From positions 1-43,851 of IMG/VR virus record IMGVR_UViG_3300010885_047074: a stretch of 43,851 nucleotides of DNA; one strand, 5' to 3'. The translations under genes and the position numbers were made by a program. This stretch comes from a virus. Shown in pieces: positions 1 through 43,851 of the stretch. The first letter of the stretch is position 1. Each line of letters begins with the position of its first letter. The notes beneath the pieces were generated by a model that did not search any database, was not told the DNA's origin, and saw only the letters and a list, made by a program, of their open reading frames with translations.

Positions 1-715
1 AGTTTCTCTCTTTAGATAAAATATACATCTCTTGCCAATTAATAATTCGGTTAAATTCTTTAGATAATTCTATACCCTTTTCAATAAAATAGCTATCATT
101 TAAACCGCAAGAGTTTGAATTTTTAATACCTTTAGAACGCTCTTTTAGCTTTATTCTTTCTTTTAAGCTAGCTTTTCTGCCTTTTGAGTGATGTACCCAC
201 TCGCCGCTTTTTATTTTGGGGTGAGTGGTTTCTACAGAACCGATAATAATGCCGGTAGTAGCATCTTTTACCACCACTGTACCTTTTCTCGCTTCTGATA
301 TTCGTTGACGACCTTCTGGGGTTTGCCATCCGGTAGTTTCTCTCACTGTTGCAGACTGATGTTTTAACCAGGCGTACCCCATACGGAGAGATTTAGTGAG
401 GCTGTACACTGGCTTACATGTTTTATTTTTATTATATCCATTTAAACAGAATCTTACTGCAAGTATGTCGTTTCTAATATTAAATATTTTCCATCGAAGC
501 ATATGAATAAAAATATGCTCTTCTGGTAGTAGTGTAACAAGATTATTAATCATATCTGTTCCTTCAAGAGATCTTGGAATTATGTGATGTACTTCAACAT
601 ATATGTGATTATTTTTAAGTCTTAAGTCTTTTAGATTTCTTTGCTCAAGCCTAAATCTTGGAGTTGTTTGTCTGCAATAATTAATTAATTTGTCGTGTAT
701 ATTTTTGTAATTCAT
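1..715 (-). CDS. HNH homing endonuclease, free-standing (C-terminus beyond left edge)
   Basis: I translated this frame by hand: it opens with ATG at 715 (MNYKNIHDKLINYC) and stays open to base 1, so at least 238 residues are present and the end lies outside the window. Residues 40-75 carry an HNH core: VEVHHIIPRSLEG, then NNLVTLLPEEH and a further His (IHML), the H-H-N-H metal and catalytic arrangement. The downstream half has a basic DNA-recognition-like tail with GRQRISEARKG, IIGSV and SGEWVHHSKGRKA, a layout common in T4-like phage HNH endonucleases. It starts 41 bases after the stop of the NrdA N-terminal gene that ends inside an intein, so it sits where the endonuclease lies in fractured genes with split inteins. 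Inferred role: a DNA endonuclease that spreads the intein or its own locus. The HNH call is firm; the cleavage target is inference. Confidence 0.85.
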   Translation of the reverse strand, partial: MNYKNIHDKLINYCRQTTPRFRLEQRNLKDLRLKNNHIYVEVHHIIPRSLEGTDMINNLVTLLPEEHIFIHMLRWKIFNIRNDILAVRFCLNGYNKNKTCKPVYSLTKSLRMGYAWLKHQSATVRETTGWQTPEGRQRISEARKGTVVVKDATTGIIIGSVETTHPKIKSGEWVHHSKGRKASLKERIKLKERSKGIKNSNSCGLNDSYFIEKGIELSKEFNRIINWQEMYILSKERN

Positions 716-756
716 AATCTCGTTACATAATTACTTATGCTCTGAGGTCATGGATA

Positions 757-2385
757 TTAAGCGTCTAATACAAGAATATCTGTTACAAGCAGATCTTTTG
801 CTTCCACATACCCTCGATTGTGAGTGTAAATCTTATGTTCTGGGGTGCATTGAATTGTATGACCGGTAGTTTCATCTTCAATTTCAATTAACTCTTCAGA
901 TACACCGGTCTGTGCAAACGCACTAATTAATGAGACTGCATTAGTATCTGCTGCAATATCATATGATCTAATATGTACTGTACCTTCTTGCATATATTTT
1001 TCAAGATCTTTAATTTGAATTGTCAGGTCACCGTATATCGCGGTGCTGATATCAATTAAGGTTTCTCCAACTAAACACAGATTAGTCATAGATACTCTCT
1101 CCAAAAAGGATCCGTGTTCATTGCAATGATCAATATTCATCACATATAGGCGACCAGTTTCAGTACGTTCCTTTACAAATTGAGACATCAAAGAACTGGC
1201 CTTCACTTTTCTCTTATAACGAATATTTTTATCTGATTCATATTTTTCATACAATTCATCAAAATGAGGAAGACCAAACGCTTCTGTCAAATCTGGTACT
1301 TCATGTGAGGAAAACAAAGTGATTGATTCATTTTTCATGAAGCGTTCATAAAAGATCTTGGAAAATTGTATCACATAATCAACTTTACGAACTCGATTGT
1401 CTTCTGTTCCTCCGTTGTTTTTAAGAGATAAAACATCTTCTATTTCATAGTGCCAGAACGGAAAATTTACAGTAGCGCCGCCGCCACGAATTCCGTTTTG
1501 TTGACAACTTTTGACGGTGGCTTCAAATACCTTGAGAAAAGGAATTACTCCAGTGTGAATAACGCTGCCATTTTTAATTTCAGTGCCGATACCGCGAATC
1601 CTTCCAAAATTTAATCCGATTCCGTATCGCTGAGTAGTAGCAAAGCCAGCAGCAGTATTGGAACTAAAAATAGACTCCTTAGTATCATCCACATCAATGA
1701 GGCAACACGACGCATACTGTTTAAGCAAACCGCGGATACCCGCCATTTGGGGTGTGGGTAAATTGATTTTAAATTTACTAAATCGGTCGTAGGCTCTTTT
1801 AACATATTGTAATCGGTTTTCTGGTGGATATTTCATGTAGCTCACCATGGCTGCCATCATATAGGCAAACTGGGGTGTTTCGTAAATTTCTTTGCTCTTA
1901 CGATTTTGAATCAAATATTTATCACACAATTGTTTGAGGCCTGAATATGTAAAGTCATAATCTCTGTTATGAACTATCTTTTCATCTAATTTATCTATTT
2001 CCGCCTTGGTATAGTGTTGAAGAATCTCCGGGTGATATATTTTTCTTTCAACATTGGCTTCTATAAAATCATAAAATTTCGGGGGATTTTTTCCTCCCCA
2101 CACATCTTTACGCAATTGATAACTTAATAACCGAGAAGCTACCCATTGATAATTGGGATTTTCTTCATTAAAAAGATTAATAGCAGATTCTACTAACACT
2201 TTATGGATTTCTTTAGTAGAGATACCATCTACAAGGTTTAATTTGGTATTAATTTCAATGTCTGAAATACTAACACCGGTTATTTCTTGAGTTGCCCATA
2301 TAATAACTTTGTTGATGTTGTCTACATTAAAAGGAACCAAGGTACCATCTCTTTTTCTGACTTTGAGGATATTATTTTCACTCAT
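757..2385 (-). CDS. nrdA: Ribonucleoside-diphosphate reductase alpha subunit, N-terminal part fused to N-half of a split intein
   Basis: Class I ribonucleotide reductase large subunit, which makes deoxyribonucleotides for phage DNA synthesis. Residues 1-95 are an ATP-cone allosteric domain (VRKRDGTLVPFNV near the start). The catalytic barrel follows, with QYASCCLIDVDD holding the first redox Cys and GGGATVNFPFWH. The reading frame reaches the motif SMTNL, where the family continues with the active-site Cys (SNLCLEI in E. coli), and then switches to intein sequence (from residue 437) and stops at 542. The extein part is 436 residues, against about 750-780 for a whole NrdA, so the C-terminal half with the remaining active-site residues must be a separate gene to the left, beyond the HNH gene. 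No frameshift is needed. ATG at 2385 has no Shine-Dalgarno; an AACAACAAACAA leader and a CTAAATAAA box lie upstream. Confidence 0.92.
   Translation of the reverse strand: MSENNILKVRKRDGTLVPFNVDNINKVIIWATQEITGVSISDIEINTKLNLVDGISTKEIHKVLVESAINLFNEENPNYQWVASRLLSYQLRKDVWGGKNPPKFYDFIEANVERKIYHPEILQHYTKAEIDKLDEKIVHNRDYDFTYSGLKQLCDKYLIQNRKSKEIYETPQFAYMMAAMVSYMKYPPENRLQYVKRAYDRFSKFKINLPTPQMAGIRGLLKQYASCCLIDVDDTKESIFSSNTAAGFATTQRYGIGLNFGRIRGIGTEIKNGSVIHTGVIPFLKVFEATVKSCQQNGIRGGGATVNFPFWHYEIEDVLSLKNNGGTEDNRVRKVDYVIQFSKIFYERFMKNESITLFSSHEVPDLTEAFGLPHFDELYEKYESDKNIRYKRKVKASSLMSQFVKERTETGRLYVMNIDHCNEHGSFLERVSMTNLCLVGETLIDISTAIYGDLTIQIKDLEKYMQEGTVHIRSYDIAADTNAVSLISAFAQTGVSEELIEIEDETTGHTIQCTPEHKIYTHNRGYVEAKDLLVTDILVLDA
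760..1077 (-). mobile_element. N-terminal half of a split intein in NrdA
   Basis: Residues 437-542 of the NrdA gene are 106 residues of intein. Block A begins at C437 (CLVGETLIDIS). Block B is near the end (GHTIQCTPEHKIYTHNRGYV), holding the TxxH that catalyses the N-terminal acyl shift. The frame stops about 15 residues after block B (VTDILVLDA, then TAA). Blocks F and G, including the terminal His-Asn, are missing, which is what a naturally split intein N-half looks like. It closely resembles split NrdA/NrdJ inteins from marine metagenomes, which also read CTPxHxxYTxNRGYV and end shortly after. The insertion point is just before the catalytic Cys of NrdA, which would act as the +1 residue. 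The C-half is expected beyond the left edge. Confidence 0.88.
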
Positions 2386-2402
2386 AAAATTATTGTTTGT
2401 TG

Positions 2403-2411
2403 TTTATTTAG
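2403..2411 (-). promoter_or_regulatory. Late-promoter-like box upstream of nrdA
   Basis: Minus-strand CTAAATAAA, 17 bases before the NrdA ATG. It fits the motif found before the structural genes and resembles the T4 late promoter TATAAATA. The bases between the box and the ATG are an unstructured CAACAAACAA run with no Shine-Dalgarno. Confidence 0.35.
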
Positions 2412-2427
2412 ACGGATCAAAGTCCAT

Positions 2428-2796
2428 TCACTTCTTCTTTCTTTTTTTAGATTTTGGTGCAGTTTCTGGGATAAGTTTTTGTACTTCTCTTTTATATATT
2501 TTGTCGGCTAAATGTTTTAAAAATTCAGCAACTTCAAAAGAGGAACAAACGTTGATGATCCTAGATTCTGCATATTTAATGTCTGATTCCGGCCAATCAG
2601 GATACAAGTAGTGGAGTAATTCATGAAAGGCTGTAGGAATTATATCTCTTCTATAATCTAATTCTATGTCAGTCCAGTAACAAAGACCTACAGAATTGTT
2701 CATTTTTCTCAAATTAAAAAATTCTGGAGGTTTAGTTTTGACTAAATCTAAGGTTTTCTCGTAGAGATCTTTAACCTCTTTGTTTGTCAATTTCAT
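2428..2796 (-). CDS. Small HExxH protein, putative zinc metallopeptidase-like
   Basis: A 122-residue protein of unknown function. Residues 58-62 read HELLH inside a helix-like stretch (TAFHELLHYLYPDWPESD), followed by KYAESRI, where E77 could be a third metal ligand. This is the gluzincin-style zinc site HExxH...E. The remainder is small and ends in a lysine-rich tail (KSKKRKKK), which may bind nucleic acid or be disordered. It lies between nrdA and another small lysine-tailed gene on the same strand, with short gaps. It may be an active peptidase or a domesticated metal-binding relative; nothing here shows a substrate. Confidence 0.6.
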   Translation of the reverse strand: MKLTNKEVKDLYEKTLDLVKTKPPEFFNLRKMNNSVGLCYWTDIELDYRRDIIPTAFHELLHYLYPDWPESDIKYAESRIINVCSSFEVAEFLKHLADKIYKREVQKLIPETAPKSKKRKKK

Positions 2797-2803
2797 TGAA
2801 AAA

Positions 2804-3136
2804 TTACTTTTTCTTTTTCTTGATATTGGCTTCTTTGGTTAAGACTGCCTGTGCTGCGGTTTTTTTGGCAGTCTCAAAACGACTCTCTGCAGCTTCAATA
2901 GTGTTACAAGTCCAACCCATGTTTCCCCATTGGGACCCACTAGGATATAGTTCACCGGGTTCAATGTAATTCCCATCAATGGTTATTCCATTATGAGAAG
3001 ATATAATCACTACCTCAAAATGAGGATTCCTGGAGGAAGTAACTGGGTGTCTCTTATAAATTGCAACATTTTCTTCTCTCTTCAGCAGAAGGTGCTTAAA
3101 TCCCTTTTTGATAAACTTTTCTGGTACGAGCTTCAT
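2804..3136 (-). CDS. Hypothetical protein with lysine-rich C-terminus
   Basis: A 110-residue protein I do not recognise. It is predicted to be a mixed alpha/beta fold: a basic N-terminus (MKLVPEKFIKKGFKHLLL), a central beta-rich stretch (HFEVVIISSHNGITIDGNY) and a Gly/Trp-rich loop (GSQWGNMGWTC). It ends in a helix and a run of five lysines. It is the first gene of the short minus-strand group 2428-3136, seven bases before the HExxH gene, and is divergent from the nuclease gene at 3198. Both small genes end in poly-lysine, which suggests a shared setting rather than a known function. Confidence 0.6.
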   Translation of the reverse strand: MKLVPEKFIKKGFKHLLLKREENVAIYKRHPVTSSRNPHFEVVIISSHNGITIDGNYIEPGELYPSGSQWGNMGWTCNTIEAAESRFETAKKTAAQAVLTKEANIKKKKK

Positions 3137-3161
3137 ATAATTATTATCTATGGTTTTGGGT

Positions 3162-3189
3162 TTGATGTCACGAGAAAATGGTGTATCAT
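3162..3189 (+). promoter_or_regulatory. Possible sigma70-type promoter for the nuclease gene
   Basis: In the 61-base divergent gap there is TTGATG, 16 bases, then TATCAT, about 9 bases before the ATG at 3198. This is a moderate match to bacterial -35/-10 boxes. It would again leave almost no leader. Weak evidence, based on pattern only. Confidence 0.25.
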
Positions 3190-3197
3190 TGTGATAT

Positions 3198-4007
3198 ATG
3201 AATTTTAAAGAGTTGGTTCTTTTGGAAAGGGGATTTGAAGATGTAATTTTTTCTGAAAAGGATCATTCTTATAAAATAAGAGGAGAAAAGGCTTACTCTT
3301 CTGTTACTCAACTGTTAAAAAAGTATGAAAAACCTTTTGATACTAAAAAATTGTCGAAGATTGTTGCAAACCGGCAAGGGGTTCTTGAAGAAGATATTGT
3401 ACACTTGTGGGATTTTAAAAGAGATTATGCATGTTTGAAGGGTACTTTGTTCCATTTGTATGTAGAAAATTTCTTACAGAAGAAAAGGTCTCCTTTAAAC
3501 AAAAATGAAATTGAAGATTTTGTTAAAAATCATAGAGAGTATATTACTACAGAGGAATTTTATAATGACATAGCCTCTTATATTTCCAATTTTAATAATT
3601 TTTATGAATGGTGGAAAGCAGATCATATTTTAGTGAGGCCAGAGTTAGTGGTTGGAGATGTTGCTACTGGAGTTTGTGGATGTGTAGATAACCTTTCTTT
3701 GAATTGTAAAACCGGTGAATTGGTTATATTTGATTACAAGAGTAACAAAGAAATTAAACAAAAAAGCAAAGACAGACTTCTGGGTATGTTAAGTCACTTG
3801 GAGGCCACTACATTAGTAAAATATTCACTTCAAATGGCACTTTATTCTGAAATTATAGAAAGAAATACTCCTTTTAAAATTTTTGATAATAAAATTGTTT
3901 GGGTTGGGGGTTCTTCCTATGAATTAATTTCATGTCTTGATATGAGACAAGAGGCTAAAGCTTTACTAAATCAGGTTGAATTGCAAAAAGGTGTTGATAT
4001 AAAATGA
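3198..4007 (+). CDS. PD-(D/E)XK superfamily nuclease (RecB/Cas4-like exonuclease)
   Basis: A 269-residue nuclease of the restriction-endonuclease-like fold. The motifs are in order: KGTLFHLYVENFL (residues 81-93, with the RecB-family His at 86), RPELVVGD (E149), GCVDNL (D164) and LVIFDYKS (D179 and K181). The last two are the metal-binding Asp and catalytic Lys of PD-(D/E)XK. A QMALYSEI helix after the core matches the RecB-type QxxxY motif. Single-domain proteins of this kind are common in T4-like phages and probably act in DNA processing or recombination. The gene starts the plus-strand group 3198-6430; ATG at 3198 has no Shine-Dalgarno. The family assignment is strong; the exact role is unknown. 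Confidence 0.8.
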   Translation: MNFKELVLLERGFEDVIFSEKDHSYKIRGEKAYSSVTQLLKKYEKPFDTKKLSKIVANRQGVLEEDIVHLWDFKRDYACLKGTLFHLYVENFLQKKRSPLNKNEIEDFVKNHREYITTEEFYNDIASYISNFNNFYEWWKADHILVRPELVVGDVATGVCGCVDNLSLNCKTGELVIFDYKSNKEIKQKSKDRLLGMLSHLEATTLVKYSLQMALYSEIIERNTPFKIFDNKIVWVGGSSYELISCLDMRQEAKALLNQVELQKGVDIK

Positions 4008-4029
4008 CAATTCTTTAATATAAAATACT

Positions 4030-4425
4030 ATGAAATTTAAATATACAAACTCTAACAATGAGGAGGCTTTTTTTGAGGCAGTTCCGTTGACTACAGAACT
4101 TTATACAGAGTTGATAGAAATAGACAAAGAATTTCTTCAAAATGTTGCAGAAGGCAAAGAAGTTTTTTTTAAGGATGAGCCCTTGATAGAAGCGGCGAAA
4201 AGTTTGTTAATCTCTTTTGGTAAAGGAAAAGAAATTCAACCTTCTTCTCTTTCAGATACTCATGAAGTTCTATTAGTGACTTCAAAAACAATTCTCAAAG
4301 AGGCAGAAGAATATAAGAAAACCAATTACACACCCAAAAGAATTGTAAGAGATAAAATGATCACTAGTAAGATTAGATCCTTCAAAAAAGAAAAAATGGA
4401 ATTAAATTTTGATTTGGCCCACTAA
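4030..4425 (+). CDS. Hypothetical protein
   Basis: A 131-residue, mostly helical, charged protein I do not recognise. The N-terminal third looks beta-rich (MKFKYTNSNNEEAFFEAVPL); the rest is helices ending in a basic segment (SKIRSFKKEKMELNF). There is no Cys pair, signal peptide or membrane segment. It lies between the nuclease and the acidic scaffold-like gene, 22 bases after the former, and is probably expressed with the late genes. Confidence 0.55.
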   Translation: MKFKYTNSNNEEAFFEAVPLTTELYTELIEIDKEFLQNVAEGKEVFFKDEPLIEAAKSLLISFGKGKEIQPSSLSDTHEVLLVTSKTILKEAEEYKKTNYTPKRIVRDKMITSKIRSFKKEKMELNFDLAH

Positions 4426-4429
4426 AAAG

Positions 4430-4438
4430 GTAAATATT
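4430..4438 (+). promoter_or_regulatory. Late-promoter-like box
   Basis: GTAAATATT, 10 bases before the ATG at 4449, in the only gap between the two flanking genes. It fits the shared STAADTATT motif. Confidence 0.45.
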
Positions 4439-4448
4439 GTTACAACAT

Positions 4449-5330
4449 ATGTCATTGCTCAACGCCTATACACAAATTTTAAATGAAAGTGGAAAAGACC
4501 ACGAAGTTAAAGGAGCCGTAAAAAAGGGTCAAGATTTTGCCTCGGGTTTAAAGGTTAATAAACAAGAAGGACCCAAGGTTGAATCTCCTAAAGAAGATAA
4601 AGAACATTCTGTAGATGGTGAAAACAATGGCGTTCCTAAGAAGTTAGCCAAAGAATCTTCTAATCCCTTTGATGCTATTTACAATAAAATCTTAGCCCAA
4701 GAAAATTGGGAAGCTGAAGAAGAAGCTAACGAACAACCTAACTTTGGATCACCCACTGGTCATGATTCCAACAATATGGAGTTTAGTGGTGACAACTCTT
4801 CCGGAGAGGGTGAAGTTGAATTAACAGATGATTCGGATGAACATCCAATGAGCCAGGTCCTCTCTGCCTTAAAGGCCGCTGTCGAAGCTTTAGAAAAAGT
4901 TATCAGTCCAGAGAGTGGTGAAGAAGGTGAAGGTGAAGAAGAAGAAGGTGAAGAAGGTGAAGAACACGAAGAGGATGAAAGTGACGAAGAAGAAAAAGAA
5001 GAACATCAAGAATTTGGTGAATCAACCGAGGAAGACGACGATGACGATGACGATGAAGATGAAGACGGTGATGTTAAAAAGGAAGAAGTAGATGCTCAAG
5101 TTTTGGGCCATGCTTTAATTGACTTGGAAAAATTGGCAGCCAGCTTAACGAGTCCTAAAAACCAAGTTGTTAAGGGAGCAGTGCCAGTTAATAAAGGAAA
5201 GGCTCAAGTGCCTAAGGGTGTTAAGACAACTCCAAGACCCACAGAATTAAAGGGCAAGGGCGAAAGTCTTCAAAGCAAAAAAGTTGACACTGGTTATGTC
5301 AAGAAAGACAAAAACTGGTACGATCAGTAA
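4449..5330 (+). CDS. Highly acidic protein, candidate prohead core/scaffold
   Basis: A 293-residue protein starting MSLLNAYTQILNES. An in-frame TTG at 4437 would add four residues, but the ATG lies just behind a late-promoter-like box and is preferred. A second, similar helix reads NPFDAIYNKILAQ. Residues 155-220 are almost pure Glu/Asp/Gly (repeated GEEGE, then DDDDDDDED), and the C-terminal 80 residues are basic and Lys/Val-rich. This acidic, low-complexity layout resembles T4 prohead core proteins such as gp67, which are packed in the scaffold and later cleaved. The position in a late block next to the neck gene fits. There is no alignment-level evidence, so the function is inference. Confidence 0.6.
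   Translation: MSLLNAYTQILNESGKDHEVKGAVKKGQDFASGLKVNKQEGPKVESPKEDKEHSVDGENNGVPKKLAKESSNPFDAIYNKILAQENWEAEEEANEQPNFGSPTGHDSNNMEFSGDNSSGEGEVELTDDSDEHPMSQVLSALKAAVEALEKVISPESGEEGEGEEEEGEEGEEHEEDESDEEEKEEHQEFGESTEEDDDDDDDEDEDGDVKKEEVDAQVLGHALIDLEKLAASLTSPKNQVVKGAVPVNKGKAQVPKGVKTTPRPTELKGKGESLQSKKVDTGYVKKDKNWYDQ
4916..5065 (+). repeat. Low-complexity acidic coding repeat
   Basis: Tandem GGTGAAGAA-type units followed by GAC/GAT runs encode Gly-Glu-Glu and poly-Asp inside the scaffold-like gene. The repeat is imperfect and in frame. It could vary in length by slippage. Confidence 0.7.
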
Positions 5331-5350
5331 ATTTGATTAAACAAATTAAA

Positions 5351-5377
5351 AACTCCGCTTAAGCGGAGTTTTTTTTT
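5351..5377 (+). terminator. Rho-independent terminator
   Basis: A perfect 20-base palindrome (AACTCCGCTT/AAGCGGAGTT) is followed directly by a T run to 5377. It lies 20 bases after the acidic gene and just before the late-promoter-like box of the next gene. This is the clearest terminator in the window. The upstream side has A-rich bases, so it may also work weakly in the other direction. Confidence 0.9.
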
Positions 5378-5386
5378 CTAAATATA
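5378..5386 (+). promoter_or_regulatory. Late-promoter-like box
   Basis: CTAAATATA sits right after the terminator T run and 2 bases before the ATG at 5389. A terminator followed at once by a promoter-like box supports a new transcription unit starting here. Confidence 0.5.
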
Positions 5387-5388
5387 TC

Positions 5389-5799
5389 ATGGAAGATAAT
5401 TTTTATTCTTTTTATAAAAAAAATCAGGGACTGCCTTCTGCTTTTACTAAGAGTCACGGTGTTACAAAAAATACCAGAAAACATCATCAGAGTGTCGATA
5501 GACTTGCCAAAATAGGTCATCGCAAAAGTGGTAAGGTTAATTTGGTTGCGGCAAGTGAAAACCAATCCTTAAAAAATCCAGTAGTAAATGCTTTTGCAAA
5601 TTCTAATCGAACTTTTATAAAAGGATTAACTTGGGCAATAGTAAAACCTATACTAGATGCATACAAGATTCAACATGATGTAGAATCTGAAGAGACTTAT
5701 GATAAATCTCTTAATAGAGTTCAATGTAAATTAACCGGTGCTAAAATAATTATTCGTTATATTCCTCAAAACAAAACTTGGGTGCTTTTTAAGAAATAA
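5389..5799 (+). CDS. Hypothetical late protein
   Basis: A 136-residue basic protein I do not recognise. The first 50 residues are rich in His, Lys and Ser (KSHGVTKNTRKHHQSV). The C-terminal half looks like an alpha/beta domain (GLTWAIVKPILDAYK, then KLTGAKIIIRYIPQNKTWVLF). It is the first gene after the terminator and is one base from the gp14-like neck gene, so it is probably a late structural or assembly protein. T4 gp13 is a positional possibility only; I see no sequence match. Confidence 0.55.
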   Translation: MEDNFYSFYKKNQGLPSAFTKSHGVTKNTRKHHQSVDRLAKIGHRKSGKVNLVAASENQSLKNPVVNAFANSNRTFIKGLTWAIVKPILDAYKIQHDVESEETYDKSLNRVQCKLTGAKIIIRYIPQNKTWVLFKK

Positions 5800-5800
5800 T

Positions 5801-6430
5801 ATGGAAACTTTACGTTATCTTAATAAACAACACAACCAATCTGAAAGACAGAACTTTTCAAATTGGTGGAAGGAACAGATTCAAATTAATGGACAGGAAA
5901 TAGTTTATTATAGCAATCAAACCTCTTTATCCGGAAGCAATCCTCTATACGGAGAGCAACCAGACGCGGGGTTCGGAGATGGACATCCTTTGATAGTATT
6001 AGGTAATTTAAACGGTGATTCTGTTTTATTATCTAAATTTGGTTTAATAGCAGACGGTGAATGGTCCGGAGTTCTACACAAAGATACCTATACAACTGTA
6101 TATGGTTTATCTTCTGAACCCAAAAGAGGAGATCTTATGGCGTTAGTTGAATACGGAGTAGATCGAATCAATTATCCTAAAAGAGGAACTACTATATATG
6201 AATTAACAGATGTAGTTGACGAGTTTAAAGGAAATCCTTTGATGGGCCATTACGTGTGGTTTTTTACAGGCAAGAGATATGACTACAGCCAAGAACCACA
6301 CAGTCCTGGTGCTGGTATGGGAAATCTTCCATTAGAAGATAATGATGTTATACAACAAATTGCAGACGAGAATTTTAATTATATAGAAGAAAACCCAGAC
6401 AGTAATACTAGTGTTTACGGTGAATATTAA
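5801..6430 (+). CDS. gp14-like neck protein
   Basis: A 209-residue protein with the motif order of T4 gp14, the neck protein that closes the filled head and joins it to the tail. It has an N-terminal helix with IQINGQEIVYYSNQ (T4: IQQRGIGIYYVPRE), then LYGEQPDAGFGDG (T4: IFGEDPTSKFTDA), LLSKFGL (T4: YSKFGM), PKRGDLMALVEYGVDRINY (T4: PREGDLVYFP...FEINW) and VWFFTGKRYDYSQE (T4: KFIYSGEEI). T4 gp14 is 256 residues, so this is a shorter form. It shares its last 4 bases with the convergent gene on the minus strand. The match is by eye and partial, but the order is right. Confidence 0.65.
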   Translation: METLRYLNKQHNQSERQNFSNWWKEQIQINGQEIVYYSNQTSLSGSNPLYGEQPDAGFGDGHPLIVLGNLNGDSVLLSKFGLIADGEWSGVLHKDTYTTVYGLSSEPKRGDLMALVEYGVDRINYPKRGTTIYELTDVVDEFKGNPLMGHYVWFFTGKRYDYSQEPHSPGAGMGNLPLEDNDVIQQIADENFNYIEENPDSNTSVYGEY

Positions 6431-6437
6431 TATTCAC
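6420..6437. repeat. Perfect palindrome containing both convergent stop codons
   Basis: GTGAATATT/AATATTCAC is an exact 18-base inverted repeat with no spacer. It holds the last codons of both convergent genes, which end in Glu-Tyr-stop on each strand and overlap by 4 bases. Confidence 0.8.
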
Positions 6438-6765
6438 GTAGACTTACATCTATTTCTGGAAACAATGCTTTCATTTCAGAAGAAGCATCTTCATTGTGGC
6501 ATATGTTGATCTTATAATCTTCCATCAAGAGTTTGCGTAAATATATGTCCTGAGTAGACGACATATACTCTCGTATCTCCAGGGGTTTAAATTCAATCTT
6601 ATCTAGCGGAATCTTTTTTTCTGTGGCTTTATCTGCTATAAGATTCACTGCTTCATATAGAGCAATCCACTTTGCCGTGGTTAAAGACTTCTCCTGAGCT
6701 TCGCCCCACCAGTCTAGAGGATTTTGATAGACTTCTGTTTCTTGTTTTGGATTAATGGTCTTCAT
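6427..6765 (-). CDS. Hypothetical protein
   Basis: A 112-residue acidic, helical protein I do not recognise (MKTINPKQETEVYQNP, then WGEAQEKSLTTAKWIALYEAV). There is no membrane segment or metal site beyond a lone Cys-His. It is the last gene of the minus-strand group that includes PhoH, 4 bases after the membrane/zinc-ribbon gene, and converges with the neck gene at a palindromic double stop. Confidence 0.55.
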   Translation of the reverse strand: MKTINPKQETEVYQNPLDWWGEAQEKSLTTAKWIALYEAVNLIADKATEKKIPLDKIEFKPLEIREYMSSTQDIYLRKLLMEDYKINICHNEDASSEMKALFPEIDVSLREY

Positions 6766-6769
6766 ATTA

Positions 6770-7204
6770 TTACTTGGTGGCTGGGCCGGAAATAGTGGGC
6801 GCGGGCATCATAGGATCTGTGAATTCTGTAACTTTAGCAACTACAAAATTAATGTTTACCACATTCTTAGCATCACAATTTTGACACACGAATTCAAAAC
6901 GTTCATTTTGATCCGGAACAAACGTGTTGATGTTAGAGGCATTACACGCCGCACATTCAAGAATAGTTGAAAGGGGTGCTAATTTATCCAATTCCTTTTG
7001 TCGAGTTTGGTGGCTAAAGTAATTGTTGACAGTTCCGGCAATCACGGAAAACAGAATATATTGCATAGCCACTGCCAAGATAAAGGCAGGGAGAAATGGT
7101 TTGCCTGCTAGAACAAAGCCTAATCCAATTAGTGATGAGAGGAAACAAACGGTGGTGGTTGATTTTAAAAATTCAAATAAATTTTTATTAAGATATAGTT
7201 TCAT
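6770..7204 (-). CDS. Two-helix membrane protein with zinc ribbon
   Basis: A 144-residue protein. Two hydrophobic helices at about residues 18-34 and 37-58 (VCFLSSLIGLGFVLAG; LPAFILAVAMQYILFSVIAG) form a hairpin in the inner membrane. A soluble zinc ribbon follows, with Cys pairs at C84/C87 (CAAC) and C107/C110 (CQNC). The tail is Pro/Thr-rich. It lies 4 bases before the previous gene and 11 bases after the next, in one minus-strand operon. No family is recognised; a membrane-anchored metal-binding protein acting on the host envelope or replication site is possible. Confidence 0.65.
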   Translation of the reverse strand: MKLYLNKNLFEFLKSTTTVCFLSSLIGLGFVLAGKPFLPAFILAVAMQYILFSVIAGTVNNYFSHQTRQKELDKLAPLSTILECAACNASNINTFVPDQNERFEFVCQNCDAKNVVNINFVVAKVTEFTDPMMPAPTISGPATK

Positions 7205-7215
7205 TAAGAAACATT

Positions 7216-7701
7216 TTACTTAGATTTTCCGGGAACTACCACCATATTTTTATTTATATCTCTTTCTTGAGCTGGATTTATACCCTCCAGACTAGAGGCT
7301 AAATCCATATAAAATGTTAATTTTGCATCCAAGTCCTTGATGGCACCTAGAATTTTGGCTGAATATGCAATTAAGGAATTTAATTTCTTTTTTTGTTTTG
7401 CATCCAACGTGGTGTTAAGTTGTAAACAATTTTCCATTTTATTGGAAGCTGTTAACAAATATATAAAACTATCAGCGAGATCATTGGTCACGGTCTGTAG
7501 TGGCCACGGCATATCTGCAGTTTGTTCTACAGGAGGACCAACTGCCGGAAAGAGTGGATTATTTTTTTGATATGGAAAATTATATCCTTGTTGATTACTT
7601 TGAGGGCCCCAGTCTTTTCTGGGTGCATCACTATAACCCCCGTAATTAGGATTATTGTACATGCCATCTAAAGCCTCATTCAAAGCATTATGCAAGTCCA
7701 T
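7216..7701 (-). CDS. Hypothetical protein
   Basis: A 161-residue protein starting MDLHNALNEALDG. A longer frame from 7737 exists, but it would overlap the zinc-ribbon gene upstream, and ATG at 7701 starts one base after that gene stops, so 7701 is preferred. The N-terminal 60 residues are Asn/Gly/Pro/Tyr-rich and probably disordered. The rest is helical (TNDLADSFIYLLTASNKMENC, LNSLIAYSAKILGAIKDLD). Function not recognised. Confidence 0.6.
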   Translation of the reverse strand: MDLHNALNEALDGMYNNPNYGGYSDAPRKDWGPQSNQQGYNFPYQKNNPLFPAVGPPVEQTADMPWPLQTVTNDLADSFIYLLTASNKMENCLQLNTTLDAKQKKKLNSLIAYSAKILGAIKDLDAKLTFYMDLASSLEGINPAQERDINKNMVVVPGKSK

Positions 7702-7702
7702 A

Positions 7703-7891
7703 TTAAGCCAATTTACCGATACGAACTCGATTACCACAACGACTACAATTCCATTTTACCAATTTTTCTGATTGTTTGGTTTTTGGATCTACATTTTCAA
7801 CAACTTGTCCTCTTACATAATCACCACAAAAATGACATGCAATGGGTTTATTTGTTACCGGCTGATAATCTGATTTTCTTTGATCGCTCAT
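7703..7891 (-). CDS. Small zinc-ribbon protein
   Basis: A 62-residue protein with two Cys pairs, CHFC (residues 19-22) and CSRC (49-52), separated by about 26 residues, a classic zinc ribbon. The charged linker (VENVDPKTKQSEKLVKW) is beta-hairpin-like. Such small ribbons are frequent in phage genomes and may bind nucleic acid or RNA polymerase. A CTAAATATT box lies 5 bases before its ATG, suggesting it heads a late transcript for 6427-7891. Confidence 0.65.
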   Translation of the reverse strand: MSDQRKSDYQPVTNKPIACHFCGDYVRGQVVENVDPKTKQSEKLVKWNCSRCGNRVRIGKLA

Positions 7892-7896
7892 ATCTT

Positions 7897-7905
7897 AATA
7901 TTTAG
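7897..7905 (-). promoter_or_regulatory. Late-promoter-like box
   Basis: Minus-strand CTAAATATT, 5 bases before the ATG at 7891, in the 25-base gap after phoH. Matches the consensus exactly. Confidence 0.5.
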
Positions 7906-7916
7906 CACTAAAAAGG

Positions 7917-8735
7917 TTAATTGCTAGGAAACATTTCTTTGGAAGAATCTTGTGTTTCAAACTTGTCATGGGTTTCAAGTTTACCAACGACAAATTTAAC
8001 AAATTCAGATCTTACAATGTCATCCTTATTAAATTGAAAGTGGTGCACACCATGTTCTTTACTAACCTCATCATTAAACATTTTACACATCCTACTAAAT
8101 CCTCCACTTTTGCTGTAAGGAAGATCTGATTGATATGGGTCACCCAAAAATATTATTTTTGAAAACTCACCGAGACGAGTGATTGTGGTAACTAATTCTT
8201 TGAAAGTTATGTTTTGGCATTCATCAACTATAATCACCTTGGCTGGCCAATGAAGGCCTCTAATATAGTTAACTGGCATAGCATTAACTCTTTTATCTGC
8301 ATGTAATCTCTTAATCGTACTAGCATCTAAAAATTCTTCCATCTTTTCTGTGAAAGGTGCCATATATGCTTCAAATTTTTCATCTATAGTACCTGGCAGA
8401 TAACCTATTTTACTATCAGCACTTTCAACGGCACTTCTAACAAAGATAATATCAGATGCTTTTTTAAGTTTTAACAATTGTAAAGCAGCATAAACTGCGG
8501 TACTAGTTTTGGCACAACCAGCGGGTCCTTCTATAAAGACACATTTGGTGTGTTTGTCTAATAAAAGAGATATAAGTCCTTTTTGTTTTTCTGTCCACGG
8601 CAGTGGTCTGCAACTGAAATCAAAATTTATTTTATCTCTTTGAAATACTCTTGGTGATGTATCCTTTGGATGTTCCGTGTTTTCTAACACTTCTTCATTC
8701 ATTGGCCGGCTTTTAGAGCGGGGTTTTTTGCCCAT
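7917..8735 (-). CDS. phoH: PhoH-family ATPase
   Basis: A 272-residue P-loop ATPase of the PhoH family, widespread in marine T4-like phages. From ATG 8735 (MGKKPRSKSRPM), Walker A is GPAGCAKTS at residues 70-78, Walker B is VIIVDECQN, and the family motif FLGDPYQSDLP follows; SKIGYLPG and NYIRGLHW are also typical. A GTG at 8753 would add six residues, but the ATG is preceded by a late-promoter-like box and is favoured. The N-terminal 45 residues are basic and variable. PhoH proteins are RNA-associated helicase-like ATPases; the role in phages is unsettled. It belongs to the minus-strand group 6427-9156. Confidence 0.93.
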   Translation of the reverse strand: MGKKPRSKSRPMNEEVLENTEHPKDTSPRVFQRDKINFDFSCRPLPWTEKQKGLISLLLDKHTKCVFIEGPAGCAKTSTAVYAALQLLKLKKASDIIFVRSAVESADSKIGYLPGTIDEKFEAYMAPFTEKMEEFLDASTIKRLHADKRVNAMPVNYIRGLHWPAKVIIVDECQNITFKELVTTITRLGEFSKIIFLGDPYQSDLPYSKSGGFSRMCKMFNDEVSKEHGVHHFQFNKDDIVRSEFVKFVVGKLETHDKFETQDSSKEMFPSN

Positions 8736-8741
8736 GTTACA

Positions 8742-8750
8742 ACTACTTAC
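8742..8750 (-). promoter_or_regulatory. Late-promoter-like box (degenerate)
   Basis: Minus-strand GTAAGTAGT, 6 bases before the preferred PhoH ATG at 8735. One base off the consensus STAADTATT. It decides the start choice over the GTG at 8753. Confidence 0.3.
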
Positions 8751-8757
8751 CACCGTG

Positions 8758-9156
8758 TTAGGGGATTATTGGATTTTGTCCGGCAGACGGTGAACTCGGA
8801 GAGGCTCCTGTGGGATTGGAACCAGTTGAATCCGGTACTTGGGCCTGAGCTTGGGACGGTGTCGTGGTTGTAGAAGTGGACGGTTTTGAAGATTTGCCTG
8901 CTTGATACGCATCAAATGCCGCTTTAACATCCGGACTTTGAGTCGCGGTAGAAATAGTCTGGCTGTTAATTTGAGGATTTGTTTGAGAATTTTTGGCAAA
9001 TGTATTATAAACATCCGCTATTCTCTTTTGATCATCTGGGCTCAACTGCAAAAAATTTTGTATAGGAAGATGTACATTGTCAGGTGAAGAGGCAGATGTA
9101 TCATCTTCATTCATTTGAAGCATGGCTGTGTTGAATACGTTATCAAAGGATTTCAT
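8758..9156 (-). CDS. Hypothetical protein with Ser/Thr/Pro-rich tail
   Basis: A 132-residue protein starting MKSFDNVFNTAMLQ. A GTG at 9189 would extend it by 11 residues, but CTAAATAAC lies 3 bases before the ATG at 9156, so that start is preferred. A helical N-terminal half (IQNFLQLSPDDQKRIADVYN) is followed by a low-complexity tail of Ser, Thr, Pro, Gln and Gly ending in NPIIP. Divergent from the tail sheath gene. Unknown function; the disordered tail would fit a virion or assembly protein. Confidence 0.5.
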   Translation of the reverse strand: MKSFDNVFNTAMLQMNEDDTSASSPDNVHLPIQNFLQLSPDDQKRIADVYNTFAKNSQTNPQINSQTISTATQSPDVKAAFDAYQAGKSSKPSTSTTTTPSQAQAQVPDSTGSNPTGASPSSPSAGQNPIIP

Positions 9157-9159
9157 AAC

Positions 9160-9168
9160 GTTATTTAG
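9160..9168 (-). promoter_or_regulatory. Late-promoter-like box
   Basis: Minus-strand CTAAATAAC, 3 bases before the ATG at 9156. Back to back with the box of the divergent sheath gene about 40 bases away. Confidence 0.4.
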
Positions 9169-9208
9169 TCTAAAATCCTCTTCAATCACGATAGGGTCCC
9201 TGAATTAG

Positions 9209-9218
9209 GATAAATATT
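9209..9218 (+). promoter_or_regulatory. Late-promoter-like box upstream of the sheath gene
   Basis: GATAAATATT, 10 bases before the ATG at 9229. It is the best match in the window to the T4 late promoter TATAAATA and precedes what should be the most strongly expressed tail gene. A second AT-rich TATAATTTT lies between box and ATG. Confidence 0.55.
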
Positions 9219-9228
9219 TTATAATTTT

Positions 9229-11706
9229 ATGTCAACAAGAACTATAACTTCACCAGGTGTACAGATTACAGAGATAGATCAGTCTCAAATTGCGCGCAAT
9301 TCAGCCGGAACAAATGTGTTTATGACCGGTTTTGCTTCTCAAGGCCCTACCGATGAGGTGGTTTACATTGGCAGCGTTTCTGAATTTGAATCCACTTTCG
9401 GCACACCTACAAATGAAGCGGAAAGATATTTGTACCATTCTGCCAGACAAGTTTTGGTTCAGTCTCCTGCCAATTTAAAGGTGACAAGAATGGCATATGG
9501 GTCAGGATCGGGAATAGGTTTTGGTAATTCTTACAGTGCTTTAGTGTTTCCTGTGAAGGGATATATTCAATCTGTTGCAAATCAATTGAGTTCAAATGTT
9601 ATTAATTTTACTAATGACTCTTGGGGTGGAAGGAATGGATCTACCCCTGAACTAGCATTAAATGCATTTACACTAGACAGTATTGTATATGGTACTAGTG
9701 CTTATCATTATCAAACATTCTTTACAGATACTACAGGAAATTATAGACTTTCTATAACTGGAGCTACTAGTGCTTATACATTAACAATTAACAACAGTGC
9801 AGTTTTAAGCACTTATATTAATAATCTTCCTTCCAATTATAAGGATGCAAATTATTATGAAATTCAGCCGCCACAATCTGTGTTGTTAACTGAATCTGAA
9901 TATCAGGATGTTATATCTAATAACATTTCTTGGGATGCAAGTTATTCAGAACAAGATATAAACAGCAGTTCTAAATTAGGCCACAGTGGTATAATTGTAT
10001 TAAACCCCACAAAGGTTGCAGTGGATAATATACATCAAGGTTATTATATAGGATTTGCTGATAACAGGGATAATAATCCAGGATCAGATTTCAAGAGTGT
10101 AACCGGGGTTAAAGCTGTTGACCAAGTTTACAATAATCAATATCAAACTTTTACAAACATACCCACCAATCGTTTAAATTTTGCTTTGAGTGGTTCACAT
10201 TTAAATGTTTCTAATAGCATATCCCGCACGATGGAACAATATCCAACTGGATACGACTTTTCGTCTTCAACTTATAATGATTGCTTAACTTTGATGACAT
10301 TTAAGTTAAGAACTTCTATATATGCTCAAGACACAGTTACTTTGGATTACAGAGTCCAAGAAGGTTATACAGGTTCTTTATATAACAACAAAACCCAAAA
10401 TAATCCTAACGGAGGGGCCCCCGTTACTTTTGCATTAGAAAAAGTAGCTGCACAGAATTCAAGATCCTCTGATATGAAGGTTATAGTAAACCCGATTATT
10501 TCTAGTACAGGAGATTGGATTTCTTCCGATGGTAAAACTCCTAAAAAATCAGTGAGGGTAAGTGATGCTGCCAGAAACATTTATTCTTTGGGTGTTTATG
10601 TGTCTCAAACTGATACTACCAGTTGTGATATTGGAAATGTTCCTCTAAAACTTCAGAGAATTTTAAACAGACTGGATGACATGGATGAAGAAATAGATCT
10701 TATTCCTGAAGCTGGTTTAGGTACAATATGGGCAGGAGCTGCTGCTAAAAAGGCGTCTGTCTCTCCTGGCAATACTTCAGACGGTGGTTACTTTTTTGAT
10801 GAAAAGTATCCCATTTCTTCTGCTCTTATGGCAGAATTAAAAAATCAAACAGGCGGCAATGAAAGTATATTAAAGCAGAATTATGATTCAATAGTCCAGC
10901 AATTTTATACTTTTGCGGAAAAGACTCGTATGGATCATATGTTCATACCAGATCCTTTGCGTTATATTTTTGTCAATGGTCCTGATTTTAAAACCACCAA
11001 AATATCCACTTACAATTTTTCATTAGACATTTATTGGCCGTTGAAAAATCTTTTCGGAGATATTTCTTCTAGTTACGGAGCAACTTACGGCAACTGGATC
11101 AAATTTAATGATGTTTATTCCAATCAAATGGTTTGGCTTCCAAACTCTGGTTACGTGGCTGCAGATATAGCATTTTCTTCTGCGGTTAATTTTCCGTGGT
11201 CAGCCCCTGCTGGTTTTAATAGAGGTGTATTAACCAATATTGTTGATATTGCAATTAATCCTACTCAAAAGCAAAGAGATCTATTATATAGAATTAATAT
11301 AAACCCAATTGCATATTTCCCAGGTGAAGGTTATGTTATCTACGGGCAAAAAACCTTAATGAATAAGCCATCTGCCTTTGATAGAATTAATGTTCGCAGA
11401 CTTTTCTTGACTCTTGAAAAGGTCACTAAAAATTTATTAAAATACTATGTGTTCGAACCCAACACCTTCGCCACCAGATCTAGATTAATAAATGCTTTAT
11501 CACCAACTTTTAATCAAGCAAAGGCGAATGATGGTTTATACGATTATAGAATTATTTGCGACGAAAGAAATAACACTCCAGATGTTATAGATAATAATGA
11601 ATTGAAGATTTCCATTTATATACAAGCAGTGCGCACAGCTGAGTACATTTTAGCAGACTTTGTAGGCACTCGTACCGGGATAAACTTCAATGAACTAACG
11701 TCCTAG
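9229..11706 (+). CDS. gp18: Contractile tail sheath protein (gp18-like)
   Basis: An 825-residue tail sheath subunit, the contractile outer tube of the tail. The N-terminus has the family signature SPGVQITEID (residues 8-17), followed by GTNVFMTGFASQGPTDEV and FESTFGTP. The C-terminus is the conserved polymerising domain (INVRRLFLTLEKVTKNLLKY, TRSRLINALSPTF, ISIYIQAVRTAEYI). T4 gp18 is 659 residues; the extra length lies in the variable middle (about residues 100-500), the surface domains. It is followed within 17 bases by the tail tube gene, the order 18-19 seen in T4. Confidence is very high. Confidence 0.97.
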   Translation: MSTRTITSPGVQITEIDQSQIARNSAGTNVFMTGFASQGPTDEVVYIGSVSEFESTFGTPTNEAERYLYHSARQVLVQSPANLKVTRMAYGSGSGIGFGNSYSALVFPVKGYIQSVANQLSSNVINFTNDSWGGRNGSTPELALNAFTLDSIVYGTSAYHYQTFFTDTTGNYRLSITGATSAYTLTINNSAVLSTYINNLPSNYKDANYYEIQPPQSVLLTESEYQDVISNNISWDASYSEQDINSSSKLGHSGIIVLNPTKVAVDNIHQGYYIGFADNRDNNPGSDFKSVTGVKAVDQVYNNQYQTFTNIPTNRLNFALSGSHLNVSNSISRTMEQYPTGYDFSSSTYNDCLTLMTFKLRTSIYAQDTVTLDYRVQEGYTGSLYNNKTQNNPNGGAPVTFALEKVAAQNSRSSDMKVIVNPIISSTGDWISSDGKTPKKSVRVSDAARNIYSLGVYVSQTDTTSCDIGNVPLKLQRILNRLDDMDEEIDLIPEAGLGTIWAGAAAKKASVSPGNTSDGGYFFDEKYPISSALMAELKNQTGGNESILKQNYDSIVQQFYTFAEKTRMDHMFIPDPLRYIFVNGPDFKTTKISTYNFSLDIYWPLKNLFGDISSSYGATYGNWIKFNDVYSNQMVWLPNSGYVAADIAFSSAVNFPWSAPAGFNRGVLTNIVDIAINPTQKQRDLLYRININPIAYFPGEGYVIYGQKTLMNKPSAFDRINVRRLFLTLEKVTKNLLKYYVFEPNTFATRSRLINALSPTFNQAKANDGLYDYRIICDERNNTPDVIDNNELKISIYIQAVRTAEYILADFVGTRTGINFNELTS

Positions 11707-11708
11707 TT

Positions 11709-11718
11709 GATAAGTATT
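11709..11718 (+). promoter_or_regulatory. Late-promoter-like box upstream of the tube gene
   Basis: GATAAGTATT, 5 bases before the ATG at 11724, filling the 17-base gap after the sheath gene. Confidence 0.5.
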
Positions 11719-11723
11719 GATAT

Positions 11724-12260
11724 ATGGCTGATATATTCTCAAATCAAAGTATACAAAATTTTTATCAAACTGCTTATAAAAAGGATTTTGCTAGGAAAAA
11801 TTTATTTAGAGTGATTTCTATAGAGACCGGCATTAATGGCCTTTCTTTTGATAACACTGATTTGGTTTATGTCACATCCACATCTTTACCTCAGAGGGCT
11901 ATTACTAATATTAAATTGCCTTATATGGGAATGAGTTTTAATCTTCCAAGCACCGCCAGTTATCCTGGAAGTGATGCTTGGAAGATTAAATTCAGGATGC
12001 CACAAGATCTTTCCATAAGAGCTAAGTTAGAAGCGTGGACTAGAGTTATATTTAATGATGCCACGACTACAGGTTCCTATGAGTTAAAAAACTTGGGCAC
12101 TGTAATGCTTTCTTTGATGAGCAAAGGAGGACAACCTATTCGTAATTACAAATTAGTAGGTGCCTATTGTGTGTCCTTAGGAGACTATGCCTTAGATGTT
12201 GCTGATACTGGCTCTGTGGTGGAACAAGAAGCTACTCTTGCCTATCAATATTGGGAGTAA
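11724..12260 (+). CDS. gp19: Tail tube protein (gp19-like)
   Basis: A 178-residue inner tail tube subunit, close to the 163 residues of T4 gp19. It has the family pattern: N-terminal helix (IQNFYQTAYKKDFARKNLFRV), a beta core with TSTSLPQRAITNIKLPYMGMSFNLPSTASYPG, KIKFRMPQDLSIRAKLEAW, and a C-terminal GAYCVSLGDYALDVADTG followed by YQYWE. It forms hexamer rings stacked inside the sheath. It directly follows gp18 and precedes the gp54-like tube initiator. Confidence 0.94.
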   Translation: MADIFSNQSIQNFYQTAYKKDFARKNLFRVISIETGINGLSFDNTDLVYVTSTSLPQRAITNIKLPYMGMSFNLPSTASYPGSDAWKIKFRMPQDLSIRAKLEAWTRVIFNDATTTGSYELKNLGTVMLSLMSKGGQPIRNYKLVGAYCVSLGDYALDVADTGSVVEQEATLAYQYWE

Positions 12261-12272
12261 TTGAAATGCTTT

Positions 12273-12282
12273 AATAAGTATT
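12273..12282 (+). promoter_or_regulatory. Late-promoter-like box
   Basis: AATAAGTATT, 4 bases before the ATG at 12287. Near-identical to the boxes before the tube and tape measure genes. Confidence 0.5.
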
Positions 12283-12286
12283 TTCA

Positions 12287-13105
12287 ATGTCATTTCTATC
12301 TAAAGCCTTTCAGCCTGTTAATCCTCTTAATAGTGGATTTGTTTCTAGGGCCGGTGGATCAGCAAATCCATTGACTCAGATGTTTAGTTTAAACAGTGAT
12401 GTATTAAACAAAGCACCTAGTCCATATTCCTTTTATTTAGACATATTGAGCCAGTGGCCTACTGCACCGGCTTTGGCTTCAATGTGGCTGGTTGTAATAA
12501 ACCTGAGAAGTGTTTCTGCTCTGATGAATAATCCGGCGGCACTGGTTAGTCTCTTTGATTCAGGAGATTTTCAACCTTGGGAAATTTCTCAGGGCACGGT
12601 TGACGATTTAACAAAACCAGAATATCAACAAACTATAGAAAATCTTATGGGGTGTGTTTTTGCTCAGGAGGTTTCAATTCCAGGAGAAACTATAACAGCT
12701 ACTCAAGAAAATTTAAATTGGGGAGGGTTACAAACTCCTTATATTATTAAAGGCAGAAACTCTTTTGACAAAATTAAAATGTCTTTTTTAGAAACTAATG
12801 CCTCTTTTGCAGATTTAGTTATTCGACCTTGGATAGTATTGGCCAGCCATCTTGGATTAATTGCTCGGTCGCCTGGTTCACCAAAAAATGTAAAGTGTGA
12901 TTTCATGGATGTAATACAATTTGCAAAAACTGGTCCGTATTCCTCTGTTGCCATACGCAAGATTGTAAGATATTATGATGTGGTTCCTGTAACTCTGGAC
13001 TCATTAACTTTATCTCATTTAGAAGAGGGTTTAAAAAGAAGGAACGTTTCTTTTATATATAACGGTTATTCAGTCATGGAAGCCGGTACTGCAAATATGA
13101 TGTAG
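12287..13105 (+). CDS. Baseplate tail-tube initiator (gp54-like)
   Basis: A 272-residue tube-fold protein. The C-terminal pattern matches T4 gp54: KMSFLETNASFADLVIRPWI (T4: ISFRMDSEACNYRAMQDWV), then a strand IRKIVRYYDVVPVTLDSLTL and RNVSFIYNGYSVMEAG (T4: TTFDVTFAYRVMQAG). gp54 sits on the baseplate and starts polymerisation of the gp19 tube. The first 50 residues are flexible. It follows gp19 and precedes the gp26/51-like genes. gp48 is identified separately downstream, which supports gp54 here. The match was made by eye. Confidence 0.65.
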   Translation: MSFLSKAFQPVNPLNSGFVSRAGGSANPLTQMFSLNSDVLNKAPSPYSFYLDILSQWPTAPALASMWLVVINLRSVSALMNNPAALVSLFDSGDFQPWEISQGTVDDLTKPEYQQTIENLMGCVFAQEVSIPGETITATQENLNWGGLQTPYIIKGRNSFDKIKMSFLETNASFADLVIRPWIVLASHLGLIARSPGSPKNVKCDFMDVIQFAKTGPYSSVAIRKIVRYYDVVPVTLDSLTLSHLEEGLKRRNVSFIYNGYSVMEAGTANMM

Positions 13106-13109
13106 ACCT

Positions 13110-13118
13110 GTAATTATA
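13110..13118 (+). promoter_or_regulatory. Late-promoter-like box (variant)
   Basis: GTAATTATA, 3 bases before the ATG at 13122, in the 16-base gap. Variant with T at the fifth position and A at the last. Confidence 0.35.
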
Positions 13119-13121
13119 TAA

Positions 13122-14048
13122 ATGGAATTATATTTGTATAGTGTAGAAATGCCTTTCTCTGGCGTTAAGCTTTTTTACAGAGAAATGTCTTCTAAAGAAC
13201 AAATATATGTCTCAAAGGCACATACCATGTTACCTTTAGACCCAGAATATACTGAAGACTATGGTCGAGCGTTACAGAAAGTTGTATTACAATGTGTAGA
13301 AAATAAAGAAGATTTTTACAAACTTAATATAATAGAATATATTTTATTTTTATGCAAGTTGCGTATTGTGTCTATAGGTGAAGAAATTGAATTACAATTT
13401 CAAAACCCAGTAGAAGAAGAAACTGATCAAAAAAAGATAAAGTTGACTTTAAACCTGTCAACTTTAATGAGAAATTTATACAACACAACAAAAGATATAT
13501 TAACAACTGAAGAATTGCAAATAGATCAGTTAAACATCAAGTTTGAATGGCCTTTAATAAATTCTGAACATTTTTTTTTAAAACCTAACAAAGACCTATT
13601 AATAGATTCAGTGGCTTTATATATAAAAAGTTTTACTTTAAATGATAAAACTTTCCATATGAAAGATTTTAATACTTCTCAAAAATTAGAAATGTTTGAG
13701 AAATTTCCTATAAAATATCAAAGCAAAATACAAGATATTGTTTTTAATTATATTAAATTATTTTCAGAATCTAATATATTCACGGATCATTTAGCAGATT
13801 ATTTAAATTTTAATTTTTATAACTCATCATATCAAAGTATTTTGAGAATGTTTTTTACAGAAAATTTAAGGAATTTGTATCAACAATACTACATATTGGC
13901 CTCGAGGAAAATATCACCCTCTTATACAGACTCCATGACAATTGCAGAAAGGTCTATATATTATTCTTTTATAGAAAGTGAATCAGAACAACAAAATTCA
14001 GAAGAAGGAGAATGGTCTGAAGAAATGAATATTGATCCAACTGCCTAG
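13122..14048 (+). CDS. Baseplate hub assembly protein (gp26/gp51-like)
   Basis: A 308-residue helical protein resembling the T4 gp26/gp51 baseplate hub family. The N-terminus has SGVKLFYREMSSKEQIYVSKA, the pattern seen in that family (a short strand, then E-L/M-S-x-KEQ). It then has FLCKLRIVSIGEEIELQF, a beta segment with LNLSTLMRNLYNTT, and a C-terminal helical bundle. T4 gp51 (249 residues) is an assembly catalyst not found in the virion; gp26 is a small hub subunit. A second gene of the same type follows, and both precede the tape measure. By analogy with G/GT proteins of other phages the pair may be tape-measure chaperones (inference). Acidic tail SEEGEWSEEMN. Confidence 0.65.
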   Translation: MELYLYSVEMPFSGVKLFYREMSSKEQIYVSKAHTMLPLDPEYTEDYGRALQKVVLQCVENKEDFYKLNIIEYILFLCKLRIVSIGEEIELQFQNPVEEETDQKKIKLTLNLSTLMRNLYNTTKDILTTEELQIDQLNIKFEWPLINSEHFFLKPNKDLLIDSVALYIKSFTLNDKTFHMKDFNTSQKLEMFEKFPIKYQSKIQDIVFNYIKLFSESNIFTDHLADYLNFNFYNSSYQSILRMFFTENLRNLYQQYYILASRKISPSYTDSMTIAERSIYYSFIESESEQQNSEEGEWSEEMNIDPTA

Positions 14049-14068
14049 AGAATAAAGTGATATAATCT

Positions 14069-14077
14069 CTAATTATT
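14069..14077 (+). promoter_or_regulatory. Late-promoter-like box (variant)
   Basis: CTAATTATT, 8 bases before the ATG at 14086. Differs from the consensus only by T in the fifth position. Confidence 0.4.
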
Positions 14078-14085
14078 ATTAATAT

Positions 14086-14895
14086 ATGTCTGAAAATTTA
14101 AATTTCAACGATGCTTTAAATACTTTAGAGGTTTTCAAAGAATTGTGTGTAGCTAAAGCGTGGTCACCTACTTTAGGTAAAAACATTCTTATTAAAGAAC
14201 TATCTGCTAAGCAGCAAAAGCAATTATTATCTTCGGCGGTAGAGTCCGCTTCTGAATATAAATCATATTTTATTAAAAATTTATATGAAATTTTATTACA
14301 GAATTGCAATGAACCCAAAGAAACTATAAATTCTTTAAATTTTATTGATTATACATCTATTGTTATTTCTCTTCGCAAACAAACTTCTAAAGAAGTTTTA
14401 ATATCCTTCAGTAAGGAAGATGATAAAAGGGTAGAAGAGGTAATAGATTTAGATGGGGTACTGGACAAACTTTCGGCTCTTGTAATTCCAATCCCAGAAA
14501 ACATCGCGGTAAAAAAGGATAATATTGAAATCAACATATCGTTAAAGATACCCACTATTACAGATGATGTTACATTCTTTGAATTTTTACCAGCAGTTAA
14601 AAAACAAGATACCCAAGCAGAAACCTTGAAGCAATTAATTGCGGAAACTTATATGTATGAATCTGCAAAGTGCATAGACAAGGTTGAAGTGGCGGGCAAA
14701 GACTTGGGATATAACACCCTTTCCGTTAAACAAAAATATGCTTTAGTTGAAAAATTACCAGCTTCTTTAATTCAAAAATTGTTATCTCAGTATGCCTCTT
14801 GGAAAGAATCTGTTAATAAAGCATTAACCGTAAAGAGTTCTAATGGAATTGAAAAACAATTAGATATTGATTCTATCTTATTTTTAACTTCTTAA
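14086..14895 (+). CDS. Second baseplate hub assembly protein (gp26/gp51-like)
   Basis: A 269-residue paralogue-like neighbour of the preceding gene. It shows the same start pattern (SPTLGKNILIKELSAKQQKQLLSSA), a middle beta segment (NIEINISLKIPTITDD) and a C-terminal helical region (LSVKQKYALVEKLPASLIQKLLSQY) that parallels the EMFEKFPIKYQSKIQD stretch of the first. T4 also carries gp26 and gp51 as related hub genes. It lies 27 bases before the tape measure gene. Either protein could be the gp26 or the gp51 equivalent. Confidence 0.65.
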   Translation: MSENLNFNDALNTLEVFKELCVAKAWSPTLGKNILIKELSAKQQKQLLSSAVESASEYKSYFIKNLYEILLQNCNEPKETINSLNFIDYTSIVISLRKQTSKEVLISFSKEDDKRVEEVIDLDGVLDKLSALVIPIPENIAVKKDNIEINISLKIPTITDDVTFFEFLPAVKKQDTQAETLKQLIAETYMYESAKCIDKVEVAGKDLGYNTLSVKQKYALVEKLPASLIQKLLSQYASWKESVNKALTVKSSNGIEKQLDIDSILFLTS

Positions 14896-14909
14896 TCCTG
14901 CTATAGAAT

Positions 14910-14918
14910 CTAAGTATT
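14910..14918 (+). promoter_or_regulatory. Late-promoter-like box
   Basis: CTAAGTATT, 4 bases before the ATG at 14923 of the tape measure gene. Confidence 0.5.
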
Positions 14919-14922
14919 CTAT

Positions 14923-16566
14923 ATGGCACTATTTGACACCACAGAAGAAGTAAATCAACATTATATTGATTTTATGAACTCTCAAAAAGTGTCCATAGAA
15001 GAATTAAAAGCAATAAAAATGAGTTTATTTGAGCTCACTAAAGGTATACATACTACTCTTTTAGGGGCTACTAAAGAAAATACATCTACTCTTAAAGCTT
15101 TATACGATCACTTAAATCCTCCAGGAGCCGAGGCTCGGAGTTATAGTTCCTTAAAGGCAGGAGGGGACAGAGAAGGAGATAATGAAACTCTAAAATTTTT
15201 AAAAGACTTTATGTCTAAAATACCATTGCCGGGTCAAGGTGGCGGAAATGTAAAGACTTTATTAGATGAAATAGGAAGTTTAATAGTAACCGGTTTGTTG
15301 GCATTAGTGGCTCTGCCTTTTATGGGGCCCATTATAAAATGGTTTGATGATAATTTTGGAACCAACATTAAAGCTAGTTTTGATAAAATAATTCGTCCCT
15401 TTGAAGGTTATATTACTAGAGCACATGAAGCCGTGGTTACACTTACAACTTGGTTGCACAAAACTATAGATTGGTTTAAATTGCTAATGAATGATCCGAA
15501 AGAGGCTTTGCTTCAGGCATGGGAAGGTCTTAAAAATTTAGGGCACACTATATATGAAAAATTAAAGCCTTTTATCAAAGTTGGCGAAGACGTTTTTAAC
15601 TCTATATACACCTATCTTAAAGATCAACTTAAGATATATTTTGATCAATTTTTAGATTTTCTCGGAGGTGCCACAAAAACTAATAATGTTTTTGAAAATA
15701 CCTATAATAAAATATCGAGTTATTTCAATAGTTTCATTTCTTCTATAGAAAAGTGGTCAGACAATAATGGGTTTCATGATGTCTTTCAAACCATGAAAGG
15801 ATATTTCACCACAGTGTTAAAAACGGGAGAGTCTTTTATGGAAGAATTAAAGCCTTTATATGCAGGTTCAAAGAATATATTTGCCACTACAATGCATTTA
15901 TTGGGCACTATATGGGATTCCGGGGTCATACAACAAAAAATTACTAATATAGTGGGTGATGTAACTGACGCGGTCAAAAAAAAGGCTGATAAGCTTTGGG
16001 ATTCTTTATCTACTATTTTAGAAAATTTATTGCAAAATATAGGGGATCGAATATTGTTGTCTATTGCAGGAAACGGTAAAAAAAAGAATGAAAAGGGAGA
16101 CGAGTGGAATTGGTTTTCAGATGTTGATCCCTCGGAATGGATTCCCGGAGTTAAAGAGGCTCGAGAAAGGATGAAAGAAAAGGAAAACAAAGAACTCTTA
16201 GAACAAAAGAAAACTATTAATGACAAAAAATTAAGAGATGAAACCTATGATAATTCTGTCCAAAATTTAAAAAATAAATTAGGAATAGAGTCTCCTAATT
16301 TCAAAAGAGTAATGGATGGGCTGTCTGAGGGTGCTGCTTCTACTGAGAAAAGTTTAAGAGCACAGGCTGATTATATATCTGGTGCCATATCCGAAGCCTT
16401 AAAGGAGTATCAGGAAGCTGATAAACAACCCATTATAATACAGCCACCTGCAAAAAATTCTTCTCCCGGCTCTATGACTCCTATACCCACAATGCAATCT
16501 AATGAAGTGGGTAGAATAAGGGGGCAATTTTATTCCACAAGACCTTCCTTTGGTGTACTTGGTTAA
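14923..16566 (+). CDS. Tape measure / baseplate hub protein (gp29-like)
   Basis: A 547-residue protein, close in size to T4 gp29 (590), which sets tail length and forms the hub core. A helical N-terminus (VNQHYIDFMNSQ, IEELKAIKMSLFELTKGI) is followed by one strongly hydrophobic segment at about residues 122-140 (IGSLIVTGLLALVALPFMGPI), then long amphipathic helices through residue 420 and a charged coiled stretch (EARERMKEKENKELLEQKKTI). The tail is Pro/Ser-rich. One membrane-like helix amid long helices is typical of tape measure proteins, which enter the host membrane on DNA ejection. Position between the hub assembly pair and gp48 matches the T4 order 51-27-28-29-48. Identity rests on architecture and position. 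Confidence 0.7.
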   Translation: MALFDTTEEVNQHYIDFMNSQKVSIEELKAIKMSLFELTKGIHTTLLGATKENTSTLKALYDHLNPPGAEARSYSSLKAGGDREGDNETLKFLKDFMSKIPLPGQGGGNVKTLLDEIGSLIVTGLLALVALPFMGPIIKWFDDNFGTNIKASFDKIIRPFEGYITRAHEAVVTLTTWLHKTIDWFKLLMNDPKEALLQAWEGLKNLGHTIYEKLKPFIKVGEDVFNSIYTYLKDQLKIYFDQFLDFLGGATKTNNVFENTYNKISSYFNSFISSIEKWSDNNGFHDVFQTMKGYFTTVLKTGESFMEELKPLYAGSKNIFATTMHLLGTIWDSGVIQQKITNIVGDVTDAVKKKADKLWDSLSTILENLLQNIGDRILLSIAGNGKKKNEKGDEWNWFSDVDPSEWIPGVKEARERMKEKENKELLEQKKTINDKKLRDETYDNSVQNLKNKLGIESPNFKRVMDGLSEGAASTEKSLRAQADYISGAISEALKEYQEADKQPIIIQPPAKNSSPGSMTPIPTMQSNEVGRIRGQFYSTRPSFGVLG

Positions 16567-16567
16567 C

Positions 16568-16576
16568 CTATAATAT
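16568..16576 (+). promoter_or_regulatory. Possible late-promoter-like box (variant, abutting ATG)
   Basis: CTATAATAT ends directly before the ATG at 16577. It looks like a -10 or late box but leaves no space for a leader; weak. Confidence 0.25.
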
Positions 16577-18634
16577 ATGTCTTTTAATTTTTTCTCCATA
16601 CAGCAAACACCTAATAGATTTCTCAAGACAACTACGGCTTTTTATCCAACCGCGGTGCCTACCGGTGGGTCTGGTACTATAGATGTATACGGTGATTTTA
16701 GATGGAAAAACACTGGTTCCATAGATGAGGTGCCTCAAATATTGCTATCTGAGTTTAAATTAAATACTGGAGCCCGGACTGCTAATTTATTAGAATTGTG
16801 GGGTGAGATGACCTCCAATCTTTCTAAATCTAATACAAGTAGTGTGGGCAACTTTGTTTCGTCAGCTGGAGGGATAGCTAAAGAAGCATTGGCGCGAACC
16901 GTTTTTGGAGACCCGTATGAGGGGTTATATAAGGGAGAACCTACAGGGTTCTATTACAACCTGCCCTATATAAAAAACGGTTCCATAAGAGGTGATGGCA
17001 TGAAAAATAATTGGGCCAATGATGAGACAATATTTGATATGTTAGGCAAGGCGTTTCCCGCTTTAAAGAGTGTGGGAAATGCTATGGGCTCACTTGCGGC
17101 TCAATTAAAAGATGAAGCTTGGGGTGCGGAAGATATAAAAAAATTTACAGGGTCAAATGCTAGAACAGTTACTATCCAATTTCCTTTATATAATACCTAT
17201 TCTATAAAAGAGGCTAATGATAATTTTAGTTTTATAAGTTTGTTTGGATTTCAAAATTTAAGAACTAGAACTTCTTATATGACTTTTTTGCCTCCAAAAG
17301 TTTACACTGTAGACACCTTAGACGAAGGGGGCATATATATGCCAATTGCAGTGGTAACTGATTTTAAAGTGGAAAATATGGGCACTTTAAGGAGAATGAC
17401 TGATTTTGGCACTAGCATATCCGGACCGTCTGCCACTGGATATCGTTTGGTGCCGGAGGCTTATAAAGTAACTATAACCCTGACAGAACTTATACCAGAA
17501 ACTACTAACATTATGCAAGGGGCTCTCGGCCACGGCAAAGTGCAGGTTATTAATAATTCTCTTGGAAGCAATATGGGTAATGTTGATTTGAATAACATAT
17601 CCTCAAGTGGGCTGTTTGATTTCTTAGACGGAAGCTCCGCTGGAACTCTCGGTGCCTCCACAGCAGACAATCTTTCACCTACTCAAGAATTTAATCAGAA
17701 TAATTCATGGAGTACTTCCGATTCCTTAACCTCTCCAGAAGTGCTATCAAGCACTGGTATGACAGATTTGGATAAAATAAAATTGGTGGAATATCAACAA
17801 GAGATCCAACAAGAAAAAACATTTGCAGATATGCAATTGAACAGCACGCCAATGTCTGAGGAACAAACTGCTGCAGTTGAGGCATATAGACCATCTCCAG
17901 TGGAACAATTACCGGGGATGAAAACTTCCTATCAATTGCCCGGCATGGAGATACCAGAAGTGGTATCTCCGGTGTATGAAAGAGAATTAATACCTGGTAT
18001 GGATTTCAATGCCCCCGAGGAATCTAATGTAAAACCTGAATTGACTGTCCCTGTTATAGAGGAGAGAGCACCTCAATATACACCGGAGGCACCTATAGAA
18101 GAAAATCGAATACAAATAAACACACCGGTAACTCTTCAAGATTCATCTCTTGAAGAATATACTGCCCCCCAAACTAAAGAATTTCTAGGAGGCGGTTTAA
18201 ATGTTGATTATGAGTCTTCTTCACTCTCTTTTCAACCACCAGCTTTAATTACAAATACTGATACCACAAAACCTAGCATAGTATTAGACACTCAAAAATC
18301 ATTTAGTACAGTTGCTGGTGACGTAACAATACCTAGAGGTGAATTAGACATGGAAGCCTTTAATCTGGCAGTGAGAATGAGATCTGAGAGCGGTAAGAAT
18401 GTAACCTTTTTGCCAGATAACAACGGTGGTTACACGGTGGTTTCTGTGGATAAAAATGGAGTTGCCACGCCTTTTAATGTTTTAGATGCATTGCCAAGCG
18501 GGCAAACTGTGGGAGAATTAATAAATTTGGCGCCGACCAAAAAAGACGCCGTGATAATAAAAAAAGAATTATTGGCTGGAAGACCTCAATATGCAGGAAA
18601 CCAAGGCAATCAACCCTCACCAACTTCTTTATAA
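16577..18634 (+). CDS. Baseplate tail tube cap (gp48-like) with long C-terminal extension
   Basis: A 685-residue protein; T4 gp48 has 364. Residues 1-320 follow gp48: N-terminal strand-rich segment, a long loop, RTVTIQFPLYNTYS (T4: RTKVFTWDLTPRS), FSFISLFGFQN (T4: IINIYQYFNYF), MTFLPPKVYTV, a gap, then AVVTDFKVENMGTL and YKVTITLTELIPETTNIMQGAL (T4: STFTLEITMREIITLNRASLYTGT). gp48 caps the baseplate hub and starts the tube. Residues 325-685 are an unusual, Pro/Glu/Ser/Thr-rich extension with three LPGM/IPGM-type repeats, and a small alpha/beta domain near the end (RMRSESGKNVTFLPDNNGGYTV). The extension has no counterpart in T4. It overlaps nothing and is 3 bases from gp53. Confidence 0.7.
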   Translation: MSFNFFSIQQTPNRFLKTTTAFYPTAVPTGGSGTIDVYGDFRWKNTGSIDEVPQILLSEFKLNTGARTANLLELWGEMTSNLSKSNTSSVGNFVSSAGGIAKEALARTVFGDPYEGLYKGEPTGFYYNLPYIKNGSIRGDGMKNNWANDETIFDMLGKAFPALKSVGNAMGSLAAQLKDEAWGAEDIKKFTGSNARTVTIQFPLYNTYSIKEANDNFSFISLFGFQNLRTRTSYMTFLPPKVYTVDTLDEGGIYMPIAVVTDFKVENMGTLRRMTDFGTSISGPSATGYRLVPEAYKVTITLTELIPETTNIMQGALGHGKVQVINNSLGSNMGNVDLNNISSSGLFDFLDGSSAGTLGASTADNLSPTQEFNQNNSWSTSDSLTSPEVLSSTGMTDLDKIKLVEYQQEIQQEKTFADMQLNSTPMSEEQTAAVEAYRPSPVEQLPGMKTSYQLPGMEIPEVVSPVYERELIPGMDFNAPEESNVKPELTVPVIEERAPQYTPEAPIEENRIQINTPVTLQDSSLEEYTAPQTKEFLGGGLNVDYESSSLSFQPPALITNTDTTKPSIVLDTQKSFSTVAGDVTIPRGELDMEAFNLAVRMRSESGKNVTFLPDNNGGYTVVSVDKNGVATPFNVLDALPSGQTVGELINLAPTKKDAVIIKKELLAGRPQYAGNQGNQPSPTSL

Positions 18635-18637
18635 TAT

Positions 18638-18997
18638 ATGAAACAATCAGACTTTTCAGAATTACCCGTTTTGTCTTCTTATAGATATGAAAACTTTTTC
18701 AACATTTATACTGATCCAACTAACAATGAAAAATACTACAATCTGCTAAGGTCTATAAATGTTTTTCCTGCTAATAGCCAGTTAGTAGAAGAGGATTATA
18801 TTATAAAACATCATGACACTTGGTATGGTATTGCTTATAATTATTATAACACTGCAGATTTGTGGTGGCTAATTTGTACCTATAATCAAATTTTAGATGC
18901 CTCTAAATTACCAGAGCAGGGCACTTCTATAAAATTATTAAAACCACAATATGTGGGTTATATCTTACAAGAATTGACTCAGCAAGTAAATAGATAA
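18638..18997 (+). CDS. Baseplate wedge protein (gp53-like) with LysM-like domain
   Basis: A 119-residue protein, shorter than T4 gp53 (196). The second half is a LysM-like fold as in gp53: DTWYGIAYNYYNTADLWWLI, then DASKLPEQGTSIKLLKP. The N-terminal part (LSSYRYENFFNIYTDPTNNEKYYNLL) is the wedge segment. gp53 belongs to the inner baseplate wedge. It is separated by 3 bases from gp48 and 1 base from the terminase, so it is translationally coupled to both. Confidence 0.75.
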   Translation: MKQSDFSELPVLSSYRYENFFNIYTDPTNNEKYYNLLRSINVFPANSQLVEEDYIIKHHDTWYGIAYNYYNTADLWWLICTYNQILDASKLPEQGTSIKLLKPQYVGYILQELTQQVNR

Positions 18998-18998
18998 T

Positions 18999-21875
18999 AT
19001 GAGTTCTGGATTAAATGAAGATGATGATTTAGATCCGGAAGATGTTTTAGTTGACGGAAAATTTTATCAAGGCAATGAAAACATCCTGAGAAAGGATGGT
19101 ACTTTTAAATGGACAGATGAAATGATTGCTGATTTTAAACTCTGCAATAAAAGCATACTACATTTTGCCGAAAACCATTTTTATATAGTTTCTCTAGACA
19201 GAGGAAAAGAAAGAATAGAATTATACAAATATCAAAAAAGACTTTTAAAGGCATTTAAGAGTAATCGTTTTAATGTAGTATTGAGTAGTCGGCAAAGTGG
19301 CAAAGCCTTGGATATTAATACCCCTATTCCTACACCTAATGGAAATGTGAAAATGGGTGATTTAAAAGACGGAGATCAAATTTACGGACTAGACGGAAAT
19401 GTATATAATGTAATCAAGGCTCATGATTTTTTATACAACAGAAATTGTTATAAAGTAATATTTGATAACGGAGAAGAAATCATAGCAGATGAAGATCATC
19501 TATGGTTTACACAGGAAAGATTGGAAAGAAAAAAGAAATTAGCTGGTAGTGTAAAGACAACAAAAGAAATTTTAAATACATTAACTGTTGGTAGTAAAAA
19601 GGAACCAAGACATCGTATACCCATGGCCAGAAACGGAATAATGGGAAAAGAAACAAATTTACCAATAGATCCGTATGTACTCGGTTTGTGGTTAGGAGAC
19701 GGAAATACAGACGGGGCAAATATAACTGTTGGTCCACGAGATGTTGAATTTTTACTTGAAAAATTAAATAACAACAAACAGTTTAATAAAATTACTTTAT
19801 ATCAATTCAAAGAACGTTTGTGGGCTATAAATCCTACTCACACAGATAAAAAACAATCTCTTTGGTCCTGTTTAAAACAAAATAATTTATTAGGAAATAA
19901 ACATATACCAGAAATATATTTTAAATCCTCTAGAGAGCAGCGTTTGGAGTTATTAAAAGGTTTGATGGACTCAGATGGTTATATTTCTCCATCTGGCCAA
20001 GCTAATTTTGATAATAGTAATTTGGAATTGGGACATCAAGTCATAAAACTTGTCAGGGAATTAGGATATAGTGTTACTCACATCATACACACTCCAAAAT
20101 TTAACGGCAAAGAATGTGCGGATTCTATGAGAGTTTGTTTTAAACCTCGGGAAGAAGTAGTGAGTATACCTTATAAAAAAAATAAATTAAAATTAACAGA
20201 TGAATTAAGAAGAAATACTTGGCATTATATTAAAGAAATAATTCCAGTAGAAAGCCGGCCAGTTAGGTGTATTACGGTGGATAGTCCAGATAACCTATAT
20301 CTTTGCGGCAAATCTCTTATCCCTACTCACAACACCACAACCATTACCATATATGCGTTGTGGATTGCTTGCTTTCAAAAAGATAAAAAAATAACCATTG
20401 TTGCAAATAAAGAAGCAACTGCAAAAGAAATATTTGCAAGAGTAAAAATGGCATATGAACAATTGCCTATTTATTTAAAACCCGCTATTAAATCCTGGAG
20501 AAAGGACGGTTTTCAATTATCCAATGATTCTGAAATAAAAATTAGTACCACATCAGGATCTGCTGGCCGTGGTGGCAGTAGTAATTTGCTTATCATTGAT
20601 GAAATGGCACACTGTCCTTCTGAGGTGATGAAAGAATTGTGGAGATCCGCTATACCCATTATTACCGCTTCAACCACTTCTCAAATTGTTATTATTAGTA
20701 CTCCAAACGGAACAGATAATAAATTTTATGAATTGTGTGAAGATTCTAAAAAGAAAAATAGTTCTTGGAATCTAGAAAGAGTTGATTGGACAGATGTTCC
20801 AGGGAGAGATGAGACTTGGAAAAAAATGACCATGGATTTGCTTGGCGGCAATGAAGACGACTTTAATCAAGAATATGGAAATGTATTCAATGTGCCTGGC
20901 AGATCTCTTTTAGATGCAAAATATCTAGAAGAACTAAAGGCTCAGTGTCCTGAACCTGTATTAGTTACGGACGAAGGGTGTTATAAGATTTTTCATTTAC
21001 CTAAACCAGAATCCTTTTATGTAATAGGTGTTGATGTTGGGGAAGGAATAGGCCGATCTAACAGTACAGCTCAGATTTTTGATGTGTCAAATCTTCAAAA
21101 TATTATACAAGTGGCTACCTATGCTGCAAATTCTATTAACCCTTATCATTTTGGGTCTAGGTTAATGAATATAATAAATGACTGGGGTAGACCTCCGGTT
21201 TTAGTGGAAAGTAATAATTATGGGCAGCAAGTATTAGATGTTTTACACCAAGCTCATAATTATGAAAACATTGTATCTTATCAAGCAACCGGAAGCAGCA
21301 AACATTATAAAACTGAACACCGGAAGGGTATTTTTAATCACACAAATACTAGATATAATGGCATTACAAATTTTAGATATTGGAGCAATAGTTTAAAAGC
21401 AGTCAAATTTAATGATCCAGAAACTTTATTTGAATTAAATTCTTTTGTAAGATTACCTAATTATACATACACCAAAAGAACCGATAAAGACTTGGATGAT
21501 AGAGTGTTTGGGTGTATTTGGGCATTGTATATTTTAATGCCGGACATAGTTTCTTCTTATTTTTACGTAAGAGAATATGATGACCAAGGCAAACCGACTA
21601 AAATTATTCCTTTAGTTGATAACAGTGATTTAATATTAAAAAGTCCACTCTTACACGGCAATGTAAGTAATATAATAAATAGTAAAAACAGAAGTGTCAA
21701 TGTTACTTCAGTTTTAATATCACCAAAAAATTCTAACACTTCTGCTTTAGATGATGAGGCAAGAGAATTGTGGAGGTGGTTACATTGTGATACTTTTAAA
21801 AGTAAAGAAGAAAATTCTTTTTTAGAAAATAAAGAAGAAACCGTTGAAGAATATAGGCCTATAATTTTATTTTAA
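18999..21875 (+). CDS. gp17: Terminase large subunit (gp17-like) interrupted by a class 3 intein
   Basis: DNA-packaging motor: ATPase plus headful nuclease. The 958-residue frame holds a 343-residue intein at 103-445; the spliced protein would be 615 residues, matching T4 gp17 (610). The ATPase has Walker A SSRQSGK, split from TT by the intein (T4: SRQLGKTT). Walker B is LLIIDE at 530-535, followed by IVIISTPNG (coupling motif, T4: IIITTTPNG). The RNase H-like nuclease has GVDVGEG (D679), LVESNN (E737) and DLDDRVFG (D833/D834). ATPase function requires splicing, because the P-loop Lys and Thr are on opposite sides of the intein. It lies in the middle of baseplate genes, 1 base after gp53 and 1 base before a tube-like gene, not next to gp16/gp18 as in T4. 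Confidence 0.96.
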   Translation: MSSGLNEDDDLDPEDVLVDGKFYQGNENILRKDGTFKWTDEMIADFKLCNKSILHFAENHFYIVSLDRGKERIELYKYQKRLLKAFKSNRFNVVLSSRQSGKALDINTPIPTPNGNVKMGDLKDGDQIYGLDGNVYNVIKAHDFLYNRNCYKVIFDNGEEIIADEDHLWFTQERLERKKKLAGSVKTTKEILNTLTVGSKKEPRHRIPMARNGIMGKETNLPIDPYVLGLWLGDGNTDGANITVGPRDVEFLLEKLNNNKQFNKITLYQFKERLWAINPTHTDKKQSLWSCLKQNNLLGNKHIPEIYFKSSREQRLELLKGLMDSDGYISPSGQANFDNSNLELGHQVIKLVRELGYSVTHIIHTPKFNGKECADSMRVCFKPREEVVSIPYKKNKLKLTDELRRNTWHYIKEIIPVESRPVRCITVDSPDNLYLCGKSLIPTHNTTTITIYALWIACFQKDKKITIVANKEATAKEIFARVKMAYEQLPIYLKPAIKSWRKDGFQLSNDSEIKISTTSGSAGRGGSSNLLIIDEMAHCPSEVMKELWRSAIPIITASTTSQIVIISTPNGTDNKFYELCEDSKKKNSSWNLERVDWTDVPGRDETWKKMTMDLLGGNEDDFNQEYGNVFNVPGRSLLDAKYLEELKAQCPEPVLVTDEGCYKIFHLPKPESFYVIGVDVGEGIGRSNSTAQIFDVSNLQNIIQVATYAANSINPYHFGSRLMNIINDWGRPPVLVESNNYGQQVLDVLHQAHNYENIVSYQATGSSKHYKTEHRKGIFNHTNTRYNGITNFRYWSNSLKAVKFNDPETLFELNSFVRLPNYTYTKRTDKDLDDRVFGCIWALYILMPDIVSSYFYVREYDDQGKPTKIIPLVDNSDLILKSPLLHGNVSNIINSKNRSVNVTSVLISPKNSNTSALDDEARELWRWLHCDTFKSKEENSFLENKEETVEEYRPIILF
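19305..20333 (+). mobile_element. Class 3 (Ala1) intein with LAGLIDADG homing endonuclease, in terminase P-loop
   Basis: 343 residues inserted between GK and TT of Walker A. It begins with Ala (ALDINTPIPTPNG) instead of Cys/Ser and ends THN before Thr+1. Block B holds H65-x-W67 (DEDHLWFTQ), block F has C322 (VRCITVDSPDN), and block G has T341 (THN). Together W-C-T is the signature of class 3 inteins, in which the block F Cys replaces the first residue as nucleophile. A two-motif LAGLIDADG endonuclease occupies the middle: VLGLWLGDG (125-133, D132) and LLKGLMDSDG (216-225, D222/D224). Both splicing and endonuclease residues look intact. No frame disruption; the base composition is like its host gene. 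Confidence 0.93.
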
Positions 21876-21876
21876 A

Positions 21877-22476
21877 ATGAATCAAACTATACTAAACAGA
21901 TCTCGTGCAGATAAATTTACTCTTGTTTTAGATTTGCCTATAGCCATGAAGCAAATGAAGGACAATGTAATGCAGGAATATTATAAACCAGATAAAATTG
22001 AATTTACTGTATTCGGCTCACCGGTGCCCAAAATAGAGGTTAAGTCTATAGATTTGCCCTTTAGCGGCCAACACATGAATATTACAAGCGGAGCCCGCAC
22101 TGATTACGGTCCTTTAAATTTAAAATTTTTGTTAGACAGCGGTTATCAAAATTATTGGACTCTTTGGAATTGGTTAAATCTTTTTAATAATAATGAATTG
22201 AGTAATTCAGATATTAATGAACCAGAGACTTTTCCGTGGAGTAGCAATTATCTCACCAAAAATCCATTCTCAAATTATGTCACAGATTTTGCCCTTTTTG
22301 CATTAGATGAATATAATAATAAAATAGTAGAATTTAAATATTCGGGAAGTTTTATAACTTCTTTAAGTGAAATAAGTTATTCACATCAAGATGAAAACAT
22401 TATATCTTGTACCGCTTCATTTGCCTACAATCAAATGATTGTAAAGTTGCTCAGAGATATAAATCGAGGAATATAA
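21877..22476 (+). CDS. Tail-tube-fold baseplate protein
   Basis: A 199-residue protein that looks like a gp19/gp54-type tube fold. It has an N-terminal helix (RADKFTLVLDLP), a beta strand with FTVFGSPVPKIEVKSIDLPFSGQHMNI, then LNLKFLLDSGYQNYWTLWNWLNL, and a C-terminal strand pair (VEFKYSGSFITSLSEI, ISCTASFAYNQM). Tail tube homologues share this strand-helix-strand order. It starts 1 base after the terminase stop and is followed 1 base later by the hub gene, so it is probably a hub or tube-junction subunit. gp19 and a gp54-like protein are already present upstream, so its exact T4 equivalent is unclear. Confidence 0.65.
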   Translation: MNQTILNRSRADKFTLVLDLPIAMKQMKDNVMQEYYKPDKIEFTVFGSPVPKIEVKSIDLPFSGQHMNITSGARTDYGPLNLKFLLDSGYQNYWTLWNWLNLFNNNELSNSDINEPETFPWSSNYLTKNPFSNYVTDFALFALDEYNNKIVEFKYSGSFITSLSEISYSHQDENIISCTASFAYNQMIVKLLRDINRGI

Positions 22477-22477
22477 A

Positions 22478-24082
22478 ATGGCATCAAATTCTACAAATCA
22501 AAATATAGATTCCCGTTTTGTTTATCAAATAGGACAAGATTTTTTTTGGGTTGAAGTGTGGATGTATAATTTTTTAGACAATTTTCCACCCACACAAATA
22601 CCTTTTTTCTTTATTAATCAATTAGTTATAGAAGAAACTTTGAATGAATGGTCAACTCGTGGATACCTAGTATTGGAAAATGATTATGAAATATTAGAAA
22701 GAGGATCGCCTGCTTATGTAGGAGATACATCTAATAACAATAACAATTCTGGCGCTTATAAAGCACCTTATCTTTTTAGAACAGATGGCAGAAACAAGCT
22801 AAGTGTAAAATTGTTTCCTTATAAATCTTCTCAGGGTGATGTATCAGATGTATTGCCTCTTTCTCACTGGCAAATGTGTTTTGATTTTATTATATATGAT
22901 GTTCAAGACATTTCTCAAAATGAGCCAGGTAAAAAACTTAGAGCATATTATTTTAAAGATGAAAGACATCAAATATTTTCAGAGCGAAATTTAGAATGGT
23001 CTACTTCGATGAATGCTCCTATAGGAGCCAAAGATGCAGATAGAACTATGTATGCAAATGATGCCATAAAAAGTATCATCTCCGCGGCTACAAATTTAAA
23101 CGGATCTCCTTTAAAGATAGGATATACCACAAAAGGAGCCATAAATAAACCAGACATAAATTTAGATTCTTTTGATGACAATGCTTGGGCTGCAAGTCCC
23201 TCTGAACCAAGCGCAAAATTATTTTACACTTCTCCTGGACACCATACGGTATTAGATGATTTACAATATTTATTAACTCACGCAAAATCTTCAGATAACA
23301 GTCCGGTCATTCTGCAATTTGGTCGCTCTGAGACAGATAAAAAATGGAAATTAATTCCACTATCAGCTCTCTTTAAATTATCTCAAAAAAATCAAGTAGA
23401 GAGATTAATGATTAATGATGGAGTGGACTCAACAAACTTTCCTCCTACAATTCCTAGGGCGGACTCCTCTCAATCATCTGCCATACATAATTTTACTTCA
23501 GGAACCGCTTCGATGATAACAAATTATCATTATGCTCCTATGGTTTCAACTGATGATATGTTGTTATGCAATTCGCCTTTATTTAATTATAATTTTTCTA
23601 ATGCTTCATATAATGTGTTTTTTGAAAAAAACAAAATATCAAATGTGTTGTCGTCCGCTACAAAAATAGTTGAAAACGGATTATTTAATTTTTCATCTTC
23701 TAATCCAAATGGGCAGATACAGATGAATATTAATAAAACTAAACAATCAGGTATAATGAATAGAAATTATTTTACACCACAGAATTTTTTCTTAAAAGAT
23801 TTTCCTTTAATGAATATGTTGAAAGATTTAGTTTTTCTGTCGAGTGCTATATATTTTCAAGTTGCTGGATTAACTATTAGATCTCCTGGAAAATTTGTGT
23901 ACATAGATCGATTGGGATCGGGAGACAAAAATGGCTTCGATGACAGATTTTTGGGCCAGTGGTTAATAACCAAAGTCACTCATTATTTCACCAAAAATAG
24001 TTATTTAAATGATGTAGTGGCTACAAAAATAGATTCATTTAGTAAAATATTTCCGGATCCTAAAAACGACACCTCTTATTAA
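22478..24082 (+). CDS. Baseplate hub protein (gp27-like)
   Basis: A 534-residue protein, larger than T4 gp27 (391). The N-terminal half has tube-like strands (FFWVEVWMYNFLDNFPP, RGYLVLENDYEIL). A late-control-D type C-terminus follows: FFLKDFPLMNMLKDLVFLSSAIYFQVAGL, then RSPGKFVYIDRLG and FLGQWLITKVTHYFTKNSYLNDVVATKID. The last stretch is the conserved end of hub proteins of the gp27/gpD family, which trimerise at the base of the tube and carry the spike. It lies just upstream of the gp5-like lytic hub and spike, as expected for the gp27-gp5 complex. Assignment is by motif and position. Confidence 0.7.
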   Translation: MASNSTNQNIDSRFVYQIGQDFFWVEVWMYNFLDNFPPTQIPFFFINQLVIEETLNEWSTRGYLVLENDYEILERGSPAYVGDTSNNNNNSGAYKAPYLFRTDGRNKLSVKLFPYKSSQGDVSDVLPLSHWQMCFDFIIYDVQDISQNEPGKKLRAYYFKDERHQIFSERNLEWSTSMNAPIGAKDADRTMYANDAIKSIISAATNLNGSPLKIGYTTKGAINKPDINLDSFDDNAWAASPSEPSAKLFYTSPGHHTVLDDLQYLLTHAKSSDNSPVILQFGRSETDKKWKLIPLSALFKLSQKNQVERLMINDGVDSTNFPPTIPRADSSQSSAIHNFTSGTASMITNYHYAPMVSTDDMLLCNSPLFNYNFSNASYNVFFEKNKISNVLSSATKIVENGLFNFSSSNPNGQIQMNINKTKQSGIMNRNYFTPQNFFLKDFPLMNMLKDLVFLSSAIYFQVAGLTIRSPGKFVYIDRLGSGDKNGFDDRFLGQWLITKVTHYFTKNSYLNDVVATKIDSFSKIFPDPKNDTSY

Positions 24083-24090
24083 ATATAAAT

Positions 24091-24393
24091 ATGGACAAAG
24101 AACAATTACAAAAAAGGTTAGATGAAATAAAAAAATCTATGCCTCGCGAAGTTTCTTATCCACCAACACCTGAAATGTTAAAAAATGTTGCAAAGAGTAT
24201 TATAAATAATGCTCAAAATGTAATGAACGGAAACTCTTTAAGTGCTACATCTCAGGAGTCACTTCAACGATTAAATGTGTGCAGATCTTGTGAATTTTTT
24301 GATTATACACAAGAGAGATGTAAAAAATGTGGCTGTAAATTAGCCCTAAAAACTTATTTAAAAGCAGAAAAATGTCCTATAGGAAAATGGTAA
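24091..24393 (+). CDS. Small zinc-binding protein of the tail module
   Basis: A 100-residue protein with a helical N-terminus and a C-terminal metal site. CRSC (residues 64-67), CKKCGC (77-82) and a last CPIGKW give six Cys, a zinc-ribbon pattern. The CEFF-DYTQERCKKCGC-KLALKT layout recurs in small phage proteins encoded near tail genes. Eight bases after the hub gene and one base before the next. It may stabilise the hub or act in assembly; unknown. Confidence 0.6.
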   Translation: MDKEQLQKRLDEIKKSMPREVSYPPTPEMLKNVAKSIINNAQNVMNGNSLSATSQESLQRLNVCRSCEFFDYTQERCKKCGCKLALKTYLKAEKCPIGKW

Positions 24394-24394
24394 T

Positions 24395-25810
24395 ATGGCC
24401 ACACAAATAACTAGTTGCTCGAGTCAGTCATCAAATCCTTTGATTGAAAAGGGTACACTTAGAGGAAATGATTCTATACCCTCTTTAAAAATACAAACAG
24501 GACTTACAGAAATAGAACTGGCTGTGCTGTATAACAACGGAGCCGGCAAAAATCTTAATCAATTTGCCGGGTACTTGTACACACTAGTTCATGGATGGAA
24601 GGCTCTTGATAAATCTTTTAGTTACCACACAGTTCTAGCTCCATATGTAGTGACTCCGGATACTTATAAAGACTTTATTAACAAAGAGGCAGGTATACTA
24701 TATAACTGCGGAATACTTGAAAAATGTAAAAAAACTTGTCCGGCGGGCAAAGTTGGGCAATTAAATGATTTAGGAAGACTGGGCCTCTTTAGTCGATTGA
24801 CCGGCTTTCAAATTACAAATCCAATGACAGGGCCAGCATCAACTTTGCCTCCTGGAGTAAAAGATACTTTAGACGCACAGCACAGTGGATTTGTGGACGG
24901 ATTACAAAACTTTTGTGAGAGCATAAACACCCATGCTTATTTAAAATGTTTTGCTATAGGGTCTTATGGAGGCATTCAAGAAGCCGTTCACAGCCTCACC
25001 AATGTTGTTCAAGATTTTTATAGTGCTATGTATGACTTATACCAGGACATGCAGCTTTTAATGATACAAGCTCAAATGGTTATACAGCAGTATATAGCAG
25101 ATCTAGAATTCTTTTTAACTACAGAATTTTTAGGAGGAAAAATTGGGTTATTTCTGGCTATAATATGTATGATATTGTCCACAGTTCAAACTCTTATAGA
25201 TGACGTAGCATTTTTTGCGTCCCTATTTAATGGGTCTGATAATTTGTATGCAGTTTTAAATTCAATTCAATCTGTTGTTAATATAGGTGCGCAGGCAATG
25301 GAGTATATATACCATCCAATAACCGCCGGATTACCAGCTGCTTTTCCTAAAGAAGCAAAACAAGTGGTAGATTTTATTAACAATTTAGGCAATGTGCCTT
25401 CTAATTATTTAGGTATTTTGTTAAAGCATTTTTCTTTTGGAAAAATAATGCATAACAAAGGAATAGCAATTGCAAATAGCATAATACAACATTATGGCTT
25501 AGGCGCTCAATTGGGAGATTTAAATCCCATGATGCAATCTTTTGGATGTGCTGCTCCTTCTGGAAACTGGCACAGGACCGCGCCTCCAGTGTTAAAGGGT
25601 CCTATTAAATTTAAAAATGCTAAAATTCCTTCTAATTTAAAAAACCGAGTCAAGGTAGATCCTTATAGTGTTTCTAGTTTGTGGCAGATGGTTAAATCTG
25701 ATTTCTCTAATTTAACAACTGATGGCGGTGTATTAGAAAAAGATGTTGAAAAATTTGGTTCTCAATTGAAAGGAATTTTTTCGCCTTCTAATGTGGTGAC
25801 TGGAAATTAA
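24395..25810 (+). CDS. Virion-associated protein of unknown function with hydrophobic segment
   Basis: A 471-residue protein I do not recognise. A Cys-containing loop lies at residues 105-115 (CGILEKCKKTC). The middle is helical and hydrophobic, with one probable membrane segment at about 247-267 (GGKIGLFLAIICMILSTVQTL) and long amphipathic helices on both sides. The C-terminus is basic. It lies between the hub gene and the gp5-like gene, with 1-base gaps on both sides, so it is almost certainly part of the hub or ejected proteins. The helical, membrane-inserting profile would fit a protein ejected into the host membrane, but that is inference. Confidence 0.6.
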   Translation: MATQITSCSSQSSNPLIEKGTLRGNDSIPSLKIQTGLTEIELAVLYNNGAGKNLNQFAGYLYTLVHGWKALDKSFSYHTVLAPYVVTPDTYKDFINKEAGILYNCGILEKCKKTCPAGKVGQLNDLGRLGLFSRLTGFQITNPMTGPASTLPPGVKDTLDAQHSGFVDGLQNFCESINTHAYLKCFAIGSYGGIQEAVHSLTNVVQDFYSAMYDLYQDMQLLMIQAQMVIQQYIADLEFFLTTEFLGGKIGLFLAIICMILSTVQTLIDDVAFFASLFNGSDNLYAVLNSIQSVVNIGAQAMEYIYHPITAGLPAAFPKEAKQVVDFINNLGNVPSNYLGILLKHFSFGKIMHNKGIAIANSIIQHYGLGAQLGDLNPMMQSFGCAAPSGNWHRTAPPVLKGPIKFKNAKIPSNLKNRVKVDPYSVSSLWQMVKSDFSNLTTDGGVLEKDVEKFGSQLKGIFSPSNVVTGN

Positions 25811-25811
25811 T

Positions 25812-27551
25812 ATGAATCCAATATACGGCAATCATATAGGCATAGTTGTAAATTCAAATCCAGACCCCGAAGGAAGAGGAAGGGTTCAAATTTTTGTGCC
25901 TCATCTTTCCACTACATTATATGATAATTGGAATAAAGACGCCAAAGACATCAGTATTACTCAAGGCAGTTTGGCTGGTTTAAATGTAGGTGTACTACAA
26001 AGACTTCAACAAAATCTGCCGTGGGCAGAATACGCATTCCCTTTGTTTGGCTCGGGAGGTACTACATATGCAGACCCTTCTACAGGATTAACCAGACCCT
26101 CTCAGTCAAGCTCTGCACCTTCTGTTAATATATCTGGTATTAATGCTTTAGGGGCAGACAATAAAACTTCACCAAAAATAGACATACCCCTTTCAAATGA
26201 AAATGTTTCATCTTTAAATTTAAGTAATCAATTATCTTTAAATAATCAATTTCCTACAGCTTCATCTACTGTAAAAGCCAATGCGGCAAACAACCCAGGA
26301 AATTTGCATATTTATAACACGACATCTCCTAATTCAAACTATACAGGCCAAATAGGAATTACAGGTGATGTGAAGGACGGGCAGTATAGGGGTAGTATAG
26401 CAACTTTTGCAACTATGTCTGATGGAATAGCTGCTAATTTAAACCAATTAAACAAATATATTAACGGATCGGCAGCAGCTGCTCAATCAGCCGGAGGACC
26501 TTTAGACACAATAAGAAAAATAGAAAATGCTTGGGTTGGAGGAGACAACCCAACAGCCGCTGGCGAGGTTTCTAAATTTTCTGGTATACCAATTGATGAA
26601 AAAATTGACCCCAATAATGCCAATCAAATGATGAATTTAATGGCTGGTATGATGAGGGTTGAAGCCGGCGGCATTCCTGCTAATTTTACAGAAAATTTTA
26701 AAACTGGTTTTGAAACTTTTCAACAAAGAAAAGGATTAACTACAGAATTGTCAGTGAGTCAAAATCAAACATATACAGGTAAAGTTTTAGACTCTACAAG
26801 GCAATTGCCTGGAGTAGATATGAGGCACCCCAACGGAGTCAATTCATTTCCACTACCGGGCACATTTGTTTGGTGTTTCTTTCTCGGCGGTGATATCCAA
26901 CGACCAGTTTATTTTGCAGGTGTGTCTGAAAAAAATTCAGCAGCGAGAACATCAAATATTCCCTCACAAGTTGTTCCTTTGGGAGTAAAGGGAAATACTT
27001 TAACCGGAAATTCGCTTTCTACTAACAGTGTGTTAATTAATGGAGGCACCGAAGGAACTAGTGTTCTCACAGATATAAACGGCAATCCAGTTAGGGATTC
27101 AGAAGGCAATCCAGTTTATGTAGATCCAGGCGCATTAAACTTGTTAGCAAAAGCCGCAACAAATGCAAATGTGGGTTCCTCACCCGGAGGATATTGTTAT
27201 TCAAATGTTAAAAATTTATTGCAAGCCGCGGGAATGATTAATAATGCCAATGATTTGAGGGGTGATTCTTCTTTTGCCTCAGCTTATATGGCAGCAGATA
27301 ATTTAACAAATATAAACACACAAGGAGGTTTAACGGAACCTTATTCCTGGCAGACCCTGCCTTCTACAGATGTTAGTAAGGCCCCTCCAGGCTCAGTTGT
27401 TGTGTGGGATAAAACAGATTCTCATCCAAACGGTCATATAGCTATTATAGACTCTTCCGGCAATCAAGTATCAGATTTTAGATCTTCTAATATGTCTAGT
27501 TTGCCTGTTAAAGCTATACTAGTTCCTATTAAAGCAAATACAAGAGCATAA
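25812..27551 (+). CDS. gp5-like baseplate hub protein with two putative peptidoglycan-hydrolase domains
   Basis: A 579-residue hub protein. The first OB-fold strands are at residues 1-80 (HIGIVVNSNPDPEGRGRVQIFVPHL, LPWAEYAFP). The OB fold resumes at about 325-372 (GTFVWCFFLGGDIQRPVYFAGV), so residues about 85-320 are an insertion. That insertion contains an NNPGNL-type domain (160-285: NNPGNLHIYN, GSIATFATMSDGIAANLNQL, WVGGDNPT), the pattern of phage muramidase/transglycosylase-like domains. Residues 455-579 form a CHAP/NlpC-like domain, with catalytic C462 (GYCYSNV) and H542 (HPNGHIAIID) after APPGSVVVWD. T4 gp5 instead carries one lysozyme domain and a beta-helix, and here the helix is a separate gene. 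It probably drills the outer envelope and murein during infection. Confidence 0.75.
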   Translation: MNPIYGNHIGIVVNSNPDPEGRGRVQIFVPHLSTTLYDNWNKDAKDISITQGSLAGLNVGVLQRLQQNLPWAEYAFPLFGSGGTTYADPSTGLTRPSQSSSAPSVNISGINALGADNKTSPKIDIPLSNENVSSLNLSNQLSLNNQFPTASSTVKANAANNPGNLHIYNTTSPNSNYTGQIGITGDVKDGQYRGSIATFATMSDGIAANLNQLNKYINGSAAAAQSAGGPLDTIRKIENAWVGGDNPTAAGEVSKFSGIPIDEKIDPNNANQMMNLMAGMMRVEAGGIPANFTENFKTGFETFQQRKGLTTELSVSQNQTYTGKVLDSTRQLPGVDMRHPNGVNSFPLPGTFVWCFFLGGDIQRPVYFAGVSEKNSAARTSNIPSQVVPLGVKGNTLTGNSLSTNSVLINGGTEGTSVLTDINGNPVRDSEGNPVYVDPGALNLLAKAATNANVGSSPGGYCYSNVKNLLQAAGMINNANDLRGDSSFASAYMAADNLTNINTQGGLTEPYSWQTLPSTDVSKAPPGSVVVWDKTDSHPNGHIAIIDSSGNQVSDFRSSNMSSLPVKAILVPIKANTRA

Positions 27552-27564
27552 TAAGAGAAGTTTC

Positions 27565-27573
27565 CTAATTAAT
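27565..27573 (+). promoter_or_regulatory. Late-promoter-like box (variant)
   Basis: CTAATTAAT, 4 bases before the ATG at 27578, in the 26-base gap after the gp5-like gene. Weaker variant of the shared motif. Confidence 0.3.
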
Positions 27574-27577
27574 AGAT

Positions 27578-29638
27578 ATGTCTGATGTAGCTGATGGTAA
27601 TAATATATTAAAAACTGACACCATAAAGGGTATGTATGGGCATTTGAGTTTTAATAACACTCAAGTTGATCAAGGGATCGGCTCCACACTCACAGAAGAT
27701 TATTCTTATGTTCAATTAGCAAATAACGACAATGCTCAAATAAGTTTACAAGCCGGTGGTAAAATAAGAACAGATGCTCCTAGTGACATGTCTATAAATG
27801 TTGGCAGGAATAAAATTCAAAATATTCTAGGAGACAGTCAACTCTCAGTAGGAAGAGATAATCACATAACTATAGACGGAAAGGTTTCTGTTAATATCGG
27901 TAAATACGGATCAAAGGAAAAAGAAGCCTATAAAAAGTTAACAGAATTGGCTTCTACTATACAAAAAGAATCCATAAGCACGGCCAAGACTACTACAAAC
28001 AACCGTATACCCTGCCCAGTTTGCAATTCAAAAGTATTGACCCAACCAGCCTCAGTTGCAGCTAAGATATCTTCAGCCAGAGCCGCAGAATTAATGAATG
28101 ATGTGAATACTGGATGGAAACATCTAATAAGAACATTTAAAAGAATCATTTGGCTTGTGCCAGATATTTTTAAAAAATCTACCACAGCATCTTTTCACCA
28201 AAAAACTGGTTCTTGTGGTTCTCCAGATTGTATAAACCACACGGTTCCGGATTTAAAATTATCATTAGACGCCTATAGTAAAAAGGCTACAGATTTAATA
28301 GAGCAAAACAAAACCCAAATAGAACAACTTCAGACAGCTCTGGGCCAAAGTTCTGGAGGATTGACGTTAATAACCAAAGGTACCTGCTTTGTCAGTACGG
28401 GTTTGTATAAAAATGAATCAGTTACTGGATACGAACACGGGAATCATACGTTTCCTACGGGGTTTGTTGCGGGTCCTAGTGGTAAGGGTCCTGCCTTGTC
28501 TTCTGCCGGTGCTCCTAAAAGGACTATACAAGTAGGTGCCATACGTCTCACAGAGGGTGACATGTACTTAAACTCTTCTGAAAAGTTTACAGTCAATGCA
28601 GGAGCTCCTGGTATTGCTTTAGAAACAAATGGTCCTTTAAATGCTAGAGGAAATTCAGTGGAGATAAGAGCAACAGACGGAGAGGCACATTTTTCTTCCG
28701 GTAATTTAACTGTAATAAGTGGTGCCACAGTTTCTATTAAGGGGGGTTTAAAAACTGGAGAGACTGGAATAGTTTTGCAATCTGAAAAGGTGCATGTTGC
28801 TGGTGGGTTAACTGTGCAGGGTAATATGATTACAAAAGGAGGAGGCCACTTTGACGGGCCTTTAACTGCTCCTATTTTGAGTGTTCCTACATATGCTCAG
28901 CCGGTGACTCCTTCAAAACCCCCTCAAGATGTTTCTTCACACGGTTCATGGTTTCCTATGAATATAGTCCACAATACTTTACAGGAAGTATTGGATAATA
29001 CTCAAAGAAACGTGCCAGATCCCTTTTACATATGCCAGGTAAGAATATTGACGGAATATGCAAAAAAGTGGTATAGTGAGGTAATGAGTGCTATACCTTT
29101 AGAATGCACTCTTACGGGATGGTGTCTTGTCACAACATGGGGAACTTTTTTTGGTACCACTGTGTGTGGTGCTGGCGCTGGTACATGCGTGGCTATGGGA
29201 TTTACATATGGAACAGATGCTGGATTTTGTCCAGTTTGGAATTTGCCTCATAATCATGCAAAATATAATGAATATCATGCAGGTGAAACGGTTTCACCTC
29301 TTATGTTGGGGCACGATCAATTTGAAGGGGCCACCGCCGCTGGAACATATCCAAGTCATATACCAATTCCCGCTCCAACAAAAACAAGCTTAGGAACAAG
29401 ACCTGCTCCTTATAGTATGCCAGGACCATGTGGTGGTGGTGGACAGTTTATCAAGGATAGAAATTTAGATTATGGAGTTGATCCTTTAGATGCTTTTAAT
29501 GGTCTAAATTATGTAGACAGAGGAACTGATAACGGATTAAACACTTACACAACTCCTGGATTTACGCAATTTACCTATGGATTTAATACCCTGTCCGGTG
29601 TAGACACCACAGGAATTAATAATGTAGATTGTAAATAA
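27578..29638 (+). CDS. Tail spike/needle protein with beta-helix repeats and zinc-like site
   Basis: A 686-residue protein encoded after the gp5-like hub. Residues 40-110 and 340-420 are short repeating beta strands (SINVGRNKIQNILGDSQLSVG, SVEIRATDGEAHFSSGNLTVISG) like the triple-stranded beta-helix of T4 gp5 C-terminus and VgrG spikes. Between them is a helical segment with CPVC (146-149) and CGSPDC (213-218), a possible zinc or disulfide site. The C-terminal 200 residues are Gly/Cys-rich (CGAGAGTC) and have an HNHAKYNEYH His cluster. It is likely the central puncturing spike, separated from the gp5-like gene instead of fused to it. It ends one base before the convergent minus-strand block. 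Confidence 0.6.
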   Translation: MSDVADGNNILKTDTIKGMYGHLSFNNTQVDQGIGSTLTEDYSYVQLANNDNAQISLQAGGKIRTDAPSDMSINVGRNKIQNILGDSQLSVGRDNHITIDGKVSVNIGKYGSKEKEAYKKLTELASTIQKESISTAKTTTNNRIPCPVCNSKVLTQPASVAAKISSARAAELMNDVNTGWKHLIRTFKRIIWLVPDIFKKSTTASFHQKTGSCGSPDCINHTVPDLKLSLDAYSKKATDLIEQNKTQIEQLQTALGQSSGGLTLITKGTCFVSTGLYKNESVTGYEHGNHTFPTGFVAGPSGKGPALSSAGAPKRTIQVGAIRLTEGDMYLNSSEKFTVNAGAPGIALETNGPLNARGNSVEIRATDGEAHFSSGNLTVISGATVSIKGGLKTGETGIVLQSEKVHVAGGLTVQGNMITKGGGHFDGPLTAPILSVPTYAQPVTPSKPPQDVSSHGSWFPMNIVHNTLQEVLDNTQRNVPDPFYICQVRILTEYAKKWYSEVMSAIPLECTLTGWCLVTTWGTFFGTTVCGAGAGTCVAMGFTYGTDAGFCPVWNLPHNHAKYNEYHAGETVSPLMLGHDQFEGATAAGTYPSHIPIPAPTKTSLGTRPAPYSMPGPCGGGGQFIKDRNLDYGVDPLDAFNGLNYVDRGTDNGLNTYTTPGFTQFTYGFNTLSGVDTTGINNVDCK

Positions 29639-29639
29639 C

Positions 29640-31121
29640 TTACATTTGCAAATAATCTGGTATAGGATCTGCTAAAGAAGCAAGGGCTCCTATATGTTTC
29701 TGATCTGCTACTAAATTATTTGCATTTATAAGCCCAACGCCCAAGGCATTGGCTATATATTCTTTTCTGTCCGGATAGTATCTTTTGAACATAAAATTCA
29801 TGTCCACAGTTTCTATTCTACCCGGCTTTCCAGGAGGAAATGCAGGACTGACTAATATTTTTTTTCCTGGAAACATAGGATCTTCCTTATAAACTGCGGG
29901 ACGAGCTGGTGGTGCTGGAGCATCGGGGTCATCCCTGTCAGGATAACCATAAGGGTTATAGGCACTACCCGATTCTTTCTCTTCTTTATACCCGCCTAAA
30001 TAACTGTACACAAAATACATTATTATTCTTCTATTGCCATTGCCGTTATGATCCTCCGGATCGGGTTCTATTATATATTGTCCTATAACATTATCTTCAG
30101 GAAAATCTGGAGGATGGGGGCGATATTTTTGAACCTCATTTTCGCCTACTAAGATAACTTCCATAGCAGGATCTTTTTCAATAATTTCTTGTGTTAATTT
30201 TATAAAAAACATTCCCGGCCCCTTTAAATAAATGGGTTGAGCAGTCCAGGGCAAAGCTACTTTAGTGGGGTTGGTGCTTAAGGTTCTAGGAGCAATGTCT
30301 AGAAAATTAACATGTAAATATTTTAAAAAGGCGTCTGCGTGGTCTGTAAAAGCTTTGTCTTTAGCGGCTGTAAACATTTTCTTCAACTCTTGAACAGTTG
30401 GTGGTTTGGTAATAGTTCCGGGCAATCTAGAATAATCTATAACCCCGTTTACATCAAATGAAAGAGCAGAATCCATCTGAGATGTAGGAATTGGATTTCC
30501 ATCAGCATCACATATTACACCCCTTTCATTAACATATGTAGCAAGAGGAGTAATAGATTTTACAAAATTTGTAATTAAAGGAATGCCTTTTTGAAACATG
30601 GTTTGCATTGCAGCGCCCAAGGACCATCTAGGATCACCCATTAAAGCATATGGGTTTAAATCTGGCATGAAACTTTTAGGATTCATTTCATGACTCAAAC
30701 CTGTAATATTTGAAGTTTCAAAGGTTTCATCCTTTGCCAACTGTCTGCCTAATTGAGCAATTAAAGGGCCCCTGTCTTTAATAAGAGTGGGGTTGTCTGG
30801 ATCTGATCCCATAGGACTTGCCAGCCCAGCTGGAAAATTCGGATCTGGATATACCGCTGTTATTTCTGTAGCATGAACTACACCCATGTTGTGAGCGGAT
30901 TGTAGCGCTGAATTCTTATATTCTTCTTCTGTAGAAAGAGGACTTATAAGGGGTGTGCCATCTAAATGTGTGTTTAATACGCCTGGATAATATTCCTGAT
31001 CAGCTCCGGTATCGTGTTGAGTAAAATTTTCTACAGGACTTTCTTCGGCTACATAATTTGAAACAGTTTGTTTTTGCCCATAGGGCATGTCTACTACTGT
31101 TGTAGATACTAATTTAATCAT
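29640..31121 (-). CDS. Hypothetical protein, 493 residues
   Basis: I do not recognise this protein. It is mainly loop and strand, rich in Pro, Gly and Asn, with HDTGADQEYYPGVLN near the N-terminus and a Pro/Asp/Ala stretch at about 385-405 (RDDPDAPAPPARPAVY). There is no membrane segment. It is the last gene of the minus-strand replication block and converges with the spike gene across one base. CTAAATTTT overlaps the preceding stop just before its ATG, a weak late-box variant. The composition suggests a structural or virion protein, not an enzyme. The real strand and extent are secure; the function is not. Confidence 0.6.
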   Translation of the reverse strand: MIKLVSTTVVDMPYGQKQTVSNYVAEESPVENFTQHDTGADQEYYPGVLNTHLDGTPLISPLSTEEEYKNSALQSAHNMGVVHATEITAVYPDPNFPAGLASPMGSDPDNPTLIKDRGPLIAQLGRQLAKDETFETSNITGLSHEMNPKSFMPDLNPYALMGDPRWSLGAAMQTMFQKGIPLITNFVKSITPLATYVNERGVICDADGNPIPTSQMDSALSFDVNGVIDYSRLPGTITKPPTVQELKKMFTAAKDKAFTDHADAFLKYLHVNFLDIAPRTLSTNPTKVALPWTAQPIYLKGPGMFFIKLTQEIIEKDPAMEVILVGENEVQKYRPHPPDFPEDNVIGQYIIEPDPEDHNGNGNRRIIMYFVYSYLGGYKEEKESGSAYNPYGYPDRDDPDAPAPPARPAVYKEDPMFPGKKILVSPAFPPGKPGRIETVDMNFMFKRYYPDRKEYIANALGVGLINANNLVADQKHIGALASLADPIPDYLQM

Positions 31122-31126
31122 AAAAT

Positions 31127-31615
31127 TTAGTCCTCATCATCTTCGTCTTCATCTTCCTCATCAAATTCTCTATCTTCTAGGTCTAAAAAATTAGTTTGCT
31201 GTTGTTGAACAAATATTGTTTTTAAAAATTCTACAATGGCATCTCGATCTCGTGCATTGGTTGCATGTTGGACAATAATTCTTTCTCCTTTAGTATCATA
31301 TCCAAATAATATATAACTATCTAGGTATTCTGTTATTACGGATTTTAAAAGTAAATAATCTCTTTCTTCTATGTTATTTTCTGAATGATTTTCTTTTACC
31401 CAAGTATCTAAAGACTTTTGGAGTTCAGCATCATTGATGGAATTAAATATGTTATTTCTAACCTCTTCAAGAACTGCAGCAGTTGCTGTAGCGTCCATGC
31501 CAGATAAAGAAGGTACTGCTACTGAAATGTGCAGCCTGTTCTTTTCTGGTTTGGCTGTCTGGTCTTGAGAACCTTTCGAATTAACTTTAGGAGTTGGTTT
31601 CTTGCGAGGTGCCAT
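31127..31615 (-). CDS. Hypothetical protein with acidic C-terminus
   Basis: A 162-residue protein starting MAPRKKPTPKVNSKG. An upstream Met at 31660 would create a 74-base overlap with the neighbouring gene, so ATG 31615 is preferred. The N-terminus is basic and disordered, the middle is alpha/beta (RLHISVAVPSLSGMDATATAAVLEEV, LDSYILFGYDTKGERIIVQHA), and the last 15 residues are nearly all Asp/Glu. A basic start and acidic end are seen in some nucleic-acid-binding phage proteins. Function not recognised. Confidence 0.55.
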   Translation of the reverse strand: MAPRKKPTPKVNSKGSQDQTAKPEKNRLHISVAVPSLSGMDATATAAVLEEVRNNIFNSINDAELQKSLDTWVKENHSENNIEERDYLLLKSVITEYLDSYILFGYDTKGERIIVQHATNARDRDAIVEFLKTIFVQQQQTNFLDLEDREFDEEDEDEDDED

Positions 31616-31925
31616 ATGTAGAAGACTTATTGTTGATACCAAATTTAACAAGGTATTCAATAATTACCTCAATAGAACTAGTTTTGATTTTGAACCTCTC
31701 TGGTATAAATTGACCTCCGTCATATATTTCAAAATATTCATCATCTATTTCTCTGTGATTGTTATAACATGTTACAAATACAGAAGCAATTCCTGGATCT
31801 ATAATGACTGTCCAGGTTCTTGGGTCTATTTGAGAATAATCTGTAAATAATTTATCAGTTATATATCCACTGTCTCTTAGACGTTTAATAAAGTAGCTAA
31901 CAGTTGTAATTTTATTTTTAGACAT
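31587..31925 (-). CDS. Hypothetical protein
   Basis: A 112-residue protein with a compact alpha/beta look: an N-terminal helix (TTVSYFIKRLRDSGYITDKLF), a strand core (TWTVIIDPGIASVFVTCYNN) and FEIYDGGQFIP, followed by a helix (TSSIEVIIEYLVKFGI). It overlaps the next gene by 29 bases and starts 9 bases after the clamp gene. Position beside the sliding clamp suggests a replication or late-transcription link, but I do not recognise a family. Confidence 0.55.
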   Translation of the reverse strand: MSKNKITTVSYFIKRLRDSGYITDKLFTDYSQIDPRTWTVIIDPGIASVFVTCYNNHREIDDEYFEIYDGGQFIPERFKIKTSSIEVIIEYLVKFGINNKSSTYGTSQETNS

Positions 31926-31933
31926 AATTGATT

Positions 31934-32686
31934 TTATTTTACCAAAGCTGATATAATGTATTTTAACTCTACATTTTCTTCTTCTGTATTTTGAAAGATA
32001 AAAACTTTATATTGAGAATTAAGTCTCACTCGAATATCTGATCTACAATGTGCTAGATTTTTGAACACTTCCATGCTCAAAGGAATAGCTTCTTCTATGG
32101 GCTCCCCTATAAACGTGGGTGTCACAATCAAATTAATGTGGTCCACGTTTTGTAGGGTTTTATCATTTATTTCTGCTACTACATTATTTTCTCGGGTTGA
32201 GAAATAAATTTTAGTAAGATCAGAGGCAAATGCATATCCTGCCATTAGCTGTTTAATTTTATTTGTGCTAATTACAAATTCTGTATCAAATTTGAGTGAT
32301 GCTATTTTATTAATGTTCACAGGAGCTTCTTTAACCACACTATCATCAACGAGATGATATTTAAAGAAAGTTTTTTCCTGTGTCTCGTGGTCAATATTTT
32401 GACACTTAATAAAATTAACATCACTCTCTATTGAAAATTCACCATTATCTCCTAAACATTCCAATCCTGAAAGTAACTTTTTAATGCTAATCAAATTTAA
32501 TCTAACTGGTGAACACATACTAGATGGTAATTTGGCTTTAGCATATAGAATTACGGTACTGTCTAATGAAGAACAAATAGTGTATAAAGATTCTTCATTA
32601 GCATTTAAAACACAGCTTTCCGTCAATCGGTTTACTGGTTTAAGTAATTTCTCTAGATAACTTTTAGGAAGAGGAATAAATGCCAT
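31934..32686 (-). CDS. gp45: DNA polymerase sliding clamp (gp45-like)
   Basis: A 250-residue clamp; T4 gp45 is 228. The fold pattern matches: two similar halves, the first with SCVLNANEESLYTICSS and VRLNLISIKKLLSGLECL, then EFSIESDVNFIKC. The second begins at SLKFDTEFVISTNKIKQLMAGYAFASDLTKIYFST and ends with VRLNSQYKVFIFQ and VELKYIISALV. It forms a ring that tethers the polymerase and, in T4-like phages, also activates late transcription. Its start shares an A with the previous stop (TAATG). Confidence 0.8.
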   Translation of the reverse strand: MAFIPLPKSYLEKLLKPVNRLTESCVLNANEESLYTICSSLDSTVILYAKAKLPSSMCSPVRLNLISIKKLLSGLECLGDNGEFSIESDVNFIKCQNIDHETQEKTFFKYHLVDDSVVKEAPVNINKIASLKFDTEFVISTNKIKQLMAGYAFASDLTKIYFSTRENNVVAEINDKTLQNVDHINLIVTPTFIGEPIEEAIPLSMEVFKNLAHCRSDIRVRLNSQYKVFIFQNTEEENVELKYIISALVK

Positions 32687-33183
32687 TATTTGGAGTTGTT
32701 AGTTTTTTCTTTATCCATAATAAAATTGAAGACTTTACCCATCATGCCTGCAATTTTACTGAATGTACCGTCTATTTTCAATAAAGTGGCTTTAATAGAT
32801 TTAATATCTTCTAAAAGTTCTGCTGTATTGACATTTGCTACTGGAATAACCGGGTCACGGGTGGTGACAAAAGGAAGTGGAGTAAACGTGCCACTTCCGC
32901 TGGGGGGACCCGTTATAACCGGAGAATTTTCAATTATATTAATGGACACATCAGGTGCCATTGACTGAACTAATGCCTCAGGAACATATCCTCTATTAGC
33001 TGGATCAAAGGGATTAGCCACAGGTGCTGGTCCACCTTTCAAGGGAGCCAAGAAATTGTTGATATCAATTCGATTAGCTGCCTGAGATCTATCAGATGTA
33101 ATACTATCTACATGTTTAAGATGACCGCCGACCATGCCGGCTAGCATGGCGGCGTCTCTATCAAACTCTTTTTCAGATATCAT
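32686..33183 (-). CDS. Hypothetical protein
   Basis: A 165-residue protein I do not recognise. The N-terminus is helical with Gly (DRDAAMLAGMVGGHLKHVDSI), the middle is Pro/Gly/Asn-rich and disordered, and the C-terminus is a coiled-coil-like helix (VNTAELLEDIKSIKATLLKI, IAGMMGKVFNFIMDKEKTN). It lies between folE2 and the clamp gene, overlapping the clamp start by one base, so it is probably co-translated with the clamp. Confidence 0.55.
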   Translation of the reverse strand: MISEKEFDRDAAMLAGMVGGHLKHVDSITSDRSQAANRIDINNFLAPLKGGPAPVANPFDPANRGYVPEALVQSMAPDVSINIIENSPVITGPPSGSGTFTPLPFVTTRDPVIPVANVNTAELLEDIKSIKATLLKIDGTFSKIAGMMGKVFNFIMDKEKTNNSK

Positions 33184-33186
33184 AAA

Positions 33187-34035
33187 TTACTTTAAATCCC
33201 TGCCTGCGTTAATAACAGAAACCGCGATGCTAGAATGAATACTCTCATAATGATTGACAATTACGAGGTAATCCTTGATACGACCATCAAGATCTTTATC
33301 CAATTCAACTGCAACTTTACGAACCATGTCTTCAACAAACACCGGATTTTCATACATTAATTCAGTTTGATAGGCTTCATCAACTCTCTTAAGAGCATTT
33401 ACAATAGGAGCAGAAGAACTCTTTTCAACTGCAAGAATCAATTCTTCCAGCCAATAAATATTATCCTGATTAGCTGTGCCAACATTAGCCAATTCTACAG
33501 TCACATCTGCATAAGACTGCTGATTATGTGCACCATAATCAGAAATTTCCTTAGAACAAGGACACAGGGAAGCGTAAAGAACATTTCCGTGGAGATAAAA
33601 TTTCTTTTCCCCATTAATCAGGCGACCTTCAAGTGATCCTTGATAATCCATATGAGAAACCACCTTGGAAACTGGTGCTTCTTTCTTCAAGAAATAATCA
33701 AATTTGATTTTAATGTAAGCATTTTCACTCTTCAGGCGAAGCTTACATTCATCCAGCAGGATATTCATCACTTCATCAATGCGATGAGTTTGATTGGCCA
33801 ATACTTCTTCTACCAAAATACGGTAGCGACTCATATTTGTGCCTTTAACCTCTGGAGTGAGGTCTGTATACATGCTGATAATTGCTTTGGTGGGATTAAT
33901 GGTTCCATCTCGGCGAAGAATCTGCATAGGGACTACAATATTGCGAGATCCAACCTTTGGAATATATTTCTTAGGAAATCCGTCGACGGTGTTTTGGATG
34001 TCTGGAATGTCGTTATTTGTTTTGATACGTGGCAT
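33187..34035 (-). CDS. folE2: GTP cyclohydrolase I type B (FolE2)
   Basis: A 282-residue FolE2, which converts GTP to dihydroneopterin triphosphate, the entry step to folate and to 7-deazaguanines. ATG 34035 (MPRIKTNNDIPDIQN) is the true start; an open frame upstream runs into the gp32 gene and is not used. The signature is SLCPCSKEISDYGAHNQQS at residues 157-174, with C158 (the FolE2 metal/catalytic Cys) and H170. VGSRNIVVPMQI and ENPVFVEDMVRKVA are also conserved. The leader contains AACAACAAACAAAACAAC and no Shine-Dalgarno. With the QueD gene and the DpdA-like gene it suggests preQ0-type DNA base modification instead of folate synthesis. Confidence 0.95.
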   Translation of the reverse strand: MPRIKTNNDIPDIQNTVDGFPKKYIPKVGSRNIVVPMQILRRDGTINPTKAIISMYTDLTPEVKGTNMSRYRILVEEVLANQTHRIDEVMNILLDECKLRLKSENAYIKIKFDYFLKKEAPVSKVVSHMDYQGSLEGRLINGEKKFYLHGNVLYASLCPCSKEISDYGAHNQQSYADVTVELANVGTANQDNIYWLEELILAVEKSSSAPIVNALKRVDEAYQTELMYENPVFVEDMVRKVAVELDKDLDGRIKDYLVIVNHYESIHSSIAVSVINAGRDLK

Positions 34036-34093
34036 AATGTTGTTTTGTTTGTTGTTATTATTATAGTGGGTTGAGATTTTTTTTCTCCAAGAA

Positions 34094-34975
34094 TTAAAGG
34101 TCTTTGAGAATGTCTTTAATGCGGCTATCGACAGGAATTTCATCTTCATCTTCTGTAGAACGAGCGGGTTTTTCTGTAACTGATTGTGTCTTACTGGGTG
34201 TATAAGAAGGTGTATAAGAAGGTTCATCTTCCTCTGGTACTTCTGGAGTCTTTGTAGCAACTACTGCTTCTGTTTGTCCAAGAAAATGAATATTCAAAGC
34301 TTTTGAAACTTCTTCATAGCTCTTGTGTTCAAAAATGGTGTCCAAAGACTTAACAGAATTGTAAATTACATCTGTATCTGGATCTCCCTCAAGAGCTGAC
34401 GGACCAGTAAATTTAGAGGCAACATATGTAGGATAACCCCCTTCGTTGGTTTCTACCTTAATACGAAGATTGCATCCCTTTTCTGATAGATCAAAAATCT
34501 TTGCTCCCAAATCTTCTGCGTCATCTCCTGAAATTGCTGACGTAATAATCTTGTCCAGCTGTTTGCCGAATCGAAGAATCTTTACCTGACCCTGATTTTC
34601 GGGATTGGTTGGATCCTTGATGACGTATACATTGGCTAACCAGTTTTCATTGCGCTTGATGGGCTTAATGCGTTCAATTTCATTCTTGTCCTGGGTGCGA
34701 TAAATCTTGGAACGACATTCATCAATGGCACAGCGCTCTCCGTAAGTGGAAGGACATAGGCAAGATACCAATTCATTGGTAATAACACTATTCCACAAGT
34801 GGTGGTAATAGTGGAACATGGTGCGCTCGGGATTGGCTAGATTTGGAATAAGACGAACTAGATAAGTCTTACCAATTTCCAATTTCATAAAATCTTTAAA
34901 ACTTCCTCCCTCTCCTGAGGATTTTTTAGTAAGGGCTTCTTTGATGGATTCGAATAGGTTGGCTGTGTATTTCAT
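34094..34975 (-). CDS. gp32: Single-stranded DNA-binding protein (gp32-like)
   Basis: A 293-residue SSB; T4 gp32 has 301. The N-terminal basic segment is followed by the core with MKLEIGKTYLVRLIPN and a zinc site. T4 uses His and three Cys; here HHLW (H58/H59), CLC (72-74), C82 and C87 are candidates. NWLANVYVIKDPTNPENQG and KVETNEGGYPTY are conserved core strands. The C-terminus is acidic (DEDEIPVDSRIKDILKDL), as needed for contacts with replication proteins. It is the last gene of the order DHH, gp33 candidate, gp59, gp32, the same as T4 (rnh, dsbA, 33, 59, 32). Confidence 0.93.
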   Translation of the reverse strand: MKYTANLFESIKEALTKKSSGEGGSFKDFMKLEIGKTYLVRLIPNLANPERTMFHYYHHLWNSVITNELVSCLCPSTYGERCAIDECRSKIYRTQDKNEIERIKPIKRNENWLANVYVIKDPTNPENQGQVKILRFGKQLDKIITSAISGDDAEDLGAKIFDLSEKGCNLRIKVETNEGGYPTYVASKFTGPSALEGDPDTDVIYNSVKSLDTIFEHKSYEEVSKALNIHFLGQTEAVVATKTPEVPEEDEPSYTPSYTPSKTQSVTEKPARSTEDEDEIPVDSRIKDILKDL

Positions 34976-34978
34976 AGG

Positions 34979-35668
34979 TTAGTTTGTGTTTGTATGGTTT
35001 GTATTAGTGATAATAATAGGTTGTTTGGAGGGGAGTTTCAACATTTCTTTTAAAAAAAGCTGAATTTTTTTAGTTCCTTCTTTGACCAAAGTTTTGGTCT
35101 TGAAAGAAAGGTGGTAGCGGTTACGAAACGCGAAAAAATGATCTACTAAATTAGAATCCCACACAACATTTTCAGTGTGTTCGTGTAGTCTTGAAAATTC
35201 TAAAAGTTCCATCAAGCAATAAGGATTTATTTGATGGGTTCTGTAATGTTCTAACCAAGCCGGTCCGTTTCCGTCTTTAAAAGAAATATAAGAATCTAAT
35301 TCAATTCGGTTTTTCAAACAAAAATGGGTTATAAATTCTAATCCTGCTTTAATTGCGTCAATCTGTTTTTCTGGTGATTGATTTATTCGTTGTTTTAAAA
35401 CTAAGGAATAATTTTTAATAGCTGCTCTGCCTATAAAAAATTTCAAAGGAGGAGTTTCTTCATCAGGATGTAATTCTTTCGCGGCTCCAAAAAAATCTTC
35501 TAATTTAATATAATTAAATTTTAGGAAAAATTGAGACAATTTTTGGAGATAAAGAACCGTAGAACTAGAAATATCTGAAAAATCTTTGCGAGGTTTCCAA
35601 GGACCACCGTTACGAAAATGTTTGAGGTGGCAATTATAGATTTGTTGTTCTAGAGAGGTAAGGTTCAA
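34979..35668 (-). CDS. DNA helicase loader (gp59-like)
   Basis: A 229-residue helical protein; T4 gp59 has 217. T4-like patterns are an N-terminal basic helix (YNCHLKHFRNGGPWKPRKDF), LYLQKLSQFFLKFNYIKLEDFF (T4: KYFFQKLSEKYKLKELALIF), a middle helix (IDAIKAGLEFITHFCLKN), and HEHTENVVWDSNLVDHFFAFRNRY (T4: HDEQTDNLVWNNYSIKLKAYRKIL). The gene lies directly upstream of gp32, as in T4, where gp59 loads gp41 onto gp32-coated DNA. The C-terminus is an odd Asn/Thr repeat (NTNHTNTN). Weak sequence match but strong synteny. Confidence 0.65.
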   Translation of the reverse strand: MNLTSLEQQIYNCHLKHFRNGGPWKPRKDFSDISSSTVLYLQKLSQFFLKFNYIKLEDFFGAAKELHPDEETPPLKFFIGRAAIKNYSLVLKQRINQSPEKQIDAIKAGLEFITHFCLKNRIELDSYISFKDGNGPAWLEHYRTHQINPYCLMELLEFSRLHEHTENVVWDSNLVDHFFAFRNRYHLSFKTKTLVKEGTKKIQLFLKEMLKLPSKQPIIITNTNHTNTN

Positions 35669-35973
35669 GGTTCTGATTTAGTTTGTTGTTTTTGCTTAAA
35701 TCTAAAAATTTTCTTGTATATATTGGGTGTCAGACTTAGGTATGTTTTGATTATAGTCTGTAAATTGTGATCTCCAAGCAATTCAAAATATATTTTTTGA
35801 GTCTTTTTGTCCTCTATTAATATTTTTAGAAAATTTAAGAAATTTAATTTTTTGCCTCTTGCTATACAAACAAAGGACCCAAATTTTAAAGTTATGTTTT
35901 CAAATTCCGTCAAATCTGACATCTCAGACGGATTCATCAAATCTTCTATTTGTTGAGAGGATGTTATAATCAT
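35665..35973 (-). CDS. Small protein in the gp33 position
   Basis: A 102-residue protein with acidic N-terminus (MIITSSQQIEDLMNPSEMSDLTEFE), a strand (ITLKFGSFVCIARGKKL) and a helical, basic C-terminus (YKKIFRFKQKQQTKSEP). It overlaps the gp59-like gene by 4 bases. In T4 the gene in this slot is gp33 (112 residues), the late-transcription co-activator that bridges RNA polymerase and the clamp. I see no convincing sequence match, so only position and size support that idea. Confidence 0.4.
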   Translation of the reverse strand: MIITSSQQIEDLMNPSEMSDLTEFENITLKFGSFVCIARGKKLNFLNFLKILIEDKKTQKIYFELLGDHNLQTIIKTYLSLTPNIYKKIFRFKQKQQTKSEP

Positions 35974-35976
35974 TGA

Positions 35977-36873
35977 TTATCTATTTACAGGCTGTAGGTT
36001 TTTTGTAACCTCCATGAAGAGAGGAGTTATTATACCACCTCCAGCATGAAGATGGCCACCCCCTTCACATATTTTTTCAGCAAAGACTCCTACATTTATA
36101 GGATCTTCTTTGGTGTATTGTCTAATGCTGACTTTTTCGGTTTTGCTATTGATAAAAAAGAACACATCTGGTCGATGTCTTTGCATAAGAATATCATTAG
36201 AGACACTAGAAAAGTTTTCGGCCATAATTGCTAAAGTTTTTTTCTTTTTGGTTCCAAAATTAATATATCCCTCAAATAAAGGCAATTTGTTAGCAATTTC
36301 TTCTCCTTCTTTTTTGATAAAATTAATGGCTCTTTTTTGTCCATTACTAAATCCTCGAAAACCATTGAAATAATCTTTGATAAATTTTGTAAAATTGTTT
36401 CTATATTCTGACCAAAATAATATATTTAAATCATAAGATTCGGGAATTTCAAGACGATAACAATCATAATCATCAGCTAATGCTATAAGCATCTTTTGAT
36501 CATTTGTTCTTGTTGGAAATTTATCTCCTTTAAATATCTGGGCCATAAGGAGAGCATTGGATGAAATATTTTTGTGTATAATTTTTGCCTTTAAAAATCT
36601 TGGTATAAAATCTATAGAAGTATCGTGATGATCTATAAATGTTATATAGCTCTTATCTAATTCAGGAAGAAATTCTTCACGAAGAGATAAATCCAACACA
36701 AATGTTTGACAGGGTTTATTAACTTTTTCTAAAGATTTTTTAATATGATCTATCTGTAAATTATTTACACTGTCGTATGTAATGGTGTCTTCTGGTAAAG
36801 CCCACAGTAATGTCAGTAAACTTACAGCTCCGTCAAGATCATTGTGGGTATATGCGTGATAACAATTAGACAT
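35977..36873 (-). CDS. DHH-family phosphoesterase
   Basis: A 298-residue DHH-DHHA1 protein. DHH motifs: HNDLDGAVS (residues 10-18, metal-binding Asp residues 12 and 14), VLDLS (D61), FIDHHDTS (DHH at 81-83) and ADDYD (the motif IV Asp). A C-terminal GGGHLHAGGG is the DHHA1 substrate-binding loop. The family includes RecJ exonuclease and nanoRNase/phosphatase types. The gene sits at the head of the gp33-gp59-gp32 operon, where T4 has its RNase H gene, so primer removal or short-oligonucleotide degradation is a reasonable guess. The DHH assignment is strong. Confidence 0.88.
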   Translation of the reverse strand: MSNCYHAYTHNDLDGAVSLLTLLWALPEDTITYDSVNNLQIDHIKKSLEKVNKPCQTFVLDLSLREEFLPELDKSYITFIDHHDTSIDFIPRFLKAKIIHKNISSNALLMAQIFKGDKFPTRTNDQKMLIALADDYDCYRLEIPESYDLNILFWSEYRNNFTKFIKDYFNGFRGFSNGQKRAINFIKKEGEEIANKLPLFEGYINFGTKKKKTLAIMAENFSSVSNDILMQRHRPDVFFFINSKTEKVSIRQYTKEDPINVGVFAEKICEGGGHLHAGGGIITPLFMEVTKNLQPVNR

Positions 36874-36902
36874 AAAAATAATTAAGGAATACTATATTAT
36901 AA

Positions 36903-38285
36903 TCACTCTTCATCCAAAGATTCAATTATTCTTATAGTGTCTGATACACTATTAATGTTGCTAGAAGAACCAGGCAAATTCTTTTTAGGAACTGTAAAGG
37001 ATTTAGACACATCATCCGGATCCTTTAACGATAAAGTTGGATAGTCTATTTCTAATATGGTGTGACACTCTCGAGGGCCAAATCGATTCTTGGTGATGCC
37101 TAAATGAATAATTCCTAATTCAAAATCTTCTTCTTCTGTCCAGATAGGAAACTGACAATCAGCGGTGTGGGATAGACCCATGGATTCACTAGTGGTCTCA
37201 AGACCTGGATTAGATTCATTATAAGCTGATCTATTTGTCTGGGTTGCTGTGATGAGGGGGCAGCTAAAATAATAAGTTAGAGCCCTAATTTGTTCTGTGA
37301 TCTGCTTAATAGATTCATAGGAATTCATCCCCTTTTCTGGCGGTGCTAATAGATTAAGATAGTCCAAAACTATGATATCCGGCTTAATTCCCTTCCTCAC
37401 CAACCGATCAATGTAGGATTTAATTTGAAGAGGAGTGACTGATTTAGGAGGAAATTCTTTAATAATTAATTTAGACATCTTGTGTTGAATTTTATACTTT
37501 TCAACACTTTGTTTGAGAGGACCTATCTGCATGGACAGATCATTCATTGCTATTTTAGATAACTGAGAACTAATGCGCTTGGCGTATACCTGCTCAGACA
37601 TTTCCAAAGAAATTAATAAAACAGTTTTATCTTGATCTAAAATATTTGTGGCTATATTTCCGAGAAAAATTGATTTACCCACATTAGTAACTCCATAAAA
37701 TACATACAAGGCCCTTCCGGCCGACATGAAGCCCCCACCAATTCTTTCATCCAACCATTTCCATCCTGAGGGAATTACTTTAAACACCTTCTGGAGGTCC
37801 TTACAGTGCTCATCTATGTCTTCTAGATAATCAAAGCCGTAATTTTCTACAAGGTTTATGTTACACGCTTCATCAAAGTCTTGTAATATTTTGGTGGTGT
37901 TTATTTCTCCGGACTGAACATCTATAGAAGTTTTCAATACTGTACTATAAACTGCCTTTTCTCTGAAAAACCTCTCAGAATTCTTCAACAATACATCCTT
38001 ATCATAGGATTTATCTATAACCTCAAATCCCAAAGCTACCTGCTTCAAAGAATTGCGTTTTTCATTATCCACCATGTGGACCTTTAATTCAGTAATGTTG
38101 GGTATTTTGTGATAATTTGAGTAATATTCTGCCAAGGATTCAAAAACTGATCTAATGTTTTTGTCCTCAAAATAACTAGGTTTGGCATGTTCAATAATAC
38201 TTTCCAGGTAAACTGGATCCATCAAAGCGTTGTATATAATGAGCTTCTCAAATAGAGCAAGATCAATCGGCAAAGAAGACTTCAT
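36903..38285 (-). CDS. gp41: Replicative DNA helicase (gp41-like)
   Basis: A 460-residue RecA-fold hexameric helicase; T4 gp41 is 475. The N-terminal helical domain (residues 1-150) is followed by the core with Walker A GVTNVGKS (198-205), LLISLEMSEQVYAKR, the Walker B region IIVLDYLNLLAPP, and the H3-type motif ITATQTNRSAYN. SESMGLSHTADC precedes the C-terminal tail. The gene starts 10 bases after a 36-base hairpin. Note that this family is a known split-intein site in related phages, but here the frame is complete and intein-free. Confidence 0.95.
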   Translation of the reverse strand: MKSSLPIDLALFEKLIIYNALMDPVYLESIIEHAKPSYFEDKNIRSVFESLAEYYSNYHKIPNITELKVHMVDNEKRNSLKQVALGFEVIDKSYDKDVLLKNSERFFREKAVYSTVLKTSIDVQSGEINTTKILQDFDEACNINLVENYGFDYLEDIDEHCKDLQKVFKVIPSGWKWLDERIGGGFMSAGRALYVFYGVTNVGKSIFLGNIATNILDQDKTVLLISLEMSEQVYAKRISSQLSKIAMNDLSMQIGPLKQSVEKYKIQHKMSKLIIKEFPPKSVTPLQIKSYIDRLVRKGIKPDIIVLDYLNLLAPPEKGMNSYESIKQITEQIRALTYYFSCPLITATQTNRSAYNESNPGLETTSESMGLSHTADCQFPIWTEEEDFELGIIHLGITKNRFGPRECHTILEIDYPTLSLKDPDDVSKSFTVPKKNLPGSSSNINSVSDTIRIIESLDEE

Positions 38286-38294
38286 ATAAAAAGT

Positions 38295-38330
38295 ATAAAG
38301 GCTATTGACGGGAAGATCAATAGCCTTTAT
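38295..38330 (-). terminator. Perfect 14-bp hairpin between queD and gp41
   Basis: A 14-base-pair perfect stem (ATAAAGGCTATTGA with TCAATAGCCTTTAT) around an 8-base loop, in the 65-base gap. On the minus strand the hairpin follows queD and is followed after two bases by CTTTTT, then the gp41 ATG. It could be an intrinsic terminator with a short T tail or a regulatory/RNA-processing hairpin in the gp41 leader. The perfect stem is certain; the function is not. Confidence 0.6.
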
Positions 38331-38350
38331 TCTTAATCTAAGAGGGAATC

Positions 38351-38782
38351 TTATTGGAAGGTTGCGGAGTTATCTGCATGCTCCCAAACCTCAACTTTGA
38401 ACACTCTACATCGAGTTCCATACTTTTGTTTAATGATATTATCTGCTGCGTTAAAACACCATTCTGCTGTCTTTTCAATTCCTACTCCATCCATAATTCG
38501 AAGATCACATCCTTTTAAAATATGCAATTCTTCAAAATATCTTAACAACGGATCATCAGCTGCTACACAAAGAGTGTGGTCAAATTGATCCTGTAAAACC
38601 TTTTTAAGATCTTTGAGATCTCCAAAATCTACACACCAATTTTTATCATCTAATTCTTTGCATTCAAACCAAAATTTGGCTTTAAGTTGGTAGCCGTGAA
38701 CGTATTGACAATGGGAGTGTTGTGCTCTCCATTGACGAAAAGCACAGCTACCCAATTCAATAATTTTTGTAGATTCAAACAT
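38351..38782 (-). CDS. queD: 6-carboxytetrahydropterin synthase (QueD-like)
   Basis: A 143-residue QueD homologue, the second step of preQ0 synthesis after FolE2. The active-site region reads CAFRQWRAQHSHC and YVHGYQLKAKFWFEC. In classical QueD the motif is C-x-x-x-HGH; here it is C25-QYV-HGY, a subfamily form in which the second zinc His is Tyr. H22/H24 may complete the site. WCVDFGDLK and FDHTLCVAADDP match conserved second-half motifs, and the C-terminal VEVWEHADNSATF holds the catalytic Glu. It lies between uvsX (5 bases) and gp41. Confidence 0.9.
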   Translation of the reverse strand: MFESTKIIELGSCAFRQWRAQHSHCQYVHGYQLKAKFWFECKELDDKNWCVDFGDLKDLKKVLQDQFDHTLCVAADDPLLRYFEELHILKGCDLRIMDGVGIEKTAEWCFNAADNIIKQKYGTRCRVFKVEVWEHADNSATFQ

Positions 38783-38787
38783 ATTGT

Positions 38788-39921
38788 TTACTCTTGCTCT
38801 TCTACATCATTATCTGGTTCTAAGACCGGAGAATCAACGGTTTCTTTGCGATATTTGAGTTGTTCTTGTAATTTACTTTCAATCTGTGGAAGAATCTTAT
38901 TCCATATTTCTTCATCAGCTCTCCAAGATTTATAATATCCTAATTTAGTCCCGTCAGCTAATGCAAAAGTGGCTCCGTTTTGAACAACTACACCATACCC
39001 AAGTGCCATTTCAAGAAGACCAGAATACTTGGCCAAACCCGACCTGAAATTGAGATATAATTCTGTTTCAAGAAAAGGAGGAACAATGCGATTCTTAATT
39101 GTAAGAGCTCTTAAAGTCACACCGTTAACATCTTTTGCCATTGGTATAATTTCATCGGAAGCCTCTCTACTGCCATTGGAACCACCAGAAGCCTTTTCAT
39201 TTTTGACAGCCATCTGCACTAGCACAGAAGACATATACAAAGGACCGGAACCGCCAGACTGTTGCTTCACAACTCCTGGAAACATTTCCGAAGGATTTGT
39301 ATAGATGTGATTACTGAATATAATAGGCACATCTGCTTTAGCTGCTTTATGTGTTAACACTCGAAGCATACTCTTGAGTCCCTTGGCTCTAGCTCCCATA
39401 TCCATGGCTTCTTTGCCTGCAGACACATCATTCATCTCCTTAGTAGAAACTAAATTTCCTAGAGAGTCAATAGATATAATAAATTGACTCTTAAGTTTTT
39501 TTTCAATGACAGAATCAAGAAATTGACTAATCTGATTACGACACTGTTCAACTGTTTCAACCGGACAATATTTAACTCTAGAAGGATCTATACCCATGTT
39601 TGATGCAGATTGAGCATCTACTGCATTCTCTGTATCAAAGATAACAACATAGCGACCCGCTTTTTGAGCTTCTGCTAGAATTTTATTAATAACATAAGTC
39701 TTACCACAACTAGTAGGACCACTAAATCCAGTAATACGACCACTAGGAATTCCTTTATACAAAGAACCCCCTACAATGGCATTCAAAGCCATAGACCCTG
39801 TATCAATAAAACTACTAACATTAGACAATGTATTATTATCTAAAAAAGAAGCTTCTGGATTTAATCCATCTAAAACTTTAAAGGCAGATAACACATCTGC
39901 AGGATAATCTTTTTTTGCCAT
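38788..39921 (-). CDS. uvsX: RecA-like recombinase UvsX
   Basis: A 377-residue recombinase; T4 UvsX is 391. Walker A is GPTSCGKT at about 68-75, the Walker B region is FIISIDSLGNLVS, and IIFSNHIYTNPSEMF with KQQSGGSGPLY corresponds to the DNA-binding loop L2 region. It forms filaments on ssDNA for recombination-dependent replication. ATG 39921 (MAKKDYPADVL) is 4 bases after the previous stop; an ATG at 39936 would overlap that gene by 11 bases and add MMNKN. The C-terminus is acidic (EPDNDVEEQE), as in UvsX/RecA. Confidence 0.93.
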   Translation of the reverse strand: MAKKDYPADVLSAFKVLDGLNPEASFLDNNTLSNVSSFIDTGSMALNAIVGGSLYKGIPSGRITGFSGPTSCGKTYVINKILAEAQKAGRYVVIFDTENAVDAQSASNMGIDPSRVKYCPVETVEQCRNQISQFLDSVIEKKLKSQFIISIDSLGNLVSTKEMNDVSAGKEAMDMGARAKGLKSMLRVLTHKAAKADVPIIFSNHIYTNPSEMFPGVVKQQSGGSGPLYMSSVLVQMAVKNEKASGGSNGSREASDEIIPMAKDVNGVTLRALTIKNRIVPPFLETELYLNFRSGLAKYSGLLEMALGYGVVVQNGATFALADGTKLGYYKSWRADEEIWNKILPQIESKLQEQLKYRKETVDSPVLEPDNDVEEQE

Positions 39922-39925
39922 ATTT

Positions 39926-40318
39926 TTATTCATCAAACAAATTGACTACAGTATTATTTGTTTGCTGATTGGGTGCTGGCTGTTGGTTAACTGTACCTGG
40001 AGGCACAAATAAATTATTCTTATTAAATAATTGAGCATATTGGGCCAATAGACGAAAATCTATAGCAGAAATATTCGAAGTGGTGATCAATTTGTTTTGG
40101 AAAGTAAACTGAACATCATCTGCTTTATCTGCAAGAAATTCTCTAAAGAATAGAGGGTATAATTGTACAGTCATACCACCCTTTTCAGCGGGGACAACAT
40201 TTAAAATAACTGGATTGGTCACCACTGTGACATCTTCAGTTTGAGAGGTTAATTCTCCTAGAATGGTTCTTCCTACTGTATCTAGGAACACTGCGGTTTT
40301 TTTGGTTTCTTCACTCAT
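39926..40318 (-). CDS. Small beta-rich protein, possibly Sm-like
   Basis: A 130-residue protein with a core of about 85 residues of beta strands: KTAVFLDTVGRTILGELTS, DVTVVTNPVILNVVPAE, MTVQLYPLFFREFL and VQFTFQNKLITTS. This strand order, with the LDTVGRTILGEL start and a NP-ILNV strand, resembles the Sm1/Sm2 layout of Sm/Hfq-like proteins, but the match is weak. The tail is Gln/Asn-rich and ends NNTVVNLFDE. It lies between thyX and uvsX in the replication block. Confidence 0.6.
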   Translation of the reverse strand: MSEETKKTAVFLDTVGRTILGELTSQTEDVTVVTNPVILNVVPAEKGGMTVQLYPLFFREFLADKADDVQFTFQNKLITTSNISAIDFRLLAQYAQLFNKNNLFVPPGTVNQQPAPNQQTNNTVVNLFDE

Positions 40319-40330
40319 TGTGTTAATTTA

Positions 40331-41137
40331 TTATATTACTAATATTCCATTTTTCAATGCAAATTCTTCTCTTTTTGGTTCTGTTGTTTCTGGAGATAAT
40401 ATATCTTCTAGAGATCCTTCTGGACTAGGATGGGATAGTAAGGTGTTTTTGCGTGGTGTTTCTTTATTTTCTTTTTTAGTGGTAACAACCTCTAGAGCTT
40501 CTGCAATGGCCGGAAATAATTGGTTAAAACTTTCCTTGATAGAATTAGCTATTGTCCTGTGTTCAAGTTGAGTATCTACTTTGCACCTCAAATCAAAATA
40601 ATGGATCCAGGAACGAATGTTTCCGGACATATAAAGAGTTGTTTGTGTGCAAAGAGGTAAAACTTTACGAGCACTTTCTCTTGCTCCTCCTTTGGATATT
40701 ATATATTCATACAGATCAATGCCATCTGTTACATGATCTATTACTCTTTTAATATCTTCCTTGCTTAGTGGTAAAATATCTGTACTAGATTGACGATTTT
40801 TTTCTGCCTGAGCTCTAATATCGAAGGATTCAATTCCGGTTACCATACTGTATCGCTGGCTAAATTCTTGAAAAGCAAAAGACTTGTGTCTAATAATTTG
40901 AGCTGATATGTCCCTGCTAGTTTGAATTTCAACCGTCATTGAAGCTTGCTCAAAGATGGACCAATGGCCGTGTTCTATACAATATTTAATTAATTTTGAA
41001 GCAGATTCTAAGTTTAATTGATTAGATGGATTTGAAACTCTGGCACAATATACAATAAATTCTTCTGCGGTTAAAAATCTTGTATTATCTTCAGATCTTA
41101 TAAAGGGTTGAGTAACTGCTACTACTTTGGTGTACAT
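40331..41137 (-). CDS. thyX: Flavin-dependent thymidylate synthase
   Basis: A 268-residue ThyX, which makes dTMP from dUMP using FAD, NADPH and methylene-tetrahydrofolate. The signature motif is RHKSFAFQEFSQRY at residues 83-96, against the usual RHRxxSxNExSxR; the third residue is Lys. VYCARVSNP and the EHGHWSIFEQ helix match the family, and LCTQTTLYMSGNIRSWIHYFDLRC, with the LEHRTIA segment, is the dUMP side. The last 60 residues are an extra Glu/Lys/Pro-rich tail. Overlaps the dpdA-like gene by 16 bases. Confidence 0.95.
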   Translation of the reverse strand: MYTKVVAVTQPFIRSEDNTRFLTAEEFIVYCARVSNPSNQLNLESASKLIKYCIEHGHWSIFEQASMTVEIQTSRDISAQIIRHKSFAFQEFSQRYSMVTGIESFDIRAQAEKNRQSSTDILPLSKEDIKRVIDHVTDGIDLYEYIISKGGARESARKVLPLCTQTTLYMSGNIRSWIHYFDLRCKVDTQLEHRTIANSIKESFNQLFPAIAEALEVVTTKKENKETPRKNTLLSHPSPEGSLEDILSPETTEPKREEFALKNGILVI

Positions 41138-41931
41138 ATACCTTTAAATTTTAAAATGTTATGCTTAATAAGTTCTAAATTTGAAGAAGAAATTTCTGTA
41201 TCAAATAACTCTACCATTTTTTGAGGAGATTTGTCTAAAAGAGTTTCAATGTCATCATATGATTTACCAGAAATACCTGCCATAACGGGGTGGGATGTAT
41301 CTATACTATCAATAAAATTATATCTCATTGCTACATAATGACTAAATTCTGTAGGGACACCACATCCTAATAAATGATGTGGTTTATTTTTATTAATAAT
41401 ACCCATTCCCACTAAGTGATTTATTAATTTAATGCGACCTACATTAAATCTATAAGCATTTGAATTGACATAATGTTCTTGTGTAGATTCTAGAAAATAA
41501 TCATAACCAAAACTAATTGCTATCTTATCAGCCTTTTCATTCATGAACCGATAACACTTTACAAGTTCTTGTAAAGTTTTGCCTTGCAAGACACCAATCT
41601 TTTTACCTGATAATTGAGACAAATCAAAATTATTTGTAAAAGATTCAAATGAACTAATATTGTGATCACAATCTTGCCATACGTCAGGCACTATATATTC
41701 ATCTGGTTGAATTTCTAAAAGCCATTTGTAATATTTTTTTGAATCAAATGCTACACCTAATTCAAAAAGACTGCAATCCATAATAATTTGACGACCACTA
41801 ATTTTAGCTTTCTTAAAAAATTCTAAATATGCAGGGTATTGTTCCAGTAGATGAACTAAACAATAATCATAATCTGTCATTGTTTGTATCTCGTCCATAA
41901 TTGACATTGGAGCTTCGTGTGCTATTCTCAT
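41122..41931 (-). CDS. dpdA: DpdA-like tRNA-guanine-transglycosylase-fold protein
   Basis: A 269-residue single-domain TGT-fold protein resembling phage DpdA, which exchanges guanine in DNA for a 7-deazaguanine. Visible elements are MDCSLFELG (D52, the position of the DSGG motif of TGT), PDEYIVPDVWQDCDHN (D83), KIGVLQGKT (the TGT GVVQG loop) and FIDSIDTSHPV (D208/D211, nucleophile region). The zinc-binding CxCxxC...H of tRNA-TGT enzymes is absent, in line with a DNA-acting paralogue. FolE2 and QueD in the same block supply the pathway. It sits directly downstream of the polymerase gene. Confidence 0.7.
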   Translation of the reverse strand: MRIAHEAPMSIMDEIQTMTDYDYCLVHLLEQYPAYLEFFKKAKISGRQIIMDCSLFELGVAFDSKKYYKWLLEIQPDEYIVPDVWQDCDHNISSFESFTNNFDLSQLSGKKIGVLQGKTLQELVKCYRFMNEKADKIAISFGYDYFLESTQEHYVNSNAYRFNVGRIKLINHLVGMGIINKNKPHHLLGCGVPTEFSHYVAMRYNFIDSIDTSHPVMAGISGKSYDDIETLLDKSPQKMVELFDTEISSSNLELIKHNILKFKGICTPK

Positions 41932-41952
41932 ATTGTTTTAATAATAACCCGA

Positions 41953-43851
41953 CTATCCGAATAAATCAAACAAATCTGTCTGAACTTCTCTTCCTGTTTG
42001 TGGAAGTCTCCATCCAATACAATCATAAAACCTCTCTAGTGGAGGAGATACTATCTTGTCAAACATGGTTTGATAATCGGGTTTGACGTGTTCATAAAGT
42101 TCTGTAGGATATCTTTCCATGAAAGCCATACTTTTGTAATTGAAAGCGTTCTTGCTTGTGTAGAAATATTTCAATTTCATGGCACTTCCTATAGATTCAT
42201 ACTGATGATCCAATTTATAATGCTTGAGGAGTTTATTAAAGTGAATAGCACTCTTGGCTTGGAGAGTTGTTCCCTTTCCTATTTGTCCAAAAGCGTCTAT
42301 TTTGGCTTCATATTTTTCATAATCAGAAATTTTGGTTCTAATTGAAATGTTTTCCACCGGCATACTACAAAAGTCTTCATGAGCTTTCTTAAATATGGTG
42401 TCTGCTTTCTTTTTATCTTGAGCCATCATTGCAGATTCAATCACACTTTTGATTAATTCTTTAACTTCCTTCGAGATTGTAGAGCGAGCTATCTCAACTC
42501 CTACATATTTGAAAGGTTTCTTCGGAATCTTGCCTTCTTTGTCTATAATGTGTAGTATATAGCGCTTCTTAGCATCAAATAAAGCTACATCACAAATTGT
42601 TTCTTGTTTAAAAACAAACCGTGGATCACTTACTTTCAGTTCTTTTCGAGCCCATATCTTGATTTGTTCATTGAGATATACGTCAATTTCCCCGATTACC
42701 TTCCTGGCTCCTTCTGTAATCTTGCCGTTTTCCTGCAGATTGATGTTTAGGGTATTGAGGATGGGTTCGATGGAAAAGTAAGCAGAATCAGTATCTCCGT
42801 AGCGATACAGGTCGCCTTTCTTCCCGGTAAACCCTTGCTGCCGGGCATATTCTAAAACAATTTCTGGAGCTTGCTTGGCCACTGTTTGGCCTGTTAGAGT
42901 AATGCTAGCGGAATGATCAATGTCAAAAAGCGGAGAATATTTCTGTGCAAATACACCATAAATGGAGTTTAGAATCAACTTAAACACATTTTGTTGTGTG
43001 TCAAGGTTAAGAATCTCGGCTTCAAGCCGTAATTTTTCCTCTTTATCTGTTAATGTCTCTGCAATATCTGTTAATCTTGAGGCTTCTCTCTGAGTTTGCA
43101 CTCGTTCATCATACAATCTATCGATTAAAGCAGGCACAACACCACGAAATTTCTGTGTATACAATACATTATACTTAGAAATTGACAATTCTTCTTTCTG
43201 TACCAGGCGATTAAACTTTTCTTCAGAGAGAATTACTGTTTTTTCATTGGAAAGACGAATTGTATACTCATTATTTTCTATTTCGACTATTTTTCCTATC
43301 TTTGTCTCCGGAGAAATGTTCAAAGTGATGATTGTATTTGGATATAGACTGTTTGCATCATAGCTTACCACAGATTTACACAGACCTCTCTCGGGTTCGT
43401 GTACATATCCACCTACATATTCATCTCTGATGCCGTCATTCTTGAATGTAAGGATGCGATATCCCTGTAAAAGAGCTTGATGAGCAACTGCTCCGGTGAT
43501 CATAGAGACCTTTCCGAGAGATTGTTCGAAGGGAATGAAACCTTTATAGGACAAAGCTCTAATCAATTTGAGAAATTTAAGCTTCTCTTCCATCTTTGCT
43601 AGCAGTCTTACATCTTGTATGTTGTAATCTACAAATAAATCCCAATCAGATTCTGAGAGAGCTGCTAGATTGGTGCCACCAACATCTGTTTTGCCTTCAT
43701 TCAATTCATATTCTGAAATATAATTCAAAGAATAAGACTCTCTGTCGCCGCGGGAGAAGGTTTTATACACCTCCATGTAGTCAATATTACTCACTCCACG
43801 AATATACCACCTATCAATCATCTTACCCATCTTGTTCATTGCTACATTCTC
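41953..43851 (-). CDS. gp43: DNA polymerase family B (gp43-like), N-terminus beyond right edge
   Basis: The replicative DNA polymerase. The frame is open to base 43851 (ENVAMNKMGKMIDR), so the 633 residues seen are the C-terminal two-thirds; T4 gp43 has 898. DYNIQDVRLL is exonuclease motif III. Polymerase motif A is VVSYDANSLYPN, motif B is KLILNSIYGVF and motif C is YGDTDSAYF, all intact. FDAKKRYILHIIDKEGK and KYVGVEIARSTISKEVKE form the thumb side. The C-terminus DLFDLFG resembles the clamp-binding tail of T4 gp43 (LDFLFG). The first Met in the window (43839) is internal. It heads the minus-strand replication block. Confidence 0.97.
   Translation of the reverse strand, partial: ENVAMNKMGKMIDRWYIRGVSNIDYMEVYKTFSRGDRESYSLNYISEYELNEGKTDVGGTNLAALSESDWDLFVDYNIQDVRLLAKMEEKLKFLKLIRALSYKGFIPFEQSLGKVSMITGAVAHQALLQGYRILTFKNDGIRDEYVGGYVHEPERGLCKSVVSYDANSLYPNTIITLNISPETKIGKIVEIENNEYTIRLSNEKTVILSEEKFNRLVQKEELSISKYNVLYTQKFRGVVPALIDRLYDERVQTQREASRLTDIAETLTDKEEKLRLEAEILNLDTQQNVFKLILNSIYGVFAQKYSPLFDIDHSASITLTGQTVAKQAPEIVLEYARQQGFTGKKGDLYRYGDTDSAYFSIEPILNTLNINLQENGKITEGARKVIGEIDVYLNEQIKIWARKELKVSDPRFVFKQETICDVALFDAKKRYILHIIDKEGKIPKKPFKYVGVEIARSTISKEVKELIKSVIESAMMAQDKKKADTIFKKAHEDFCSMPVENISIRTKISDYEKYEAKIDAFGQIGKGTTLQAKSAIHFNKLLKHYKLDHQYESIGSAMKLKYFYTSKNAFNYKSMAFMERYPTELYEHVKPDYQTMFDKIVSPPLERFYDCIGWRLPQTGREVQTDLFDLFG

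Follow-up and report, generated by a model that had tools for sequence, protein, structure and literature searches.

The window (43,851 bases, an IMG/VR viral contig) very probably (about 95%) carries a class 3 intein that is mobile and self-splicing, contains a LAGLIDADG homing endonuclease and is inserted in the Walker A motif of a T4-like terminase. The locus, all on the + strand, consists of the following features:

18999..21875, + strand: terminase large subunit precursor (T4 gp17 type, gp17/TerL), 958 aa in one open frame; exteins sum to 615 aa
18999..19304, + strand: N-extein, 102 aa, with the Walker A end ...SRQSGK, aligned to empty-site relatives
19305..20333, + strand: class 3 intein, 343 aa, precursor residues 103-445
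19497..19505, + strand: block B core His65-Leu66-Trp67 (W of the Trp-Cys-Thr, or WCT, triplet); His and Trp in 89/89 aligned inteins
19659..20186, + strand: LAGLIDADG homing endonuclease domain with approximate limits (residues 119-294); Pfam LAGLIDADG_3, E 1.3e-5
20268..20270, + strand: Cys322, predicted block F nucleophile (C of WCT), kept in 89/89 aligned inteins
20325..20333, + strand: Thr341-His342-Asn343 (T of WCT, penultimate His, terminal Asn)
20334..21875, + strand: C-extein, Thr+1 first (TTTITIYA), then the remaining ATPase and nuclease domains

The terminase frame matched Pfam Terminase_6N (E 1.2e-10) and the PHROG 36964 terminase large subunit (E 4.1e-90). The intein translates to 343 residues, from ALDINTPIP to IPTHN, between LSSRQSGK upstream and TTTITIYA downstream, and the insertion point lies between the Walker A Lys and Thr of TerL (SRQSGK/T). 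Its key residues are Ala1, Cys48, Asp62, His65, Trp67, Cys322, Thr341, His342 and Asn343, with Thr at +1. The limits, the positions of Ala1, Trp, Cys322, Thr341 and the final His-Asn, the split between Lys and Thr, and the +1 Thr had all been given in a first-pass annotation; the translation of the single open frame bears them out exactly, and relatives have exact empty sites. With the Lys and Thr of Walker A held apart by the intein, no ATP hydrolysis is expected of the precursor. It is a sound inference from the interrupted motif that TerL ATPase activity depends entirely on splicing, and unspliced TerL would be unable to package DNA.

Matches to the intein occur in 761 phage records, and one scan of viral contigs gave at least 543 relatives. 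The G+C content is 32.5% in both the intein and the exteins, giving no hint of recent arrival from a different background, and a foreign base composition of the intein was rejected. The open frame and a second contig that is identical across the locus (L001/L011) rule out a chance or frameshift artefact. The environmental source of the contig would be compatible with an intein that has decayed and no longer splices, in a terminase pseudogene or a defective phage, but we regard this as highly improbable: the frame is open throughout, the splicing residues and endonuclease acids are all intact, and the locus is found unchanged in the second contig. An intein that failed to splice would be lethal, since the packaging gene TerL is essential and present in a single copy.

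Class 3 splicing residues and fold

Class 3 inteins are defined by a position 1 without a nucleophile and by a WCT triplet at fixed block positions (PMC7891396, PMC7664689), namely Trp at N3:12 (block B), Cys at C2:4 (block F) and Thr at C1:5 (block G) (PMC7891396). The window intein has Ala at position 1, with no Cys or Ser, and its Trp67, Cys322 and Thr341 fall in the same alignment columns as the triplets of 6rix and 6bs8. When the intein was compared by phmmer with all PDB sequences, the top matches were the class 3 DnaB1 inteins 6rix, 6riy and 6bs8, at E 2.8e-21 to 1.7e-20; the His, Trp, Cys and Thr residues line up in these alignments, and the match to 6rix (E = 2.8e-21) is far beyond chance. 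The best class 1 splicing domain in the PDB was gp41-1 (E 4.9e-5), and the WCT-engineered gp41-1, 6riz, scored E 1.9e-6. A profile comparison with class 3 inteins had been proposed as the check on the assignment, and in this form it places Trp and Cys at the expected block positions. The Pfam and NCBIfam intein models scored under their cut-offs, so the class was taken from phmmer, the alignment and a tree instead. Pfam PF05203 had no match across the window record and none in any control, which makes its silence uninformative.

We compared 88 related inteins from phage records and viral contigs, chosen by similarity to the query intein; the counts therefore hold for this subfamily rather than for inteins at large. 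The block B His, Trp, Cys, Thr and the terminal Asn are invariant (88/88) and are likewise kept in 56/56 representatives at 80% identity, while position 1 is Ala in 85 of the 88. In a tree of splicing domains, built after removal of the endonucleases, a single branch (100/99) separates 38 rows of class 3 from 10 of class 1, the class being assigned from the first residue and WCT. Several of the class 1 rows have long branches, and only this class 3/class 1 split is used. An AlphaFold2 model of the intein, built from an alignment of 40 sequences, had a mean pLDDT of 94.6 and a pTM of 0.91. In Foldseek this predicted model matched PI-SceI best, along its entire length (E 1.3e-18, TM 0.76). Its splicing domain matched the class 3 DnaB1 structures (E 6e-9 to 6e-8; TM 0.85-0.87 by target), among them 6riy at E 6e-9 with a target-normalised TM-score of 0.86-0.87, placing the model in the Hint fold. 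The PDB matches, the WCT alignment, the tree and the model thus agree with the class 3 identity first proposed from the letters.

A position 1 without a nucleophile is also a feature of class 2 inteins, in which case the +1 Thr would attack the N-junction directly and Cys322 would be incidental. We consider a class 2 or otherwise unusual intein very improbable and rejected it as the likeliest reading, since Cys in block F, Trp in block B and Thr in block G never vary within the family, and the closest relatives with solved structures are class 3 inteins that have been studied biochemically.

As a class 3 element the intein would splice in the order established for characterised class 3 inteins. 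Cys322, close to His65 and Thr341, would attack the bond ahead of Ala1 to give a branched thioester, and Thr+1, a residue permitted at this position in class 3 inteins (PMC7891396), would then accept the N-extein. Cyclisation of Asn343 and an acyl shift would restore SRQSGKTTT, a normal Walker A motif.

Homing endonuclease and empty alleles

The endonuclease was described at the outset as complete, and this holds. Both LAGLIDADG motifs have their acids intact, GLWLGDG (Asp132) and GLMDSDG (Asp222/Asp224), and Lys291 is present too; these four residues are kept in 87/87 aligned inteins bearing the endonuclease. PI-SceI matched intein residues 123-258 by phmmer (E 1.9e-5), and the fold matches to the domain in Foldseek were PI-SceI and I-DmoI. 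Judged from these residues the endonuclease is probably active, but it could be dead for reasons invisible in sequence. Its expected role is to cleave alleles without the intein at this position, whereupon repair would copy the intein in.

Such intein-free TerL alleles are present in L029 (93% over 107 residues), L012 (a 128,659-base contig, 81%) and L014-L018 (63%), all of which run from SRQSGK directly into TT or ST. A closely matched pair was found elsewhere in the family: L026 has a class 3 intein, only ~52% identical to that of the window, whereas L024 and L025 have none, and the DNA is ~95-98% identical over most of 300 bases on each side, with the last 24 bases upstream of the junction the same. 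The nearest relative, L032, is ~61% identical in the intein. Exact insertion together with presence and absence among close relatives fits homing and loss of the intein. The empty-site alleles matched to intein-bearing T4-like environmental phage make homing testable.

Cys48

Cys48 (window 19446-19448) aligns with Cys48 of DnaBi1, the class 3 DnaB intein of M. smegmatis, and is kept in 84/89 TerL/P-loop class 3 inteins and in 53/56 at 80% identity. In DnaBi1, H2O2 leads to a disulfide between Cys48, there termed non-conserved, and the catalytic Cys, and Cys48 is needed for splicing (PMC6195587). By analogy, the window intein might be a retained redox switch rather than a pure parasite, with a Cys48-Cys322 disulfide delaying terminase maturation. 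We consider this unlikely. All DnaBi1 Cys48 mutants failed to splice, so that conservation may reflect structural need only; just 4/16 distant class 3 inteins have the residue; and many close relatives are without the whole intein, so that it is dispensable. The wider proposal, that TerL and DnaB P-loop class 3 inteins share a redox switch of Cys48 and the block F Cys that times packaging-motor assembly to the redox state of the infected cell, is similarly doubtful. Cys48 was rejected as a class 3 hallmark on the same 4/16 count; by the alignment it is a trait of the TerL/P-loop class 3 subfamily. Its conservation there is mildly new: a full-text literature search for intein, terminase and Cys48, with most subscription journals outside its coverage, found no paper.

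Known terminase inteins and companion inteins

The first-pass annotation implied novelty, which the comparison with known inteins does not sustain: this combination of class, host protein and insertion site was known before. The same position is known as TerL1-a in mycobacteriophages, whose terminases have seven intein insertion sites; splicing in E. coli was shown for five representative inteins, from sites b, c, e, f and g, and two cleaved targets lacking the intein (PMC5050341). As here, TerL1-a lies in the terminase large subunit, and the LAGLIDADG-type inteins of these phages include class 3 (PMC5050341). The window intein occupies a TerL1-a-type site, between the invariant Walker A Lys and the Thr/Ser of the terminase, but the TerL1-a host is the terminase_1 type of actinobacteriophages whereas the host here is T4-type (Terminase_6N). 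Among T4-like and jumbo phages, we read the terminases of Escherichia phage kvi (MN850615, Straboviridae), Synechococcus phage B23 (MN695335, Kyanoviridae) and Klebsiella phage RaK2 (JQ513383), and each has a WCT intein with a LAGLIDADG domain between the same Walker A Lys and Thr. These inteins are ~38-42% identical to that of the window, and their records annotate terminase only. An intein plus LAGLIDADG has been reported in the RaK2 and K64-1 terminases (PMC5259590), and the T4-like phage Mooltan is also reported to have a terminase intein (PMC6486243). Among 1701 class 3 inteins counted, 82.5% had LAGLIDADG motifs (PMC7891396). Class 3 inteins at the TerL Walker A site are common in T4-like environmental terminases, and their relevance is greater for terminase gene calling, where they can lead to broken or over-long genes, than for splicing chemistry.

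Of the solved structures, the DnaB1 inteins of M. smegmatis (6bs8) and M. chimaera (6rix, 6riy) share the splicing domain, WCT, Cys48, Ala1 and a P-loop site with the window intein; they differ in being mini-inteins without an endonuclease, in their DnaB helicase host and, in M. smegmatis, in a +1 Ser. PI-SceI (the VMA intein) has the same overall Hint plus LAGLIDADG architecture but differs in its class 1 (Cys1) splicing and larger endonuclease region.

The window also encodes a tail sheath, a UvsX-like recombinase, a DnaB-like helicase, a T4-type DNA polymerase family protein and NrdA, a gene content that fits a T4-like contractile-tailed phage. Two further features lie near its start:

757..2385, - strand: N-terminal part of NrdA, running into a Cys1 intein N-half (CLVGETLIDI...) that follows SMTNL; C-half off the window
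2..715, - strand: stand-alone HNH endonuclease gene, following the NrdA-IntN frame

The C-half of this intein is expected past the start of the window. At this point NrdA of a sister contig (L110) is uninterrupted (755 aa, MTNLCVEVTH), and the sister contig with 81% identity in TerL is without both the TerL and the NrdA intein. Class 1 and class 3 inteins differ in their first nucleophile and have a common Hint fold. The first-pass annotation had claimed a split Cys1 intein in the same genome and two unrelated splicing mechanisms. The Cys1 N-half in NrdA is real, but it is the only half within the window; the first nucleophile does differ, but "unrelated" is overstated for two classes that share a fold, with the second intein half-seen. 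Class 1 and class 3 inteins were already known to occur together in one organism, and M. smegmatis DnaB has both in the same protein (PMC6195587).

In T4-like terminases, a class 3 intein at Walker A is often accompanied by class 1 inteins, cis or split, at other sites of the ATPase, and the presence of two or three inteins in several related terminases is mildly new. One terminase (L070:3001-7024, IMGVR_UViG_3300027896_000106) apparently has three. Its Walker A would hold a class 3 intein and its Walker B a split Cys1 intein, whose halves (IntN 4279-4398 and IntC 5309-5647) flank a stand-alone GIY-YIG-like ORF (4424-5302); the third is an endonuclease-free Cys1 intein (5939-6337). Split Cys1 inteins at Walker B were also found in L033, L056, L060 and L077, a cis mini-intein at Walker B in L004, further Cys1 cis inteins in L053, L109 and L098, and split inteins further downstream in the terminase in L046 and L101.

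The related class 3 inteins vary in several other respects. The penultimate His is replaced by Ser (IPTSN) in 12/88 (L002, L004, L005, L044, L045, L049, L050, L053, L068, L070, L071 and L077). The intein at L071:3001-4026 has the full WCT triplet plus a Cys at position 1, giving it two possible first nucleophiles. Endonuclease-free mini class 3 inteins occupy the same Walker A site at L004:2656-3126 (157 aa) and L005:3001-3480 (160 aa).
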